A stretch of DNA of 64,000 bases. Source: Arthrobacter sp. CAU 1506 (GTDB taxonomy: Bacteria; Actinomycetota; Actinomycetes; Actinomycetales; Micrococcaceae). The notes beneath the pieces are model-generated. The model was not told where the DNA came from. It made no database searches and saw nothing but the letters and a program-made list of their open reading frames with translations. The stretch is from positions 1 through 64,000 of the forward strand of contig NZ_SUKC01000014.1 of assembly GCF_005047635.1 (NCBI RefSeq). Reading direction: 5' to 3'. The translations under genes were made by a program, and so were the position numbers. This document shows, piece by piece, positions 1-64,000 of the stretch. The number at the start of each line of letters is the position of its first letter. The first letter of the stretch is position 1.

Positions 1-72
1 CGCGCGCCGCTCCATATACAGGCGCACGGCACGGTCCTTGAATTCCTGTTCGTACTTGATTCCGCTGGTCAT
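1..72 (-). CDS. IS3-family transposase OrfA, N-terminal fragment (cut by window start)
   Basis: Read on the minus strand, the first 24 residues start MTSGIKYEQEFKDRAVRLYM. This is the usual opening of IS3/IS911-type OrfA proteins, a helix-turn-helix DNA-binding subunit whose N-terminus carries a Y-x-x-E-F-K-x-R-A-V-R-L pattern. A GGAG ribosome binding site sits about eight bases before the ATG at 72. The rest of orfA and any orfB lie outside the window, so intactness cannot be judged. The family call rests on the short N-terminal motif only. Confidence 0.75.
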   Translation of the reverse strand, partial: MTSGIKYEQEFKDRAVRLYMERRA

Positions 73-112
73 GATTCATTCTCCGGTGAGGAAAGAGTCT
101 CTACCAGACCCA
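1..112 (-). mobile_element. Left end of an IS3-family insertion sequence (partial)
   Basis: The orfA start at 72 lies the usual short distance inside an element end. The minus strand beginning near 112 reads TGGGTCTGGTAGAGACTC; IS3-family termini normally start with TG. The outer boundary is inferred from that and from the neighbouring coding remnant that becomes recognisable right after it. The other inverted repeat is not in the window, so the end is not proven. Confidence 0.5.
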
Positions 113-294
113 GTACGGTTCACATCACCACCCGCTCCGGACACACCCACACCACCACCCCCGACGAAAACTGGGCCATCACCTACCCCACAGCCAACGA
201 CCAACCCCACACCACCAACCCCCGAACAACCACCGCAGCAGCCTCCACGGACGGAGACGACGACGAACCATCGGACGAAGCGCCGCCATTCTGA
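113..294 (+). pseudogene. 3' remnant of a DUF222/HNH endonuclease-type gene
   Basis: The frame ending with TGA at 292-294 encodes STVHITTRSGHTHTTTPDEN and then a Thr/Asp-rich tail. This resembles the extreme C-terminus of DUF222/HNH endonuclease-like proteins that are multicopy in Arthrobacter and relatives. The frame stays open back into the insertion sequence with no start codon or ribosome binding site, so only the last 60 or so codons remain. The likely history is insertion of the IS3-type element into the gene. The family call is by recognition of the short C-terminal pattern, so it is moderate. Confidence 0.5.
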
Positions 295-513
295 CGTAGC
301 GTGGCGCTATCTGCTCTGTGCAGGCCGGCTGAGTCTGTCCCGGGAGTTGCCTACTGCGGCTATCCCTATGGCGAGACTTGCCCACCGCGGCGGGGTCTAT
401 CTGGGCGGCGTTGCCCACTAGCGGCGGTGCCTACGGAGGCCGGCGCTGTCTTTGGCGTTATTCATCCGGCTCGATGCCGATGGCGGTTACTCTCCGCCGG
501 GTGTCGATACTTA
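295..513. other. Intergenic stretch without recognisable gene
   Basis: This gap lies between the DUF222 remnant and the stop codon of the minus-strand zwf gene. Several frames are open by chance in the GC-rich sequence, but none has a ribosome binding site or a recognisable protein pattern. No clear hairpin terminator for zwf was seen. Confidence 0.5.
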
Positions 514-1989
514 TCAGCGGTGCTGCGTATCAGGGGAGAGCGGGGCGTCGCTTCGGGACGTGTCCCAGCCGGCCGGACCAAGGCTGCCGGCCTCGTACTC
601 TTCCAGCGGGACTACGTCCTTTTCCCAGGCTTCCAAGACTGGTTCGACAATCCGCCAGCAGTCCTCGGCGATGTCCCCGCGGACAGACAACAACGGGTCG
701 CCGTGCAGCACGCCCTCCAAGACTTCGCCGTAGGGCAGGAGGTCGGCCGCGTGCAGATCTGCTTCCAGCACGGCCCGGTCCAGCGTGAAGAGGTCACTCG
801 GACCGTTGACATCAATTTCCAACTGCAGGGTTTCGGGCCCGAGGCCGATCCGCAATCGGGTAGGCGAGTCGACGCCCTTGAATCCCGCAGGCAGGTGATT
901 GACCGGCTTAAAGGTGATGATGACTTCCTTCTTCGGCTTGGCCAGCGCCTTGCCCGAGCGCAGGATGAACGGCACGCCCGCCCAACGGCTGTTGTTGATG
1001 GAGATGTGGACTTCGGCAAGGGTTTCCGTTTTCCGCGAGGGGTCCACGCCCTGTTCTGCGGTGTAGTCGGGTGTGTCACGGTCGCCGATGCGGCCTGCGG
1101 TGTAGCGGGCCCGCCGGGTGCTTTTGGCGAAATCGGGGTCGACGCTGGCGGCCCGCATCACGCTGCCGATGTGGTCGCGCAGATCGCGTTCCTTGAGTGT
1201 GGCCGGCGGGTTCAATGCAGTCAGAGCCATGACCTGCAATAAATGGCTTTGGATCATGTCTCGCAGGGCCCCGGCGCCGTCGTAGTAGCGGGCACGCCCC
1301 TCCAAGGCCAGAGACTCGTCGTAGAAAATCTCCACTCTGGCCACATGGTCATTGCTGAGCAACGGTTCCAACAGGCGGTTGGCAAAGCGCAGGCCCAGGA
1401 TGTTGAACACCGTCGACTTGCCCAGGAAATGGTCCACCCTGTGGATGTGGTCCTCCGGCACCAGTTTCAGCAACATCTTGTTCAGCAATTCGGCGGACTC
1501 GAGGCTGGTGCCGAAGGGCTTCTCCAGCACCAGACGGGTCCCCTCCGGCACATCCTCTGGCTTGAGCACTTCGCATGCTTTCTGACTGACGGCTGGCGGC
1601 AAAGCGAAGAACACGGCCACCGGGCCGTCCAATTCCGCCAGCAGTTTGGCCAGGGCGCCCTCGGCAGTCACATCCACCGAGTGGTATTGAGTGTCTTGCT
1701 GGATGTCGAGCAACTGCTGCCGGCCGTTGTCGTTCGCGGCTTCGGCACAGGGATCGAAGGCGCCCTTGACGCGTTGTTGCCATCGAGCGGAGTCCCAGTC
1801 ATCGGAGCCGGCGCCCACCAGCTTCAGCCCGGTGGTCTTGCCCTGGGCGATCAGCTTGCCCAGCCCCGGCAGCAGCAGCCTCCCGGTCAGGTCGCCGGAG
1901 GCGCCGAGGATGAGCAGCGTCTGAATCTGCATCGGCCCGCTGGCGTATGGGGAGGAGGCGTCCTTGGTCTGGGTCTGTTCAGCGCTCAC
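514..1989 (-). CDS. zwf: Glucose-6-phosphate 1-dehydrogenase
   Basis: This is the first enzyme of the oxidative pentose-phosphate pathway, oxidising glucose 6-phosphate to 6-phosphogluconolactone with NADP. The N-terminal Rossmann fold carries LGASGDLTGR. EKPFG is present, and the catalytic block reads HRVDHFLGKS, keeping the Asp-His pair and Lys of the usual RIDHYLGK. At about 491 residues it is of normal length. I chose GTG at 1989 because AAGGTGG lies just before it; an in-frame GTG at 1998 would overlap that site. It lacks the usual actinobacterial neighbours (tal, opcA, pgl), so it may be a second, stand-alone copy. The gnd gene lies at 33.1 kb. Confidence 0.93.
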   Translation of the reverse strand: MSAEQTQTKDASSPYASGPMQIQTLLILGASGDLTGRLLLPGLGKLIAQGKTTGLKLVGAGSDDWDSARWQQRVKGAFDPCAEAANDNGRQQLLDIQQDTQYHSVDVTAEGALAKLLAELDGPVAVFFALPPAVSQKACEVLKPEDVPEGTRLVLEKPFGTSLESAELLNKMLLKLVPEDHIHRVDHFLGKSTVFNILGLRFANRLLEPLLSNDHVARVEIFYDESLALEGRARYYDGAGALRDMIQSHLLQVMALTALNPPATLKERDLRDHIGSVMRAASVDPDFAKSTRRARYTAGRIGDRDTPDYTAEQGVDPSRKTETLAEVHISINNSRWAGVPFILRSGKALAKPKKEVIITFKPVNHLPAGFKGVDSPTRLRIGLGPETLQLEIDVNGPSDLFTLDRAVLEADLHAADLLPYGEVLEGVLHGDPLLSVRGDIAEDCWRIVEPVLEAWEKDVVPLEEYEAGSLGPAGWDTSRSDAPLSPDTQHR

Positions 1990-2012
1990 GATTCCCACCT
2001 TGCCACGGCCGT

Positions 2013-2172
2013 GACGCGGAGGGAACGGTAGCGGCGGGTGCCTCGACGCGGAGGGAACGGAACCGGCGACGGGCGCCGCAACGACGTTCTGGCAAACCCG
2101 CGTCGTTCCCGCGTCCGAACAAGGCGTCCGCAGAAGCCGTCCGAAGAAGATACGAAGAAGGCGTCCGCAGAA
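2013..2172. repeat. Two pairs of short direct repeats between zwf and ffh
   Basis: GACGCGGAGGGAACGG occurs at 2013-2028 and again at 2045-2060. AAGGCGTCCGCAGAA occurs at 2121-2135 and 2158-2172. The stretch separates the divergent zwf and ffh genes and must hold both promoters, although I cannot place -10 and -35 boxes with confidence. The repeats could be regulatory or simply local duplications. Confidence 0.45.
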
Positions 2173-2283
2173 CGGAGTCTAACGGCGGCGAGACTGAGGC
2201 CACCGCCAGTTGATACCCTTAAGAGCTGAACTCCGGCGTGGCCCGGGGATTGTGAACCAGATCGACGAAAGTAGACACGGCGC

Positions 2284-3870
2284 GTGTTCAATTCACTCTC
2301 TGACCGGTTGACCTCAACCTTCAAGAATCTGCGCGGCAAGGGACGTCTGTCCGAGGCCGACGTCGATGCCACCGTGCGCGAGATCCGGCGCGCCCTGCTT
2401 GATGCCGACGTCGCGGTGCCCGTGGTGCGCGAGTTCACCGCCCATGTGAAGGAGCGGGCTCTCGGCGAGGAAGTCTCGGGTGCGCTGAATCCGGGCCAGC
2501 AGGTCGTCAAGATCGTCAACGACGAACTGGTCAACATCCTCGGCGGCGAGACCCGCCGCATCAAGCTGGCCAAGAACCCGCCGACGGTGATCATGCTCGC
2601 CGGTCTGCAGGGTGCGGGCAAGACCACCCTGGCAGGCAAGCTGTCCAAGTGGCTCAAGGGGCAGGGCCACAGCCCGTTGCTGGTCGCCGCCGACCTGCAG
2701 CGCCCCAACGCCGTGACGCAGCTTCAGGTCAACGGCCAGCGCGCCGGCGTGCCCGTCTTTGCCCCGCACCCGGGCGTGCAGTCCGAGTTCGACGCCGTCA
2801 CCGGCGATCCGGTGGCCGTGGCCCGCGACGGTATCGCCGAAGCGCGGCAGAAACTGTACGACGTGGTCATCGTGGACACCGCCGGCCGGTTGGGCGTCGA
2901 CGCCGAGATGATGCAGCAGGCCGCGGACATCCGCGCCGCCATCAACCCGGACGAAGTCCTCTTCGTCATCGACGCGATGATCGGCCAGGACGCGGTCAAC
3001 ACCGCGCAGGCCTTCAACGAAGGCGTCAACTTCACCGGCGTCGTCCTTTCCAAGCTCGACGGCGATGCCCGCGGCGGTGCCGCGCTCTCCGTCGCGTCGG
3101 TGACCGGCAAACCGGTGATGTTCGCCTCCACGGGCGAGAACCTGGACGACTTCGAGATCTTCCACCCGGACCGGATGGCCAACCGCATCCTGGACATGGG
3201 CGACATCCTCACCCTGATCGAGCAGGCGGAGAAGTCCTGGGACAAGGGCGAAGCCGAGCGGATGGCGAAGAAGTTCGCCGACCAGGAAGACTTCACCCTG
3301 GACGACTTCCTCGCCCAGATGCAGCAGATCCGCAAAATGGGCTCGATGAAGAAGATGCTCATGATGATGCCCGGCGCCGCCAACATGCGCCAGCAGCTGG
3401 AGAACTTCGACGAGCGCGAGATCGACCGCGTGGAGGCGATCGTCCGCTCGATGACGCCGCACGAACGGGTTGCCCCGAAGATCATCAACGGTTCCCGCCG
3501 CGCCCGCATCGCCAAGGGTTCCGGCGTCCACGTCTCCGAGGTCAATGGCCTGCTGGAGCGCTTCGGCCAGGCCCAGAAGATGATGAAGAAGATGGCACAG
3601 GGCGGCGGCATCCCGGGCATGCCCGGCGTGGCCGGCCCCGGCGGCTTCGGTGGCGCACGCAAGAAGCAGCAGGCAGCCAAGGGCAAGAAGAAGACCCGCT
3701 CCGGCAACCCGGCCAAGGCCGCGCAGGAACTGCGCGAGGCCGAGGAGCGGCGCAAGAACAAGGCATCGGTTCCGGCCGGAAGTGCCTTCGGCGCCCCGCA
3801 GGACGGACAGGAATTCGATCCGTCCGCGCTGAACCTGCCCAAGGGCTTTGATAAGTTCCTCGGCAAGTAG
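2284..3870 (+). CDS. ffh: Signal recognition particle protein Ffh (SRP54)
   Basis: This GTPase binds signal peptides and 4.5S RNA and delivers ribosomes making membrane proteins to FtsY. The N domain is followed by the G domain with GLQGAGKTT at residues 107-115, DTAGRLGVD and SKLDGDARGG. The methionine-rich M domain follows, with GSMKKMLMMMPG. A glycine- and lysine-rich C-terminal tail follows the M domain. The length of 528 residues is normal for actinobacteria. It starts with GTG. It is followed by a hairpin and then an unrelated gene, so it is probably transcribed alone. Confidence 0.97.
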   Translation: MFNSLSDRLTSTFKNLRGKGRLSEADVDATVREIRRALLDADVAVPVVREFTAHVKERALGEEVSGALNPGQQVVKIVNDELVNILGGETRRIKLAKNPPTVIMLAGLQGAGKTTLAGKLSKWLKGQGHSPLLVAADLQRPNAVTQLQVNGQRAGVPVFAPHPGVQSEFDAVTGDPVAVARDGIAEARQKLYDVVIVDTAGRLGVDAEMMQQAADIRAAINPDEVLFVIDAMIGQDAVNTAQAFNEGVNFTGVVLSKLDGDARGGAALSVASVTGKPVMFASTGENLDDFEIFHPDRMANRILDMGDILTLIEQAEKSWDKGEAERMAKKFADQEDFTLDDFLAQMQQIRKMGSMKKMLMMMPGAANMRQQLENFDEREIDRVEAIVRSMTPHERVAPKIINGSRRARIAKGSGVHVSEVNGLLERFGQAQKMMKKMAQGGGIPGMPGVAGPGGFGGARKKQQAAKGKKKTRSGNPAKAAQELREAEERRKNKASVPAGSAFGAPQDGQEFDPSALNLPKGFDKFLGK

Positions 3871-3897
3871 CCTGCCCAGGCTCCACATGCAGTGCGA

Positions 3898-3926
3898 ATG
3901 CCCCGTCGGTGAGTCCGGCGGGGCAT
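3898..3926 (+). terminator. Hairpin after ffh
   Basis: ATGCCCCGTCGG at 3898-3909 pairs with CCGGCGGGGCAT at 3915-3926 around a five-base loop, with one G-T pair. There is no clean T run after it, so this is a GC-rich actinobacterial-type terminator candidate rather than a classical one. Confidence 0.6.
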
Positions 3927-4037
3927 CTGCCGTAAAGAGGGAAGGTAGGCTGGGTTGCTGAATCGTTTCGGCAAGACGACGGTCAAGACGACGCGGGTCA
4001 TCGGCCCACCGGCGAGGCAGCGCAGCGAAGGAGTTTT

Positions 4038-4595
4038 GTGGCAGAGCAGGCACACACCGGAGTGGACCGCCCGGCCGGACGGCGGCAGGGCGCCGTCGTG
4101 GTCATCGTACGCAGCGTCGGCGGTTCCGTGGTGCTGCTGAACGGTCCCGACGGCCCCGCTTTGCCGGCTGCAGCCGTCCGGCCGGGCGAAGATCCGCGGT
4201 CCGCCGCGGCCCGCGTGCTGGCCGAATCCTCGCTCCCGGTGCCGCCCGGGCGCATTCTGGCGCTCGACTACCAGCCCGTGGCTGCCGCTGCCGCCGAAGC
4301 CATTACCTTTGTGTACGACGGCGGAACGTACGACGGCGGTGAACTCGCCGCGGGTGCCGGGGGACAGGCCGTCTTCCTCCCGGTCGAACAGGCTGCGGCG
4401 GTCCTGGACGGCGCACAGTCCGCCCAGTTGGCAGCCGGACTGCGCGCCCACGAGCTGCTCACCGTGGCGGAACTGCGCAACGGGCAGGTGCTGCAGACCG
4501 CGCAGTCGCGCGTGCCGGAACGTGAACTTGCACCGCACGTCTGGGAACCCGAGCCGGCCGCTGGCTCCAAAGGAACTGTCGGGTCCGGCGTCTAG
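4038..4595 (+). CDS. Nudix-like protein with degenerate Nudix box
   Basis: The first 100 residues follow the Nudix fold pattern: a strand AVVVIVRSVGGSVVLLNG, then a helix region RPGEDPRSAAARVLAESSLP where the Nudix box would sit. The Gly and Glu at the start of the box are present. The REUxEE core that binds the metal is missing, since it reads AARVLAESS. Pyrophosphohydrolase activity is therefore doubtful. A GAAGGAG ribosome binding site precedes the GTG start. It is 185 residues long and is followed ten bases later by an alpha/beta hydrolase gene, with which it is probably co-transcribed. Function unknown. Confidence 0.6.
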   Translation: MAEQAHTGVDRPAGRRQGAVVVIVRSVGGSVVLLNGPDGPALPAAAVRPGEDPRSAAARVLAESSLPVPPGRILALDYQPVAAAAAEAITFVYDGGTYDGGELAAGAGGQAVFLPVEQAAAVLDGAQSAQLAAGLRAHELLTVAELRNGQVLQTAQSRVPERELAPHVWEPEPAAGSKGTVGSGV

Positions 4596-4605
4596 TATTT
4601 CTCCC

Positions 4606-5316
4606 ATGGCAGTTGGCAGCGGAGAGCGGGTGGTCTTTGTCCACGGCACCGACAGCTTCGGCGCCGCGGCCTGGCCGCACCAGCACCGGCTGGCCGGGCG
4701 GTACGACTGCCTGTTCCTCCGACGCCACGGCTTTGACCTGCAGGCGGACCCGCTGCCTACCGACTTCGACGAAGACGCCCGGATCGTTGGCGGCCATCTC
4801 GGTCCCGGTGCGCACGTCGTGGCGCACGCACAGGGCGCCGTCGCCGCGATGATGGCCGCCGTGGAACATCCGGACAAGGTGCTTTCGCTGACGCTGTTCG
4901 AGCCGGCGTGTTTGTCGCTGACTGCTGACTTGCCCGCCACGCAGGCCTACCGGCAACGCCTGGAGCCGCTGTTCGCTGCCCGCCGTGAATTGACCGATGA
5001 GGAGTACCAGCGTGAGTTCGTCCGGCTGGTGGTCGGAGCGGAAGCGCTGCCGCTGGCCACTGCGGCCGACCGGGCACAGGCAAAACGGGCCCGACTACAG
5101 GCGCCGCCATGGAACGCACCGCTGCATATTGTCCCGGGTCTGCCCACGCTCGTGGTCACCGGAGGTTGGGAGCCGCTGTATGAGGAAGTGGCCCACTACC
5201 TGGCCGGCACCGGCGCCATCCACCGCCACGCCGGCGGGCATCACCGGCCGCAGGATTCCGAGCAAGGCCAAGCACTCCTAGAGGCCTTCCTGGCCCGCAA
5301 GCCGCTGCCCGACTGA
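4606..5316 (+). CDS. Alpha/beta hydrolase fold protein lacking the nucleophile
   Basis: The protein has 236 residues. The N-terminus VVFVHGTD matches the oxyanion-hole strand of alpha/beta hydrolases. The cap and core follow the usual order, with FEPACLSL after the elbow, PTLVVTGGWEP near residue 180 and HRHAGGHHRP near the C-terminus where the catalytic His sits. The nucleophile elbow, normally G-x-S-x-G, reads A73-H-A75-Q-G77, so the catalytic Ser is Ala. It may be non-enzymatic or use other residues. The ATG at 4606 is close behind the Nudix-like gene. The substrate is unknown. Confidence 0.75.
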   Translation: MAVGSGERVVFVHGTDSFGAAAWPHQHRLAGRYDCLFLRRHGFDLQADPLPTDFDEDARIVGGHLGPGAHVVAHAQGAVAAMMAAVEHPDKVLSLTLFEPACLSLTADLPATQAYRQRLEPLFAARRELTDEEYQREFVRLVVGAEALPLATAADRAQAKRARLQAPPWNAPLHIVPGLPTLVVTGGWEPLYEEVAHYLAGTGAIHRHAGGHHRPQDSEQGQALLEAFLARKPLPD

Positions 5317-5377
5317 ACCGAGGTTTTCTGCCCGTCGCTGTGCCGCCGGACTGAGCAGAGGTTGCTAGCGTTGAGCT

Positions 5378-6619
5378 ATGAACCAAACAGGTTGGGAACC
5401 GGCGTCCGGACAACTGTGGTGGCCGTGGCCGCTGGACGAGGCAGGTGTGGCAGCGCTGCAGCAGCAACTCTCCAACCGGTCGCTGCTCGGCGCTTACGCC
5501 GGCGGGGTCCCGCAGCCCGGCGACAGTGTGGTGTCCGTGTTGCTGGCCGTGAATCCGGAGCAGCGTGCCGCAGTATTGGATGCCGCGGGAAAGGCGGTGC
5601 CCGGCCCTGATGTCGCGGCGCTGGTCCGCGGATTGTCCGCCGACTTGGGGGCAGCTGTGGAGATTGACGGCGTCGAATACGAGGCGCCCGCGCCGGAAGC
5701 TGCGCTGGAATTGGATGTCGTGCCGGAACCCGACGACGCCGAGGAGCTTGCAGCACCGGACGCCGCCGAGCTGCGCACCGTCCTGGTGGGTAAGTTCCGG
5801 CGCGAGGATCTGATGATGTTCGGTGCCCTCAATGGCGTGGAGGTCCACCTCCTCGGCTCCTCTGAAGGAAATGCGGAGGGTCTTGCGCCCGGCCAGCGCC
5901 TCGTTTTGATTCACGGCGACGCGGCGCCGGGCCTCTACAACTGGCCGGCCTCCGCCAAACCCATCGTGGCGCTGATGGACTTGGACGGTTTCCGCGCGGT
6001 CGAAGCCTGGCTGCCCGGCACCCGGCGCGATCCGGATACCAGCTTTTGGCATGCCTGGGAGGGGCCGGCCAAGCCGTTCCCCTCGGCATCGCGCGCCGAC
6101 GCCGAGGCGCTGCGGTTGCTCGGCCGGATTGTGCATCCCGAAGGCCCCGATCCGCGGCGGCTCGGCGACGTCCTCGGTCTGGAACCGGGCGCCGTCGAAG
6201 GACTCCAGGAACTCATGGCATCGCCGGACGAACCGGGGATCCTGGCCCGCGCCGGCCAACTCCTGGAACTGCCTCCGGTGGCCGCACGGCTGGCTGAAGG
6301 AACACTGCAGCCCGACCGGGTCCCCGGGATGGAGACCCTGCCGGTGCAGTCAATCGGCAAGGCACTGCTCGAACTGGCCAGCACCCCCGCCGAAGGGAGA
6401 GGGCCCCTCGCTGCCTGGCAGCGCGCCGTCGTCGCACGCCCCGGAATGCTGGCTGGCAGTGCCGCTGCGGCGACCGCCGGGGCCGCGCTGCTGTTCCGGG
6501 CCGCGGCACGCCGTCCGGCCAGCGCCCGATTGCTGCGCGCCGGTGCGCTGGGGCTGGTGTTGCAGGCCGCCGGGGACGTTGCGTTGGGCGGCTATCTGGC
6601 TTACCGGCGACGCCGCTGA
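5378..6619 (+). CDS. Hypothetical protein with C-terminal membrane segments
   Basis: This protein has 413 residues and I do not recognise its family. Residues 1-130 and about 130-230 are acidic globular segments. A central segment is rich in short helices, with PEGPDPRRLGDVLGLEPGAV. Near the C-terminus an alanine-rich hydrophobic stretch (AGSAAAATAGAALLFRAAAR) and LGLVLQAAGDVALGGYLAY suggest two membrane helices followed by an Arg tail. The last 19 bases overlap the 3' end of the convergent DUF1232 gene. It is real by codon use and length, but its role cannot be inferred. Confidence 0.6.
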   Translation: MNQTGWEPASGQLWWPWPLDEAGVAALQQQLSNRSLLGAYAGGVPQPGDSVVSVLLAVNPEQRAAVLDAAGKAVPGPDVAALVRGLSADLGAAVEIDGVEYEAPAPEAALELDVVPEPDDAEELAAPDAAELRTVLVGKFRREDLMMFGALNGVEVHLLGSSEGNAEGLAPGQRLVLIHGDAAPGLYNWPASAKPIVALMDLDGFRAVEAWLPGTRRDPDTSFWHAWEGPAKPFPSASRADAEALRLLGRIVHPEGPDPRRLGDVLGLEPGAVEGLQELMASPDEPGILARAGQLLELPPVAARLAEGTLQPDRVPGMETLPVQSIGKALLELASTPAEGRGPLAAWQRAVVARPGMLAGSAAAATAGAALLFRAAARRPASARLLRAGALGLVLQAAGDVALGGYLAYRRRR

Positions 6620-7032
6620 TTCCCGGAGACGCCGGCCAGCCGTTCCACCGCGTTGAGTCCGGCCTCCGTGCCGGGCCAATGTCGGCGCAGCGGTTCCAGT
6701 CCAGCCGACCGGACCATCGCGCGCAGGAGCCAGGCGGCCACCAGAACGTCGTCGGCGTAGCCAAGGACCGGGACGAAATCCGGAACCAAGTCGATGGGCG
6801 AGGCCAGATAAATCAGCAGCAGCAGCGGAAGCAACCGCGTCCGGACGTGAAGTTCCGGATCGGCCGCCAGCCGGCGCAACAGGCGGAGCAGATCGGGCAA
6901 CAGGCGCATCGCATCCCGCATGCCAACGGTATCCGGATGGCGCCTCGCGTAACCCCAGAGGGCCAGGAGCATCAGGACGTAAAGGAGCACCAATCCGCCG
7001 ACCACGGCGAGGACCGGTTCCCACCATTGCAT
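6601..7032 (-). CDS. YkvA-like DUF1232 membrane protein
   Basis: This 143-residue protein has an N-terminal membrane helix (PVLAVVGGLVLLYVLMLLAL). Its DUF1232 core contains YLASPIDLVPDFVPVLGYAD, the hallmark of the YkvA family, followed by DVLVAAWLLRAMVR. The biochemical role of the family is not established. The gene converges on and overlaps the upstream hypothetical gene by 19 bases. Confidence 0.85.
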   Translation of the reverse strand: MQWWEPVLAVVGGLVLLYVLMLLALWGYARRHPDTVGMRDAMRLLPDLLRLLRRLAADPELHVRTRLLPLLLLIYLASPIDLVPDFVPVLGYADDVLVAAWLLRAMVRSAGLEPLRRHWPGTEAGLNAVERLAGVSGNQRRRR

Positions 7033-7190
7033 CGCGGCATCCTGACTCGTATTGGACTTGTAGCGACCCTTCAGGATCAGCGTACCGGCCGGTGCACCGG
7101 CGCGATCGGCTGCGGGGCGGCGATAGTCAGACTCTGAGTCCTAGGCCCATTTCTGAACCCCTAGGTCAGGGGACTGGAATAAACGTGAAG

Positions 7191-7215
7191 GTTCAAGTAT
7201 TCTATTTACATGAAC
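7191..7215 (+). promoter_or_regulatory. Inverted repeat over the start codon of the VOC gene, candidate MarR-type operator
   Basis: GTTCAAGTA (7191-7199) and TACATGAAC (7207-7215) are inverted copies matching at eight of nine positions with a seven-base spacer. The right arm includes the ATG at 7210. A repressor here would block initiation directly. MarR/DUF24-type regulators of ring-cleavage and quinone-response genes bind sites of this size; no regulator gene lies beside it. Confidence 0.45.
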
Positions 7216-8097
7216 TTTCAAGTAAGCCCCCAGGACCTGCTCTCCGCCGACCTCAGCATGGGCACCGTGATGCTCAAGGTGGGGGACATGAAGAACATGA
7301 CCAACTACTACCAGCAGGCGCTGGGGCTGGATCCCGTCTCCGAGGGGCTCGGCGGGGTCTTCCTGGGCCGCGGCACCACGCCGCTGCTCCACCTGGCTCC
7401 GGCCAACGGGTTGCAGTTGCCGTCCCGCGGCGAAGCCGGCCTGTTCCACACCGCCTTCCTGTTCGAGAACCAGTCGGACCTGGCCGCCACCGTGGCCACC
7501 GCGGCGCAGACCGACCCGTCCCGGTTCACGGGCAGTGCCGACCACCTGGTCAGCGAGGCGTTCTACTTCACCGACCCGGAGGGCAACGGCATTGAGCTCT
7601 ACTGGGACCGCCCGCGCGATCAGTGGTCGTGGAACCAGACCGCGGAAGGCAAGGAGGTCCACATGGACAGCCTGGCCCTGAACCCGCAAACCTACCTGCA
7701 GAGCCACCTGACCGAGGAGTCGCTCGCCAACCAGCGCCAGTCCGGCGCGGATATCGGCCACGTGCACCTGCAGGTCGGCGACACCCACACCGCCGAAGAG
7801 TTCTATGTGAAGACCCTCGGCTTCGAGCGCACCGCCGGCTGGCACGGCCAGGCGCTGTTCGTTGCCGCCGGCGGCTACCACCACCACATGGCCATGAACG
7901 TCTGGAACAGCCGCGGCGCAGGCCCGCGCAAGGACACCCTTGGCCTGGGCGAAGTGCTGATCCACGTTCCGACCGACGACGAGGTGGGCGCTTTGGCCGA
8001 GCGGCTGACCAGCGCCGGCGTCTCGCACCACCACACCGGTGCCGAATTGCGCTTCGAGGACCCGTGGCGCAACCAGCTGCGCATCGCCGTCGGCTAG
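7210..8097 (+). CDS. VOC-family extradiol dioxygenase-like protein (CatE-like)
   Basis: The 295-residue protein has two vicinal-oxygen-chelate modules, one at about residues 18-135 and one at 180-295. The second holds candidate metal ligands: His in GHVHLQVGD, the His cluster in GGYHHHMAMNVW, and Glu in LRFEDPWRN. This layout matches CatE/YfiE-like catechol 2,3-dioxygenases and relatives that open or detoxify quinone/catechol rings. Whether it is a dioxygenase or another VOC enzyme cannot be told from sequence alone. It stands alone, with an inverted repeat over its start codon suggesting local repression. Confidence 0.8.
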   Translation: MNFQVSPQDLLSADLSMGTVMLKVGDMKNMTNYYQQALGLDPVSEGLGGVFLGRGTTPLLHLAPANGLQLPSRGEAGLFHTAFLFENQSDLAATVATAAQTDPSRFTGSADHLVSEAFYFTDPEGNGIELYWDRPRDQWSWNQTAEGKEVHMDSLALNPQTYLQSHLTEESLANQRQSGADIGHVHLQVGDTHTAEEFYVKTLGFERTAGWHGQALFVAAGGYHHHMAMNVWNSRGAGPRKDTLGLGEVLIHVPTDDEVGALAERLTSAGVSHHHTGAELRFEDPWRNQLRIAVG

Positions 8098-8164
8098 GTG
8101 GAAATCCGCCCGATGCGGCTAGGCTGAACGAGAACCATCGGTCTAGCCGCGGAAGGGCTTGCAC

Positions 8165-8650
8165 ATGTCCGGAACCACCGAAATCTTCGTTGCCACCCAT
8201 GACGCCGCCGTCAAGCGCGCCGCAGAACTTGAGGCCAGCGTCGAATCCCGCGGCGAAACCGACGGGCCCATGGCCGCGGTCGGGGATGCCCCCAGCCTCC
8301 GGCTCAACGGAGTGACCGACCTGGAGATCGAAATCCTCGGTGGTCTGGCTGCCAAGGCTGTCGGCGCCGCCGGCGGCGAGGCGCTGGACATGGCCGACGT
8401 CTCCAGCGACTACCTGATGGTGGCCCCGGATGGCATGGTCCAGTCGCTGGCTGAGCTGCTGACCCACACCGACGACGCCGGTGCCTCCTTGATCCCGGAG
8501 GTCGCCTCGCTGTGGGCTGCCGAAGAGGACATGCCGTTCAGTGGCGACATCGCCGAGGACCATGTACGTCGGATCGCGCAGCTGGCGTCGCAGGTCGAGC
8601 AGACCGAACGCCAGCAGCTTTACATCTGGTCCAGCACCGCCGAAGCCTAA
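8165..8650 (+). CDS. Conserved-looking hypothetical protein
   Basis: ATG at 8165 follows GGAAGGG at good spacing. The 161-residue product is acidic and soluble, with no signal peptide or membrane helix. It contains EIFVATHDAAVKRAAELEAS, DLEIEILGGLAAKAVG, a middle SSDYLMVAPDGMVQSLAEL, and ends QQLYIWSSTAEA. I do not recognise the family. A dispersed repeat array begins 17 bases after the stop codon. Confidence 0.55.
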   Translation: MSGTTEIFVATHDAAVKRAAELEASVESRGETDGPMAAVGDAPSLRLNGVTDLEIEILGGLAAKAVGAAGGEALDMADVSSDYLMVAPDGMVQSLAELLTHTDDAGASLIPEVASLWAAEEDMPFSGDIAEDHVRRIAQLASQVEQTERQQLYIWSSTAEA

Positions 8651-8666
8651 ACACCACCAGGGACAG

Positions 8667-8806
8667 CGGTAGCCGACCAAGTGAGCCCCACTGGACCCTC
8701 GGTGGTCGACCAAGTGAGCCCCACTCGACCCTCGGTGGTCGACCAAGCGAGCGCCAGCCCGCACCCGGTGGTCGACCAAGTGAGCGCCAGCGAACGCGTG
8801 GAGACC
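8667..8806 (+). repeat. Dispersed repeat array, copy A (four units)
   Basis: Four imperfect units are centred on GGTGGTCGACCAAGTGAG, each followed by 10-20 variable bases, and the last ends GCGAACGCGTGGAGACC. The same unit and the same terminal signature recur inside trmD (10560-10710), after gnd (34551-34690) and beside yaaA (52795-52900). One frame through the array reads [13 protein letters not shown], the same peptide as in the trmD insert. Confidence 0.85.
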
Positions 8807-8849
8807 CCGCCGCAACCCGCCCATCGCCGACGAGTCGCGCGGATTGGTT

Positions 8850-8866
8850 CCTATCTGGCACAATAG
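8850..8866 (+). promoter_or_regulatory. Candidate promoter element of the rpsP operon
   Basis: CCTATCTGGCACAATAG here matches CCTATGTGGCAAAATAG before rplS at 15 of 17 positions. Both lie far upstream of a ribosomal protein gene, where the promoter is expected. I infer a shared promoter element; the exact -10 and -35 boxes are uncertain. Confidence 0.45.
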
Positions 8867-8995
8867 TCAGGTACTCGATCTGCGCGGCCCCTCTCTCCGT
8901 GTATGCATCTTGTCCTTTGAACCCCAACCATGGCCCGCCCCACGGGAGCAGACATACGGGTTCGCCCATTTTCAGAACCAGGAGTGACCACAACA

Positions 8996-9421
8996 GTGGC
9001 CGTAAAGATTCGCCTTAAGCGCTTCGGTAAGAAGTTCTCTGCCCACTACCGCGTCGTTGTCATGGATTCCCGCGCCAAGCGCGACGGCCGTGCCATCGAA
9101 GAGATCGGGCAGTACCACCCGACCGAAGAGCCCTCGTTCATCGAGATCAACTCCGAGCGCGCCCAGTACTGGCTCGGTGTCGGCGCCCAGCCGACCGAAC
9201 AGGCTGCAGTCCTGCTCAAGATCACCGGCGATTGGCAGAAGTTCAAGGGTATTGAGGGCCAGGAAGGCACTCTCAAGACCAAGGAAGCCAAGGAAGCCTT
9301 CGTGGCTCCCGAAAAGGACTCCGTGATCATCCCCGAGGCCATCACCCCGAAGGCCAAGAAGGAAGAAGCTGCCGAGGCTCCGGCCGAGGAAGCTGCTGAC
9401 GAAGCCGAAAAGGCTGAGTAA
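8996..9421 (+). CDS. rpsP: 30S ribosomal protein S16
   Basis: The product starts [20 protein letters not shown] and continues with [20 protein letters not shown], the conserved S16 core. An Ala/Glu-rich tail brings it to 141 residues, as is common in actinobacteria. GTG at 8996 is preferred over an upstream in-frame start because AGGAG lies shortly before it and the family begins at this point. It overlaps the next gene by one base (TAATG) and heads the rpsP-khpA-rimM-trmD group. Confidence 0.97.
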
Positions 9422-9660
9422 TGCTGGCTGAAGCGCTCGATCATCTGGTCCGCGGGATCGTTGACAGTCCCGAGGACGTCAAGGTCACGCAGAAGAACAG
9501 CCGCCGCGGTGACATCATCGAGGTGCGTGTTCACCCGGAGGATCTGGGCCGCGTCATCGGCCGCCAGGGCCGCACCGCCCGCGCACTGCGCACCGTGGTG
9601 AACGCCCTGGCCGATGAGCAGGTCCGCGTCGACGTGGTGGATACCGACCGCCGACGCTGA
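9421..9660 (+). CDS. khpA: KH-domain RNA-binding protein KhpA
   Basis: This 79-residue protein consists of one KH domain with the RNA-binding GxxG loop in GRVIGRQGRTARALRTVV. Homologues (YlqC/KhpA) pair with KhpB and bind many RNAs in Gram-positives. The start ATG overlaps the rpsP stop codon, showing translational coupling. The rpsP-khpA-rimM-trmD order is typical for actinobacteria. Confidence 0.93.
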   Translation: MLAEALDHLVRGIVDSPEDVKVTQKNSRRGDIIEVRVHPEDLGRVIGRQGRTARALRTVVNALADEQVRVDVVDTDRRR

Positions 9661-9707
9661 TCCGGATCGGCGCTGCCCGGCTTCACGCCAGGCACCAAAT
9701 CCACACC

Positions 9708-9752
9708 TCCGGCCCCTGTACCAGCTAATGGTCCAGGGGCCGGACGTTTTTC
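9708..9752 (+). terminator. Hairpin with T run between khpA and rimM
   Basis: TCCGGCCCCTG (9708-9718) pairs perfectly with CAGGGGCCGGA (9734-9744) around a 15-base loop and is followed by CGTTTTTC. CGGACGTTTTTC is then repeated a few bases later, directly upstream of the rimM ribosome binding site. It may end or attenuate the rpsP-khpA transcript, allowing rimM-trmD to be set at a different level. Confidence 0.7.
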
Positions 9753-9782
9753 ACCCGACGGACGTTTTTCCAAGGAGTCTGC

Positions 9783-10331
9783 ATGCAGCTACAAGTTGCC
9801 CGGATCGGCAAACCGCACGGCATTCGCGGGGAGGTCACCGTCCAGGTGCTGACCGATGCTCCGGCCGATCGCTTCGTGCCCGACGTCGAGCTGACCGTGG
9901 AGCCGGCGCGGCTGGGACCGCTGACCGTCCGCAGCGCCCGCTGGAACAAGGACATTCTGCTGCTGGGCTTCCACGAAGTCGCGGACCGTAACGGTGCCGA
10001 AGAACTCCGCGGCGCCAAGCTCTTCATCGACACCGACGACGTCGAGGACGACGACGATGCCTGGTATGAACACGAACTGGTCGGCCTCGATGTGCGCATC
10101 GGGGACGAGGTCGTTGGCAAGGTGTCCGGCCTGAACACCATGCCCGCCCAGGACCTGTTGGTGGTGGAAAACCTCGACGGCGAGGAAGTCCTGGTGCCCT
10201 TCGTCGAGGCCATCGTGCCGGAGGTTGATGTGGAAGCCGGTTTCGTCCGGCTCACGCCGCCGGCCGGGCTGTTCGAGTTGAACGCACCGGGCGCGCAGGA
10301 AACCCCCGACGACGGCGAGGGGGAGCGCTAG
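9783..10331 (+). CDS. rimM: 16S rRNA processing protein RimM
   Basis: RimM helps mature the 30S head by binding S19. The N-terminus LQVARIGKPHGIRGEVTVQV is the family signature, and the C-terminal PRC-barrel part carries DLLVVENLDGEEVLVPFVEA and IVPEVDVEAGFVRLTPPAGL. The length of 182 residues is normal. AAGGAG lies before the ATG. Its stop codon abuts the trmD GTG start with no gap. Confidence 0.96.
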   Translation: MQLQVARIGKPHGIRGEVTVQVLTDAPADRFVPDVELTVEPARLGPLTVRSARWNKDILLLGFHEVADRNGAEELRGAKLFIDTDDVEDDDDAWYEHELVGLDVRIGDEVVGKVSGLNTMPAQDLLVVENLDGEEVLVPFVEAIVPEVDVEAGFVRLTPPAGLFELNAPGAQETPDDGEGER

Positions 10332-11324
10332 GTGCGCATCGACGTCGTCAGTATTTTCCCGGAGTATCTCGCCGCGCTGGACCTGTCCCTGATCGGCAAG
10401 GCCCGGCAGGACGGCCTTCTGCAGCTGAAGGTGCATGACCTGCGGGACTTCACCACCGACCGACACCGCACCGTGGACGACACCCCGTACGGCGGCGGCG
10501 CCGGCATGGTGATGAAGCCCGAGCCCTGGGCCCAGGCCCTGGAATCGCTAGTCACAGACTCCCCGGTGGTCGACGACTCCCCGGTGGTCGACCAAGTGAG
10601 CGCCACACCGGTGGTCGACCAAGTGAGCGCCAGCGAACGCGTGGAGACCCCCGCCGTGCCCGATTCCCCGGTGGTCGACCAAGTGAGCGCCAGCGAACGC
10701 GCGGAGACCCAGAAGGAGCCTGCGCAGCCCGCCGCGGCCCGCCCCATCCTGATCGTCCCTTCACCCGCCGGTGAGGTATTCAACCAGGCTCTTGCCTACG
10801 AACTCGCCCTCGAGGAGCACCTGGTCTTCGCCTGTGGCCGGTACGAGGGCATCGACGAGCGTGTGCTCGAGTGGGCCGATGAGCACTTCCGCGTGCGGCC
10901 GGTCAGCCTCGGCGACTATGTGCTCAACGGGGGAGAGGTGGCCGTGCTGGCGATGGTGGAAGCCGTGGGTCGGCTGGTGCCCGGCGTCGTCGGCAATCCC
11001 GAATCCCTGGTGGAAGAGTCGCACTCGGATGGGCTGCTGGAATACCCCGTCTACACCAAGCCGTCGGACTGGCGCGGACGCGGAATTCCGGAGGTGCTGC
11101 TCAGCGGCAACCACGCCAAGATCGCCCGGCACCGCCGCGACGAACAACTGCGCCGCACCGCCGAACGCCGCCCCGATCTGATTCTGGCGCTGGACCCGGA
11201 GACGCTGGACAAGGCCGATCGCGCCACCCTCAACTCGCTCGGCTACACCATCACGGCCACGCGGGTCCTGCCGGCTGCGCCGGAGTCAGGGGCTGCCGCC
11301 GAAGCGATTCGGCACACTCCCTGA
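10332..11324 (+). CDS. trmD: tRNA (guanine-37-N1)-methyltransferase TrmD with an in-frame repeat insert
   Basis: TrmD methylates G37 of tRNAs reading CNN codons, using SAM bound in a trefoil knot. The N-terminal block ([28 protein letters not shown]) and the knot region ([33 protein letters not shown]) are intact. Between them, residues about 73-136 are an extra segment, [14 protein letters not shown] repeated, encoded by a dispersed DNA repeat. Normal TrmD is about 255 residues; this is 330. The insert falls where many TrmDs have a short loop between PEPW and the [12 protein letters not shown] strand, so the enzyme is probably still active. It starts with GTG directly after the rimM stop. 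Confidence 0.95.
10560..10710 (+). repeat. Dispersed repeat array, copy B, inside trmD
   Basis: Four units beginning CCGGTGGTCGAC start near 10563, 10581, 10608 and 10669. Two full units end GCGAACGCGTGGAGACC or GCGAACGCGCGGAGACC. The array keeps the trmD frame and contains no stop. Units match copy A at 8667-8806 almost exactly, so the spread looks recent. Confidence 0.9.
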
Positions 11325-11648
11325 TCAACTAGTCCTGAGCTCAGAGCCCGGCGGAACTAGAGCTTCGGCCGAGCCATCGGAGTGATATGACCTATCTGGG
11401 TCTATAGAACCTATACGGGTACAAATTGCTCCATTTAGGGAAAATAAACCTATGTGGCAAAATAGAGGATTGTGTCCGCTGGGCGCGATCCTGCCACAGG
11501 GGGAGCGCTGCCAACAGCCGGACTCGCCGGCCGCCGATTCCCGGACGGGCCGGTTCTTGAATTTCGGCAGCGACTGTTGCAGGCTACTCACCTGACCGCC
11601 GCGCCGTAACCAAAGTGAATGACCTGTGGCGTTCACCAGGAGTGAGAA
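11325..11648. other. Intergenic region with rplS promoter and leader
   Basis: There is no gene here. An AT-richer stretch at 11380-11470 carries three ACCTAT-type direct repeats and the motif shared with rpsP; it is followed by about 180 GC-rich bases of leader before rplS. rplS is therefore separated from trmD and probably has its own promoter. Confidence 0.6.
11390..11465 (+). promoter_or_regulatory. Candidate rplS promoter with three direct repeats
   Basis: ACCTATCTGGGT (11390-11401), ACCTATACGGGT (11409-11420) and ACCTATGTGGCA (11448-11459) are direct repeats. The third is part of CCTATGTGGCAAAATAG (11449-11465), which matches the rpsP upstream motif at 15 of 17 bases. An upstream activator or a shared stringent-type promoter is possible; both are inference. 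Confidence 0.4.
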
Positions 11649-12005
11649 ATGCATATCCTCGACTCTGTCGACGCAGCATCCCTGCGCGACGTTCCCGAGT
11701 TCCGCGCCGGCGATACCGTCAAGGTGCACGTGAACATCATCGAAGGCAAGACCGCCCGTATCCAGGTTTTCCAGGGTTACGTGATGGGCCGCCAGGGCCA
11801 TGGTGTCCGCGAGACCTTCACCGTCCGCAAGGTTTCCTTCGGCGTGGGCGTGGAGCGTACCTTCCCGGTACATTCCCCGATCATCGACCACATCGAGGTC
11901 GTGACCAAGGGTGACGTTCGCCGCGCCAAGCTGTACTACATGCGCAAGCGCCACGGCAAGGCTGCCCGCATCAAGGAGAAGCGCGACTTCGGCTCTGCCA
12001 AGTAA
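11649..12005 (+). CDS. rplS: 50S ribosomal protein L19
   Basis: The 118-residue product contains the L19 signature: [40 protein letters not shown], and the C-terminal [31 protein letters not shown] before the ATG at 11649 is the ribosome binding site. L19 sits at the 30S-50S interface. lepB follows after a short gap that overlaps a strong palindrome. Confidence 0.97.
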
Positions 12006-12037
12006 AGCTGCCCACCAGCAGCTTCTTGACTTAGGCA

Positions 12038-12754
12038 GTGCAGCAAATCTCTGGTTCCCCGGACGCGTCCGGGGAACCGCCAAGACGCCGGTCCGGACTT
12101 CCGGGCTGGCGTTTTGTGTTGGCCATCGTGGTCTGTGCGGTGGTGCTCAGCGCGATCGTGCGGGCCACGCTGGTGGACGTGTATTACATCCCCTCGGGTT
12201 CCATGGAGCCGCTGCTGGAGACCGGCGACCGCGTGCTGGTCTCGCGCACCGACTACCATTTCGGCGAGATCCGGCGCGGTGACCTGGTGGTCTTCGACGG
12301 CCGCGGTTCGTTCGCTCCCTTCAACAGCGGCAACTCCCCGTTTGTGGACCTCCTGCAACAGGCCGGCCAGTGGCTGGGCGTTGCCGGCAGCGACACCATC
12401 TACGTCAAGCGCGTCATCGGCCTGCCGGGCGACACCGTCAAATGCTGCGGCCCGGACGGCCGCCTGCAGGTCAACGGCGAACCGGTGCAGGAGGACTACA
12501 TCTTCGAGGGCGACGCGCCCAGCGATATGGAGTTCTCCGTCCAGGTGCCCAAAGATAGATTGTGGTTGATGGGAGACCATCGCTCCGCCTCGGCCGATTC
12601 CCGCGCACTCCTGGGTGCGCCCGGCGGGGGTATGGTTCCAATTGAGCGGGTCATCGGCCGGCCAACAAACATCATCTGGCCGCTGGACCGGGCGGCCGGG
12701 TTGGACCGGATACAGTTGGGTTCCCAGCCGGCGGATCAGCCCGCGGAGAATTGA
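12038..12754 (+). CDS. lepB: Signal peptidase I (first copy)
   Basis: This enzyme cleaves Sec and Tat signal peptides at the outer membrane face. A short cytoplasmic tail is followed by one membrane helix (FVLAIVVCAVVLSAIV). The catalytic Ser lies in IPSGSMEP, the Lys in YVKRVIGLPGD and the box E motif in MGDHR. The length of 238 residues fits. The GTG at 12038 is the only sensible start before the membrane helix, which puts a 26-base palindrome inside the first codons. The second lepB follows within 12 bases, giving a tandem pair as in several actinobacteria. Confidence 0.93.
   Translation: MQQISGSPDASGEPPRRRSGLPGWRFVLAIVVCAVVLSAIVRATLVDVYYIPSGSMEPLLETGDRVLVSRTDYHFGEIRRGDLVVFDGRGSFAPFNSGNSPFVDLLQQAGQWLGVAGSDTIYVKRVIGLPGDTVKCCGPDGRLQVNGEPVQEDYIFEGDAPSDMEFSVQVPKDRLWLMGDHRSASADSRALLGAPGGGMVPIERVIGRPTNIIWPLDRAAGLDRIQLGSQPADQPAEN
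12053..12078 (+). terminator. Perfect 26-base palindrome after rplS, inside the lepB 5' end
   Basis: GGTTCCCCGGACG at 12053-12065 is followed without a gap by its exact reverse complement at 12066-12078. It lies 48 bases after the rplS stop and 15 bases into lepB. A hairpin of this strength could end or weaken the rplS transcript or limit lepB translation; there is no T run. Confidence 0.55.
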
Positions 12755-12765
12755 GGATAGTGAGC

Positions 12766-13599
12766 ATGGACCAGGACGACCCGAAGGACACTGGCGGATA
12801 CCAGCCGGACGCCTCCGGGCCGCAGAAGCGCGACCGCAGCAACCGCGACCGCAAGAACCGCGAACGCAAGAACACCGGACGGAACTCCCTGTTGTCGTGG
12901 CTGAAGGAGATCGCCACGATCGTCGCGGTCGCCGTCGTCCTTTCTTTCCTGATCAAGACGTTCCTCTTCCGTGCCTTCTTCATACCGTCCACCTCAATGG
13001 AGGACACGCTCGAGGTGGACGACCGTATTTTCGTCAACCTGTTGGTGCCGCAGCCGTTTGCGCTCACCCGCGGCGACGTGGTGGTTTTCCAGGACGACCT
13101 CGGTTGGCTGCCGCCCAATGGTTCGCACGGCGCCGGCAACTGGTTCCAGCAGTTCCTCACCTTCGTTGGCCTAATGCCCGACGCATCCCAGCAGCACTTG
13201 GTCAAGCGCGTCATCGGCCTGGGCGGAGACCATGTGATCTGCTGCGACGCCGATGGCCGGATCTCCGTCAACGGCGTGCCACTGAACGAAGAACCGTATC
13301 TGGCTCCGGGCTCGGACAACACGCGGATCCCCTTCGACGTGACCGTGCCCGAGGGTAAAATCTGGGTCATGGGCGACAACCGGAACCATTCCGCGGACTC
13401 GCGCGAGCACCAGGACGAAGCCTCGAAGGGCTTCGTGGACGTGGAATCCGTCGAGGGTAAGGCCAGCGTCATCGCTTGGCCGCTGGACCGGCTGGGCTTC
13501 CTGGGCAACTATCCGGAAGTGTTCGACGGCGTGCCGGCACCTTCCTCGGCGACCGGCACCGAGCCGCCCGCCCTCGCCCGTCAGAACGAGTCCCAGTGA
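12766..13599 (+). CDS. lepB: Signal peptidase I (second copy)
   Basis: A charged, Arg/Asn-rich cytoplasmic tail of about 45 residues precedes the membrane helix [16 protein letters not shown]. The catalytic Ser is in [10 protein letters not shown], the Lys in [11 protein letters not shown] and box E in [12 protein letters not shown]. The length of 277 residues is a little longer than the first copy because of the tail and a Pro-rich end. ATG at 12766 with GAGG just before is preferred. It overlaps the rnhB start by four bases (GTGA). Confidence 0.93.
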
Positions 13600-14294
13600 C
13601 TACCAAAGCCCCCACGCTGCGTTTTGAGCGTTCGTTCGTCGAGGCCGGACACCGTTTAGTCGCCGGCGCGGACGAAGTAGGCCGCGGGGCCCTTGCCGGC
13701 CCGGTCAGTGTAGGGATGGTGGCCATCGACGCGACCGCGGTCAAACAGATCCGCGGCGTGCGCGACAGCAAGCTGCTCACCCCGGCCGACCGGGTGGCCT
13801 TGGTACCCAAGATCCAGAAATGGGCACTGGCCTACGGCGTGGGCCACGCCAGTGCAGCGGAAATCGACGCGCTGGGCCTGATGGCGGCGATGCGGCTCGC
13901 CGGAGCCCGCGCCTGGGGCCAGGTTCTGACCACCGCCCGCCCGGACATCGTCATTCTGGACGGCAACCACGACTGGCTCTCCGCCGGGGAGCCGTCATTG
14001 TTCGACGACGCCGCCCACCCGGGCTGCGACGCCCCGGTCCTGACACGGATCAAGGCGGACCTGCAGTGCCTCAGCGTGGCCGCTGCCAGTGTGCTCGCCA
14101 AGGTTGAGCGCGACGCCCTGATGACCGGCTACGCGGCGGACTACCCGGAGTACGCCTGGGAGATCAACAAGGGCTACGCCACCCCCGCACACCGTGCCGC
14201 CCTGCAGGGCATCGGCCCGTCCGACCTGCACCGCCGCAGCTGGCGGCTCACCCCGGAGCAGCCGCTGATGCCCGCGGTCGATATCGCTAACTAA
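13596..14294 (+). CDS. rnhB: Ribonuclease HII
   Basis: RNase HII removes RNA from RNA-DNA hybrids, including single ribonucleotides in DNA. The motif [19 protein letters not shown] holds the first acidic pair, DGNHDWL the third site, and [20 protein letters not shown] the later Asp. GTG at 13596 overlaps the lepB stop and gives 232 residues, the usual size. It is probably co-transcribed with the two signal peptidases and DUF2469, an order also known in mycobacteria. Confidence 0.95.
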
Positions 14295-14327
14295 ACACCG
14301 CCAGTCAATCTGGGGCAGGATGGATAC

Positions 14328-14651
14328 ATGAGCGCCGAAGACCTTGAGAACTATGAAACCGATATGGAGTTGCAGCTCTACCGGGAGTACCGCGATGTCG
14401 CCGGCTTGTTTAGCTACGTCGTGGAGACGGAGCGCCGCTTCTACCTGGCCAACCACGTTGATGTGCAGGCCCGCTCGGCCGACGGCGAGGTCTACTTCGA
14501 CCTGACCCTGCAGGACGCCTGGGTCTGGGACGTCTACCGCTCCGCCCGCTTTGTGAAGTCCGTCCGCGTGATCACGTTCAAGGACGTCAACGTGGAGGAA
14601 CTGACCAAGAACGACGACCTCACCCTGCCCAAGGACGGCCTCGGCGGCTGA
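14328..14651 (+). CDS. DUF2469 conserved actinobacterial protein
   Basis: The sequence MSAEDLENYETDMELQLYRE opens a 107-residue acidic protein that is highly conserved in actinobacteria and regularly lies after rnhB. Further conserved parts are YRDVAGLFSYVVETERRFYL and DLTLQDAWVWDVYRSARFVK. The molecular function is not known. It lies 33 bases after rnhB on the same strand. Confidence 0.92.
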   Translation: MSAEDLENYETDMELQLYREYRDVAGLFSYVVETERRFYLANHVDVQARSADGEVYFDLTLQDAWVWDVYRSARFVKSVRVITFKDVNVEELTKNDDLTLPKDGLGG

Positions 14652-14666
14652 CGCTAAGCTGCTGAA

Positions 14667-15572
14667 CTACTGGGCACGCCGGCGGTCCGCGCGTTCCCGC
14701 AGCAGGCTGAATGCAACGACGGCGGTGCAAAGGTACAGCGGTAGGGTCACGGCAAGCGCCGGGCCGGCCACCTCCAATTCCACACCCGTCGCGCCCGCCC
14801 CCAACAGGATCCGGTTGACGGTCAGGAATGCCAGATGTGCGCCGATGCAGGTCCAGATACTTGCCGAGACCGTGGCTTCGCGGGCGAAGATCAGCAGCAT
14901 GCTGAAGCCGGCCAGCATGGCGTAGTAGGTCAACGGTTCCTCTCCGGCGGGCGCGAGTGAGGGGAGCGGTGCGGAGCCGGTGAGCCCGCTCAGCAGGGCC
15001 TGCAACCCCAGGGCAATCGGCGGGAGCGCCAAAAACGCCGCAGTGGCCAGCAGTGCTGCGACGCCACGGGAGCAGCGCGACCGCAGTGCCGTGAGGGCGT
15101 AGCCGCGGATGGACAATTCTTCGGGCAGCGCTTCCAGCAGCAGGGCGATCGCCGTGTTGACCGCCAAGAACGTCATGAACTCCAATGGATCGAAACCGGT
15201 CCAGCTTATGCCCCCGGTCAGGGACACTGCAGCGACGATAACAGCGCCGCAGCCAGAAACGACGCCGGCGCCCAGCAGCAGGGAATTCACACTGGTCCGA
15301 AGGTCGGTGAGCCCGATCCCAGACAAACGACTTCTGTCCCACCGCAGGCGAAGCACCAGGATGGCCGGCACCACCACGACCGAAACCAACGCCGCCGGGA
15401 GCAGCCTGTCGACAACGCTCCTGCCACCGCCCAGCCATGCCGTCAGCAGCCCGGCAGTAGCCAGCGCAACTGCCATCACCAGCACGGCAACGGCAGCCCG
15501 CAGCAAGGGCACCGGCAGCGCGGTGCGTGCAGGAGCAGGAAATGGCGGGGACATTGCAAGCGATCCTGCCAT
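14667..15572 (-). CDS. CPBP-family intramembrane protein (Abi/CAAX protease-like)
   Basis: About eight hydrophobic helices span the 301-residue protein. The first CPBP motif is clear as PEELSIRGYAL (EExxxR), and a later GAHLAFLTVN fits the third motif with its His and Asn. The usual second motif (FxxxH) is not evident: the matching helix reads AAFLALPPIALG with no His. Protease activity is therefore uncertain. ATG at 15572 has GGGAGG six bases before it; an upstream in-frame ATG at 15686 gives an unlikely Cys-rich leader. It converges on DUF2469 and diverges from the YraN gene. Confidence 0.8.
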   Translation of the reverse strand: MAGSLAMSPPFPAPARTALPVPLLRAAVAVLVMAVALATAGLLTAWLGGGRSVVDRLLPAALVSVVVVPAILVLRLRWDRSRLSGIGLTDLRTSVNSLLLGAGVVSGCGAVIVAAVSLTGGISWTGFDPLEFMTFLAVNTAIALLLEALPEELSIRGYALTALRSRCSRGVAALLATAAFLALPPIALGLQALLSGLTGSAPLPSLAPAGEEPLTYYAMLAGFSMLLIFAREATVSASIWTCIGAHLAFLTVNRILLGAGATGVELEVAGPALAVTLPLYLCTAVVAFSLLRERADRRRAQ

Positions 15573-15724
15573 CGTCCGCCTCCCACCGCAATGCGGAACG
15601 GACGGACCGGGAGATCCTTCAGCGCCTTCCTGACTTATCCTGCACAGGCTCTCTCCGCATGCGGGTGTCCACATTCGGGCCTTCATTCTGCTCTCGAATG
15701 GTGCAGCCGACCAAGCTTGAGGGC

Positions 15725-16081
15725 ATGAGAGCGAAGGATGAACTCGGGCGGCGCGGCGAGGAGATGGCGGCAGCGTTTTTGGCGGGCGCCGGTCAACGGG
15801 TGATCGACCGGAATTGGCGCAGCCCGGACGGGGAACTGGATCTCATCACCGTGGACGGGGCGTCCATCGTGGTCTCCGAGGTGAAGACGCGCCGCAGCAC
15901 CGATTACGGCCACCCGTTCGAGGCCATCACCGGTGCCAAGGTCCGGCGGCTCCGGTCCTTGGGACACCAATGGCTGCGGGACCACGGCATGGCCGGCACA
16001 ACCATGCGCGTGGATGCCGTCGCAGTGCTCTACGGACAGGCCCGCTGGCCGGTGATCGAGTACCTGAAGGACGTCGGCTGA
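15725..16081 (+). CDS. YraN-family (UPF0102) nuclease-fold protein
   Basis: The 118-residue protein has the pattern LGRRGEEMAAAFL, then NWRSPDGELDLITVDG and IVVSEVKTRR. This is the Asp and Glu-x-Lys arrangement of the PD-(D/E)XK nuclease fold seen in UPF0102. Activity has not been established for most members. The stop overlaps the start of comM (ATGA), and the YraN-comM-dprA order is the standard actinobacterial one. Confidence 0.92.
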   Translation: MRAKDELGRRGEEMAAAFLAGAGQRVIDRNWRSPDGELDLITVDGASIVVSEVKTRRSTDYGHPFEAITGAKVRRLRSLGHQWLRDHGMAGTTMRVDAVAVLYGQARWPVIEYLKDVG

Positions 16082-17622
16082 TGGGCCTGGGGCGGACGTT
16101 CTCCGTAGCCCTGGTGGGGTTGAACGGCCACATGGTGGAGGTCGAAGCGGACATTGGCCAAACCCTGCCGGCTTTCGTTCTCCTGGGGTTGCCGGACGCA
16201 TCCCTGTCCGAGGCGAAAGAACGGATCAAGGCCGCGGCGAAAAACGCCGGTGTCCCGCTCAGCCGGCGCAAGATCACCGTGAACCTCGTCCCGGCCTCGC
16301 TGCCGAAAAAGGGGTCCGGCTTCGATTTGGCCATCGTGCTGGCCGCCCTGCAAGCAGCGGGTGACATCCGCCCCGCCGGCCGTACGGTCTTCCTGGCCGA
16401 GCTCGGGCTGGACGGGCGGCTCCGTCCGGTGAGCGGCGTCCTGCCCGCCGTCATGGCGGCGGTTGATGCGGGGTATCCGCAGGTAGCCGTCGCCGCCGCC
16501 AACGCCGACGAGGCAGCCTTGGTGCCGGGCGCAGACGTACGCAGCTTCGAGACGCTGTCCGAGGTGCTCCTGGCATTCGGAGCGGATCTTGACCGGCTCA
16601 ACCTCCCCGCAGCGGGACCTCAACTGGAGCCTCAACCCGCTGCTCCTACCCCGGCCGGTCCGGCGCCGGATCTGGCCGATGTGGCGGGCCAGCACGAAGC
16701 CCGGATGGCGCTGGAAGTGGCCGCAGCGGGTGGCCACCACCTGCTGCTGGTCGGACCGCCCGGCGCTGGAAAGACCATGCTGGCAGAAAGGCTGCCCGGC
16801 ATCCTGCCCGATCTCCCTGACCATCACGCCATGGAGGTCACGGCTATCCACTCCCTGAGCGCCCCGGCGGCGCCGCTCACCGCCCTGATTCGGCGCCCGC
16901 CCTACGAGAGCCCGCACCACACAGCCACCGCCGTCTCGATCATCGGCGGCGGTTCCGGGCTGCCCCGTCCGGGCGCCGCGTCAAGGGCCCACCGGGGTGT
17001 GCTCTTCATGGACGAGGCGCCGGAGTACGACCGCCAGGTCCTCGATGCGCTGCGCCAGCCGCTGGAAAGCGGAAAGCTGGTGGTGCACCGCGCCGCCGGA
17101 ACGGCCGCCTATCCCGCACGCTTCCAACTGGTGATGGCTGCGAATCCCTGTCCATGCGGGCTTTCCGGCGGCAAGGGGCTGGACTGCACCTGTACGCCCG
17201 ACCAGAAGCGCCGCTACTTCGGCAAGCTCTCCAATCCATTGACCGACCGCATCGACCTGCAACTGACCTTGCAGCGGCTGACGGTGGGAATGTTGGCCTC
17301 CGGCAGCAGCCGGGAAGCGAGCGCCGCCGTCGCCGCTCGCGTCGCTGCCGCCCGGACAGCCCAGCAGGAGCGGCTGCGTCCATGGGGGATCAGCCTGAAC
17401 TCGGAAATCAGCGGCGAACTGCTCACCGGCAAGCTGCGGCCGCCGCAAGCTGTCACCCAGGATCTGGACCGTGCCATGGAGAGCGCGGTGCTGACCGGAC
17501 GCGGCTACACCCGGGTCCTGCGCGTGGCTTGGACGCTTGCGGACCTGGCCGGCTTGGACCGACCGGACCGAGACGCCGTCAGTACCGCGCTGACCTTCCG
17601 CCAGCAGGTCAAGGCGGCCTGA
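16081..17622 (+). CDS. comM: ComM/YifB-like Mg-chelatase-type AAA+ ATPase
   Basis: The N-terminal ChlI-like domain reads FSVALVGLNGHMVEVEADIG and VNLVPASLPKKGSGFDLAIV. The AAA+ core carries Walker A GPPGAGKT at about residue 223 and Walker B VLFMDEAPE. The C-terminal domain includes NPCPCG and CTCTPDQKRRY, the Cys-rich signature of the family. In naturally competent bacteria ComM is a hexameric helicase promoting branch migration during transformation. The length of 513 residues is normal. It is translationally coupled to YraN and followed by dprA after two bases. Confidence 0.94.
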   Translation: MGLGRTFSVALVGLNGHMVEVEADIGQTLPAFVLLGLPDASLSEAKERIKAAAKNAGVPLSRRKITVNLVPASLPKKGSGFDLAIVLAALQAAGDIRPAGRTVFLAELGLDGRLRPVSGVLPAVMAAVDAGYPQVAVAAANADEAALVPGADVRSFETLSEVLLAFGADLDRLNLPAAGPQLEPQPAAPTPAGPAPDLADVAGQHEARMALEVAAAGGHHLLLVGPPGAGKTMLAERLPGILPDLPDHHAMEVTAIHSLSAPAAPLTALIRRPPYESPHHTATAVSIIGGGSGLPRPGAASRAHRGVLFMDEAPEYDRQVLDALRQPLESGKLVVHRAAGTAAYPARFQLVMAANPCPCGLSGGKGLDCTCTPDQKRRYFGKLSNPLTDRIDLQLTLQRLTVGMLASGSSREASAAVAARVAAARTAQQERLRPWGISLNSEISGELLTGKLRPPQAVTQDLDRAMESAVLTGRGYTRVLRVAWTLADLAGLDRPDRDAVSTALTFRQQVKAA

Positions 17623-17624
17623 GC

Positions 17625-18869
17625 ATGTTGCCCCCATCAGCGCCAGCCAGCTACGAGGAGATGACCAGAATGACGCGACTGCCCTCCGATGACGAGCGCC
17701 TGGCGCGCGCGTCGCTGTCCCGGCTGATGGAGCCGTCCGACTGGATTGGCCTGGCACTGGTTGCCGTTGCCGGGCCGTTCGACGCCCTGCGCATCGCCAC
17801 GGGGCAGCTGAGCGCCGGGCACGGGCTGCAGGCTGAGCTGCTCAGGACCTTGGACCGGCAGGCCTCAACGGGCATCGCGCAGCCCTTGTCCGACGCCTTG
17901 GAACGATGGGCACCGCGGGTCAAGGACTTGGCGCCGGAACGAGACCTCGCTGTCATGGGTCGGCTCGGCGGCGCTCTGCTCATACCTGGAGATGCCGTCT
18001 GGCCACCTGGTTTGGCCGATCTCGGGCTGGGAGAACCGCTCTGCCTCTGGGCACGGGGCAGGTTCACCGACGGCATTCCGGCTGTCGACGCGACGGTCGC
18101 CGTTGTCGGCTCCCGGGACAGCACCAACTACGGCAACCAGGTAACGGGCGACATCAGCAGCGGCCTGGTGCAGCGGGGCTATTGCGTGATCTCCGGTGGC
18201 GCCTATGGAATTGACGCTCAAGCTCATCGATCCGCCCTCGCGTCGGAGATGGAACATGTCTCGACCATGGCGGTCATGGCCGGGGGCCTCGACCGGTACT
18301 ACCCGGCAGGTAACGAGGAACTGCTCCGGGCGATCGCCAGTCGGGGCATTCTGCTGGCCGAGGTGCCACCTGGGGCCGCGCCAACCCGGTGGAGATTTCT
18401 GCAGAGAAACCGGCTCATAGCAGCGTTGGCAGCGGCCACCATTGTTGTGGAAGCGCGCTGGCGCTCCGGCGCTCTCAACACGGCGCACCACGCCGCGGGC
18501 CTTGGACGGGGAGTCGGCGCAGTGCCTGGATCCGTGTACAGCGCCAACTCTGCGGGGACGCACCGGTTGCTGCGCGACGGCAGCGCAACGGCCATTACCG
18601 ACGCAGCCGAGGCAGCCGAACTCGCTGGCCCCGTTGGAAGCGTCCTAGAGTCAGGAACCCAGGAGAAGTTGGCAGACCACGACGGTCTCGGCGTGGACGA
18701 CTTGCTGCTGCTGGACGCCCTGCCGGTTCGCCGCGGAAGCACCGTGGACAAACTCGCCACGGTCGCCGGGATCCCGGTACGCACGGTGCTGGCCGGCCTC
18801 GGCCGCTTGGAGGCCGCTGGGCTCGCCGTACAGGATGCCGGCGGCTGGCGGCGGGGGAGGAGGAGCTGA
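17625..18869 (+). CDS. dprA: DNA-processing protein DprA
   Basis: DprA loads RecA on incoming single-stranded DNA. The Rossmann core shows VAVVGSRDSTNYG, ISGGAYGIDAQAHRSAL, MAGGLDRYYPAGNEEL, NRLIAALAAATIVVEA and SGALNTAHHAAGLGR, all family landmarks. An N-terminal SAM-like part precedes it. A C-terminal winged helix (LLLLDALPVRRGSTVDKLAT) follows, and the protein ends WRRGRRS. At 414 residues it is of actinobacterial size. It forms an operon with YraN and comM. Confidence 0.94.
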   Translation: MLPPSAPASYEEMTRMTRLPSDDERLARASLSRLMEPSDWIGLALVAVAGPFDALRIATGQLSAGHGLQAELLRTLDRQASTGIAQPLSDALERWAPRVKDLAPERDLAVMGRLGGALLIPGDAVWPPGLADLGLGEPLCLWARGRFTDGIPAVDATVAVVGSRDSTNYGNQVTGDISSGLVQRGYCVISGGAYGIDAQAHRSALASEMEHVSTMAVMAGGLDRYYPAGNEELLRAIASRGILLAEVPPGAAPTRWRFLQRNRLIAALAAATIVVEARWRSGALNTAHHAAGLGRGVGAVPGSVYSANSAGTHRLLRDGSATAITDAAEAAELAGPVGSVLESGTQEKLADHDGLGVDDLLLLDALPVRRGSTVDKLATVAGIPVRTVLAGLGRLEAAGLAVQDAGGWRRGRRS

Positions 18870-19064
18870 GGGCCGGAGAAGGGAATTGAGAGTCCAACGG
18901 GCAAGACAGGGCGTCCGACACGGAGCGGAGCAAGCCAGGCCATGGGGACAAGACAGGCTTCCGAGTAGGGGTGCGACAGGCACCGAGGCAGGACGGGACA
19001 GAAAGATCGGAATTCGCCCGTGCGCCTGCTTGAGTTCATCTGCCCCGGCCAGCAAAGTGAAGGG

Positions 19065-20018
19065 ATGAGCTCTGCAGATAACCCCGAAGTGCAGGGCACA
19101 GACCCACTCCCGGAGGCTTTTGATGCGGCTCTGGACGGCTTCGCCCGTTACCTGAGCGCTGAACGTGCCCGTTCCGAGCACACCGTCCGCGCCTATCTGA
19201 CCGATGTCAGGCACCTGCTCGGCTATTCCGCGGAGACCGGAGCCGCAAAGCTGACGGACATTTCGCTCGGGACTTTGCGTGCGTGGCTCGGTGCCATGAA
19301 CAGCGGGGGGATGGCCAGATCCACGTTGGCTCGGCGCACCGCAACCGCCCGCAGCTTCATGGCCTGGGCCTTGCGTGAGGAACTCATTCCCACGGACCCT
19401 TCGCTGCGGTTGAAAGCACCCAAACGGAACAGCTCACTGCCGACCGTGCTGCGGCCGGCCCAAGTGGACGAACTGTTCCGTACCCTCGCGGCGGAAGCAG
19501 CGGACGGACAGCCGCTGCCGCTGCGCGACCGGGCGATGATCGAACTGCTCTACGCCACCGGCATCCGCGTCAGCGAATTGGCGGGCCTGGATATTGATGA
19601 GGTGGACAACGAACGGCGGACCATCCGGGTGCTGGGCAAGGGAAACAAAGAGCGCACCGTACCGTTCGGGCTGCCGGCCGCCGTCGCCATGGATGACTGG
19701 CTGCGCCGCGGACGACCCAAACTCGCAGGTGCCGAGAGCGGACCCGCCGCGTTCTTGGGCCAACGCGGCAAGCGGGTTGACCCGCGCCAAGTGCGCTCCG
19801 TAGCGGCCCGGCTCTTCGCACTGCTGGGAGACACGTCTGCGACTGGACCGCACGCGCTGCGGCACAGCGCCGCCACCCATCTGCTGGATGGGGGAGCGGA
19901 CTTGCGTGCCGTGCAGGAGATTCTGGGACACAGCACGCTGGCGACCACGCAGCTCTACACCCACGTCTCGGTGGACCGGTTGCGGCAAAGCTACCAGCAG
20001 GCGCACCCGCGGGCTTAG
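19065..20018 (+). CDS. xerC: Tyrosine recombinase XerC
   Basis: This protein resolves chromosome dimers at dif together with XerD. The N-terminal SAM-like domain (YLSAERARSEHTVRAYLTDV) is followed by the catalytic domain. Its Arg lies in ATGIRVSELAG, Lys in GKGNKERTVP, His/Arg in GPHALRHSAATH, His in EILGHSTLATTQ and nucleophile Tyr in LYTHVS. At 317 residues it is complete. ATG at 19065 with AGGG before it is used. The dprA-xerC adjacency is typical; it is chromosomal and not linked to an integrated element here. Confidence 0.93.
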   Translation: MSSADNPEVQGTDPLPEAFDAALDGFARYLSAERARSEHTVRAYLTDVRHLLGYSAETGAAKLTDISLGTLRAWLGAMNSGGMARSTLARRTATARSFMAWALREELIPTDPSLRLKAPKRNSSLPTVLRPAQVDELFRTLAAEAADGQPLPLRDRAMIELLYATGIRVSELAGLDIDEVDNERRTIRVLGKGNKERTVPFGLPAAVAMDDWLRRGRPKLAGAESGPAAFLGQRGKRVDPRQVRSVAARLFALLGDTSATGPHALRHSAATHLLDGGADLRAVQEILGHSTLATTQLYTHVSVDRLRQSYQQAHPRA

Positions 20019-20208
20019 CGTGTAAACCGCCACTGAGCGGCTAAATCCGCGACACGCAATGGCACATTGGTAGTTACACTGGCGCAATTCGCTGCTGTAC
20101 GGCACAATGAGGATCGAAAGCGTCGGAAACAGCAGTACTGACAAGTTCCATCTGTCTCAAGGCTGAAGGTCGTTGGGGAAGACGTACCTACAGCAAATGG
20201 AGGATGGG

Positions 20209-20712
20209 ATGTCTGTTGTGATGACTCGTGGCGTGCTGTTTGTGCATTCAGCACCTTCGGCATTGTGCCCTCATATCGAGTGGGCCGTCGGATCCGTCGT
20301 GGATAAGCGAACGGATCTTGAGTGGACCGCTCAGCCTGCCGCGCCCGGAATGTACCGGGCCGAGCTGTCGTGGGTCGGCCCGCAGGGGACCGGTGCCATG
20401 CTGGCATCTGCGCTGCGCGGCTGGGCGCACCTTCGCTATGAAGTGGCCGAAGAACCAAGCGCCGGCGTCGACGGCGGCCGCTGGTCGCACACCCCTGAAC
20501 TCGGGATCTTCCACGCGATGACCGATGTCCACGGCAACGTCATGGTGAGCGAAGACCGCATCCGCTACGCCTACGAGGCCGGTGCCGGCGATCCCGCTGC
20601 TGTCTATCACGAACTGTCCCTCGCCCTGGGCGAGGCCTGGGACGAAGAGCTCGAGCCGTTCCGCCACGCAGCCGAAGGCGCCCCCGTGCGCTGGCTGCAC
20701 CAAGTCGGCTAA
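20209..20712 (+). CDS. DUF3145 conserved actinobacterial protein
   Basis: The 167-residue protein begins MSVVMTRGVLFVHSAPSALC and contains EWAVGSVVDKRTDLEWTAQP and GMYRAELSWVGPQGTGAMLA, which mark DUF3145. The function is unknown. I chose ATG at 20209 because GGAGG precedes it at the right distance; an upstream TTG frame has no good site. It stands alone with a strong bidirectional terminator behind it. Confidence 0.88.
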   Translation: MSVVMTRGVLFVHSAPSALCPHIEWAVGSVVDKRTDLEWTAQPAAPGMYRAELSWVGPQGTGAMLASALRGWAHLRYEVAEEPSAGVDGGRWSHTPELGIFHAMTDVHGNVMVSEDRIRYAYEAGAGDPAAVYHELSLALGEAWDEELEPFRHAAEGAPVRWLHQVG

Positions 20713-20746
20713 CCGCCAGCTTCCCCAACCCTCCTCCAGCAACGTC

Positions 20747-20786
20747 AAAGGGAGGGCGGCCGGTCAACACCGGCCGCCCTCCCTTT
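20747..20786. terminator. Bidirectional terminator between DUF3145 and fabF
   Basis: An 18-base arm (20747-20764) is perfectly complementary to 20769-20786 with a four-base CAAC loop. The arms begin with AAA and end with TTT, so it can serve both converging genes. Confidence 0.93.
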
Positions 20787-20814
20787 CGTGCTGCCCGCGG
20801 GCGGGCAGTACTCA

Positions 20815-20840
20815 ATCAGACTTTTCGATCAGACTTTTCG
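20815..20840. repeat. Two-copy 13-base tandem repeat at the fabF 3' end
   Basis: ATCAGACTTTTCG occurs twice in direct succession, and a third partial copy (ATCAGACG) includes the fabF stop codon. It looks like slippage duplication of the gene end; no function is apparent. Confidence 0.6.
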
Positions 20841-20841
20841 A

Positions 20842-22077
20842 TCAGACGTTGCGGAACACCACGACGGCGTTGTGTCCGCCGAAGCCGAAGGAGTTGTTCA
20901 GCGCAATGATGTCGCCCTGCGGCAGGTCGCGGGCGGTGGTGACCACGTCCAGCGGGATCTCCGGGTCCTGGTTGTCCAGGTTGATGGTCACCGGTGCGCG
21001 GCGTTCGTAGACGGCCATCACCGTCATCACGGACTCCACGGCACCCGAGGCTCCGAGCAGGTGGCCGGTCTGCGACTTGGTCGCGGAGACGGCGACGTTG
21101 GAAACATGGTCGCCCAGCGCTGCCTTCAGCGCGGTGTACTCCGGCTTGTCGCCCACCGGGGTGGACGTCGCGTGGGCATTGACGTGCACCACGTCGGTTG
21201 CCTGAGCCCGGGCATCGAAGAGCGCAGCCTTCAGCGCGCGCGTGGCGCCCAGTCCCTCGGGATCCGGTGCCGTGATGTGGTAGGCGTCGGCGGTGACGCC
21301 GGAGCCGGCAAGTTCGGCGTAGATCCGGGCGCCACGGGCCAGTGCATGCTCTTCGGCCTCCAGCACCAGCGCACCGGCGCCTTCGCCCATGACAAAGCCG
21401 TCGCGGTCCATGTCGTATGGGCGCGAAGCACGCTCCGGGTCGTCGTTACGCTTGGACAGCGCCTGCATGGCGCTGAAGGCGGCAATCGGCATCGGGTGGA
21501 TCGCGGCTTCGGCGCCGCCGGTCATCACCACGTCGGCCTTGCCGGAGCGGATCAGTTCGATGCCCATGGACATGGCCTCGGTGCCAGAAGCGCAGGCGGA
21601 AACCGGGGTGTGCGCGCCGGCGCGGGCGCCCAGGTCCATGCTGACTGCGGCAGCAGGGCCGTTAGGCATCAGCATCGGAACGGTCATCGGCAGCACGCGG
21701 CGCGGACCGCGGTCACGCAGCGTGTCCCAGGCATCCAGCAGCGTCCACACGCCGCCGATGCCGGTAGCGAAGGCCACGGCCAGCCGGTCGTGGTCTACGT
21801 CTTCGATGCCGGAATCCTTCCAGGCTTCGCGCGACGCGACGACGGCGAACTGCGTGGAGGGGTCCATCCGCTTGGCTTCGACCCGGGTCAGGACCTCGTC
21901 GGGACGGTTGCTGGCCTTGGCGGCGAACGTCACCGGCAGCTCGTACTTGGCCACCCAATCATCTTCGAGGGTATGGGCCCCGGAAACGCCCTTGAGGGCA
22001 TTCCGCCACATCGTGGGGACGTCGCCGCCAATCGGGGTGGTGGCGCCGAGGCCGGTGATGACTACTTTGCGTGCCAT
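20842..22077 (-). CDS. fabF: Beta-ketoacyl-ACP synthase II
   Basis: This condensing enzyme elongates acyl-ACP with malonyl-ACP. It starts ARKVVITGLGATTPIGGDVP; the active-site Cys is in TPVSACASGTEAMSMG, the two His in VNAHATSTPVGDK and KSQTGHLLGASGA, and the C-terminus has NNSFGFGGHNAVVVF. At 411 residues it is typical. It is the last gene of the fabD-fabH-acpP-fabF series on the minus strand and is closed by a strong terminator. Confidence 0.96.
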   Translation of the reverse strand: MARKVVITGLGATTPIGGDVPTMWRNALKGVSGAHTLEDDWVAKYELPVTFAAKASNRPDEVLTRVEAKRMDPSTQFAVVASREAWKDSGIEDVDHDRLAVAFATGIGGVWTLLDAWDTLRDRGPRRVLPMTVPMLMPNGPAAAVSMDLGARAGAHTPVSACASGTEAMSMGIELIRSGKADVVMTGGAEAAIHPMPIAAFSAMQALSKRNDDPERASRPYDMDRDGFVMGEGAGALVLEAEEHALARGARIYAELAGSGVTADAYHITAPDPEGLGATRALKAALFDARAQATDVVHVNAHATSTPVGDKPEYTALKAALGDHVSNVAVSATKSQTGHLLGASGAVESVMTVMAVYERRAPVTINLDNQDPEIPLDVVTTARDLPQGDIIALNNSFGFGGHNAVVVFRNV

Positions 22078-22183
22078 TGATTCAGTCTCTCAATAGTGAT
22101 TGGGCGATAAATCTGGTGCGGCGGCCGGACTGGGAGGTCACCCGCCGGCCGCCGAGTCCCGGGCAGGCCCGGGCAACGCGGAA

Positions 22184-22429
22184 CTAAGCCTGGGCGTTGA
22201 CGATGAAGTTGACGGCGTCGCCGACGGTCTTGAGGTTCTTGACCTCTTCGTCCGGGATGCGCACGCCGAACTTCTCCTCGGCGTTGACCACGATGGTCAT
22301 CATCGAGATGGAGTCGATGTCCAGGTCATCGGTGAAGGACTTGTCCAGCTCGACAGCCTCCGGGGCCAGGCCGGTCTCTTCGTTGACGATCTCGGCCAGA
22401 CCGGCCAGGATTTCTTCGTTGCTAGCCAT
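22184..22429 (-). CDS. acpP: Acyl carrier protein
   Basis: The 81-residue acidic protein contains FTDDLDIDSISMMTIVVNAE. The Ser of DIDSIS takes the 4'-phosphopantetheine arm; DSIS in place of the more common DSLD is usual in actinobacterial ACPs. The ribosome binding site AAGGAG lies just before the ATG. It lies between fabH and fabF and carries the growing chain for both. Confidence 0.96.
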   Translation of the reverse strand: MASNEEILAGLAEIVNEETGLAPEAVELDKSFTDDLDIDSISMMTIVVNAEEKFGVRIPDEEVKNLKTVGDAVNFIVNAQA

Positions 22430-22541
22430 GGTGGCTCCTTTTCTTGTGCTGCCGGACGGTGTCCGGACGGGGTTTCAAACCGCGTTGTGCGGCCTGGTTC
22501 TGGTGGGAATGTAGGGGGAGGCCCGACTACCGCAAGGCAGT

Positions 22542-23609
22542 CTACGGCAGGACGATGACCTGGGCGCCGAAGACCAGGCCGGCGCCGAAGCCGATCTGCA
22601 GTGCCAGTCCGCCGGAAAGTGAGGGGTTCTCCTGCAGCAGCCGGTGTGTTGCCAGCGGGATTGAGGCTGCCGAGGTATTGCCGGCGTCGGCGATGTCGCG
22701 GGCGACGACCACGCTCTCGGGCAGCTTCAGCTGCTTGACCATTTCGTCGATGATGCGCATGTTTGCCTGGTGCGGGACGAAGGCGGCGAGGTCTTCGGGC
22801 TGCAGGCCGGCGGCGGCCAGCGCCTGCTTGGCCACCTTGGCCATTTCCCATACGGCCCAGCGGAAAACGGACGGCCCGTCCTGGCGCAGTGTGGGCCAGA
22901 TCTTGGCGTCCTTCGGGTCATAGCTGTCGGAGATGGCGGACAGCGAGCCGGCGGCCTCGGCGGCCAGCGAGAGCTCGCGCACATCATTGAGCGAGTGGGT
23001 CATGCTGATCGTGTCCCACTTGCTGCCGTCCGAACCCCACACCGGCTTGCTGATGCCCGGAGTGTCCGACGGGCCCACGACGACGGCGCCGGCGCCGTCG
23101 CCGAGCAGGAAGGAGATGGTCCGCTCGGTGTTGTCGATGACGTCGGAGAGCTTCTCCGCTCCGACCACCAGCACATAGTCCGCGGTGCCGGAGCGAACCA
23201 GGGCGTCGGCCTGGGCAATGCCGTAGCAGTAGCCGGCGCAGGCGGCGGAGATGTCAAAGGCCGGGGCCGGCGTGGCGCCCACTCGGTCGGCGAGGGCTGC
23301 GGCGGCGGACGGCGTGGCGTACGGGTGCGACACGGTGGAGACGATCACGGCTCCGAGTTGGTCGCCGGTGATGCCGGCCTGCGCCATCGCTTCCTTGGCA
23401 GCGCCTTCGGCCATGTCCAGCACCGAGGTGTTGGCACCGGCCCGGTGGCGGGTGACGATGCCGGTCCGCTGGCGGATCCATTCGTCGGAGGAATCGATCC
23501 ACTGACAGACGTCGTCGTTGGTCACGATGATGTCGGGACGGTAGGCGCCGATTCCCAGCACGCGAGAGAAGTCGCGGAGCGGGGTCTGCTGGATGACGGG
23601 GGTGCTCAC
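22542..23609 (-). CDS. fabH: Beta-ketoacyl-ACP synthase III
   Basis: FabH starts fatty-acid synthesis by condensing an acyl-CoA with malonyl-ACP; in actinobacteria it favours branched primers. The catalytic Cys lies in DISAACAGYCYGIAQ, the His in AFVPHQANMRIID and the Asn in DAGNTSAASIPLA. GTG at 23609 overlaps the fabD stop codon (GTGA), giving 355 residues. The alternative longer frame runs into fabD and is not credible. Confidence 0.96.
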   Translation of the reverse strand: MSTPVIQQTPLRDFSRVLGIGAYRPDIIVTNDDVCQWIDSSDEWIRQRTGIVTRHRAGANTSVLDMAEGAAKEAMAQAGITGDQLGAVIVSTVSHPYATPSAAAALADRVGATPAPAFDISAACAGYCYGIAQADALVRSGTADYVLVVGAEKLSDVIDNTERTISFLLGDGAGAVVVGPSDTPGISKPVWGSDGSKWDTISMTHSLNDVRELSLAAEAAGSLSAISDSYDPKDAKIWPTLRQDGPSVFRWAVWEMAKVAKQALAAAGLQPEDLAAFVPHQANMRIIDEMVKQLKLPESVVVARDIADAGNTSAASIPLATHRLLQENPSLSGGLALQIGFGAGLVFGAQVIVLP

Positions 23610-24571
23610 TTCTCGGATTCTCCAGACATGCTGTTCAGGACGGGGGTCTGTTCGGTGTGTTCGGCGATGAAGGCTTTGGCTGCGTCCAGATCGTCCGGGG
23701 ACTTCAGCGACATGGTGGCCACGCCCTTCATGCCGCGTTTGGCCAGTCCGGTCAGGGTCCCAGCCGGCGGCAGCTCCAGCAGCCCGGTGATGCCGACGGA
23801 CAGCATCTTCTCCATGCACTTGTCCCAGCGCACCGGGCGCGAGACCTGGGCGATCAGGCTGTCCAGGTTCTCCTCGCCGCCGACAACCGGTTCGCCGTCG
23901 TAATTGGAGAGCAGGGTCAGCGACGGCATGGCCGGCTTCAGCTGCGGGCGCAGGTTTTCCAGGGCGCTCACCGCGGGGGCCATGTGTTCGGTGTGGAAAG
24001 CGCCGGCCACCTTCAGCGGGATAACCCGCGCCTTGGCGGGCGGGTTCGCGGCGAACGCCTGCAGCTGCTCCAAGGTTCCGGCGGCAACCGTCTGGCCGCC
24101 GCCGTTGGCGTTGGCCGGGGTCAGGCCCGCGGCCTCGATAGCGGCAAGCACTTCGTCCGGGTCGCCGCCGAGCACTGCACTCATACCGGTCGGAGTCTGC
24201 GCAGCGGCACGGGCCATCGCGTTGGCCCGCTCGCGCACAAAGTTCATGGCGTCGTTCTCGGTCAGCGCGCCAGAGACGGCGGAGGCGGTGATTTCCCCCA
24301 CCGAATGGCCCGCGACGACGGTGGAGAGGTCCAGTGCCTCGTCCGCCGTGAGCGCGCGGGCGGCCAGCAGACCTGCGGCGACGATCAGCGGCTGGGCGAC
24401 GGCGGTGTCCTTGATGGTCTCCTCATCGGAGACGGTGCCGTGGGAGAGCAGGTCCAGCTGCGCGATATCGCTGAGCAGCCCGAGGTGTTCGGCCACGCCG
24501 GGGACCTCGAGCCACGGGCTGAGGAATCCGGGCGTCTGGGAGCCCTGGCCGGGGCAGACTATTGCAAGCAC
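23606..24571 (-). CDS. fabD: Malonyl-CoA:ACP transacylase
   Basis: This enzyme moves malonyl from CoA to ACP. LAIVCPGQGSQTPGFLSPWL is the N-terminal signature, the nucleophile Ser is in VVAGHSVGEITASAV, and the catalytic His follows in VAGAFHTEHMAPAV. At 321 residues it is normal. GTG at 24571 has GAAAG upstream. It follows the PucR-type regulator after about 110 bases that contain an inverted repeat, so it may have its own promoter. Confidence 0.95.
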   Translation of the reverse strand: MLAIVCPGQGSQTPGFLSPWLEVPGVAEHLGLLSDIAQLDLLSHGTVSDEETIKDTAVAQPLIVAAGLLAARALTADEALDLSTVVAGHSVGEITASAVSGALTENDAMNFVRERANAMARAAAQTPTGMSAVLGGDPDEVLAAIEAAGLTPANANGGGQTVAAGTLEQLQAFAANPPAKARVIPLKVAGAFHTEHMAPAVSALENLRPQLKPAMPSLTLLSNYDGEPVVGGEENLDSLIAQVSRPVRWDKCMEKMLSVGITGLLELPPAGTLTGLAKRGMKGVATMSLKSPDDLDAAKAFIAEHTEQTPVLNSMSGESEK

Positions 24572-24639
24572 GTATTCAAGCTTTCCAAAGAGGAGATGGT
24601 TTCCACGGTGTTTCGGCACACGAAGCTCGCCGGACCGCT

Positions 24640-24656
24640 TTGTAGGAAGTCTACAA
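24640..24656. promoter_or_regulatory. Inverted repeat between the regulator gene and fabD
   Basis: TTGTAG (24640-24645) and CTACAA (24651-24656) are perfect inverted copies separated by five bases, about 70 bases upstream of fabD. PucR-type FasR activates fab genes in Streptomyces, so this is a plausible regulator site. The link is inference. Confidence 0.35.
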
Positions 24657-24680
24657 GGTAGTGCCGATTGCCGCAGGCTA

Positions 24681-26039
24681 TTACCGGCTGGGCGCGCGGT
24701 CCTTGGGGCTCCGGGGTGGAGCAATCAGGCGGCCCACGCCGAGCGCGGTCTGGAGCACGAAGGCCTCGCGCGGCAGCAGCGGATCCCAGCCGGTCACGTC
24801 GCAGACCCGGCGCAGCCGGTAGCGCACCGTGTTGGCGTGGACAAACAGTTCGCGCGCCGTGGCCTCCAGCGAATGCCCCAAGGACAGGTAGCTGGAGAGC
24901 GTCTCGACCAGCCCGTTGCCGGCGTTGACCAGCGGAACGTAGATGTACTTGTATAGGTCCCGCCGGGCAATATCGTCGCCGGACATCACCCGTTCCGGCC
25001 ACAGATCGTTGGCCGCCACCGGCCGCGGCGCCGCCGGCCAGGCCTTCGCGGCGCTGAGCCCGGCGAACGCGGCCTGCGCCGAACTGCTGGCGTCCACCAG
25101 CGAGCGGGCCTCGGGGCCGTAGACCACGGGACCGGGGCCGAAGAGGTCGGCCAGGCGGACGAACGCGGTGTCCTGGTCCGTCACGCCGCCCAGCACCAGG
25201 ATCAGCCGGTCGCCCTGGATGCCCACCAGCGTGTCGGCGGCGTAGCGGGAGCTGGCGCGGCGCAGCTCGGTCACGAAGCTGGGGCCCGGTTCGCCGGGCG
25301 AGCCGCCCACCATCACCGTGATCGGGCCGGTGGTCTTCCAGCCGACGGCGGCAATGCGGGAGCGCAGCGCGTCGGAGCTTTCGCCGCGCAGGATCGCATC
25401 CACCACCAGTGCCTCAAGCCGGGTGTCCCAGGAACCGCGGGTCTCGGCCGCGCGGGCATAAACGTCGGCTGCGGCGAACGCCACTTCGCGCGAGTAGCGC
25501 AGCACGGCTTCGCGCAGCTGGGCTTCGTCGCTGCCGCCAGCCAGGTCCGGGACTTCGTCCTCCACCGCTTCAACCACTACCCGGATCAGCTGCAGGGCGC
25601 GCTGCAGGCTGATGGAGCGGGTGAGCTCGGTGGGGGCGGTGCCGAACACATCGTTCATCACCCAGGCGGGGGAGGTGGGGCGTTCGTACCAGGTGACAAA
25701 GGACGCGATGCCCTTCTGCGCCACCAGGCCCAGGGCGGACCGTTCGTCCGGCCGCAGCCCGCGGTACCACGGCAGGTCCGAGTCCAGCCGCTTTAGCGTG
25801 GCCGTGGCCAAGGCACCGATTTTGGACCGCAGCCGCTCCAGGGTCTCCGGGTTGCCGGTGGCCGCGCGATCGGCCTTCCGTCCCGCGCCGGCGCGGCGGC
25901 GGACGGGTGCTGGTGCCGTCGTCGGCTCAGCGTTAACGGCATCTTCAGGGGTCTGCTGAGCCGCAGCCGCAGCCGCCGAGGTCTGCTGCTGGGCCGGCTG
26001 CGCGGCAGCTTTGACGGTCTCGGTCCGGGCTTGGGGCAT
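24681..26039 (-). CDS. fasR: PucR-family regulator, likely FasR-type activator of fatty-acid synthesis
   Basis: The C-terminus holds the PucR helix-turn-helix: LVETLSSYLSLGHSLEATARELFVH (first 20 residues decisive) then ANTVRYRLRRVCDVTGWDPL. The centre resembles the GGDEF-like PucR domain. An Ala/Gln-rich disordered stretch of about 60 residues leads the protein. Position directly upstream of fabD-fabH-acpP-fabF is the same as FasR of Streptomyces coelicolor, which activates those genes. ATG at 26039 is preferred to an upstream start at 26075. The length is 452 residues. The FasR role is inferred from synteny and family. Confidence 0.85.
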   Translation of the reverse strand: MPQARTETVKAAAQPAQQQTSAAAAAAQQTPEDAVNAEPTTAPAPVRRRAGAGRKADRAATGNPETLERLRSKIGALATATLKRLDSDLPWYRGLRPDERSALGLVAQKGIASFVTWYERPTSPAWVMNDVFGTAPTELTRSISLQRALQLIRVVVEAVEDEVPDLAGGSDEAQLREAVLRYSREVAFAAADVYARAAETRGSWDTRLEALVVDAILRGESSDALRSRIAAVGWKTTGPITVMVGGSPGEPGPSFVTELRRASSRYAADTLVGIQGDRLILVLGGVTDQDTAFVRLADLFGPGPVVYGPEARSLVDASSSAQAAFAGLSAAKAWPAAPRPVAANDLWPERVMSGDDIARRDLYKYIYVPLVNAGNGLVETLSSYLSLGHSLEATARELFVHANTVRYRLRRVCDVTGWDPLLPREAFVLQTALGVGRLIAPPRSPKDRAPSR

Positions 26040-26100
26040 GCAATGAGCATACGCACTCGCCGGTGCAAGCTCCATTCGTCCTTTTGTGTGGTTCCTACTA

Positions 26101-26148
26101 AAACAGGCGGCGGACCCGGCCGTGAAAGGCTGGGTCCGCCGCCTGTTT
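26101..26148. terminator. Terminator downstream of aceE
   Basis: AAACAGGCGGCGGACCC (26101-26117) pairs perfectly with the arm at 26132-26148 over 17 bases, with a 14-base loop. It lies 20 bases after the aceE stop on the minus strand and separates aceE from the fasR gene. Confidence 0.92.
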
Positions 26149-26167
26149 AGTGGCGCTGTTGCCGGGT

Positions 26168-28909
26168 CTAGGCGTCGCCTCCAGCGTTGCCCGAGGTGCC
26201 GGCGTTGACGTCCAGCAGCCGGTACTTCTCGAACGCGTCCTTAGGCACATTCGCATCGACCTCGCCGCGCCGGGCCAGCATCTGCAGCGCCCGGACCACA
26301 ATCGAGTGGCTGTCGATCTTGAAGAAGCGCCGGGCAGCGGCACGGGTATCGGAGAACCCGAAGCCGTCGGCGCCGAGCGTGGCGAACTCGTTGGGCAGGT
26401 ACTGCCGGATCTGGTCCGGCACGGCCGCCATGTAGTCGCTGACCGCCACGATCGGGCCGGTGGCGCCTTCGAGCTGCTGGGCGACGAACGGCTTGCGCGC
26501 CTCCGAGCCGGGGTTCAGGAACGCTTCTTCCTCGGCGGCCAGGCCGTCGCGGCGCAGTTCGTTCCAGCTGGTCACGGACCAGACATCGGCGGAGACGCCC
26601 CAGTCCTCGGCGAGCAGTTGCTGGGCTTCCAGTGCCCACGGCACAGCCACGCCGGAGGCCAGCAGCTGGGTGCGCGGCCCGTCGATCTTGGCCGGAGCCA
26701 GCAGGTAGATGCCCTTGACGACGCCCTCGACGTCCAGTTCCTCCGGTTCGGTGGGCTGGACGATCGGCTCGTTGTACACGGTCAGGTAGTACATCACGTT
26801 GGGATCCGGATGGTTCCCGCCGTACATGCGCTCCAGGCCGGACCGGACGATGTGCCCGATCTCGTACCCGTAGGCCGGGTCATAGGTGACCACGGCCGGG
26901 TTCGTCGAGGCCAGGATCGGCGACTGCCCGTCGGCGTGCTGCAGGCCCTCGCCGGTCAGGGTAGTGCGTCCGGCGGTCGCGCCGATGACGAAGCCGCGTG
27001 CCATCTGGTCCGCGGCGGCCCAGAAGAAGTCGCCGGTGCGCTGGAAGCCGAACATCGAGTAGAAGATGTAGATCGGCACCAGCGGCTCGGCGTGCGTGGC
27101 GTAGGAGGTGCCGACGGCGGTGAAAGCGGCGGTGGAGCCGGATTCGTTGATGCCGGTGTGCAGGATCTGGCCCTGCGGGGACTCCTTGTACGCCAGCACC
27201 AGGTCGCGGTCCACGGACAGGTAGTTCTGGCCCTTGGGGTTGTAGATCTTCGCCGTCGGGAAGAACGAGTCCATGCCGAAGGTCCGGGCCTCGTCCGGGA
27301 TGATCGGCACCACGCGGGCACCGAACTCCTTGTCCCGCATCAGGTCCTTGAGCAGCCGCACGAACGCCATGGTGGTGGCGGCCTGCTGCTTGCCGGAGCC
27401 GCGCTTGGCTACTTCGTAGGCCTTCTCCTCGGGCAGGTGCATCTGCTTGTGCTCGGTCCGGCGCTCCGGCACGGAACCGCCCAGGGCTGCGCGGCGCTCC
27501 ATCATGTACTTGATCTCCGGGGCGTCGGGGCCCGGGTGGTAGTACGGCGGACGGTACGGATCGGCTTCGAGCTGCTCGTCGCTGATCGGGATGCGCAGGT
27601 GGTCGCGGAAGTCCTTCAGGTCCTGAAGGGTCAGCTTCTTCATCTGGTGGGTCGCGTTGCGGCCCTCGAAGTGGGTGCCCAGGCCGTAGCCCTTGACCGT
27701 CTGGGCCAGCACCACCGTGGGCTTGCCCTTGAATTCGGTGGCGGCGCGGTAGGCGGCGTAGACCTTGTGGTAGTCGTGGCCGCCGCGCTTCAGGTTCCAG
27801 ATCTGCTCGTCGGTCATGTCCGCAACCATTTCCTTGGTCTGCGGAGACTTGCCAAAGAAGTGCTCGCGGACAAATCCGCCGGACTCGGCCTTGTACGTCT
27901 GGTAGTCGCCGTCGAGCGTGGAGTTCATGATGTCCACCAGCGCGCCGTCGCGGTCCTTGGCCAGCAGTTCATCCCACTCGCGGCCCCAGGTCACCTTGAT
28001 GACGTGCCAGCCGGCGCCGCGGAAGAAGGCCTCAAGTTCCTGCATGATCTTGCCGTTGCCGCGCACCGGTCCGTCCAGGCGCTGCAGGTTGCAGTTGATC
28101 ACGAAGGTGAGGTTGTCCAGCTTTTCGTTGGCTGCCAGCTGCAGGAAGCCGCGCGATTCCGGCTCGTCCATCTCGCCGTCGCCCAGGAACGCCCAGACGT
28201 GCTGGTCGGAGGTGTCCTTGATGCCGCGGTTGTGCAGGTAGCGGTTCAGCTGCGCCTGGTAGATGGCGTTGGCCGGGCCGATGCCCATTGAGACTGTGGG
28301 GAACTCCCAGAACTCGGGCATGGACCGCGGGTGCGGGTAGGACGGCAGCGCGTGGCCCTCGCGGGACTTTTCCTGCCGGAAGCCGTCCAGGTCTTCCTCG
28401 GTCAGCCGGCCTTCCATGAACGCGCGCGCGTACATGCCGGGGGAGGCGTGGCCCTGGAAGAAGACCTGGTCGCCGCCGCCGGCGTGGTCCTTGCCGCGGA
28501 AGAAGTGGTTGTAGCCAACTTCGTAGAGAGTGGCTGCGCCGGCGTAGGTGGAGATGTGTCCGCCCACGCCGATGTCCGGGCGCTGCGCGCGGTGCACCAG
28601 CATGGCCGCGTTCCAGCGCATCCATGCGCGGTAGCGGCGTTCAGTCTCTTCGTCGCCCGGGAATTCCGGTTCCTGATCCACCGGAATGGTATTCACGTAG
28701 TCGGTGGTGGTCACCATCGGCACGCCAACGCTCTGCGCACCTGCACGCTGCAGGAGGGAGCGGACAATGTACTGGGCACGTTCGGTGCCCCGGTTCTCCA
28801 CCAGGCCGTCGAAGGACTCAATCCATTCGGCGGTTTCTTCGGGATCGCGATCCGGCAGCTGGCTTGTCAGCCCGCTCAGGATGTGCGAGGTGTCTTCTCC
28901 TGCGCTCAC
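26168..28909 (-). CDS. aceE: Pyruvate dehydrogenase E1 component, homodimeric type
   Basis: AceE decarboxylates pyruvate with thiamine diphosphate and passes the acetyl group to the E2 lipoyl domain. The sequence shows [35 protein letters not shown] and the thiamine-binding [17 protein letters not shown] followed by [20 protein letters not shown]. The length of 913 residues is normal for the homodimeric type of actinobacteria and enterobacteria. GTG at 28909 has AGAGG before it; the in-frame TTG two codons upstream is too close to that site. It is transcribed alone and divergently from DUF3052. Confidence 0.96.
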
Positions 28910-29326
28910 GTCCAACCTCTCATACGCGCGCAGATTGTGTCTGCGCTTTACGTGGCATAGCGACCCGGCGCATAGGTCCGGCCGGGAGGATATTCTTCAC
29001 TGCCACTCTAACTGTTCACCGCATTACAACGCAGCCGAAGCCCTGCATGCCAGTTATTACGACGACGGCGGGCGGGCACCGCCGCTGCGCGCCGCAGTGC
29101 CGTTGCTTCTATAGGAGGGGCGGCCGCCGCCGCGGCCCGCGCACCGAGGCCGCGCACCGTCGTCGAACCCGTGATGGACTACCTCATTAAAGGGACGCGC
29201 CATGACAAAATTCCGCACCTTCTTGCGGGTGGCTTGAAGCGATGGCGATTAGGGTGTTGGCTTGTAACTAGCAACACGCTCACTTTCCCGTGGGCGGACC
29301 AATACGTTCCATACAGGAGGAGCACA
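28910..29326. other. Divergent promoter region of aceE and DUF3052
   Basis: These 417 bases separate divergent genes and should hold both promoters. Short open frames exist, including one running in frame into DUF3052 from 29174, but they lack ribosome binding sites; the AGGAGG site at 29315 favours the GTG at 29327. No conserved RNA motif was recognised. Confidence 0.5.
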
Positions 29327-29749
29327 GTGGGCGAGGCCGAAGCCGCCGCGGTAGAGAATGTGGCAGGCAACTTGGGTTTCAAAGACGGAGACCTGATCCA
29401 GGAGTTCGGCTACGATGAGGACGTGGATTTCGATCTGCGCGACGACATCGAGGACCTCACCGGCTCCGAGCTGCTCACCGAGGACGACCACGAAGTGGTT
29501 GACGCGGCGATCCTGTGGTGGCGCGACGGCGACGGGGACCTGGTGGACACGCTGGTCGATGCGCAGACCACGCTCGCGCCGGGCGGCGTGGTGTGGTTGC
29601 TGACTCCGAAGTCAGGCCGTGACGGCTACGTGCCGGCATCCGATGTCCAGGAAGCGGCACCGACCGCCGGACTGCACGTGACCACGTCCGCCGGTGTGTC
29701 CAGTGACTGGTCCGCCAACCGGCTGGTCAGCAAGCGGACCAACAAGTGA
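29327..29749 (+). CDS. DUF3052 conserved actinobacterial protein
   Basis: The 140-residue acidic protein contains NLGFKDGDLIQEFGYDEDVD, DEVVDAAILWWRDGDG-like spacing (DHEVVDAAILWWRDGDGDLV) and APGGVVWLLTPKSGRDGYVP. This matches DUF3052, found beside a peroxiredoxin in many actinobacteria. The function is unknown. An AGGAGG ribosome binding site precedes the GTG start. The stop overlaps the start of the peroxiredoxin gene (GTGA). Confidence 0.9.
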   Translation: MGEAEAAAVENVAGNLGFKDGDLIQEFGYDEDVDFDLRDDIEDLTGSELLTEDDHEVVDAAILWWRDGDGDLVDTLVDAQTTLAPGGVVWLLTPKSGRDGYVPASDVQEAAPTAGLHVTTSAGVSSDWSANRLVSKRTNK

Positions 29750-30210
29750 GCGCGGCCGCGCCGCTGGTTGGCCAGCCCGCGCCCGATTTCGAACTGGTCA
29801 ACCAGTTCGGCGAACCGATCCGGCTCTCCGCGCTGCGCGGCGGCAACGTGGTGGTGGTGTTCTACCCGTTCGCGTTCTCCGGCATCTGCACCGGCGAACT
29901 GTGCGAGCTGCGCGACGACCTGAACGTGTTCCGCAGTGAAAACGCCCGCGTCATCGCGGTCTCGGTGGACCACAAGTTCGCGCTGCGCGCCTTCGCCGAG
30001 CAGGAAGGCTACGAGTTCGACCTGCTGGCCGACTTCTGGCCGCACGGCGAGGTGGCCAAGGCCTATGGCGTGTTCGACGAGGAATCCGGCATGGCGTTGC
30101 GCGGCACCTTCATCATCGACGCCGAGGGCATCCTGCGGCACGAGATCCGCAACCCGCGCGGCCAGGCCCGCGACATCCAGGAATACCACCGCGTGCTGAA
30201 AGAGCTCTAG
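29746..30210 (+). CDS. ahpE: Peroxiredoxin of the AhpE type
   Basis: The peroxidatic Cys lies in YPFAFSGICTGELCELRDDL, the usual pattern for one-Cys AhpE-type peroxiredoxins, with an acidic FRSENARVIAVSVDHKFALR following. The 154-residue protein reduces hydroperoxides. It is translationally coupled to DUF3052, so the two probably act together or share regulation. The AhpE subgroup is chosen because of the SGICTGELC motif and size. Confidence 0.88.
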   Translation: MSAAAPLVGQPAPDFELVNQFGEPIRLSALRGGNVVVVFYPFAFSGICTGELCELRDDLNVFRSENARVIAVSVDHKFALRAFAEQEGYEFDLLADFWPHGEVAKAYGVFDEESGMALRGTFIIDAEGILRHEIRNPRGQARDIQEYHRVLKEL

Positions 30211-30215
30211 CCACC

Positions 30216-31046
30216 ATGGAGCAGCTGGCGGCGCTCGAGCTGCTGGCCGGACGCCGGCTGGCCGTCTTGACCGGCGCCGGCCTCAGCACCGATTCCGGCA
30301 TCCCGGATTACCGCGGCCCCACCTCGGTGCCGCGGACCCCGATGACCTACCAGCAGTTCGTCGGCGACGAGGAACTGCGCCGCCGCTACTGGGCCCGCAA
30401 CCACGTGGGCTGGCGGCACATGCATCACGCTGCGCCCAACCCCGGGCACTACGCGCTGGCCGCGATGGAAAGCAACGGTGTGGTGGCCGGACTGATCACG
30501 CAGAACGTGGACCGGCTGCACGAAGATGCCGGCAGCATCAACGTGATTGACCTGCACGGCCGCTTCGACCAGGTCATCTGTCTGAACTGCGGCGACGTCA
30601 CCACCCGCTCCTCGCTGGCCGGCCGGCTGGAAGAGCTCAACCCGGCCTACGCGGCCACCGGGGACGCCGGCGACGTAGCCCCGGACGCGGATGCCGACGT
30701 CGCCCACACCGCGCACTTCGTCGTGGCGGATTGTTTGGTCTGCGGCGGCATGCTCAAACCGGACTTCGTCTACTTCGGTGAAAACGTTCCCAAGGACCGC
30801 GTCGCGTCCGCCTACGCCATGGTGGACGACGGCGAGGCGCTGCTGGTGGCCGGGTCATCGCTGACGGTGATGAGCGGCCTGCGCTTTGTCCGGCACGCCG
30901 CCAAACAGGGCAAGCCGGTGGTCATCATCAACCGCGGCACCACCCGCGGCGATGACCTGGCGGACGTGAAGCTGGAAGCCGGCGTTTCCGAGGCTCTGGG
31001 CTATCTGGCCGCCGAGCTGCCCGGCCGCCTCCAGCAGCCCGCCTGA
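30216..31046 (+). CDS. Sir2-family NAD-dependent protein deacylase
   Basis: The NAD-binding signature LTGAGLSTDSGIPDYRGP is followed by TQNVDRLHEDAG and the active-site His in VIDLHGRFD. Two Cys pairs (CLNCG and CLVCGG) form the zinc site, with GGMLKPDFVYFGENVP after it. At 276 residues it is of normal size. Sirtuins remove acyl groups from lysines and so may tune acetyl-CoA enzymes. It starts five bases after the peroxiredoxin stop and is probably in the same operon. Confidence 0.94.
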   Translation: MEQLAALELLAGRRLAVLTGAGLSTDSGIPDYRGPTSVPRTPMTYQQFVGDEELRRRYWARNHVGWRHMHHAAPNPGHYALAAMESNGVVAGLITQNVDRLHEDAGSINVIDLHGRFDQVICLNCGDVTTRSSLAGRLEELNPAYAATGDAGDVAPDADADVAHTAHFVVADCLVCGGMLKPDFVYFGENVPKDRVASAYAMVDDGEALLVAGSSLTVMSGLRFVRHAAKQGKPVVIINRGTTRGDDLADVKLEAGVSEALGYLAAELPGRLQQPA

Positions 31047-31439
31047 CCGGCTCGTTGCAGGCCGCATAAACGGCTCCTTGCAGGTCGCGGATGCGGGCCG
31101 TCGGGCGGCTGCTACTTGCCGGCCGCCGGACACGACTTCCCGACGGCGTCTGAGTCGCGCCCAGCTACCTGTCCGAACGACCCATTGCTGGCTGGCTGGA
31201 TCTCCCAATCGGTCTGGCCGAACCGGGCCTGAAGCGGACGCCAACCACTCCCAAAACGCACGGCGGCGCGGCCTGGCCAATGTGCCCTGGCCCACCTGAG
31301 CCACGGGTCAGGTTTATCGTCCTATCGTGTTGTTTGCCACGGAAGTTTAGTTGGCGTTCACGACCATTTATCCGGTAGAGTAAATCCTCGTGATGTTGCG
31401 GCGGATAACGCTCCGCGGTCCCGCTTTCGACATTACAAC
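31047..31439. other. Intergenic region with candidate tRNA promoter
   Basis: No gene is seen. TTGGCG at 31351 and TAGAGT at 31376 could be -35 and -10 boxes for the tRNA, but the 19-base spacing is long. The first part has two imperfect copies of a GCTCGTTGCAGGCCGC-like segment. Confidence 0.35.
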
Positions 31440-31515
31440 GGGTCTTTAGCTCAGCTGGTAGAGCGCCACGTTTACACCGTGGATGTCATCGGTTCGATCC
31501 CGGTAGGACCCACCA
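31440..31515 (+). tRNA. tRNA-Val (anticodon TAC)
   Basis: The acceptor arms GGGTCTT and AGGACCC pair over seven positions with one G-T. The D arm carries AGCTCAGCTGGTAGAGC, the anticodon stem CCACG/CGTGG encloses TTTACAC with anticodon TAC, and the T arm has GGTTCGATCC. CCA is encoded at 31513-31515. Confidence 0.96.
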
Positions 31516-31518
31516 CTC

Positions 31519-31563
31519 AACCCCGTGCTTTCTCGCCAAACCGGCTGGAAGGCACGGGGTTTC
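31519..31563 (+). terminator. Terminator of tRNA-Val
   Basis: AACCCCGTGC (31519-31528) pairs with GCACGGGGTT (31552-31561), followed by TC and further pyrimidines. It begins four bases after the tRNA. Confidence 0.85.
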
Positions 31564-31721
31564 TTCGTCTCCCGGTCTCGCTACCGCCCCACATCCGAGG
31601 AGTACTCGATGCTGGACCGATTAATCCTGAGCAGATCTTTAGCAACAGCCCTACCGATCAGGTGTAACGTGTGTCTCCCGGCGATGACTACATGGGGGTA
31701 GGGAGAACCGGATTGATGAGG

Positions 31722-31761
31722 TAACGGCCCCGCCCTCTGTGGGGGAGGGGCGGGCCGTTCT
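31722..31761 (-). terminator. Terminator of the small minus-strand gene
   Basis: AACGGCCC plus GCCC pair with GGGC plus GGGCCGTT, 12 pairs with one bulged base, and the hairpin directly follows the stop codon at 31762 on the minus strand. Confidence 0.75.
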
Positions 31762-32004
31762 CTAAGGCTCCGGGATGTGCCGGATGAAGTACTCGTCGGT
31801 GTGAAGCATCCGGCGGCGGCTGTGCCCGCTCTCGCGAATCCAGACCACGCCCAGCCCTGCGGCCGTATCCTCCACGCGGCCACGGTAGTAGACCACGTTG
31901 TTTTGCCCGGCTTCCACTTGGTCTCCCCGACGGAATCGGGAAAGATCCGCCAGCCATACCGGGCTGCCGCCGCGATCCTGGTCCCGCTGCTGTTCAGGTG
32001 ACAT
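31762..32004 (-). CDS. Small hypothetical protein
   Basis: ATG at 32004 has AAGGAGG six bases before it, and a hairpin follows the stop, so expression is credible. The 80-residue product is soluble and charged: FRRGDQVEAGQNNVVYYRGR, then VWIRESGHSRRRMLHTDEYF and a final IRHIPEP. The start MSPEQQRDQDRGGSPVWLAD is polar. The central part looks like a small beta-barrel (KOW/SH3-like), which is only an impression. I do not recognise a family. It lies between tRNA-Val and a gene-poor stretch. Confidence 0.6.
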   Translation of the reverse strand: MSPEQQRDQDRGGSPVWLADLSRFRRGDQVEAGQNNVVYYRGRVEDTAAGLGVVWIRESGHSRRRMLHTDEYFIRHIPEP

Positions 32005-32633
32005 GGCTTCCTCCTTGGATCGAGCGATGGCCCCATCGTGCAGGCCCGGCGTTGCAACGGCATTTCCAGCACGTTATTTCGAGGCAAAGGCACCCCTCCT
32101 CGCGGGGTGACAGGAGGTGGCGGGCGAGCATCACAGGGCACACGAGGGCCCAGCTCCCGCCGCTCGCCAGGGCCGGCAAGGTTCAGATGGGCAAGGTTTA
32201 TAGGGAAAGGTTTAAAGGGAAAGGCACTGTCCCGGGGAGGGACAGTGCCTTTCGGGCAGCCGTTAGATGGGGGATCAACGGGACTGCCAGGGGATCGGCG
32301 GTGCAGCTCTCGGAGATGGGGGCTCCAAGGCATTCATAAGGCAACCGCCTCGGGCTAGTCTGCCATGGCGATGGGCATTTCTCAACCACAATCATTGATC
32401 TTCCCAACGTGTCCTCGGAAGCGCGCAGTTCCGCCGGAAATAGCGGCCTTGCCGAGGGTCCCGACGCTCCAGTAAAGCCGTTCCAAAGTTCGTATTGCGC
32501 ATACCCTGAGCCAAGGCTGAGCCGTCGCTGCGTCATGCAATAACGGTTAAGCAACGGAGCTTGCGAACCCTCCACAACCACCCGACTGTCTGTAAAGCTG
32601 TACCGGTCATGCTGGTTTTCGTTGGGGGCAACA
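32005..32633. other. Gene-poor stretch of lower GC content
   Basis: About 630 bases hold no convincing gene. They include an orphan terminator-type hairpin at 32220-32252, preceded by repeated GGGAAAGG/GGTTTA-like purine segments. The part from 32340 to 32630 looks less GC-rich than neighbouring DNA. An open minus-strand frame (32198-32689) crosses the hairpin and has no ribosome binding site. It may be a decayed gene or inserted DNA. Confidence 0.5.
32220..32252. terminator. Orphan perfect hairpin
   Basis: AAAGGCACTGTCCC (32220-32233) pairs perfectly with GGGACAGTGCCTTT (32239-32252) around GGGGA. A and T runs at the two ends would let it work on both strands, yet no gene clearly ends here. 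A small RNA transcribed from 32005-32220 is one possible reason. Confidence 0.75.
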
Positions 32634-32975
32634 ATGGATAGATTCTGCCGCGGAGCAGGCCACACCTTCATCCACACGCGCGCTGTCACGTCCAGGCGCT
32701 GTGCCTATTGCGGCACACACCGCTGGCCGTGGTCGGTGCAGGATCCCGGGCAGATGACGCGGCGGGACCTGATGGAGGAAAGCGCCCTGCTCTCGGCCGC
32801 CCAGCACAATCCCTTCAATCCAGAGGCCGCTCGGGTCGTGCCGCTCGACGGCGAAGCGGCCGAGGGCGGTGCCGGCGCGGTTGCCGGCCCGGGTTCTTCC
32901 GCAGAGGAAGCTGCCGGTGATGATGCCATTGACGCCTGGCTGCGCTTCCGCCCCTCCATGCCAGCGGGCGAATGA
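32634..32975 (+). CDS. Small hypothetical protein with a Cys-x2-Cys knuckle
   Basis: The 113-residue product begins MDRFCRGAGHTFIHTRAVTS and has CAYCGTHRWPW near residue 30, half of a zinc knuckle with a nearby Cys5 and His residues. The rest is acidic and Gly/Ala-rich, with DDAIDAWLRFRPSMPAGE at the end. A purine-rich GGGGGC lies before the ATG. I do not recognise the family. It is followed after 128 bases by gnd. Confidence 0.5.
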   Translation: MDRFCRGAGHTFIHTRAVTSRRCAYCGTHRWPWSVQDPGQMTRRDLMEESALLSAAQHNPFNPEAARVVPLDGEAAEGGAGAVAGPGSSAEEAAGDDAIDAWLRFRPSMPAGE

Positions 32976-33103
32976 GCCGAAGGTAACGCTCCGCCACTTA
33001 GCCGGTGCCGCCGGTCACGACTAGGCTTGTTGAGGAACCTCGGCCCGCTCGGGCTGTTCGCTGACGTCCCTGCCCGCGGGGACCGCCCACACTTGGAGAT
33101 TCA

Positions 33104-34540
33104 ATGAGCGCACACATCGGTGTGACAGGTCTGGCCGTCATGGGTGCCAACCTGGCACGGAACTTTGCCCGCAACGGCTACACGGTCGCCCTGCACAACC
33201 GCTCGGTGGCAAAGACGGACGCGCTGCTGCAGGCGCACGGCGACGAGGGCGAGTTCATCCGCACCGAATCGCTGCAGGAACTGGTGGACAACCTGCAGAA
33301 GCCGCGGCGCGTACTCATCATGGTCAAGGCCGGCAAGCCGGTGGATTCGGTGATCGAGCAGTTGGTCCCGCTGCTCGAAGAAGGCGACATCGTCATCGAT
33401 GCCGGCAACTCGCACTACGAGGACACCCGGCGCCGCGAAGCTTCACTGGCGGAGAAGGGCCTGCACTTCGTGGGCATCGGCGTCTCCGGCGGCGAGGAGG
33501 GCGCGCTGCTCGGCCCGTCCATCATGCCCGGCGGCTCCCGCCAGTCCTATGACTCACTCGGCCCCATGCTGGAAAAAATCTCCGCCAAGTACGACGGCGA
33601 GCCCTGCTGCCGCTGGATCGGCACCGACGGCGCGGGCCACTTCGTGAAGATGGTGCACAACGGCATCGAATACGCGGACATGCAGGTCATCGGCGAGGCC
33701 TACGACCTGCTCCGCACCGGCGCCGGCCTGGAGCCGCAGCAGCAGGCCGAGATCTTCACCGCATGGAACAAGACCGACCTCTCGTCCTTCCTGATTGAAA
33801 TCACCGCCGAGGTCCTGGCCCACACGGATGCCAAGACCGGCAAGCCCTTCGTCGACGTCGTCGTTGACTCGGCTGGCCAGAAGGGCACCGGCCGCTGGAC
33901 CGTCGTCTCGGCGCTGGAGCTCGGCTCGCCGGTGTCCGGCATCGCCGAATCCGTCTTCGCCCGCGGACTGTCTTCGCAGCGTGGCCAGCGCGCCATCGCC
34001 CAGGACGTCCTGACCGGGCACGAAGAGGACGTCACGGTGCCGCAGAGCTTCGTCGAGGACGTGCGTCAGGCGCTGTTCGCCTCGAAGCTGGTCAGCTACG
34101 CCCAGGGCATCGACATGCTCGGTTCCGCTGCCGGCGAGTACGGCTGGGAACTGAAGCTGGACGAAATCGCCTCGCTCTGGCGCGCCGGCTGCATCATCCG
34201 CGCCGAACTGCTGGACGACATCATGAAGGCCTACGCCGGCGACTCCAAGCCGGAGAACCTGCTCTTCGCCCCGGCCTTCGCCGAAGCCATCGGTGCCGCC
34301 GTCCCGGCCTGGCGCCGCGTGGTGGCCACCGCCGTGCAGCTGGGCATCCCCGTGCCGGTCTTCTCCTCCTCGCTCGCCTACTACGACGGACTGCGCCGCA
34401 AGCGCCTGCCCGCCGCGCTGACCCAGGGCCTGCGCGACCTGTTCGGCGCACACACCTACGGTCGCACCGACGCCGAAGGAACCTTCCACACCCTCTGGAG
34501 CGGCGACAAGTCCGAGGTCGAGGCCGTCGACACCCACTAA
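33104..34540 (+). CDS. gnd: 6-Phosphogluconate dehydrogenase, decarboxylating
   Basis: This enzyme makes ribulose 5-phosphate, CO2 and NADPH. The Rossmann start GLAVMGANLARNFARNGYTV and LHNRS mark NADP binding. GVSGGEEGALLGPSIMPGG and GHFVKMVHNGIEYADMQ hold substrate and catalytic residues (Lys in FVKMVHN). The long helical C-terminal domain ends with YGRTDAEGTFHTLWSGDK. The length of 478 residues is that of the long homodimeric type. Together with zwf it covers both oxidative steps of the pentose-phosphate pathway. Confidence 0.97.
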   Translation: MSAHIGVTGLAVMGANLARNFARNGYTVALHNRSVAKTDALLQAHGDEGEFIRTESLQELVDNLQKPRRVLIMVKAGKPVDSVIEQLVPLLEEGDIVIDAGNSHYEDTRRREASLAEKGLHFVGIGVSGGEEGALLGPSIMPGGSRQSYDSLGPMLEKISAKYDGEPCCRWIGTDGAGHFVKMVHNGIEYADMQVIGEAYDLLRTGAGLEPQQQAEIFTAWNKTDLSSFLIEITAEVLAHTDAKTGKPFVDVVVDSAGQKGTGRWTVVSALELGSPVSGIAESVFARGLSSQRGQRAIAQDVLTGHEEDVTVPQSFVEDVRQALFASKLVSYAQGIDMLGSAAGEYGWELKLDEIASLWRAGCIIRAELLDDIMKAYAGDSKPENLLFAPAFAEAIGAAVPAWRRVVATAVQLGIPVPVFSSSLAYYDGLRRKRLPAALTQGLRDLFGAHTYGRTDAEGTFHTLWSGDKSEVEAVDTH

Positions 34541-34550
34541 TTAGGGGAGA

Positions 34551-34690
34551 CCGACCGAGGTCGCTTCACCGGTGATCGACCAAGGTCATCTCCACCGGTG
34601 ATCGACCAAGCTTGCCCCACCGGTGATCGACCAAGGCCGTCTCCACCGGTGATCGACCAAGGTTGCTCTGCAACCGCGTGGAGATCCTGA
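34551..34690 (+). repeat. Dispersed repeat array, copy C (after gnd)
   Basis: Four units of CACCGGTGATCGACCAAG, each with about ten variable bases, follow a degenerate first unit (GACCGACCGAGG). The array ends AACCGCGTGGAGATCC, the same signature as copies A, B and D. Here the core has GTGATCG rather than GTGGTCG, as in copy D, so two subfamilies exist. Confidence 0.85.
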
Positions 34691-34700
34691 CGCGCGAAAT

Positions 34701-34742
34701 GCCCCGTAACTGCTCAACCAGTTGCGGGGCGTTCGGGTTTTG
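34701..34742 (+). terminator. Terminator after gnd
   Basis: GCCCCGTAACT (34701-34711) pairs with AGTTGCGGGGC (34720-34730) with one mismatch, followed by GTTCGGGTTTT. It lies behind the repeat array, so the gnd transcript would carry the array in its 3' end. Confidence 0.75.
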
Positions 34743-34786
34743 GGCAAAGTCCGGACCGATTTTTCCCGGGCGACCGCTCGCGCGGG

Positions 34787-35560
34787 CTACATGATCATTT
34801 CCGGGGCCATGTATAGTCCGGGCAGCAGCCAGGGATTAGCCGGCACGAAGCAGGCGAAGACAATCAGTGCGGCGCCGATCGCGCGGCTGAACGCGATTCC
34901 GTGGCGCCAGGTCTTTTCCAGCAGGACGGCGGCAGCAATGGCGGCCATCCAGGCCAGATTCATGACGCCCACAGTGATAAGAACCAGCATCAGCCCCCAG
35001 CAACAGCCCACGCAGTACAGCCCGTGGTACAGGCCCACGCGTAAATCGCGGAAAGCACCCCGGTAGCTGGAAACGTGCAGCAGGAAGGCCACTGGTGAGC
35101 GGCAGTGCCGGAGGCAAAAATTCTTCAGCGGAGTCAATTGGTAGATGCCCGCCGCCGCCAGCAGCCCGGCGCCGATCCAGGCCGCGGCGACCGGGGCATC
35201 GGCGGCCAGCCGGGCCCCGAGAACCGACGCGGCGTAGGCCAGGATGCCGAAACCGGTCCAGGTGAGCAGGTATCCGACCACCAGAGCGGTAGTCCGAATG
35301 ACCCGGGTCCGGCTGCTGCGCTCGGCACGGATGGACCGCAGGTAGGCCGATAGCAGCGGTGCCAGTGACGGCAACATCATCGCGGTCATCATCAGCGCCC
35401 AGCCAGCGAGGAAACCGGCCAGCCCCAACCCCATGGCGCCTGGGCCGGGCGGCATTCCGACGGCCAGTTGCACCGTGAGGTACCAGGCCAGCAGGGCGCA
35501 GCCAATAAGGGCGAGCAGACCAGGACGGAAGCGTACGGCAGGAAAGACGCGGCCGGGCAT
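34787..35560 (-). CDS. DUF2182 membrane protein
   Basis: The 257-residue protein has about seven membrane helices. DUF2182 marks are WALMMTAMMLPSLAPLL, YQLTPLKNFCLRHCRSP and LYCVGCCWGLMLVLITVGV. The Cys and Met residues near membrane faces suggest metal (copper) handling, but this is unproven. ATG at 35560 lies one base after the stop of the DUF1326 gene, so the two are one operon; this pairing recurs in many bacteria. Confidence 0.88.
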   Translation of the reverse strand: MPGRVFPAVRFRPGLLALIGCALLAWYLTVQLAVGMPPGPGAMGLGLAGFLAGWALMMTAMMLPSLAPLLSAYLRSIRAERSSRTRVIRTTALVVGYLLTWTGFGILAYAASVLGARLAADAPVAAAWIGAGLLAAAGIYQLTPLKNFCLRHCRSPVAFLLHVSSYRGAFRDLRVGLYHGLYCVGCCWGLMLVLITVGVMNLAWMAAIAAAVLLEKTWRHGIAFSRAIGAALIVFACFVPANPWLLPGLYMAPEMIM

Positions 35561-35561
35561 C

Positions 35562-36167
35562 CTAGGCAGACCAGGCAAAGGGGGCGGAGAAGGAGTTCTT
35601 GCCCACGTTGTCCCAGGTCATCCCGAATACGTCGACGCGTGAGGCGATTGCCGTACCGGCGGCCAGCGTGTCCGCGGGGAAGCCGATGCCGCTGACCTTT
35701 ACACCTTTACCGGTGGAATCCAGCCGCGAAACGAAGTCCTCGGCTGTTATGTCCACTCCGCCGCCGGCCGTGACTTGGTGCCGGTGGCCGTCGTCGCTGT
35801 AGCTGATGTCGACGGCCTGCATCCCAGCCATCTCGCCGATCAGCGGAGCCAGTCCCTCCATGGGTCCGCCGCGTTGGCCGCCGAAGACGGCTCCGAGCGC
35901 CTCGGCCTGTTCGGGAGAGGCGGCGGCGTCCATCAGCATGCCGACTTTCCAGCCGCCGTCGCCCATCAGTGCCGGGGCATCAGCCACGATGCAGACATTC
36001 AGCCCGCCAACGTCCACGCCTTCCACCTCGCCGGATGCGACGTGGAACGCCAGCGCCACATTGCAGCGTTCGTTATCGGCCGGTGCGGTCAGGCCCGAAG
36101 TGCTGCACGGGCAGATCATGTCGCAGTTGCAGTTTTCGAAGTATGTACCTTCAATGTGCCAGGACAT
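35562..36167 (-). CDS. DUF1326 protein
   Basis: The sequence starts MSWHIEGTYFENCNCDMICP, the DUF1326 signature with three Cys within the first 20 residues (CNCDMIC) and CPCS just beyond. A beta-rich body follows, ending DNVGKNSFSAPFAWSA. At 201 residues it is of normal size. The paired Cys residues suggest a metal-binding or redox site. It is the first gene of the pair with DUF2182, which supports a joint role in metal handling; this is inference. Confidence 0.88.
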   Translation of the reverse strand: MSWHIEGTYFENCNCDMICPCSTSGLTAPADNERCNVALAFHVASGEVEGVDVGGLNVCIVADAPALMGDGGWKVGMLMDAAASPEQAEALGAVFGGQRGGPMEGLAPLIGEMAGMQAVDISYSDDGHRHQVTAGGGVDITAEDFVSRLDSTGKGVKVSGIGFPADTLAAGTAIASRVDVFGMTWDNVGKNSFSAPFAWSA

Positions 36168-36363
36168 TTGAGGCTCCCTTCAAAGAGGCACCCACCCTTG
36201 ATTGTCCTCCGCGGCAAAAAGCCGGTCAATAAGCCCATAATGGCGGTCAGGTCCACACTGCCGGGTCGATGTACTCCGCCGGACCCGCCGCTGGCTTCAT
36301 CTCTCGCTGCGGTATCAGTACCGGAAGGCCGGGATGTCCGCCATGTCGAGCGCCCGTCCGATG

Positions 36364-38571
36364 TCAGACCTTCCGCGTCTTGGGCGAGACTTTGGAGGTT
36401 GTGGCGTAGCCCGTTTTGGTGCCGGTAACCTTGACCCTGATCCGGTGACCGCGGTCGGCCGAAACGAGCTTGTAGGTCTTGGAAGAGGCTCCCTTGATCG
36501 CTTTCCCGGAGCGGTACCACTGGTACTTCAGTTTGGTGCCGGAAGTCCACGTACCGGGTTTGGCCGTCAACTTCTTCCCGACCTTAGCTGTGCCAGAGAT
36601 TTTGGGCTTTACAGATTTCAGGGTGCCGGCGGCAACTTTGCCCGTCTTGGCCGAGGCTTTGGTTGCCGTTGCATATCCGGCTTTGGTGCCGGTTACCTTC
36701 ACCACGATCCGATCGGCCCGGTCGGCCGCGACTAGCTTGTAGGTTTTGGACGTCGCTCCCTTAATGGCCTTGCCGGATCGATACCACTGGTATTTCAGTT
36801 TGGTGCCTGAGGTCCATGAGCCTGCCTTGGCTGTCAGCCTCTTCCCGACCTTGGCGGTACCTGTGATCTTCGGAGTGGCGGTTGCGAGGACGCCGGCGCT
36901 GACTCGGACGGCGGCCGATTCGCGGACCGCGGTCTTGTATCCGCTTTTTTCTCCGCTTATCCGGACCTTGATGGACTTGCCGACGTCGGTCGAAGTCAGG
37001 CTGTATCTAGTTCCGGTGGCCCTATAAATCGGGGAGCCGTTACGCAGCCATTGGTATGAGAGGCGAATTGGTCCGGGGGACCATGTGCCAGGCTTCGCGG
37101 ACAAAGCGTTGCCAACCGTGGCTTTCCCGGTGATGAGAGGTGACCCGGATGTCAGTTCCGGCAGGACGGAATTGACGGCCGCCAGCGCGCTCACCAGCCC
37201 AGCGCCGCAGTCGGAGAAACAGCCAGCGATCGGACGCGCAGACTTCTTGATGGCAGTCTCTATTTGGGCCGGGGACAGGAGCGAGTTCGCAGACTTCATG
37301 AGGGCGGCAATGCTGGCCACATGCGGGGCAGACATCGAGGTGCCCTCCATGATGCCGTAGCCCTCTCCAGCGGGGACGGTATTCCCAGTGTTCACTGTCG
37401 AGATGATGCCTCCAGCGGCATAGCGCAGGTCTCCACCGGGAGCTGTCACATCGACTGCAGACCCGTAGTTGGAGTAGTCGGTTAGCTCACCGGTGGGTCC
37501 GGAGGCGGCCACCGTAATAACGTTGCTGCAGTTTGCGGGTGAGGCATCCGCGGCAGGCTCCGCTTCGTTGCCGGCCGCGACCACGACGGTGCTCCCCTTG
37601 CTAACCGCAAAGTTTATGGCGTCCTGCATGGTGGAGTCACAAGGGCCACTGCCGCCGAGGCTCATATTGATGACATCTGCAGGGCTCTGATTCGGACTAA
37701 TGCCGTCCACTTCTCTGCCGCCAGCCGCCCAGATGATGGCGTCTGCGATGTCAGACATCCAGCCCCCGCAAGCGCCCAGCACGCGGACAGGAACGACTTT
37801 CGCACCATGGGCCGCACCCGCAACTCCTCGACCATTGCCTGCGACTGCAGCGATGATGCCTGCCACATGGGTCCCGTGCCACGAAGAGTCGGAACCGATT
37901 TCGTCGCACCAGTCGCCATTGTCCAGCGGATCCTGATCGCGCCCGTCGCCGTCCCGCGATATATCGGGGTCGGAGATCAGATCGGCGCCGGGCAAAACAT
38001 TAGCCTTGAGATCGCTGTGCTGGGTCAGTCCAGTGTCGATCACAGCAACAACGGACCCCTTGCCAGTCGTCGTGAGCCACGTTTCAGGGAGAGCAAGACC
38101 GGCTTTGCTGTTAGAGAATGACCATTGTTGCTTGTAGTACGTGTCGTTTGGACCGTACGCCGGGTACATCAGGACATCCTGCTCCGCGTACTCGACATCG
38201 GGGCGGGCGGACAATGTCGCGACCAGTTCATTGGCTTCCACGGCAGTGAGTTCCCGATCGGACTCGATGATCCTGGCCCCGTCTGCCGTTGTGTGCAGTT
38301 CCTCAAGGGCGACGTCGGTGTCTGCGGCAACTTCGGTATAGGAACTGTCCCGCTCGGTGGAACTGGCACCGGCGGTCTCGCGGAACTTGACAATAAATCG
38401 GTCTCCGCCTGCCTCCGTAGATGCCGATTGAAGCGTGCGGAGATTCGGAAGTTCGGGATGACTGTCCGCAGCGCTCGCGGCAGGAATCGGAAGGACAGAC
38501 CCATATAGGAGCGAAATTGTTAAGGCCGTAACGACCCAGGCTGGTACCAATCTGTGGAACATTCCCAACAT
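36364..38571 (-). CDS. Secreted subtilisin-like serine protease with C-terminal repeats
   Basis: ATG at 38571 with TTGAGG before it gives a Sec signal peptide (VVTALTISLLYGSVLPIPAA, cleavage after ASA). An inhibitor-I9-like propeptide (FIVKFRETAG...ALEELHTT) precedes the S8 domain: Asp in VVAVIDTGLT, His in SWHGTHVAGI and Ser in GTSMSAPHVAS. The last 220 residues are three related segments of about 70-90 residues, each with Y-Q-W-L/Y-R and T-Y-K/S-L, e.g. LKYQWYRSGKAIKGATSKTY; they look like bacterial Ig-like or wall-binding repeats. The length is 735 residues. It is likely to act outside the cell on proteins. Confidence 0.93.
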   Translation of the reverse strand: MLGMFHRLVPAWVVTALTISLLYGSVLPIPAASAADSHPELPNLRTLQSASTEAGGDRFIVKFRETAGASSTERDSSYTEVAADTDVALEELHTTADGARIIESDRELTAVEANELVATLSARPDVEYAEQDVLMYPAYGPNDTYYKQQWSFSNSKAGLALPETWLTTTGKGSVVAVIDTGLTQHSDLKANVLPGADLISDPDISRDGDGRDQDPLDNGDWCDEIGSDSSWHGTHVAGIIAAVAGNGRGVAGAAHGAKVVPVRVLGACGGWMSDIADAIIWAAGGREVDGISPNQSPADVINMSLGGSGPCDSTMQDAINFAVSKGSTVVVAAGNEAEPAADASPANCSNVITVAASGPTGELTDYSNYGSAVDVTAPGGDLRYAAGGIISTVNTGNTVPAGEGYGIMEGTSMSAPHVASIAALMKSANSLLSPAQIETAIKKSARPIAGCFSDCGAGLVSALAAVNSVLPELTSGSPLITGKATVGNALSAKPGTWSPGPIRLSYQWLRNGSPIYRATGTRYSLTSTDVGKSIKVRISGEKSGYKTAVRESAAVRVSAGVLATATPKITGTAKVGKRLTAKAGSWTSGTKLKYQWYRSGKAIKGATSKTYKLVAADRADRIVVKVTGTKAGYATATKASAKTGKVAAGTLKSVKPKISGTAKVGKKLTAKPGTWTSGTKLKYQWYRSGKAIKGASSKTYKLVSADRGHRIRVKVTGTKTGYATTSKVSPKTRKV

Positions 38572-38999
38572 ATGAATCCTCAAGAGCTTGATGAAGGCGT
38601 CAACTGATAAGAGTCGTCCATCGCGAGATGAGAATCTGGGCGAGTGCAATTCGATTACCTCTGCGCTACGTGCAAGCCTGCATCCGTTGAGCGGCGACAG
38701 GGCCAGTTTTCTCATAACGCCCTCGACGTTGAGACTAGTTGGAGCCGTGCCGTATCTTGCTATATCGGCAGTTCCGCTTGATTCGTAATGTCGAACGGGC
38801 CATGCCAATCAGACGTTGGGCCCCCGTTACAAAATGGTCGTCCCGCTCCGATCTACTGATCTGTCGCGAGGAGCGCGCAACCGAGAAATGGGTTGTTGCT
38901 GAAAGGCAACAACCCATTTCTAGTGAGTCATGGGGAAGATACGGTTCCAGGGGATCCTGGGCACGCGTGCATCTCCACAGTCTCGGTGACGATGTGTCC
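38572..38999. other. Upstream region of the protease gene
   Basis: These 428 bases should hold the protease promoter on the minus strand and contain the terminator of the upstream gene at 38886-38919. The sequence is clearly less GC-rich than the housekeeping DNA. No gene is supported: the frame that extends the protease upstream to 38808 lacks a ribosome binding site. Confidence 0.55.
38886..38919 (-). terminator. Terminator of the Ig-like repeat protein gene
   Basis: AAATGGGTTGTTGC (38886-38899) pairs perfectly with 38906-38919 around a six-base loop, giving a U run on the minus strand. It lies 80 bases after the stop of the gene that ends at 39000. Confidence 0.9.
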
Positions 39000-40355
39000 T
39001 TAAAAGCCCTTCACGTATTCGACTGAGCCATCGTAGTGATCAGTGATGCGCCAGACTCCACCCTTGACGGCATTGGCGGGAACATCGGCAAACACCACGC
39101 CGTAGCCCGTCGAGGATTCAACGTCGAAGTCCATGGGAAGCAGTGGCCCGATGTCGCGGTAGGAATCCGTAACCGTGAATCCGGAGTCGTTGTAGATTCG
39201 TCCGTTGTTCCCGATGTAATCCACGACGATCCAGTCAGCAGGGTCGATGACGTCATCGCTGATGTTGCCCAAGGCCAGGTCTACAAAGAGGTCTACTTTT
39301 CCTGGTCTGTCGCTTGGATACTGACCTGGTTCGAAGAACGTCACAAGCCAGTCCGGCATGCTGAATATCTTGTCTATAGGGAAGGGGTCTTGCTTCGTTG
39401 AAAAGACAAGTAGCAGTGTTTCGGAGGAGGTGGCTTTTCCGGCTTTGTTCTTGACTGTAACCCGGTAGGCATCCAGTTCGTTCTTAGACTTAGCGGTGAA
39501 AGTGTAATTTGCGCCAGTTGCTCCGGGGATTCGCGTCCAAGAGACCTTGCCACCAGCCCCTGCAACTCCACGCTCCCACTGATAGGAAAGGGATCCTCCT
39601 GTCGCTTGGCTTTTGATGGTCACCGATTTCCCAGAGGTGGTGTGAACTGACCCCGGGATCTTCACCGTCGGCCTGACGACGGTGGTTACCTTGACGCTCT
39701 TAGAGGCAGTTTTTCCGGCCTTGTTGCTCGCTATGACCCGGTACTCTTTTGCAGACTGCCCTGTGGGAGCAGTGAAGGAATGGGTCGACCTGGTGGCCTT
39801 GGAAATATTCGCCCATTTAGATCCGGCTTTACTCTGCCACTGGTAGGACATGGAACCGCCGCTGGCTTTGACGGAAAGTGCTACCTTCGATTTTGCAGCT
39901 ACAGTCACGCTCTTGGGCTGAGTGGTGATCTTAGGTGAGGCGACAACGCTGAGTTTGGCGCTACGGGAAGTAGTTTTTCCGCGCGAGTTAGAGACAACGA
40001 CGCGGAACTGTGCTCCATTGAGGCCTGTGTCGGCCTTGACCTTGAGAGTTTTGGTTTTCGCGGAAGAGCCTGTCGCTTTGGCCCATCTACTGGACTTGGG
40101 CTTCTTGACGTGCCACTGGTATTTGAGCTTGCTTCCGGTCGCTTTGACTTTGAAGCTGTGAGTCTTGCCCTTAGCAACAATTGCAGACTTTGGGCTAGCC
40201 GTGATTTTTGCTTTGCCGACTGCGGTGGTGGCCGCGATCGTTGTAGTGACGCTACGGGTGATTGGGCTCGCGTTTGCCGGAGCGACGGCAATCGGCGCAG
40301 CGAGCAGAAGCACGGCCACCGAAATTGTGGTGGCGCGCTGAAGAAGTCTTCTCAA
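39000..40355 (-). CDS. Secreted protein with three Ig-like domains and a unique C-terminal domain
   Basis: TTG at 40355 has GGGGGAA eight bases before it and opens LRRLLQRATTISVAVLLLAA, a Sec signal peptide cleaved near ANA-SPI. Three Ig-like domains follow, each with a Y-Q-W motif (LKYQWHVKKP, MSYQWQSKAG, LSYQWERGVA) and ending in a Y/F-R-V core (FRVVVSNSRGK, YRVIASNKAGK, YRVTVKNKAGK). The last 120 residues (from about FFEPGQYPSDRPGKVDLFVD) form a separate beta-rich domain of unknown type. The 451-residue product is basic in the repeats. It probably acts at the cell surface; ligand unknown. Confidence 0.8.
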   Translation of the reverse strand: MRRLLQRATTISVAVLLLAAPIAVAPANASPITRSVTTTIAATTAVGKAKITASPKSAIVAKGKTHSFKVKATGSKLKYQWHVKKPKSSRWAKATGSSAKTKTLKVKADTGLNGAQFRVVVSNSRGKTTSRSAKLSVVASPKITTQPKSVTVAAKSKVALSVKASGGSMSYQWQSKAGSKWANISKATRSTHSFTAPTGQSAKEYRVIASNKAGKTASKSVKVTTVVRPTVKIPGSVHTTSGKSVTIKSQATGGSLSYQWERGVAGAGGKVSWTRIPGATGANYTFTAKSKNELDAYRVTVKNKAGKATSSETLLLVFSTKQDPFPIDKIFSMPDWLVTFFEPGQYPSDRPGKVDLFVDLALGNISDDVIDPADWIVVDYIGNNGRIYNDSGFTVTDSYRDIGPLLPMDFDVESSTGYGVVFADVPANAVKGGVWRITDHYDGSVEYVKGF

Positions 40356-40792
40356 AGAATATTCCCCCAACGAGAATGAGATATAGAGCAGATGGAAGTG
40401 TTTGCTCTCCGGATGATCTCGGAGTTGTCTGCATAATACCCAATGAATAGGCATTGTGCAGGTTTTGGGCCGATTGATACCGCTCGTAGATTGCCCTCGG
40501 ATTCGGCAACTTCCCGGGCGATCGGCGAGGCAGGCTGTGTCCGCTCCAAGCACTGCCTTAAATGCAAAGCCCCGGTCGTCGAAGAACCATTTCCCAACAG
40601 TGCAGCGGGACCCTCATGGACAGTCAGACCGCCCATGGGCCGGTCGCTACGCCGGGAGTGCGTCGAAGTCATATTGCAGGAGCCGGGTGCATATGGAGAA
40701 CGGTGACGTCACCCGAGATACAGGCTGGCCCGGGACAATTTGATCGGTTGTCCCGGGCCAGCCGTAAGCTTGTCCTACGCCAAAAATTTTAG
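40356..40792. other. Intergenic region between two secreted-protein genes
   Basis: There are 437 bases without a supported gene. It contains the terminator of the upstream gene (40723-40763) and must hold the promoter of the Ig-like protein gene. Short open frames on both strands look random. Confidence 0.5.
40723..40763 (-). terminator. Terminator of the small secreted protein gene
   Basis: A 16-base arm starting GGCTGGCCCGGG (40723-40738) pairs perfectly with 40748-40763 around nine bases. It lies 30 bases after the stop codon at 40793. Confidence 0.92.
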
Positions 40793-41707
40793 TTAGCGTT
40801 TTGAGGGACGGTAGCCGGCACTGATGGCTGCGCCCTGGCTTGCGAAGCACTCTTCCGGGTCTGTCTGGCTGTAAAAGCTGCCGCCGGGAACGTGGTAAAT
40901 CCATTCGCCGGAAGAGCTGTGATTGCCCTTCACTGGGTATCCACTAGGGCAACTGTTCCCGTATCCAGCCACGCTGGTGGGCTTCTTGCCGGACTTGATG
41001 GTCAGCCACTGGGTCTTCGTCGCAGTGCGGGTGGAGGTGGACGACGGCAGACGGTACTTCACTGATGTCGTGACTCGATACTTGCCGGCTCTCAGCGAAG
41101 CCGACTTCTTGTTCTTCGCCACTGTCTTGTTGCCCAGCTTGACCGTCAGAGTCTTGGCCACGACTTTCACGCCCTCAGCAGCAGAAACGTTCGGCTTGAT
41201 GGTCGCCTTGCCGTTGTAGGGAACCTTCTTGCCGGCGATCGACTTCACTGCAACGGCGTTGCGAACGACCAGTTTTTGAGTCTTGGTGGTGCTCTTGGAA
41301 GAGGCGTAGACGCGGGTGCCGTCCTCCACCGCATATTTCTTGTACTTTACGGTGGTCTTCACCGAGTAAGTGCCGGCTTTGAGCTTCGCCTTGGTCTTGT
41401 TCTTCACTACCGTCTTGTTGCCCTGCTTGACCGTCACCACCTTGGAGGTGACGGTGACCCAGCCGGTTGTGGAGACCGCTGGCTTCACGGTTGCCGTTCC
41501 GTTGACGGGGGCCACCGGGCTTGCGATCTTCATGATCGCCAGGCTCGTCTCGGGTGCAGGAGTCGGAACCGTTTCATCGACGGGTGTTTCAGATACGGGT
41601 GTTGTGGCCGGCAGCGGTGCTGCGTGGGCAGCCGTGACCGAACCAAAGAGGAGCGAGGCTGCGGCCGCTGAGACCGCCATACCCCGGATAAATGATGCGA
41701 GTTTCAA
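40793..41707 (-). CDS. Secreted Lys-rich repeat protein with a C-terminal YHVPGG domain
   Basis: A Sec signal peptide (MAVSAAAASLLFGSVTAAHA) is followed by a Thr/Pro-rich linker and two homologous beta-rich repeats, each with VKxGNKTVxKNK and LxAGxYxVxTxVKY. The end, GNHSSSGEWIYHVPGGSFYS then TDPEECFASQGAAISAGYRP, is a small domain met at the C-terminus of many secreted or nuclease-type actinobacterial proteins. TTG at 41707 is preferred because GGGAAAG lies nine bases before it; TTG at 41716 is the alternative. It has about 304 residues. The protein is not enzymatic in any visible way; a cell-surface role is inferred. Confidence 0.78.
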   Translation of the reverse strand: MKLASFIRGMAVSAAAASLLFGSVTAAHAAPLPATTPVSETPVDETVPTPAPETSLAIMKIASPVAPVNGTATVKPAVSTTGWVTVTSKVVTVKQGNKTVVKNKTKAKLKAGTYSVKTTVKYKKYAVEDGTRVYASSKSTTKTQKLVVRNAVAVKSIAGKKVPYNGKATIKPNVSAAEGVKVVAKTLTVKLGNKTVAKNKKSASLRAGKYRVTTSVKYRLPSSTSTRTATKTQWLTIKSGKKPTSVAGYGNSCPSGYPVKGNHSSSGEWIYHVPGGSFYSQTDPEECFASQGAAISAGYRPSKR

Positions 41708-41856
41708 TTTCCCCAACTTTCCCGGGCAATTGGCCCGGTTAATAGCTTGACGGGGTAATCGTATGACGAATCACTCCAGTGGTGCGTGTGCCGCTGAGGT
41801 GAGGACATAATCGGCAGAACTCGGTCATGCCGGACGGCCGCCAGACCGTGAATGAA

Positions 41857-42843
41857 CTACAGCAGTTCGGCGCGCAATTGGGCGGCGGATTTGGGGGAGA
41901 GCAGGCCCGGCGGGACGTCGAAGACGGTGACGGCGCCGAACTGGCCCTGCTGGTTCAGCCGGTGCACTGCCCGGGCGTAGGCCACCAGGACGCTGGCGGT
42001 GAATTCCGGGTTGCTCTCCAGGGTGAGTCCGTATTCGATGACCTGCGCGTGCGCGTCGCTGGTGTTGCCGCTGCGGATGGTGACGCCGCCGTGCGGCATG
42101 GCGCTGTGATCGCGGGCCAGTTCTTCGGCGGTGATGAAGTGGACTTCGGTGTCGTACTGGTCGAAGTAGTGCGGCATGGTTACGATCGCCTCGCGGACGG
42201 ATGCGGCGTCGGCGCCGTCGGCCAGCACCACATAGCATTCGCGGGTGTGCTTCTGCCGGGTCTCCAGCTGCGGGCGGCTGCCGTTGCGGACCTGCTCGAT
42301 GGCGTCCTCGGACGGCAACGTGTATTGGACGCCGGCGGCTACACCGGGCACGCGGCGAATCGCGTCGGAGTGGCCCTGGCTCAGCCCGCGGCCCCAGAAA
42401 GTGTAGGTGTCGCCGTCGGGCAGCAGGGCTTCGCCGTAGACCCGGTTGATCGAGAACATCCCGGGATCCCAGCCGGCCGAAATCAGCGCGGTCTTCCGGG
42501 CCGCGCGGGCCGGGGCGTCAACGGTCTCGAAGTACTCCGGGATGCGGGCGTGCGTGTCGAAGCTGTCCACGGTGTTGAAGCGGGCCGCCATGACCGGCCC
42601 CTGCTGCGGCAGGTCTTCCTTCGAGCCGCCGCACAGAATCAGCACGTCAATGCGGTCTTCATGCCCGGCGAGGTCATCCATGGCGTAGACGGCGGTCTCG
42701 GTGCGCAGGGTGGCCAGATCTGCGGGATGCCGGCGGGTGAACACCCCCACCAGTTGCATGTCGGGATTCTTGGCAACCGCGGCCTCCACGCCGCGGCCGA
42801 GGTTTCCGTAGCCGGCAATGCCGATGCGAATCGATTCACCCAA
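41857..42843 (-). CDS. ddh: meso-Diaminopimelate dehydrogenase
   Basis: This NADPH enzyme makes meso-diaminopimelate from tetrahydrodipicolinate in one step, for lysine and peptidoglycan. The Rossmann start IRIGIAGYGNLGRGVEAAVA is followed by LILCGGSKEDLPQQGP, SAGWDPGMFSINR and WGRGLSQGHSDAIRRVPGV, which are all strong family marks. At 328 residues it is full-length. TTG at 42843 has AGGA upstream. It is not linked to other lys genes here. Confidence 0.95.
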   Translation of the reverse strand: MGESIRIGIAGYGNLGRGVEAAVAKNPDMQLVGVFTRRHPADLATLRTETAVYAMDDLAGHEDRIDVLILCGGSKEDLPQQGPVMAARFNTVDSFDTHARIPEYFETVDAPARAARKTALISAGWDPGMFSINRVYGEALLPDGDTYTFWGRGLSQGHSDAIRRVPGVAAGVQYTLPSEDAIEQVRNGSRPQLETRQKHTRECYVVLADGADAASVREAIVTMPHYFDQYDTEVHFITAEELARDHSAMPHGGVTIRSGNTSDAHAQVIEYGLTLESNPEFTASVLVAYARAVHRLNQQGQFGAVTVFDVPPGLLSPKSAAQLRAELL

Positions 42844-42890
42844 GGGTCTGTCCTATCGTCAGGTTCAACGGTGTTTCAGGCAGCGGAGGG

Positions 42891-43499
42891 TTAGATCCAC
42901 ATCGCGGGATCGATGTACTCGGCCGGGTCAACGGCAGGCTTGGTTTCTCGCTGCGGGTCGCGGTGCCGGAAGGTGGCAGGAATGCCGGTGATGATGGATT
43001 CCGGCGGGGCGTCCTTGACCACCACGGCGTTGGCGCCGATGGCGCTGTCCGCGCCGATGACCACGGGCCCGAGCACCTTGGCTCCGGCGCCGATGACCAC
43101 GCGGTCGCCGATGGTGGGGTGGCGCTTGACCTTGGCCAGCGAGCGGCCGCCGAGGGTGACGCCGTGGTAGATCATCACGTCCTCGCCGATCTCCGCGGTT
43201 TCGCCGATCACCACGCCCATGCCGTGGTCGATGAAGAACCGGCGGCCAATCGTCGCGCCGGGGTGGATCTCGATGCCGGTCAGGAATCGGCCGGCCTGGG
43301 AGATCAGCCGGGCCGGCAGCCGCAGCGACGGGTTGGCCCACATTTTGTGGGTCAGCCGGTGGATCCAGATGGCATGCAATCCGGAATAGGCCAGGAAATT
43401 CTCGACGCGGCCCCGGGCCGCCGGGTCGTGCGACCGGGCGGCCTCGAGGTCTTCACGCAGTCGCGCTAGGAAACCCATGTGCTCTTTCTGATCGGACAT
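42891..43499 (-). CDS. cysE: Serine O-acetyltransferase
   Basis: CysE activates serine with acetyl-CoA for cysteine synthesis. The short helical N-terminus is followed by the left-handed beta-helix with [40 protein letters not shown] and [20 protein letters not shown]. At 202 residues it is of the short Gram-positive type. It follows cysK after 59 bases on the same strand, so the two form an operon. The C-terminal Ile can dock into the CysK active site, as in the cysteine synthase complex; this protein ends in DPAMWI. Confidence 0.95.
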
Positions 43500-43558
43500 C
43501 GCGCCGCGGGCGGGGCAAGACTGGCTTGGCCGCCGCCCGCCTGGCGCGGGGAAGCTGG

Positions 43559-44494
43559 TTAGCCGCGGATGTCGTCGTACAGAAGCGTGGAAATGTAGCG
43601 CTCACCGAAGTCGGGCACCACGGCCACGATCAGCTTACCGGCGTTCTCCGGCCGCTTGGCCACTTCCAGCGCCGCCCAGACCGCAGCACCGGAGGAGATG
43701 CCGCCGAGGATGCCTTCCTTGATGCCCAGATCGCGGGCGACGGCGACCGAAGCCGACGTCGGTGCATCCAGCACTTCGTCGTAGACGCTGGTGTCCAGCA
43801 CCTCCGGAATGAAGTTGGCGCCCAGGCCCTGGATCTTGTGCGGGCCGGGATTGCCGCCGGTCAGGATGGGGGAGTCTTCCGGCTCGACGGCGATGATCTG
43901 CACGCCGGGCTTGCGCTCCTTGAGCAGGCCGCCGGCGCCGGTGATGGTGCCGCCGGTGCCGATGCCGGCCACCAGGATGTCCACCTGGCCGTCGGTGTCG
44001 GCCCAGATTTCCTCGCCGGTGGTGTTCCGGTGGATCAGCGGGTTGGCCTCATTGGCAAACTGCTGCGCCCAGATGGAGTTCTCCGTGTTGGCCACGATCT
44101 CCTTGGCCTTCTCCACCGCACCGCGCATGCCCTCGGAGCCCGGGGTCAGCACGATCTCGGCACCGAAGGCGCGCAGCATCACGCGGCGTTCGGTGGACAT
44201 GGTCTCCGGCATGGTCAGGATGACCTTGTAGCCGCGGGCCGCGCCGACCATGGCCAGCGCGATGCCGGTGTTGCCGGACGTGCCCTCCACGATGGTGCCG
44301 CCCGGCTTCAGGGCTCCGGCCTTCTCGGCGGCGTCGACGATGGCCACACCGATCCGGTCCTTCACCGAGTTGGCCGGGTTGTAGAACTCCAGCTTCACGG
44401 CCACCTGGGCCGGCAGGCCTTCGGTGAGTCGGTTCAGGCGCACCAGCGGGGTGCGTCCCACAACCTGGGTGACGTCGTCGTAAATCGGTGCCAT
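43559..44494 (-). CDS. cysK: Cysteine synthase A (O-acetylserine sulfhydrylase)
   Basis: CysK makes cysteine from O-acetylserine and sulfide with pyridoxal phosphate. The PLP Lys is in [11 protein letters not shown], the phosphate loop in [20 protein letters not shown] and the later [15 protein letters not shown]. At 311 residues it is standard. It lies first in the pair with cysE on the minus strand. Confidence 0.96.
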
Positions 44495-44584
44495 GTGTGT
44501 GTTCCTGCCTTCTGGCCCGGAGGCCGCTACAAAGATGGGAGTAACAAAACTTCTTTCAGCCTAGTCAGCGCGCTGATCGGCCTG

Positions 44585-45109
44585 CTATGCGGTGAGCCAT
44601 TCGGCGTAATATTTTCGGGCCTTGGCCAGCTTGGGATTGATGATCACCTGGCAGTAGCCAACGTGCGGGTACTTGGCGTAGAAGTTCTGGTGGTATTCCT
44701 CCGCCGGGTAGAACTCCGGCAGCCGGACCACTTCGGTCACGATCGGGTCCCGCCAGTCGGCCTGCGCGCGTTCAATCGCCGAAACAAAGGTCTGCTTCTG
44801 TTCGTCGTCGATGTAGAACATCGACGAACGGTACTGGGTGCCGACGTCGTACCCTTGGCGGTTCAAGGTGGTGGGATCGTGCGACGCGAAGAACATGCCC
44901 AGGATGACGTCTTCGGGAACCACCGTCTCGTCGAACGTGACCGCGACAACCTCCGCGTGCCCGGTGGTTCCGGAGCAGACCGCCTCATAGGACGGGTTCC
45001 GCACAGCGCCACCGGTATAGCCGGAGACCACCTCCGTCACGCCGCGGGTCATGTTGTAGACCGCGTCCAGGCACCAGAAGCAGCCACCGCCAAGCACAAA
45101 AGTCTTCAT
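44585..45109 (-). CDS. msrA: Peptide methionine sulfoxide reductase MsrA
   Basis: MsrA repairs the S-form of methionine sulfoxide. FVLGGGCFWCLDAVYNMTRG carries the catalytic Cys, followed by EVVSGYTGG and the resolving region YPHVGYCQVIINPK with its Cys. The length of 174 residues is normal. The gene is divergent from NIF3 and probably transcribed alone. Confidence 0.95.
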   Translation of the reverse strand: MKTFVLGGGCFWCLDAVYNMTRGVTEVVSGYTGGAVRNPSYEAVCSGTTGHAEVVAVTFDETVVPEDVILGMFFASHDPTTLNRQGYDVGTQYRSSMFYIDDEQKQTFVSAIERAQADWRDPIVTEVVRLPEFYPAEEYHQNFYAKYPHVGYCQVIINPKLAKARKYYAEWLTA

Positions 45110-45210
45110 GGGTTAAACAATGTCACGGACCCCTCGAATGTTCCCGGGGCGCAAGTCATCCGCCCCGGGCGGGTGAGCGGGCCCGCGGCGGATGGGGTAG
45201 AAAAGGACTT

Positions 45211-46239
45211 ATGGTCGACGACGAACAGCTCCGCTCCGGGGACACCAACGCCCCCGCGGGATCCACACCTTCAGCGGGAAGCGAAGCCCCGGCCCGCACC
45301 GAAAACCCTGCGGAAGCAGAAGCCTCCCACGATGCCCAGGCCCCTGCGGGCACCGAAACCACTGCGGGCGCAGCAGCCACCGCGCCGGTCGAAGAGCAGC
45401 CGAAGACGCCGGTCCTCGGCGACGTGCTGCTGGCCATCGAGGAACTGTGGCCCGAATCGCTGGCAGAGCAGTGGGATGCCGTTGGCCCCGTCGTCGGACG
45501 TCCGACCGCGGAGGTGCAGAAGATCCTGTTCGCAGTGGATCCCACGGCCGACGTGATCACCGAAGCCATTGAGTGGGGCGCCGACCTGCTGGTTACCCAC
45601 CACCCGCTGCTGCTGAAACCGGTCAATTCGGTGGCAACCTCCAGCTTCAAGGGCGACGCGGTGCACCGGCTGATCGAGAACGGCTGCGCCTTGGTCACCG
45701 TGCACACCAACGGGGACAGCGCCGTGGGCGGGGTTTCCGACGTGCTGGCCGATGCCCTCGGTCTGCAAGACGTGCGGCCGCTCTCACCGGCCGACAACGG
45801 GCTGCCGGAAGAAGGCATCGGACGCGTCGGGGAGCTGGCCGTAGCCAGGACCCTGGGCGAGTTCGCCGAGCAAGTCTTCAGCATCCTGCCGGCCGTCGCC
45901 GGGGGAGTGAAGGTGGCCGGCGACCGCAACGGAATCATCCGCAGCGTGGCCGTCTGCGGCGGCGCCGGAGACTCTCTGTTCGACCAGGTCCGGGCATCCC
46001 GCGCCGACGTTTATGTGACGGCAGACCTGCGCCACCATCCGGCCTCCGAGGCACGCGAAGGAACAGTGGAAGGCCGGCCGTACCTGATCGACGTCTCGCA
46101 TTTCGGCAGCGAATGGCTCTGGCTGACCCCGGCGTCGGCGGCGCTCGACAACGTCTTGACCGACCAGGGCTACCGCGTGGAAGTCAAGGTCAGCGTGACC
46201 AACACCGACCCGTGGGATTTCGTCCTCACACCGGGCTAA
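45211..46239 (+). CDS. NIF3-family dinuclear metal protein
   Basis: A 60-residue Ala/Pro/Glu-rich disordered extension leads the protein. The NIF3 core then starts GDVLLAIEELWPESLAEQWD, with metal-site His in LLVTHHPLLLKPV, HTNGDSAVGGVSDVLADAL, and the late YVTADLRHHPASEA and DVSHFGSEW. Members form hexameric toroids with two metals per subunit; some act on GTP or pyranopterin but no general function is known. At 342 residues it is long because of the extension. The zinc-ribbon-like protein gene follows, a common order. Confidence 0.92.
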   Translation: MVDDEQLRSGDTNAPAGSTPSAGSEAPARTENPAEAEASHDAQAPAGTETTAGAAATAPVEEQPKTPVLGDVLLAIEELWPESLAEQWDAVGPVVGRPTAEVQKILFAVDPTADVITEAIEWGADLLVTHHPLLLKPVNSVATSSFKGDAVHRLIENGCALVTVHTNGDSAVGGVSDVLADALGLQDVRPLSPADNGLPEEGIGRVGELAVARTLGEFAEQVFSILPAVAGGVKVAGDRNGIIRSVAVCGGAGDSLFDQVRASRADVYVTADLRHHPASEAREGTVEGRPYLIDVSHFGSEWLWLTPASAALDNVLTDQGYRVEVKVSVTNTDPWDFVLTPG

Positions 46240-46314
46240 CAGCGCCGCGTCCGGACGGTAGGCTAGGACGAGGCTGAACCGCAAACGGTTCCGCAGCGTG
46301 TTGAAAGGACGTAC

Positions 46315-47055
46315 ATGGCGAAGGCACCGGCTTCCGAGCAACTGAGACTGCTTGACCTGCAGGCACTCGACGGCAAGCTCACTCAGCTGAGCCGCCGTGC
46401 TGCAGCCACTGCCAAGAACGCCGAGATCGACGCACTGGTGGAGAAGCTGGCCGCCGCCGACTCGTCGCTCGTTGCCCTGAACACCGAGATCGCGGACACC
46501 GAGCGCGAGCTGAAGCGCGCCGAGGCGGACGTGGAGACCGTCGAGTCGCGGATCGACCGCGACCAGAAGCGGCTGGACAGCGGATCGGGCACACCCAAGG
46601 ACCTCACCGCGTTGCAGCATGAGCTGGTCTCGCTGAACAAGCGCCGCAGCGACCTCGAAGACGTTGAGCTGGAAGTCATGGAGCGGCTGGAGGGACTCCG
46701 GACCCGCCAGAACGAGCACCAGCAGGCCAACGACCAGCTGCGCGAGGAGTTGTCCGGCCTGGAACGTACCCGCGACGATGAGCTCGGCGGGATCGAGAAC
46801 GAACGCGGCACCGTGTCCGCGGACCGCAAGGAACTGGCTGCCAGCTTCGAACCAGCCCTGCTGGCCGTCTACGAAAAGACGTTGGCCCACCGCGGCATCG
46901 GCGCGGCCCGCCTGTTCCACGGTAAGTCTGAAGGTTCGGGCATGCAGCTCAGCGCCGGCGATCTGGCCGACATCCGCAAGGCAGCCCCGGACGACATCGT
47001 CTTCTGCCCCGACTCCGGCTGCATCCTCATCCGCTCGGAGGAGTGGGCCAGCTAA
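46315..47055 (+). CDS. Coiled-coil protein of the C4-type zinc-ribbon family, zinc site degenerate
   Basis: Residues about 5-170 form a long coiled coil (IADTERELKRAEADVETVES and similar). The end should be a four-Cys zinc ribbon. Here the first Cys pair is replaced (LFHGKSEGSGMQLSAGDLAD) and only CPDSGC remains, spaced by four residues. Zinc binding is therefore doubtful. The family (Rv2229c/CT398-like) often follows NIF3 genes, as here. The function is unknown. Confidence 0.85.
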   Translation: MAKAPASEQLRLLDLQALDGKLTQLSRRAAATAKNAEIDALVEKLAAADSSLVALNTEIADTERELKRAEADVETVESRIDRDQKRLDSGSGTPKDLTALQHELVSLNKRRSDLEDVELEVMERLEGLRTRQNEHQQANDQLREELSGLERTRDDELGGIENERGTVSADRKELAASFEPALLAVYEKTLAHRGIGAARLFHGKSEGSGMQLSAGDLADIRKAAPDDIVFCPDSGCILIRSEEWAS

Positions 47056-47147
47056 CGCCGGCGCCACAACAGGGCGCTCCTTGACGTGCGGGTTGTCGTG
47101 CGGGCAACCGGTTACGAGATTGCGAGAGCACCGGCCTTACAGCCAAC

Positions 47148-47360
47148 TCACGGTTCGAGGACCACTGTCGCCGTCCACGGGAATTCTCCGTCGTCCACGT
47201 CGTATTGTTCGGCGACCACCAGACCGGAGACAATCTTCTCGGCGTCTCTATCCAGGTTTCTGGCGAGATGTTCCATGAAGACGCAGAAGTTCCCCCGGTC
47301 TTCCCGTACGGGCAGGCTGAGCCCATAGGTGATGGTTTTCCTGATGATTGGCTCAGGCAT
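47148..47360 (-). CDS. Small hypothetical protein (second gene of a pair)
   Basis: ATG at 47360 has GAGGAG before it. The 70-residue product reads MPEPIIRKTITYGLSLPVRE, then DRGNFCVFMEHLARNLDRDA and ends EFPWTATVVLEP. It is soluble and acidic. Its start overlaps the end of the neighbouring small gene by eight bases, so the two are translationally coupled. I do not recognise a family. Confidence 0.5.
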   Translation of the reverse strand: MPEPIIRKTITYGLSLPVREDRGNFCVFMEHLARNLDRDAEKIVSGLVVAEQYDVDDGEFPWTATVVLEP

Positions 47361-47583
47361 CTCCAGTCTCCTCATCGGACCCCAGCGGGATGAAAAGGTC
47401 GATGCGGAACCCGGTGCCTGTCGCATCGGGCTGCGGCATCACGACCAGGGTGGATGCAGACAAGTCGCTCGGCAGCGGGTGCCGCGCGACTTGTCGCAGT
47501 GCCTTGGCAACGTTGGCCGCCGTAGGTGGGGACAGGAACTTCCATGTGAGGGACAACCCCTGCGGCATCGATTCACCGGACAT
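47353..47583 (-). CDS. Small hypothetical protein (first gene of a pair)
   Basis: ATG at 47583 has GAGGATG in front. The 76-residue product reads MSGESMPQGLSLTWKFLSPP, then ANVAKALRQVARHPLPSDLS and GTGFRIDLFIPLGSDEETGD. It is soluble with no membrane segment. The gene overlaps the next one by eight bases. An in-frame extension upstream to 47778 lacks a start site. The family is not recognised; a two-component small-protein system such as toxin-antitoxin or phage-type is possible but not supported by any motif. Confidence 0.5.
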   Translation of the reverse strand: MSGESMPQGLSLTWKFLSPPTAANVAKALRQVARHPLPSDLSASTLVVMPQPDATGTGFRIDLFIPLGSDEETGDA

Positions 47584-47914
47584 GGACTCATCCTCGCATG
47601 CCGGCTTCAAGCCCCCGGATGGAGCTATCGCCGGCCGCAGCGCACGTGGCGAACTGGCCCAGGAATTTGCGGTGGTCCTAGCGTAGACGTGCTCGGGTAT
47701 ACCGGTGCTGACGGCGTAGCAGGAGTTTTCACACCGGACTCGTTTGCCTGCGTTGAGGCCCTCCGTCGATGGGATCACGGTGGCTGCGGAGCGCTAAACG
47801 CCGCTGGCGGACGTTCTGAGGGCACAGGCGCAGGTCGGGCGCGATATGGCGAAACGGAATCTGATGGAGTCGGCTTCTTCGGGCCTGGTCTGGCGCAGAG
47901 GCGGCGTCTATTGA
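47584..47914. other. Intergenic region without recognisable gene
   Basis: This is 331 bases between the small gene pair and the end of the SGNH hydrolase gene. I see no start site with a ribosome binding site, no hairpin of note and no repeat. It should contain the promoter of the small gene pair on the minus strand. Confidence 0.45.
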
Positions 47915-48907
47915 CTATCTTTGTGGGTGCGGGAGCCAGCCCAGGTTTTCGAGTTTGCTCTCGATGACGCGGCGCAGGACCGCGTACCCCAGTGCATTCA
48001 GGTGCGCGCCGTTGCTGGAGAGACTGGGCGGCTTGTTGCCTTTAGCCTGTTCCCTCAGGTCCGACGCCGTTGGCCGGATGCCGGCCATCTCCCAGATCCC
48101 TCGGTGCGTCAGCAAGCGGTCCAGATCCAAGTACCGCGGACCGTACCGAATGCTCAGGGCAGCGTTGACACGGTAGATGCGCCGTCGCACCGGTGCCGAT
48201 GCGTGCGTCCCGGTATTGACGAAATGTCCCCAGACCAGCACGTGTCCGCCGGCGGCCGTGAGCCACGTGTCAGCTGCGTGGGTCCACTCGACGATGGTGT
48301 CCGGATCGCTCGCTGCATGGTGTTTGCCGGTGAGATTGTTTTTGCCAATGCTCAGGTGGCTGATGCCGGCACGGAAGTCACCGCCCTCAGTGGGGAGGAA
48401 CGGGGTTCCGTCAGGCATCCGCACGCTCGTGCCGGGCCGGCGCCGGTGGAAGCGGTAGCCCGGTTGTGCGCCGTGGGCCTTGGATAGCTTCCCCGGGATG
48501 CCCGCCAGGTCGCCCGCAGCGCTGAACGATGCAGCATCCATTGCGCTCATTGACGGTGAGGAAAGGACGGCGGCGCCAGAGGCCGGGATGACACTGGCGG
48601 CAACGCGCGCTGGCCGGGCCCCGATCCGGGCGAGGATCTGCTCCGCTGTCTGGCCGCCGGCGCCCCCGTTGAAGTACGTCATCCCGTAGGCAGAGGCTAG
48701 CTGTGCTAATTCCGGGGACATTCCCTCAGCAGTCGAGGAGCCCCAACACGCCATCGTGTGCCCACCGGGGCGGGACGGGTGGGCCAGTCGGGCCACGGCG
48801 GGTACCGGCGGGTGGCCCGCGATGTCGGCGGCTGCAGCGCAGGGGACCGCGGCCAGCATCATGCCGAGTACGGCCCGGCGCCGGATGGGATGCTGCATCG
48901 AGGACAC
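47915..48907 (-). CDS. Exported SGNH/GDSL-type hydrolase, Tat signal
   Basis: A twin-arginine signal peptide (RRRAVLGMMLAAVPCAAAAD) leads the 330-residue protein. The first SGNH block is WGSSTAEGM with the candidate nucleophile Ser, a Gly block is NGGAGGQTAEQIL, an Asn block is WGHFVNTG, and the last block reads SSNGAHLNALGYAVL. The Asp normally three residues before the His is Asn here. It is likely an esterase or deacetylase acting outside the cell, perhaps on surface glycans encoded nearby. GTG at 48907 has GGGGAGG close before it; ATG at 48898 is the alternative. Confidence 0.75.
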   Translation of the reverse strand: MSSMQHPIRRRAVLGMMLAAVPCAAAADIAGHPPVPAVARLAHPSRPGGHTMACWGSSTAEGMSPELAQLASAYGMTYFNGGAGGQTAEQILARIGARPARVAASVIPASGAAVLSSPSMSAMDAASFSAAGDLAGIPGKLSKAHGAQPGYRFHRRRPGTSVRMPDGTPFLPTEGGDFRAGISHLSIGKNNLTGKHHAASDPDTIVEWTHAADTWLTAAGGHVLVWGHFVNTGTHASAPVRRRIYRVNAALSIRYGPRYLDLDRLLTHRGIWEMAGIRPTASDLREQAKGNKPPSLSSNGAHLNALGYAVLRRVIESKLENLGWLPHPQR

Positions 48908-49028
48908 TGTGCCTCCCCTACGGTGACGTCAGCAGTGGCAATGCCCGTTCAACGATGAATGGTGCCGTCGAGCGCATGGCCAATATAGGCCTTGGGGACC
49001 ATTCGGATAAAGGCGTGGAAGGTGCTGG

Positions 49029-50795
49029 TCAGCGCACCACCAGCCGAGACAGTCGCCGTTTGATCTTGCGTCGGATCTTCCGTGGCAGGTCCCTCGGCGG
49101 TACCGACCTTAAGCCTCGGCGCCGCAAGGGAGCAGTATCACGCATCGTGGCGCTTATCCCGGCAGCGTCGGTGGTTCGGATTTGCACGGTTTTGCCGGTG
49201 GGGAGGGTGTAGAGTCCGCCGGCGCTGCTGAGGCTGATGGAGGCGTGGTAGGTGCCCGGCGCCAGGTTGGATATGTCGACGCCGGTGCCTTTGCGGGTGC
49301 CGAAGTGCGCTCCGGAGTAGTCGCTGAGGGCCTCGCCGAAGACGTTGGGGTCTCCGCGGAAGCCTCCGGCGGCCAGGGTGAAGGCGTGGGTGCCGGCGGG
49401 TCCGTGCAGCACCAAATAGTAGCGGGCGGCTTTGCTGTCGGGGATTTCCACGCCGCGGACGGCGAAGTCGCCGTCGAGGTGCACGCGCGGGCCGCGGGCC
49501 CAACTGGTGCGCAGCCGGAAGTAGGCCTCCTGTGGCGCGGTGCCGAGGACGGGTCGCACATCCAGCACCGCTCCGGAAAGCCGGGAGCGGAGGCGGTACA
49601 GCCGCCCGCCCAGCTGGGATTCGGTGCTCAATGGCGTGCCCGAGGTCAGTGGTAGCTCGGCGTCCCGGCCTCCGGCCGTCAGCTTCAGCCGCAGCTCGTA
49701 CGTCCCGGCAGGCAACCCGGCCAAATCAATGCCGCGCTTGTCCGGGGAGGTGAACTTCGCCAGTTTGTAGTCGCAGGCTGCTTCCTCGTAGTACCTGAAA
49801 GGAATCGCCGGATCACCGGCCCCGACCAGTTCGTGCTCCTGCCGGAGCGCATGGCCGGACAGGACCAGCGCGGCGGCCTGGGAGGAGCGGCTTTTGATCT
49901 CGTTTCCGCGCAGGAAACCCACGCCTTCCGGGAACAGCACCGCACCGGCCAGCCGCACACCGGTGAGGTTTGCGACGGCGGCGCCGTCCTCTCGCTGCCG
50001 CGCGAGCACGTCGCTGCGCAGTTGGGACGGCATCCGGTTGCCGTTGCGCACTCGGCCGAATCGCGGCGGGGTATTGTCGGCCACCGCCGCCATGATGGAG
50101 AGCATCAGCGGCAGGTTGTAGCGGATTTCGCCGGCATGGTCCCAGACCAGGTCCGAGTCTGTCTCGATGTAGTTGAAGTTCGGATACTTGGCGAACAGCG
50201 GCAGCGCCCGGCCGGCCTGCGCGGCATGGGACTGGTCCTGCAGCGAACTGAAGAGGTAGATGTTCTTGCCCGTGCCCTGGTCTGCGGCCACGGCCTCCGG
50301 AATCAGTGCGTCAAGCACCTCTTGCTCCCGGTCCCCGCCGTCGCCGGTCATGTGCGCAAAGGTCTTGGGGCGGTTCCGCCGGGTGTGCGTGCCGACGTAA
50401 ACCTGCGGGGCGCAGGCGATGATGTTGCCGAAGTTGTACTTGATCCCGTAGTACAGGGCGGGGAAGCCGCCCTTGGAAATTCCCGCCAGCGTGCATTCGT
50501 TCCGGCTCAGGCCCAGCCGCTGCAGCTCCGCGTCGATCAGCGCAATCACTGCATCCTCGATGGCAAAGTCCATGTCCCGGCAAAGCGTATAGGCAGGCTG
50601 GGGTCCGAACTTGTCCTTGATCCACAGCCAGTTGGCCTGGTTCTCCTGAGTGGACTGACCGTCGAAATCGTAGGTGTCCCGCGGGCGAAGCCCGGTGAAC
50701 ATGACGATCAAGTGGCGCCGGTCCTGCTTGGCTTCGCGCGTCTTGTATTCCACCAGGACGCCGTCGTGCAGAAAGTCCTGTTCGCGTTGGGGCAT
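49029..50795 (-). CDS. XcbB/CpsF-like protein with alpha/beta-hydrolase domain (paralogue 1)
   Basis: The first 300 residues have an alpha/beta hydrolase-like domain: LIVMFTGLRPRDTYDFDG, a nucleophile elbow in CTLAGISKGGFPALYYGIKY with Ser107, then NIIACAPQVYVGTHTRRNRP. This is close to Asp2 and XcbB/CpsF capsule or glycan proteins, a tentative family call. The C-terminal 250 residues are beta-rich with YFRLRTSWARG and GGLYTLPTGKTVQIRT, ending in an Arg/Lys-rich tail (RRKIRRKIKRRLSRL). ATG at 50795 aligns with the paralogue start. The length is 588 residues. The role is likely in cell-surface glycan assembly or modification. Confidence 0.65.
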   Translation of the reverse strand: MPQREQDFLHDGVLVEYKTREAKQDRRHLIVMFTGLRPRDTYDFDGQSTQENQANWLWIKDKFGPQPAYTLCRDMDFAIEDAVIALIDAELQRLGLSRNECTLAGISKGGFPALYYGIKYNFGNIIACAPQVYVGTHTRRNRPKTFAHMTGDGGDREQEVLDALIPEAVAADQGTGKNIYLFSSLQDQSHAAQAGRALPLFAKYPNFNYIETDSDLVWDHAGEIRYNLPLMLSIMAAVADNTPPRFGRVRNGNRMPSQLRSDVLARQREDGAAVANLTGVRLAGAVLFPEGVGFLRGNEIKSRSSQAAALVLSGHALRQEHELVGAGDPAIPFRYYEEAACDYKLAKFTSPDKRGIDLAGLPAGTYELRLKLTAGGRDAELPLTSGTPLSTESQLGGRLYRLRSRLSGAVLDVRPVLGTAPQEAYFRLRTSWARGPRVHLDGDFAVRGVEIPDSKAARYYLVLHGPAGTHAFTLAAGGFRGDPNVFGEALSDYSGAHFGTRKGTGVDISNLAPGTYHASISLSSAGGLYTLPTGKTVQIRTTDAAGISATMRDTAPLRRRGLRSVPPRDLPRKIRRKIKRRLSRLVVR

Positions 50796-50870
50796 GCCTG
50801 CGAAGCTACTGCGCCCGAATGAACGCCCGGGAAACACCTGCCAACCAAGCGGTGGCAGGGTTGGCCCCAG

Positions 50871-52673
50871 TTACCGCCGGGCCAGCCGCCGTTTGATGCG
50901 GCGCTTGATCCTCCGCCGAAGCGCCGAGGGGGTCAGGCGGACGATGCCGCGCTGCAGGTAACTTGGCCGGAATGATGCAGGTCCGGCCGCGGCGTCGTGC
51001 ATCGTGGCGGTGGTGCCCGCGGTGGCATCGCCGTCTGTGCGGCCTGGGACTGTCGTACGGATCTGCACGGTTTTGCCGGTGGGGAGGGTGTAGAGTCCGC
51101 CGGCGCTGCTGAGGCTGATGGAGGCGTGGTAGGTGCCCGGCGGGAGCTGGGAGATGTCGACGCCGGTGCCTTTGCGGGTGCCGAAGTGTGCGCCGGAGTA
51201 GTCGCTGAGTGCGTCGCCGAAGACGTTGGGGTCTCCGCGGAAGCCTCCGGCGGCCAGGGTGAAGGCGTGGGTGCCTGCTGGTCTGTGCAGCACCAGGTAG
51301 TAGCGGGCGGCTTTGCTGTCGGGGATTTCCATGCCGCGGACGGCGAAGTCGCCGTCCAGGTGCACGCGCTGGCCGCGTGCCCAACTGGTGCGCAGCCGGA
51401 AGTAGGCTTCCTGCGGTGCGGTGCCGAGGACGGGCCGGACATCCAGCATGGCGCCGCCGGTTCGGGAGCGGAGGCGGTAGAGCCGCCCGTCCAGCTGGGA
51501 TTCGGTGCTCAGCGGTGTTCCCGAGGTCAGCGGCAGCTCGGCCTCCCGGCCCGCGGCCGCCAGCTTCAGCCGCAGCTCGTACGTCCCGGCAGGCAGCCCG
51601 GCCAAATCGATGCCCTGGTGCTTCCGTGAGGAAAACCTAGCCAGCCGGTAATTGCAGTATGCCTCCTGGAAGTATCGGAAGGAGATGCCTGCGTCCTCGT
51701 TCCCGCCCAGCACGAACTCGTGTCGGCCATCGCCGGCCAGCACCAGCGAGCTGGCTACGTCCGCCCACTGTTCGGTGGGGTACCCGCGCAGGAACCCCAC
51801 GCCCTCCGGGAATAACACAGAACCAGCCAGCCTCACGCCGGTGAGATTGGCGACGGCGGCGCCGGCCTCCCGCTGCCGGGCCAGCACCTCGTTGCCCAGC
51901 TGCGGCGCGGTCGGTTTGCCGTTGCGCACCGTGCCGTAGCGCGGCGCAACGTTCTCCGCCAGTGCGTAGAGCGTGGCCAGGATCAACGGCACGTTGTAGC
52001 GGGTCACATCCGTGTGTTCGTTGACCAGATCCGAATCGGTCTCGATGTAATTGAAGTTCGGGTACTTCGCGAACATCGCCAGCGCGGGCACTATCTGCGC
52101 CGAGTGGAACTGGTCCCGCGGGGAACTGATCAGGTAGATGTTCTTCTCCGTCTGGGTATCCGCTGCCACGGCGTCGGGCAGCAGCCGGTCCAGCTCCTGC
52201 AACTCGGCCTGCCCGCCGCCACCGGTCAGATGGGCGAAAATCTTGGGCCGGTTCCCGCGGGTATGCGTGCCGACGTAGACCTGCGGGGCGCTGGCCAGGA
52301 TATTGCCGAAGCCGTACTTAATGCCTAGATACAGCGCAGAGAAGCCGCCCTTGGAGAAGCCCGCCAGGGTACATTCATTCCGGCTCAGCCCCAGCCGCTC
52401 CAGCTCGGCATCGATCAACGCGAGCACGGCCTGCTCAATGGAAAAGTCCATGTTCCGGCACAGATAGTACGCATGCTGCCCGTCGAACTTGTCCTTGATC
52501 CAGATCCAGTGCGCCTGGCTGTCGCTGGAAGCCCTGCCATCGAACTCGTAGCTGTCCAAACGTCCGACGCCCGCAAACATCACGATCAGGTGCCGTCGGT
52601 CCAGCTTCGCCGCACGCCGCTTGTACTGCACCAGCACGCCGCCATGGACAAAATCCAACTCTCGTTCGGACAT
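50871..52673 (-). CDS. XcbB/CpsF-like protein with alpha/beta-hydrolase domain (paralogue 2)
   Basis: It is colinear with its neighbour: MSERELDFVHGGVLVQYKRR opens the protein, the elbow is CTLAGFSKGGFSALYLGIKY with Ser107, followed by APQVYVGTHTRGNRPKIFAH. The C-terminal half is nearly identical to paralogue 1, including 79 identical bases at 51064-51142, and ends RRRIKRRIKRRLARR. The length is 600 residues. It lies 75 bases upstream of paralogue 1 on the same strand, so co-transcription is likely. Both probably face the same glycan substrate, with differences in the N-terminal domain setting specificity; this is inference. Confidence 0.65.
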   Translation of the reverse strand: MSERELDFVHGGVLVQYKRRAAKLDRRHLIVMFAGVGRLDSYEFDGRASSDSQAHWIWIKDKFDGQHAYYLCRNMDFSIEQAVLALIDAELERLGLSRNECTLAGFSKGGFSALYLGIKYGFGNILASAPQVYVGTHTRGNRPKIFAHLTGGGGQAELQELDRLLPDAVAADTQTEKNIYLISSPRDQFHSAQIVPALAMFAKYPNFNYIETDSDLVNEHTDVTRYNVPLILATLYALAENVAPRYGTVRNGKPTAPQLGNEVLARQREAGAAVANLTGVRLAGSVLFPEGVGFLRGYPTEQWADVASSLVLAGDGRHEFVLGGNEDAGISFRYFQEAYCNYRLARFSSRKHQGIDLAGLPAGTYELRLKLAAAGREAELPLTSGTPLSTESQLDGRLYRLRSRTGGAMLDVRPVLGTAPQEAYFRLRTSWARGQRVHLDGDFAVRGMEIPDSKAARYYLVLHRPAGTHAFTLAAGGFRGDPNVFGDALSDYSGAHFGTRKGTGVDISQLPPGTYHASISLSSAGGLYTLPTGKTVQIRTTVPGRTDGDATAGTTATMHDAAAGPASFRPSYLQRGIVRLTPSALRRRIKRRIKRRLARR

Positions 52674-52794
52674 GCGCCCCCAACGCCTCCATCAATGCTC
52701 AAGTAACCGGACGCACCGAAGCTACGTGGCCTTGGTGAACGGCAGGCAAACTCAATGCAGCAATCGCACCGGACACAAACGCGGTGTCCGATCA

Positions 52795-52900
52795 AGGTCG
52801 ACCAAGGGGGCCGCTTGGCAAGCTACCCGGTGATCGACCAGGTCCGCCAAGCCCCGGCTCCCGGTGATCGACCAAGGGCCGCCAGGCCCGCGTGGAGATC
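52795..52900 (+). repeat. Dispersed repeat array, copy D (beside yaaA)
   Basis: A degenerate unit (AGGTCGACCAAGGGGG) is followed by two fuller ones: CCCGGTGATCGACCAGG and CCCGGTGATCGACCAAGG. The array ends CCCGCGTGGAGATC, abutting the yaaA stop codon at 52900-52902. It has the GTGATCG subtype, as in copy C. Confidence 0.8.
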
Positions 52901-53664
52901 TACTCGCCTAGAACTATGTTCAGCGCGTGCGCTTTGCGTGCGGTGCCGTCCACCAGTTCGGCATGCCAGACTTCCTGCGCCGCCTTCAACAGCGCAGCCG
53001 GCGTCTCAGGAGCCTTGCCGCGGCGGGTCAACAAATGCCGGGCCAGTTCGCCGCGGGTGTGCTTGGCAAAGTGGGAGACGACCGTGCGCTTGCCGTTCCG
53101 CTCCTGGAACACGTTGACCACCACGGTGCGGGCCGGCTCCGGTGTCCAGGCCGCGGAATAGGTGCTGGATCGGCAATCGACCAGCAGGTGCCCCTCGGCG
53201 TGGGCATCCAAGGTCTCGTTGAGCCGCTTCTTCCAGTAGGAGGCCAGCTTCCCGGTCTCCGGGAGCCCCACGGACATGGACAGCCGGTAGGCCGGGATGC
53301 TGTCCGCAAAGCCGATGGCACCCCAGAGCGCTGAGATGACGACGACGGCGGCGTCCGCCTTGCGTTTCTGCGTCGCCGTCATGGTGCGGTAGCCCAGGGC
53401 GTCGTATAGCACGCCGGAGTAGACGGTGTGTGCCGGGGCGGACGGCTCGTCGCGCAGCCGGGTGTTGCGCTCCACCTCCGCAGCCAACGATGCGCCGACG
53501 CCCAGCTGCGCCAGAGCGTCCGGACTGTTGCTGATGTGGGCGAGCGCCGTCAGTACTTCCTCACGCGCCGGGTTCAGTTCCGAGAACTGGAGTTCCTGCA
53601 GATCGAAGGGATGTCCCTTGGCGGCAGCGGTCTTTCCTTCGGAAGGCGGAAGCAGAATCAGCAC
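52900..53664 (-). CDS. yaaA: Peroxide stress protein YaaA (UPF0246)
   Basis: The sequence MLILLPPSEGKTAAAKGHPF is the family start, followed by ALGYRTMTATQKRKADAAVV, SALWGAIGFADSIPAYRLSM and HFAKHTRGELARHLL. YaaA lowers free iron under peroxide stress in E. coli and has a DNA-binding fold. The length of 254 residues is normal. It lies upstream of the XcbB-like pair and is separated from it by the repeat array. Confidence 0.93.
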   Translation of the reverse strand: MLILLPPSEGKTAAAKGHPFDLQELQFSELNPAREEVLTALAHISNSPDALAQLGVGASLAAEVERNTRLRDEPSAPAHTVYSGVLYDALGYRTMTATQKRKADAAVVVISALWGAIGFADSIPAYRLSMSVGLPETGKLASYWKKRLNETLDAHAEGHLLVDCRSSTYSAAWTPEPARTVVVNVFQERNGKRTVVSHFAKHTRGELARHLLTRRGKAPETPAALLKAAQEVWHAELVDGTARKAHALNIVLGE

Positions 53665-53789
53665 CGTAGCAGCCTACCGTCGGACGGCGCCGCCGCACGA
53701 AAAGGGGGAGCACCGCCGTCGTCATGCTCTGAAACCGCCGCTAGGGGTCAGATTACGGGCGGTGGGGGAGCAGGCCGTATCCTGAAGGC

Positions 53790-54186
53790 GGGACGGGTTG
53801 GCTGGGCGATCGCGTCGGACGGGTCTGCGAAGATGCGTCCGCCGAGGAAAGTCCGGGCTCCGCAGGGCAGGGTGGTGGGTAACGCCCACTCGGGGAAACC
53901 CGCAGGCTAGTGCCACAGAAAACAGACCGCCAGGGCTGCCTTGTGCAGCACCTGGTAAGGGTGAAACGGCGGTGTAAGAGACCACCAGCGCGCCGGGCGA
54001 CCGGGGCGGCTAGGTAAACCCCACCCGGAGCAAGGCCAGACAGGGCACGATTGAGGGCTGCTCGCCCGAGTGTCCGGGTAGGCCGCTTGAGGGCACCGGC
54101 AACGGTGCTCCTAGATGGATGATCGCCACCCGGCGGCGGGCAACTGCCGCAGGTGACAGAACCCGGCTCATAGGCCAACCCGTCCC
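53790..54186 (+). ncRNA. rnpB: RNase P RNA, A type
   Basis: The terminal helix P1 pairs GGACGGGTTGGC at the start with GGCCAACCCGTCC at the end. Conserved elements appear in order: GAGGAAAGTCCGGGCTCC, ACAGAAAACAGACCGCC, AAGGGTGAAACGGCGG, GTAAGAGACCACCAGCG, GGTAAACCCCACCCGGAGCA and AGATGGATGATCGCC. The length of about 397 bases matches A-type actinobacterial RNase P. It processes tRNA 5' ends. Open frames within it are not genes. Confidence 0.96.
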
Positions 54187-54515
54187 ATATATTCTCGCCA
54201 CCAGTGGGTGGAATGGAGCCGCAGATGTGGCTGGAAGAGGCCCCGTCAGGTCAGGGGGCCGACGGGGCCGCTTCAACTGCCAAACGCAACCCCTGTGTGG
54301 GGGCAATGGCTGCGTTCGATAATGCACAGTTTCGCAGTCCTTCGCTGCGTCAGGTATCCCCAATGTTGGCTAGCGACGATGAGGTATGCGTTGAAGCGAT
54401 GGCGACTCTGACGGTCCGGCGGAGGAGCGCGACGCTTTTCGTCTGGTTAAGCAGCCTTGCTCTGCGGAAGTCCTGATGCCCCTGCCTGCCCGTTATGGTC
54501 TTGTAATGTGAGGGG
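54187..54515. other. Intergenic stretch after rnpB
   Basis: About 330 bases carry no supported gene. Several short overlapping frames exist in both directions without ribosome binding sites. The part from 54340 is less GC-rich and should hold the promoter of the acyltransferase gene. Confidence 0.45.
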
Positions 54516-55550
54516 ATGACTTCTCCGGCGTCACAGCGAAACCTTCGACTTGATACCGCCAAGGGACTTCTGATCTTCGCGGTGGTCCTTGGCCACTTCC
54601 TCGAGGAAATCGGGTCTTGGAAAGCGGACGGTACTCGGCTGGCGCTAACAGGCATCTACATGTTCCATATGCCGGCCTTCGTGTTCCTGGCCGGAGTAAC
54701 CGCCAAGACCAGCCGGCTTGGCCAGCGCATCGGGACTTTCGCCGTGATTCTGGCGGCGTTCCAAGCGCTTTACTACATTTTCGTGAGTGTTCTGGGCATC
54801 GACCGGGACTTCTCCATTGAGAGACCGTTCTGGATCCTCTGGTTTCTGCTCGGGATGATGTGGTGGCTCTTGCTGCTGCCGATCATCACACGGTTTCCTA
54901 AGGCGGCCATTGCACTGTCCATCGTCGTCGCCTTGGTCGTCGGTGCTTTGGACTCGGTCGGCTATTCGTTGTCCCTCTCCCGTGCTTTGGTTTTCCTACC
55001 GTTTTTCGTGGTGGGCGCCACCCACGGGAAGCGCATTGTCCGTGTGTTGGGGGAGGCGAGCTGGGTGTGGAAAGCTGTCGCCGTTGCGGCGGCGCTCGGT
55101 GGCTGGCTGCTTGTCTGCAGTTGGGACATTCCGCACCAGTGGCTGTATGGATCCTTCAGTTTTGACCGGCTTGATACTCCGGACGTTTTGGGCCTAGGCA
55201 CCAGAGCGGCGCTGCTCATCCTCGCCGCAGTCGCTATAGGTGCGCTGCTCTGCACGGCACCCAACCGGCCTGGGCTCCTTGCCAGACTCGGCCAGCACAG
55301 CCTGGCGATCTACGTCCTGCACGGTTTCGTTGTCCTTGCCGTGGCGGAGGCGCTGCCTGCTATCCAAGACATCTGGGGGAGCGCAGGCGTGCTCGCGCTT
55401 GGCCTAGTGCTGGCTGCAGTTACCACGCTGCTTCTGGCCCTGCCGGTCTTTGAGAACACCATCCGCCGTGCGTCGAGCTATGTTGTCACGAGCTACTCGG
55501 CAGCCGTTGCAAAGTCGAGCGGCGAACGGGTCGACGCCCGACAAACGTGA
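54516..55550 (+). CDS. Membrane acyltransferase (acyltransferase-3 family)
   Basis: About ten membrane helices fill the 344-residue protein. The family marks are LDTAKGLLIFAVVLGHFLEE near the start, with the catalytic His of V-L-G-H, then MFHMPAFVFLAGV, ILWFLLGMMWW and LGQHSLAIYVLHGFVVL near the end. These enzymes acetylate or succinylate surface glycans or lipids; this one is close to the fucose-4-O-acetylase-type group. AGGGG lies just before the ATG. It may act with the surface-glycan genes nearby. Confidence 0.88.
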   Translation: MTSPASQRNLRLDTAKGLLIFAVVLGHFLEEIGSWKADGTRLALTGIYMFHMPAFVFLAGVTAKTSRLGQRIGTFAVILAAFQALYYIFVSVLGIDRDFSIERPFWILWFLLGMMWWLLLLPIITRFPKAAIALSIVVALVVGALDSVGYSLSLSRALVFLPFFVVGATHGKRIVRVLGEASWVWKAVAVAAALGGWLLVCSWDIPHQWLYGSFSFDRLDTPDVLGLGTRAALLILAAVAIGALLCTAPNRPGLLARLGQHSLAIYVLHGFVVLAVAEALPAIQDIWGSAGVLALGLVLAAVTTLLLALPVFENTIRRASSYVVTSYSAAVAKSSGERVDARQT

Positions 55551-55797
55551 GGCAGTTCACCTGCAGGCGTACGCCGATGCTTCCAGCTGTCCCTAGAATG
55601 GTAAGCAGGTAGGCGTGACTGGCGTCGCTTGGGTAACCAGCGGCCAGACAACGCAGATCTCTAAGCTTCCCGCCGGCAGTTGGCGGTGGCGTGCCGCTGG
55701 AACCAGGCTGTCTGGCGAAAGCGGCGTCGTCGTGAAAATCCACGGCGGTGACAACCGGGCTCGAGGGAGAACCCGGCTGATGTAGGAAGGTAATTCT
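55551..55797. promoter_or_regulatory. Upstream region of gapB-type GAPDH
   Basis: TAGAAT at 55594-55599 is a possible -10 box, without a convincing -35 box. The leader to the GTG at 55798 is about 190 bases, long enough for further control; I did not recognise a known riboswitch. GGAAGG before the start is the ribosome binding site. Confidence 0.3.
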
Positions 55798-57267
55798 GTG
55801 AACCAGATGTCAGAGTCGGCCCTGGACGCGTGGAGCAATCGTCAGGCCCTTGCCGAAGCGATGATCCCGATGATTGGCCGGTTGTACCGGGAAAACAACG
55901 TGGTCACCTCCATCCACGGGCGCAGCCTGATCAACCAGTCCGTGGTGGGCATCCTCAAGGCGCACCGCTTCGCCCGCCAGATTGACGACGCCGAACTGCC
56001 GCTGGAAGAAACCTTCCCGGTGGTCCAGGCGCTGAGCGAGCTGGAACTCGGCGCCGGGTCGGTCGACTTGGCCCGCTTGCTGGTGAAGTTCAAGAGCGAG
56101 GCTGCCGGCACGGACCTGAAGGACTTCGTCCGTGCTGAACTGGCAGATATCGTCGGCAAGCACGGCGCGGACGAGCGCACCAGCACGGATGTGGTGCTCT
56201 ACGGCTTCGGTCGCATTGGCCGGCTGTTGGCCCGCATTCTGGTGGGCCACGCCGGCGGCGGCCACGGACTGCGCCTGCGCGCCGTGGTGGTCCGCAAGGG
56301 CAGCGACGACGACCTGATCAAGCGCGCCAGCCTGCTGCGTCGCGACTCGGTGCACGGCCCGTTCGAGGGAACGATCTCCGTGGACGAAGAGAATAACACC
56401 ATCCAGGCCAATGGCACGTTGATCCAGTTCATCTACTCCAACGACCCGGCCTCGGTGGACTACACCCAGTACGGCATCGAGGACGCCATCGTGGTGGACA
56501 ACACCGGCAAGTGGCGCGATGAAGCAGGCCTGTCCCAGCACCTGCAGTGCCCGGGCGTCTCGCGTGTGGTGCTGACCGCACCGGGCAAGGGCGGCTTGAA
56601 GAACATCGTGCACGGCGTGAACCACACGGACATCACGGATGACGACAAGATCGTCTCCGCCGCGTCCTGCACCACCAACGCCATTACGCCGGTGCTCAAG
56701 GCCCTCAACGACAAGTACGGCATCGCTCACGGCCACGTCGAGACGGTCCACTCCTACACCAACGACCAGAACCTGATCGACAACTTCCACAAGGGCACCC
56801 GCCGCGGCCGCTCGGCAGCGCTGAACATGGTGCTGACCGAGACTGGCGCCGCCAAGGCGGTGGCCAAGGCCCTGCCGGAGCTTGAGGGCAAGCTGACCGG
56901 CAACGCCATCCGCGTCCCCACCCCGGACGTGTCGATGGCCATCTTGAACCTGAACCTGGAGCAGGACGCCACCAAGGAAGGCCTGAACGAGTACCTGCGC
57001 GGCATGTCGCTGAACTCGGACCTGCGCAAGCAGATCGACTACGTCAACTCGCCGGAAATTGTCTCCACCGACTTTGTCGGCTCGCGCCGCGCCGGCGTGG
57101 TGGACGGTCTGGCGACCATCGCCAACGGCAAGAACGCCGTGCTCTACGTCTGGTACGACAACGAGTTCGGCTACAGCTGTCAGGTGGTCCGCGTGCTGGA
57201 AGAGATCGCCGGGGTCAACCCGAAGATCTTCCCGGCCGTGATGGAGCCGGTGGCGGAAACCGTCTGA
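55798..57267 (+). CDS. gapB: Glyceraldehyde-3-phosphate dehydrogenase, long GapB type
   Basis: The core carries VLYGFGRIGRLLARILVG, the catalytic Cys in SAASCTTNAITPVLKAL, HVETVHSYTNDQNLIDNFHK, TETGAAKAVAKALPELEGKL and WYDNEFGYSCQVVRVL. An N-terminal extension of about 125 helical residues precedes the Rossmann fold, giving 489 residues against the usual 335. This matches the long GapB of Corynebacterium, which works in the gluconeogenic direction and can use NADP. The direction here is inferred from that subgroup. It is followed by a hairpin. Confidence 0.93.
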   Translation: MNQMSESALDAWSNRQALAEAMIPMIGRLYRENNVVTSIHGRSLINQSVVGILKAHRFARQIDDAELPLEETFPVVQALSELELGAGSVDLARLLVKFKSEAAGTDLKDFVRAELADIVGKHGADERTSTDVVLYGFGRIGRLLARILVGHAGGGHGLRLRAVVVRKGSDDDLIKRASLLRRDSVHGPFEGTISVDEENNTIQANGTLIQFIYSNDPASVDYTQYGIEDAIVVDNTGKWRDEAGLSQHLQCPGVSRVVLTAPGKGGLKNIVHGVNHTDITDDDKIVSAASCTTNAITPVLKALNDKYGIAHGHVETVHSYTNDQNLIDNFHKGTRRGRSAALNMVLTETGAAKAVAKALPELEGKLTGNAIRVPTPDVSMAILNLNLEQDATKEGLNEYLRGMSLNSDLRKQIDYVNSPEIVSTDFVGSRRAGVVDGLATIANGKNAVLYVWYDNEFGYSCQVVRVLEEIAGVNPKIFPAVMEPVAETV

Positions 57268-57295
57268 CCGGACGCATCCAGCAATAACGACGGCG

Positions 57296-57326
57296 AAGGC
57301 CGGCGGCATGATTGCCGCCGGCCCTT
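57296..57326 (+). terminator. Terminator after GAPDH
   Basis: AAGGCCGGCGGC (57296-57307) pairs with GCCGCCGGCCCTT (57314-57326) with one bulged C and a six-base loop. It lies 29 bases after the stop codon. Confidence 0.75.
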
Positions 57327-57365
57327 GCTATGGCTTTAGCCGGACGGCGTTCCTACAATTGCGGC

Positions 57366-57566
57366 ATGGTAGAGATGACGCGATGGGAACAGGCGCAAGC
57401 CAACCACAAGGAAGCCGAGCGGCTGCTGCACGCGGCGGAGGATGCGTATGCCCGCGGCAGCGTGCCGGAGAAGCGCGTTGATGAGCTCAAACGACTGCGC
57501 GACATTACTTTGGAGGACTTGCGCCGCTGCGAGAAGGACCACAAGTCCGGTCTCACTGACAGTTAG
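57366..57566 (+). CDS. Small hypothetical helical protein
   Basis: The 66-residue product (MVEMTRWEQAQANHKEAERL, then EKRVDELKRLRDITLEDLRR) is highly charged and predicted to be all helix, possibly a coiled coil. ATG at 57366 or 57375 could start it; neither has a strong ribosome binding site. The codon use is consistent with a gene. No family recognised. Confidence 0.4.
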   Translation: MVEMTRWEQAQANHKEAERLLHAAEDAYARGSVPEKRVDELKRLRDITLEDLRRCEKDHKSGLTDS

Positions 57567-57634
57567 CGGTCCCGGCTGCTACCGCTCATTGGCGGTGCCG
57601 TGGCGCTGGTAGCAGGCCGGCTGGCAGTTCAGGG

Positions 57635-58207
57635 TCAGTGGCCGAACGGGTCCGGGTCGACGCCCGGCAGCCAGGTGTTGCCGGGGATGCCCCAGCCTTC
57701 TTTCCTGATGTTTTTGCGGGCGCGTTTGCTCCACCGGTCGTTGAGCCGGTCAATGTACAGCTTGCCGTCCAGATGGTCGTATTCGTGCTGCATCACGCGG
57801 GCGAACCAACCCGTTGCCTCGAAGTCCACCGGGGTGCCGTCCGCATCAAAACCGCGGACTCGGGCCCACTCTGCCCGTTTCAGCGGGTAGCTGTGACCGG
57901 GCACGGACAAGCAGCCTTCGGTTTCTTCGTCAGGGTCCGGCTCCGCGCCGGAGACCTTGCCCAGAACCAGCGTCGGGTTGACCAGCACTCCGCGGGGCGG
58001 GACATCGTCGTCGTTGGCAAACTCATAGGTGAAGATGCGCAGGCCAACGCCTACTTGGGGAGCAGCAAGGCCGACTCCGTTTGCTTCGTCCATTGTCTCG
58101 AACATGTCCGCTATCAAGGCCCGGAGTTCGTCGTCGAACGCCTCCACCTCTACGGCACGGCGGTGCAGCACCGGTTCTCCGGTGACGGTGACTGGGCGGA
58201 CAGTCAT
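57635..58207 (-). CDS. def: Peptide deformylase
   Basis: The enzyme removes the formyl group from new proteins. The three metal motifs are GVGLAAPQVG, EGCLSVPGHSYP (Cys ligand) and QHEYDHLDGKL (two His and Glu). The length of 190 residues is normal. GAGAAGAATG lies at the start, giving GAAGGAGAAG as ribosome binding site. It is a single gene downstream of the tRNA-His terminator. Confidence 0.96.
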   Translation of the reverse strand: MTVRPVTVTGEPVLHRRAVEVEAFDDELRALIADMFETMDEANGVGLAAPQVGVGLRIFTYEFANDDDVPPRGVLVNPTLVLGKVSGAEPDPDEETEGCLSVPGHSYPLKRAEWARVRGFDADGTPVDFEATGWFARVMQHEYDHLDGKLYIDRLNDRWSKRARKNIRKEGWGIPGNTWLPGVDPDPFGH

Positions 58208-58293
58208 TCTTCTCCTTCGTTGAGGATGGCTTCAGTGGGTGTTGCCACCGCCACGTCAACCGAGGCTATGGAACGATACCGCTACATATGCGA

Positions 58294-58322
58294 AGAGCCG
58301 TCCCGACGTGCGGGACGGCTCT
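58294..58322 (-). terminator. Terminator of tRNA-His
   Basis: AGAGCCGTCCCG (58294-58305) pairs perfectly with CGGGACGGCTCT (58311-58322) around ACGTG. On the minus strand it lies about 28 bases after the tRNA 3' end. Confidence 0.88.
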
Positions 58323-58349
58323 GCTTGCCGGCTGCTGCCGGACCTTCGG

Positions 58350-58423
58350 GGTGAGTAACGGGGATTGAACCCGCGACCTCCTGGACCACAACCAGGCGCT
58401 CTGCCAGCTGAGCTATACCCACC
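58350..58423 (-). tRNA. tRNA-His (anticodon GTG)
   Basis: On the minus strand the gene begins GGTGGGTATAGCTCAGCTGG. The extra G at position -1, typical of tRNA-His, pairs with C73. The anticodon stem CCTGG/CCAGG encloses TTGTGGT with anticodon GTG, and the T arm reads GGGTTCAATCCC. CCA is not encoded. Confidence 0.95.
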
Positions 58424-58573
58424 ATGTGCCCTCTTGTTCCTCCCGACGGGCCCCGCTCAAGCGGTTCCTGCCGGTCTCCAACCAGTAAGGCAACGCAGAC
58501 CAGTTTACATGCTTTTCATCTGGCTTTTGCCACTTTAGACCATTCCCGGCGGGAAAGTGGCGTACCTAACAAT

Positions 58574-59188
58574 CTAGGACGTCGGAGTGGCATTGATGCC
58601 GGCTGCGATCTTCTTGGCAGTAGCGGAATCCGGGCCGGGGGAGGGGACGAAGACTGCTTCGCGGTAGTACCGAAGTTCGTTGATGGAGTCCTTGATGTCT
58701 CCCAAGGCACGGTGGCCGCCGCTCTTGGCAGGGGACTGGAAATAGGCGCGGGTGAACCAGCGGCGGGACAGCTCCTTGATGGTGGAGACGTCGATGATGC
58801 GGTAATGCAAATGGTCGACGACGCGCGGCATATCCCGGGCCAAAAACGTCCGGTCCGTGCCCACGGAGTTGCCCGCAAGCTGTGCCTTGCGCGGTTCCGG
58901 GACCCACTTCGTGATGTAGTCCATCACTTTGTCTTCGGCTTCAGCCATGGTCATGCCGTGCGGGAGTTCGTCCAGCAGCTTGGATGTGGTGTGCATGGTT
59001 CGGACGAAGTCATTCATCTGGGCCAAGGCCTCGGCGCTGGGCTTGATGACAACATCGACTCCCTCACCCAGGATGGTGAGTTCCGAGTCGGTGACCAGGA
59101 CGGCAACCTCGATCAGCGCATCCGCCTCGAGGTCCAGCCCGGTCATTTCGCAGTCGATCCAGACAATGTGTTCGTTAGAGATTGGCAC
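58574..59188 (-). CDS. orn: Oligoribonuclease
   Basis: Orn degrades two- to five-base RNA fragments, including pGpG. The DEDDh exonuclease motifs are IVWIDCEMTGLDLEADALIE, GNSVGTDRTFLARDMPRVVD and the final HRALGDIKDSINELRYYRE with His and Asp. The length of 204 residues is standard. It lies directly upstream of tRNA-His on the same strand. Confidence 0.96.
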   Translation of the reverse strand: MPISNEHIVWIDCEMTGLDLEADALIEVAVLVTDSELTILGEGVDVVIKPSAEALAQMNDFVRTMHTTSKLLDELPHGMTMAEAEDKVMDYITKWVPEPRKAQLAGNSVGTDRTFLARDMPRVVDHLHYRIIDVSTIKELSRRWFTRAYFQSPAKSGGHRALGDIKDSINELRYYREAVFVPSPGPDSATAKKIAAGINATPTS

Positions 59189-59323
59189 CTGTCAAATGTA
59201 TCGCGTCCTGGTCTTGCCCCGCGGGTCCGTTCTCAGGGGGCGGGCCGATGCCCGGTGCTAACATGCAGAAAGCAGCATCAGCCGCCGCCTGCTGATGCTG
59301 TGTCCGCCTGACCGTTCTGAGGC

Positions 59324-60931
59324 GTGCGGACCACCGCCGAGACGATGACCGCACCGGACCAGGTGTACCGACCCCGGAGTGATTGGACCGCCGAGACGAT
59401 GACCGCGCAAAGACCTACGGCTGAGCCCTCTGTACCCGGGGGCAGAAGCGACGTTAGGGAGCGGTCCAGCCTGAGCATCGTCGAGGGCACTGTTGGTTCG
59501 TTCATGATGTTCTTCGGTTCTCTGGGCGTTGGCTGGCTCGCCTCGGTGTCCGAACTACGCCGCTGGCCGTTGCTGATCTTCCTCCGTGTGGAACTGGTAG
59601 GGGTCATTCTCTCGGTGATCCTGCTCGCTTTGGGCGGCATGATTTTGGTTCGCGCGTGGCTGCGTCTGGGCCAACAATTCACGGTTTGGGGTGCCGAGGC
59701 GCGCCGCGCCACGTTGACGGCGATCGTCGCTTGGGGAGCGCCATTGGCGCTGAGCATCCCGCTGTTCAGCCGCGATGTGTACGCCTATATTGCGCAGGGC
59801 AAAGTCATGGTCAACAACCTGAATCCGTACGTGGACGGGTATGACCAGCTGCAGAATTACCTGCAGACCGGCGCCGACGATCTCTGGGCGCGGAGCCCAA
59901 CGCCCTACGGCCCCATATTCCTTTGGATGGAAGAGTTCATCGTCTGGCTCAGCGGCGGGCACCCGGAATACTCCATCGTGATGTTCCGGATCCTCGCGAT
60001 TTTAGGCGCCGCCATGTGCGTCTACTACGGCCCGAAACTCGCGGAGCTGCACGGGATCAATCCAAACCGCGCGCTCTGGCTGGCCTGTGCTAACCCGCTG
60101 TTCCTGACCACGTTTATTGCCAGCATTCACAACGATGCGTTGATGCTCGGACTCGCCCTGGCAGGTCTGTACTACGCAGCCACCCGCCGGGCGCTACTGG
60201 GCATCCTGCTGGTGACACTCTCCATAGGCATCAAGCCGATCACGCTGATCTTCCTGCCGTTTGTCGGGCTGTTGTGGGCGGGCAAGGGTGCCAGTTGGCC
60301 GCGGAAGTTCGGCTATTGGACCATGACCGCGGCCCTATCCTTCGGGCTGCTCGCAGTGCTCGGTGCGATCAACGGACTTGGCTTCGGCTGGATCGGAGCA
60401 CTCAGCCAGCAGGGCGCCGGTCTGATGATCTGGTACGCACCGGTTGGACTGCTGGGCATCTTGCTGGGGCTGGTGGCCGGGGGACTGGGGTTCGACGGCG
60501 CTGCGGTGCAGTCGGCGGTTTACACGGCCGGAAAAGTGGTGGCGGTGCTCATAGTGCTCTACACCATGTTCCGAGGCGGCTACGACCGGATTGTCCGGCG
60601 GCTGGCGCTGGCACTGGCCGCAGTGGTGCTGCTGGGCCCGATGATTCAGCCGTGGTACATCGTCTGGCTGCTACCGCTCTTCGCCGCCACCGGGATCCGG
60701 AATGACTGGCAGGTCCGCACCGTCTATGCGGTGACCTCGTTCCTCATGATTTACGCGATCACGGACCAGCTGGATATCTTCCCGTACATCGAGTTCAACC
60801 TGGACATGGCCCGGCTCCTAGCCTGCATCGTGGCGGTCGCCTTCGCCCTGTACCTGGTGTTCGTGGACCCGAAAACCCGCAAACTCTTCCGCAAGAAATA
60901 CGCCGATGCAGACGACCAGCGCCTCTTCTGA
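59324..60931 (+). CDS. MptB-like polyprenol-phosphomannose-dependent mannosyltransferase
   Basis: This GT-C type membrane enzyme has about 12-13 helices. The catalytic loop region reads SIPLFSRDVYAYIAQGKVMV, then NNLNPYVDGYDQ and DDLWARSPTPYGPIFLWME, the MptB/MptA landmarks. In mycobacteria and corynebacteria MptB adds alpha-1,6-mannose to lipid-linked glycans. Here the acceptor is unknown. GTG at 59324 follows a GAGG; ATGs at 59345 and 59399 are alternatives because the leader contains a tandem duplication. The length is 535 residues. Confidence 0.87.
   Translation: MRTTAETMTAPDQVYRPRSDWTAETMTAQRPTAEPSVPGGRSDVRERSSLSIVEGTVGSFMMFFGSLGVGWLASVSELRRWPLLIFLRVELVGVILSVILLALGGMILVRAWLRLGQQFTVWGAEARRATLTAIVAWGAPLALSIPLFSRDVYAYIAQGKVMVNNLNPYVDGYDQLQNYLQTGADDLWARSPTPYGPIFLWMEEFIVWLSGGHPEYSIVMFRILAILGAAMCVYYGPKLAELHGINPNRALWLACANPLFLTTFIASIHNDALMLGLALAGLYYAATRRALLGILLVTLSIGIKPITLIFLPFVGLLWAGKGASWPRKFGYWTMTAALSFGLLAVLGAINGLGFGWIGALSQQGAGLMIWYAPVGLLGILLGLVAGGLGFDGAAVQSAVYTAGKVVAVLIVLYTMFRGGYDRIVRRLALALAAVVLLGPMIQPWYIVWLLPLFAATGIRNDWQVRTVYAVTSFLMIYAITDQLDIFPYIEFNLDMARLLACIVAVAFALYLVFVDPKTRKLFRKKYADADDQRLF
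59333..59406 (+). repeat. Duplicated 20-base segment in the mannosyltransferase 5' end
   Basis: ACCGCCGAGACGATGACCGC occurs at 59333-59352 and again at 59387-59406, spaced by 54 bases and so in frame. It gives TAETMTA twice in the leader peptide. Each copy carries an ATG, creating two equivalent candidate starts. Confidence 0.8.
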
Positions 60932-60976
60932 GGCCCTGATCTGCGTCCGGCACCTACTTAGGAGACCGTAGGCCCC

Positions 60977-61408
60977 ATGACCAACGACGCCGAACACATC
61001 ATCGCCGCAGACTTTGACGTCACCGACTGGGTTCCCGAGCCGTACGAAGTCGAAGGAACCAACTCGGATCTCAGTCGCGTCCTCGTGACCAAGGTTTTTG
61101 ACGGGTTAATCACAGGAACCAGCCGCGCCGAGTTGCTCATGGCCGGGAACGCGACCGGCGCCGGCTACGTAGCGTCCGAGGTCTTCACCGGATCTGTGGA
61201 CGGCCGTGAAGGCACCATGGTGATCCAACACTGGGGCCTTGCCGAGGGCGAAGCCGCGGCAAGCGACGGCCACATCATTCCTGGTTCCGGCACGGGCGCC
61301 CTTGAAGGAATTGTGGGGAAAGCCATCTATGTCCAAGACGCAGCAGGGCAGCACAGCCTTGAACTGCGGGTGTTCTTCCGCGAGGACGAGTCCGCAGTTC
61401 GGAGTTGA
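60977..61408 (+). CDS. DUF3224 protein
   Basis: The 143-residue beta-rich protein has AADFDVTDWVPEPYEVEGTN, TKVFDGLITGTSRAELLMAG, GREGTMVIQHWGLAEGE and IPGSGTGALEGIVGKA, all of DUF3224. It is an allene-oxide-cyclase-like barrel with no known activity. GGAG lies about 13 bases before the ATG. It sits between the mannosyltransferase and ABC transporter genes on the same strand. Confidence 0.88.
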   Translation: MTNDAEHIIAADFDVTDWVPEPYEVEGTNSDLSRVLVTKVFDGLITGTSRAELLMAGNATGAGYVASEVFTGSVDGREGTMVIQHWGLAEGEAAASDGHIIPGSGTGALEGIVGKAIYVQDAAGQHSLELRVFFREDESAVRS

Positions 61409-61493
61409 ATCAACTAAACTCGGTAGGTGCACCGCCGGTCCCTCTGGGATGGCGACGCTGCCATCCAAGCGTGAGTAAGGGAAACTACCTGGC

Positions 61494-62342
61494 ATGAGCC
61501 TTGCCGAATATGCGAGCGAGAACCGCCTCCACCGAGTCGGCGCCCGGCCCTCGCTGTTCCGATACTTATCGGAAGCATGGGCCCGTCGCGACTTTGCCGT
61601 CGCCATGGCGCGGGGGAAGATCGAGGCGTCCAACCAGCGCAACCGGCTCGGCATGCTCTGGATCTTCATCAAGCCCACGTTGAATGCGCTGATGTACGGG
61701 GCGATCTTCGGCATCCTGCAAGGCGCTAACCGTCCGGAAAACTTCCCGATGTACGTGGTGATCGGTGTTTTTCTCTTCGAGTTCTTTGCCAACTCGATGA
61801 ATAACGGCGCCAAGTCCATCACCGGAAACGGCGCCTTGGTGCAGTCGCTGGCCTTCCCTCGCATCACATTGCCCGTGTCGACGGTGATCCAGCAGTTGAT
61901 GACACTTGTGCCAATGCTCGCAGTGATGTTTATCTACATCCTGATCTTGGGCGCGCCGATCAGTGCCGAATGGCTGCTGATCATTCCGTTGGTGGCGATC
62001 TTCACCGTCTTCAACCTGGGCGTAGCGCTCATTACCGCCAGAATGACTGTCCATGTTAGAGACTTGACCCAATTGCTCCCACTCGTCACGCGGATCTTGT
62101 TTTACACGTCGGGCGTCCTGTTTGCGATCGACCGCATCCTAAGATCACACCCGTGGGCGGTCACACTTTTCGACTTCCATCCGCTGCATGAAATCCTCTC
62201 AATTGCCCGAGGAATCCTGATGCCGGGGACGGACTACGATCCGATGTACTGGCTCTACTTTTCCATTTGGTCCGTGGCGGTCTTTGTAGCCGGTGTCTTG
62301 TTCTTTTGGGTAGCGGAGGAGCGGTATGGCCGAGTCGACTAA
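61494..62342 (+). CDS. ABC-2 type polysaccharide/teichoic acid export permease
   Basis: The 282-residue protein has six membrane helices in the ABC-2 (Wzm/TagG) layout. A cytoplasmic amphipathic N-terminus (ARRDFAVAMARGKIEASNQR then RLGMLWIFIKPTLNALMYG) is characteristic, followed by FAFPRITLP-like SLAFPRITLPVSTVIQQLM. It exports lipid-linked glycopolymer with the ATPase encoded next, whose start it overlaps by 17 bases. Confidence 0.92.
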   Translation: MSLAEYASENRLHRVGARPSLFRYLSEAWARRDFAVAMARGKIEASNQRNRLGMLWIFIKPTLNALMYGAIFGILQGANRPENFPMYVVIGVFLFEFFANSMNNGAKSITGNGALVQSLAFPRITLPVSTVIQQLMTLVPMLAVMFIYILILGAPISAEWLLIIPLVAIFTVFNLGVALITARMTVHVRDLTQLLPLVTRILFYTSGVLFAIDRILRSHPWAVTLFDFHPLHEILSIARGILMPGTDYDPMYWLYFSIWSVAVFVAGVLFFWVAEERYGRVD

Positions 62343-63117
62343 GACAGGGGAAGAGTTGATCGGCACAGAGGCGGCAGCCGACAGGCGAAAACCCGTGGTT
62401 GTTGTAGACGACCTCCACGTGAAGTACTACGTTCACGCGGGTGGCAAGAAGGTCAAAGAGACTGGACGCTCACTCCTGCAGCGGGGCGCTGGCAGGGTGC
62501 GTACGGTCCATGCGCTCAGGGGCGTCTCGTTCACGGCCTATGAGAATGAGTCCATCGGCGTCATCGGCGCCAACGGTTCCGGCAAATCCACCCTGATGCG
62601 TACCCTGGTGGGCCTCACTCCGCCTGCGCAGGGCGCCGTTTATGCGTCGTCTAGACCCAATCTTTTGGGCGTGGGGGCGGCCTTGATCCCTGACCTTTCG
62701 GGAGAAAAGAACATCCAGTTGGGCGGTTTGGCTCTGGGGTATTCCAAGCAGGAGATCAGCAAACTCCGCGACGATATCGTGGAGTTCGCGGAGCTCGAAG
62801 ACTTCATTGACCTGCCCATGCGCACCTACTCGTCGGGCATGCAGGCTCGCTTGAAGTTCGCTATTGCAGCCTCGAAGCAGCACGAGATCCTGATCGTCGA
62901 CGAAGCCCTCGCTGTGGGGGATCAGCGTTTCCGTGAACGCAGCGAAGCGCGGATCCGCGAGATCCGCGAGAACGCCGGCACCGTGTTTCTGGTCTCACAT
63001 TCCATGAAATCCATTCTGGACACCTGCAGCCGGGTCATCTGGATCAACAAGGGCGTCCTGGAGATGGACGGCGATCCCAAGGAAGTCGTGGCCGCCTACC
63101 GGGAGTCCAGGAAATAG
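62326..63117 (+). CDS. ABC transporter ATP-binding protein, Wzt/TagH type
   Basis: Walker A is GANGSGKSTLMRT, the signature motif is YSSGMQARLKFAIA and Walker B is ILIVDEALAVGDQRF followed by the H-loop VSHSM. The Wzt/TagH group is shown by LIPDLSGEKNIQLGGLALGY and MRTYSSGMQARL. The length of 263 residues has no C-terminal carbohydrate-binding domain, so it resembles the TagH-type rather than the long Wzt type. It overlaps both neighbours, giving a tight three-gene operon. Confidence 0.94.
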   Translation: MAESTKTGEELIGTEAAADRRKPVVVVDDLHVKYYVHAGGKKVKETGRSLLQRGAGRVRTVHALRGVSFTAYENESIGVIGANGSGKSTLMRTLVGLTPPAQGAVYASSRPNLLGVGAALIPDLSGEKNIQLGGLALGYSKQEISKLRDDIVEFAELEDFIDLPMRTYSSGMQARLKFAIAASKQHEILIVDEALAVGDQRFRERSEARIREIRENAGTVFLVSHSMKSILDTCSRVIWINKGVLEMDGDPKEVVAAYRESRK

Positions 63118-64000
63118 TGGCTTCTGCATCCGCCTTGCCTCCGTTGGAGGAGCGTCCTGGCGTTTCCTACATCATGCCGGTCCTCAACGAGGCTGCGCAT
63201 ATCCAGGACGCCGTCCAGAGCATCCTGGGACAGGAATACGACGGGCCCAAAGAAGTGGTACTCGCGCTCGGCCCTTCAACGGATGGCACCAACCGGATCG
63301 TTGCCGATCTCCAGGCTCAGGAGCCGCGGCTGCGCAGCGTCGCCAGCCCTACCGGCCGGACGCCGGCCGGCCTCAACCTTGCTCTTCAAGCCTCCAAGAA
63401 CCCAGTCATTGTCCGGGTGGATGCGCACACTGAACTGGAACCGCACTACACCTCCCGAGCCGTGGAAACCCTCCGCCGCACCGGTGCAGCAGATGTCGGC
63501 GGGCTCATGGATGCCCAAGGGAAAACCGCATTCCAGCGGGCGGTGGCCGCCGCGTACGTGTCCCCGCTGGGACTAGGGGGTGCCGCCTACCATAGCGGTG
63601 CGCCCGAGGGCCCAGCCGAGTCCGCCTATCTGGGGGTCTTCAGACGCGAAGTCTTCGACGAAGTGGGACTTTTTGAGGAGACCCTGTGGCGCGGACAGGA
63701 CTGGGACATGTGCCTGCGGCTGCGGCAGGCCGGCTTCGACGTCTGGTTCGACCCAGAGCTGAAGGTCACTTATTGGCCGCGGGCCAACTTCGGCAAGCTC
63801 GTCCGGCAGTTCTATGCGGCCGGGATCTGGCGTGCAGAACTTGCCCGACGGCATCGGGAAGGAAAGTCCCTACGGCACTTCATGCCCCCGCTGTTGGTGG
63901 CGGGCTTGGCGGCCGGCGCTTCAGGCGCTGTGCTCGCGGCCACGGGTGCCACCCGTCACTCTCCTGCCTGGTTGAAGTACCCGACGGCTGCCGCCGGCTT
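63117..64000 (+). CDS. Family-2 glycosyltransferase (cut by the window end)
   Basis: GTG at 63117 overlaps the ATPase stop by one base. The GT-A domain begins VSYIMPVLNEAAHIQDAVQS. It continues LGPSTDGTNRIVADL and VIVRVDAHTELEPHYTSRAV (DxH site), then GLMDAQGKTAFQRAVAAAY and the acceptor-side WRGQDWDMCLRLRQAGFDVW. A hydrophobic segment (PPLLVAGLAAGASGAVLAAT) begins near residue 257, suggesting a membrane-bound C-terminus. About 294 codons are present and the gene continues. It likely builds the glycan exported by the ABC transporter. Confidence 0.9.
   Translation, partial: MASASALPPLEERPGVSYIMPVLNEAAHIQDAVQSILGQEYDGPKEVVLALGPSTDGTNRIVADLQAQEPRLRSVASPTGRTPAGLNLALQASKNPVIVRVDAHTELEPHYTSRAVETLRRTGAADVGGLMDAQGKTAFQRAVAAAYVSPLGLGGAAYHSGAPEGPAESAYLGVFRREVFDEVGLFEETLWRGQDWDMCLRLRQAGFDVWFDPELKVTYWPRANFGKLVRQFYAAGIWRAELARRHREGKSLRHFMPPLLVAGLAAGASGAVLAATGATRHSPAWLKYPTAAAG

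Follow-up and report, generated by a model that had tools for sequence, protein, structure and literature searches.

A short palindromic element dispersed through an actinobacterial genome sits in frame inside trmD, a gene that, like ileS, is generally essential. The insert consists of four copies of a 40-nt repeat, two whole and two truncated, which share a single frame. We consider it very probable that this is a cluster of REP-like elements in a loop of TrmD, and that the element has spread genome-wide, multiplied locally and been kept where it is harmless.

Results

A dispersed repeat interrupts trmD in frame

The window, the whole 64,000-nt stretch of DNA analysed here, belongs to a 44-contig draft genome of the Arthrobacter group (G000). 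Its trmD product matches NCBIfam NF000648 over residues 1–284 (300 bits against a cut-off of 220); the gene order is presumably rpsP – KH protein – rimM – trmD – rplS, the names other than trmD being our reading of the translations. The TrmD domain is conserved on both sides of the insert, as judged by this match and by a structural match to 7kff, and the insert precedes what we take to be the SAM-binding part. Coordinates are collected in Table 1.

Table 1. Position of trmD, its insert and the repeat arrays in the window
Feature	Coordinates	Strand	Remarks
trmD, tRNA (guanosine(37)-N1)-methyltransferase	10332..11324	+	GTG start, 330 aa ORF, NCBIfam match
Insert of repeat units, in frame	10557..10709	+	153 nt, 51 codons (76-126)
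Unit 1, truncated 5' part	10565..10574	+	
Unit 2, 5' half	10583..10605	+	stops at hairpin loop
Unit 3, whole 40-nt hairpin unit	10610..10649	+	identical to 8767-8806
Unit 4, whole 40-nt hairpin unit	10670..10709	+	one stem pair A-T -> A-C
Intergenic array upstream of rpsP	8668..8806	+	three half units (first diverged) and one whole
Intergenic array, GATC subtype	34571..34686	+	halves and one whole 39-nt unit
Array, GATC subtype	52829..52900	+	adjoins 3' end of opposite-strand gene

The first-pass annotation had described a dispersed, mostly extragenic repeat lying in frame inside trmD, with four units that keep the frame. Both points hold: the starts of the units are spaced 18, 27 and 60 nt apart, all multiples of 3. 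Its figure of about 64 extra residues is too high, as the repeat accounts for 51 codons of a loop of 70 residues (median among relatives, 21). It had also called the insert a near-exact copy of the array at 8667-8806, which is true of one unit (40/40 nt identical between 10610-10649 and 8767-8806) but not of the array, whose layout of 33-nt half units differs from that of the insert. Unit 1 and a flanking GACTCC form an exact 18-nt tandem pair, and the cluster seems, on this sequence pattern, to have grown by duplications. Alignment with relatives agreed with the first reading: the insert is absent from 9/9 other congeners examined, and GGTGGTCGA is present in 1/85 readable TrmD loops, the window's own.

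The insert occupies a loop of variable length

The TrmD loop was readable in 85 of 90 loci, a few of which are the same genome twice. It has 11–76 residues with a median of 21 (82 distinct loops, the window included). In an AlphaFold model of moderate quality (pTM 0.58), the insert site lies between a helix ending at residue 75 and a strand starting at residue 139, and residues 80–132 have a pLDDT below 50; the insert is thus predicted to form a disordered loop. The model aligns with the solved TrmD of C. diphtheriae, 7kff, over 242 residues (Z 24.8, rmsd 3.3). That protein carries a long linker at the same site and its fold is solved, but its loop is ordinary sequence, whereas a dispersed repeat makes up the window's; M. 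abscessus TrmD has almost no linker there. The variation among relatives, the long linker of 7kff and the low pLDDT thus suggest that this is a place where TrmD tolerates length. Since the site is a freely varying loop in relatives, insertion into trmD probably costs little, and the surprise at finding an insertion in an essential gene is softened by this natural freedom. The same place also expands by other means: Cryobacterium ruanii TrmD (locus L135) has a Thr-Gly repeat run in this loop, and in Kocuria tytonis (locus L088) the loop reaches 76 residues.

The repeat unit is a hairpin with compensatory base changes

The seed GGTGGTCGACCAAG has 61 exact copies genome-wide, on both strands, against 0 for the reversed control. 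In the window, 13 matches with up to 2 mismatches compare with 0.72 expected, and none of 100 shuffles reaches 13. The two-mismatch count for the whole genome (199 against 197 in the control) was not used; only places with 0 or 1 mismatch to the seed were followed, and the arrays fetched from the 1-mismatch places of this genome give a lower bound. The 1-mismatch matches in loci L058, L061 and L064 are chance matches with no unit there.

Most units are 38 or 40 nt long (57/65 parsed units), usually with CC leading. From the outside inwards they comprise GGTC/GACC (or GATC/GATC), GA/A, CCA/TGG, a variable inner stem and a 4-nt loop. As several of the 65 parsed units ran into the next one, covariation was examined in the 60 units of 38 or 40 nt, 35 of them distinct. 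Paired cells number 197/204 in the 17 distinct 38-nt units (best of 1000 shuffles 179) and 189/198 in the 18 distinct 40-nt units (best 186), and slid controls score far lower. Cells changed at both sides number 29 in the 38-nt set (best shuffle 17) and 6 in the 40-nt set (best 5). For further pair types, 31/1000 shuffles reach the observed count in the 40-nt set, and the 38-nt set shows no excess over shuffles (943/1000 reach the count). The varying outer-arm pair is G-C in 25/35 distinct units, A-T in 10 and mixed in none, and a GA/AG tandem is conserved in the inner stem of the 40-nt units (18/18 and 17/18). The unit is therefore a hairpin with compensatory base changes. This statement rests on covariation because the folding energy of any one copy is unremarkable and hardly differs from that of shuffled sequence (z -0.4 to -2.1). 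Judged by its sequence, the hairpin would be able to form in single-stranded RNA or DNA.

A second, related unit ends in GAGTAGAGACC or GAGTGGAGACC and occurs as 9 units in the fetched loci, one of them a hybrid. Beside the main unit and in the opposite orientation, a second unit (GGTGGTCGATGGAGGCGCGCCAGCGCCGAGTAGAGACC) lies at L028 2912-3114, L035 2434-2720 and L045 2474-2607; its translation in lhr, E2 and the hydrolase-ligase gene is SLLGAGAPPSTT. An Rfam search of the window returned RNase P and two tRNAs, nothing else.

Arrays lie mostly just past gene ends

The additional copies in arrays are partial 5' units before a whole unit or 3' ends, mostly of 10–18 nt, after one. The idea that partial 5' units stop at the loop is weakened, since just 19/47 end at positions 18-26, around the loop, and the others at positions from 11 to 39 (one consensus serving as reference). 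Among the arrays fetched, 25/30 non-genic oriented arrays lie within 150 nt of a gene 3' end, with gene ends called by a codon-bias rule. Of the 30, 13 follow the end of a same-strand gene alone and 4 that of an opposite-strand gene alone; 8 follow ends of both kinds, and 5 follow neither. The resulting sense bias outside genes is modest (13/17, one-sided probability 0.025) and matches that inside genes, where 13/16 sites are in sense orientation (probability 0.011); it could come from the copying process or from selection on the transcript. At least 11 further arrays with a whole unit lie inside the genes listed below.

The T-A subtype of the unit, found in 6/60 units, occurs in 4 arrays, two at 8.7 and 10.6 kb of the window and the others on contigs C18 and C1. 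At L034 (~2480-2620) and L043 (~2430-2560), on different contigs, two units have the same flanks on either side (GGAATTCG-TCC ... GGGA-TAGC-AT), a sign that a segment with the 3' end of cca may have been duplicated. Separately, window positions 36376-36898 hold two copies of a 267-bp tandem repeat with 76% matches, perhaps repeats in a protein gene.

In-frame copies recur in other genes

The insertion into trmD had been presented as exceptional, yet we accepted at least 16 in-frame sites in at least 14 genes of the host genome, drawn from 38 fetched stretches and the window. There is one site each in trmD, smc, lhr, ileS, mazG, mfd and the genes for the E2 acyltransferase, a TPP enzyme, an S58 peptidase and an ABC-F protein; two each in the hydrolase-ligase fusion and hrpA; and C-terminal sites in the O-acetylhomoserine sulfhydrylase gene and cca. 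Sites were chosen by open frames with codon bias and by family matches, so openness through the insert was itself a criterion, and the family matches of mfd, the ligase fusion, E2, the TPP enzyme and mazG fall below the curated cut-off. The cleanest empty site is that of ileS, where 20 residues are absent in 9/9 congeners. In smc and hrpA the congener loops vary too, and the inserts are less clearly bounded.

Inside genes, 15/21 of the distances between unit starts or between unit ends are divisible by 3, against 29/74 outside (Fisher 0.009, the cases not being independent; the 3' list was restricted to places near a unit). In the hydrolase-ligase gene at L033, spacings of 25 and 23 nt sum to 48. 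An unrestricted count (9/13 and 10/13 in genes, 21/50 and 15/37 outside) was set aside for its chance matches far from arrays. Because multiples of 3 are commoner inside genes than outside and the units are mostly 38 or 40 nt long, frame keeping seems to be demanded by the host gene, which would act as a filter, rather than to be a property of the element, and it is best explained by selection after insertion. The suggestion that the element spreads in a form built to keep the frame is not supported by these spacings. That it can be read as protein is true of five of the six frames, which are free of stops in 60/60 units; the sixth is so in just 38/60.

The frames are used unequally. One sense frame is read at 12/16 accepted sites, an antisense frame at 3 and another sense frame at 1. 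This one-frame preference and the sense bias inside genes may go beyond simple loop tolerance and are not fully explained by it; the preference, in part unexplained, is where the earlier idea of a protein-compatible form keeps some force.

Related bursts in other genomes of the family

A survey of 197 family genomes for the ends GGTGGTCGA-N12-40-GAGACC gave 0–8 matches in 191 of them (reversed control 0–4) and six outliers: G145 with 144 matches, the host genome with 69, G013 with 62, G101 with 42, G084 with 35 and G181 with 17. G013, which belongs to another genus, carries units of this family (36 seed copies), with copies in ileS (twice), hrpA, treY and purL among 10 stretches read. One of its ileS arrays and its hrpA array occupy the same loops as in the host genome, in different array layouts. 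Because the layouts differ, these same-loop insertions look independent. In G043, the only other genome of that genus, ileS too has a long loop at this place, without the repeat peptide.

The 20 stretches read in G145 contain a 22-bp relative of the unit; its single clear case within a gene is read as PVVEPVET in the linker of sucB. G145, G084, G101 and G181, which represent other genera of the family, show bursts of matches to the same ends; in G145 and G084 these are short units such as GGTGGTCGAGCCTGTCGAGACC. A proposal that the 22-bp relatives in G145 avoid genes was dropped as not robust, since a strict rule placed 1/32 arrays in genes and a looser one 8/29. The looser rule gave 14/46 in the host genome and 7/12 arrays in G013, and only 1–2 of the 8 looser-rule cases in G145 looked real on inspection.

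Discussion

How the insert would have arisen

In the explanation that we favour, the trmD insert is made up of clustered copies of a palindromic, REP-like element. The copies would have spread through the genome, in which no Y1/RAYT transposase gene was found, and multiplied locally by duplication of partial units, possibly through polymerase slippage or template switching at the hairpin. Slippage at the hairpin would leave a pattern of partial units, but their 5' end points are spread, which makes this step a weak suggestion. Copies would persist mostly just downstream of genes, more often sense to the gene, and inside genes where they lie in loops, in frame, and encode a harmless hydrophilic peptide. 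Judged from the sequence and the structural model, the copy in the length-variable, predicted disordered loop of TrmD is most likely translated, looped out and tolerated.

Compatible with this explanation is a local origin, in which gene conversion or slippage, and not long-range transposition, carried the repeat between trmD and the array 1.9 kb upstream, in either direction. The two arrays have the T-A subtype in common, which is confined to 6/60 units in 4 arrays, and one unit is identical in both; however, the subtype also occurs on contigs C18 and C1, and the layouts of the two arrays differ. We regard a local origin as a tenable possibility, if one we lean against. Misplacement of the repeat into trmD during assembly is conceivable in a 44-contig draft with short repeats, but the insert is only 153 nt long in a gene that is in frame at both sides, and 15 further sites show the same pattern, as does a second genus, which makes an artefact highly improbable. 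Just as hard to credit is a reading in which the protein is normal because the insert is cut out of the RNA or the protein, or because the ribosome skips it at the hairpin. It is prompted by the presence of hairpins in conserved enzymes, yet the accepted sites are open in frame (by the way they were selected) and the spacings in trmD are all multiples of 3, and removal would make frame keeping unnecessary.

The frame preference bears on whether the peptide is adaptive, its frame being kept as a useful linker or regulatory segment. One frame at 12/16 sites has a probability of ~3e-6 if six frames were equal and any could win, or 0.002 if three were usable; the same frame is used in the same ileS loop in another genus, and PVVEPVET lies in the sucB linker of a third. 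Nevertheless, the host proteins are unrelated, the 9 congeners have neither the trmD nor the ileS insert, two further frames are in use at four sites, and the same-loop matches coincide with loops that vary anyway. Tolerance alone, moreover, would enrich a frame without aromatic residues or stops. We therefore think an adaptive peptide improbable. A bolder view, which we hold to be unlikely though somewhat less so, is that a transposase-free hairpin of Actinomycetota has been moulded by life in proteins to favour one strand and frame, that separate bursts in different genera supply one and the same harmless linker to matching loops of core enzymes (ileS, hrpA), and that spread is tied to transcription or to one replication strand. 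If true, the hairpin element would be a recurrent natural source of protein linkers.

The favoured explanation, insertion of a REP-like element into tolerant loops, already adds an actinobacterial family without an obvious transposase to the 'palindromes inside proteins' described for Rickettsia and tagged REPs. The insertions into core enzymes, with empty sites in close relatives and a repetition in a second genus, amount to a natural experiment through which the spread of so small an element, and the way in which proteins accommodate added stretches, become testable. Further work is warranted by how widespread the insertions are, by their bias towards one frame and by their reappearance in a second genus.

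Comparison with known elements

The element is REP-like because it is a hairpin unit and most of the non-genic arrays examined lie just past gene ends. In the broad sense of a REP, it is a short, many-copy palindrome (38–40 nt, 61 exact seeds, covariation) that is mostly intergenic near 3' ends (25/30 arrays within 150 nt). A GTAG or CGTC tag within 8 nt outside the unit end was seen in at most 2/62 units per tag word on either strand, so this is not a tagged REP. A search for Y1 (PF01797)/RAYT genes at E <= 0.001 was positive in 0/10 genomes, including the host and the five other repeat-rich ones, and its control gave matches in 5/14 known genomes; the mobiliser may since have been lost or may come from another family. 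Around 15 units scored as isolated, some with partial neighbours, no flank word longer than 3 nt is shared that would indicate target duplication, and plasmid and phage sources gave no match to the repeat. In the open literature, with subscription journals mostly outside it, no paper was recognised as describing the repeat, and none matches its sequence words.

Tagged REPs are 20–40 nt palindromes, mostly just past gene ends and some intragenic, whose host genes in several bacteria serve DNA repair or encode tRNA synthetases and RNA helicases (Di Nocera 2013, PMC3733652). Palindrome size, placement at gene ends and classes of host genes are alike here, according to the available text of that paper, which makes no mention of Arthrobacter, Micrococcus or Actinobacteria; tagged REPs, however, carry GTAG or CGTC, whereas the units here lack a tag and the genome a Y1/RAYT match. 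As CGTC REPs are likewise described there as having no dedicated transposase, the missing transposase alone is not new (PMC3733652). Nor are REP-like palindromes in Arthrobacter new as such, compared by description: the RepRanger table lists predicted REPs in Arthrobacter livingstonensis, and a word search of the accessible text, in which neither 'in-frame' nor 'RAYT' occurs, turned up no in-frame case (PMC12306157).

MITEs are, like the unit here, short, non-autonomous, dispersed and sometimes read as protein, as portrayed in the accessible sections of PMC10969869, but our unit is much shorter, with imperfect terminal repeats, no clear target duplication seen and no parent transposon found. 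Coding palindromes are also reported in Nematomorpha (PMC6649704, in the portion available; PMC2884548 is cited beside it). The closest parallel in insertion is offered by the Rickettsia palindromic elements (RPEs), dispersed palindromes of which many lie in frame in unrelated protein genes (PMC10969869), as the element does here at its at least 16 sites. RPEs are ~150 bp long and belong to Rickettsia, as described in PMC10969869, whereas here the host is a high G+C actinobacterium, and 38–40 nt units form arrays with partial units and are read in three frames and in both orientations; size and host phylum set the two apart. Although in-frame palindromic elements are already known, this is, by its size and host phylum, probably a different repeat family from that of Rickettsia; the case works like RPEs and intragenic REPs, but as neither a tagged nor a RAYT-served REP.
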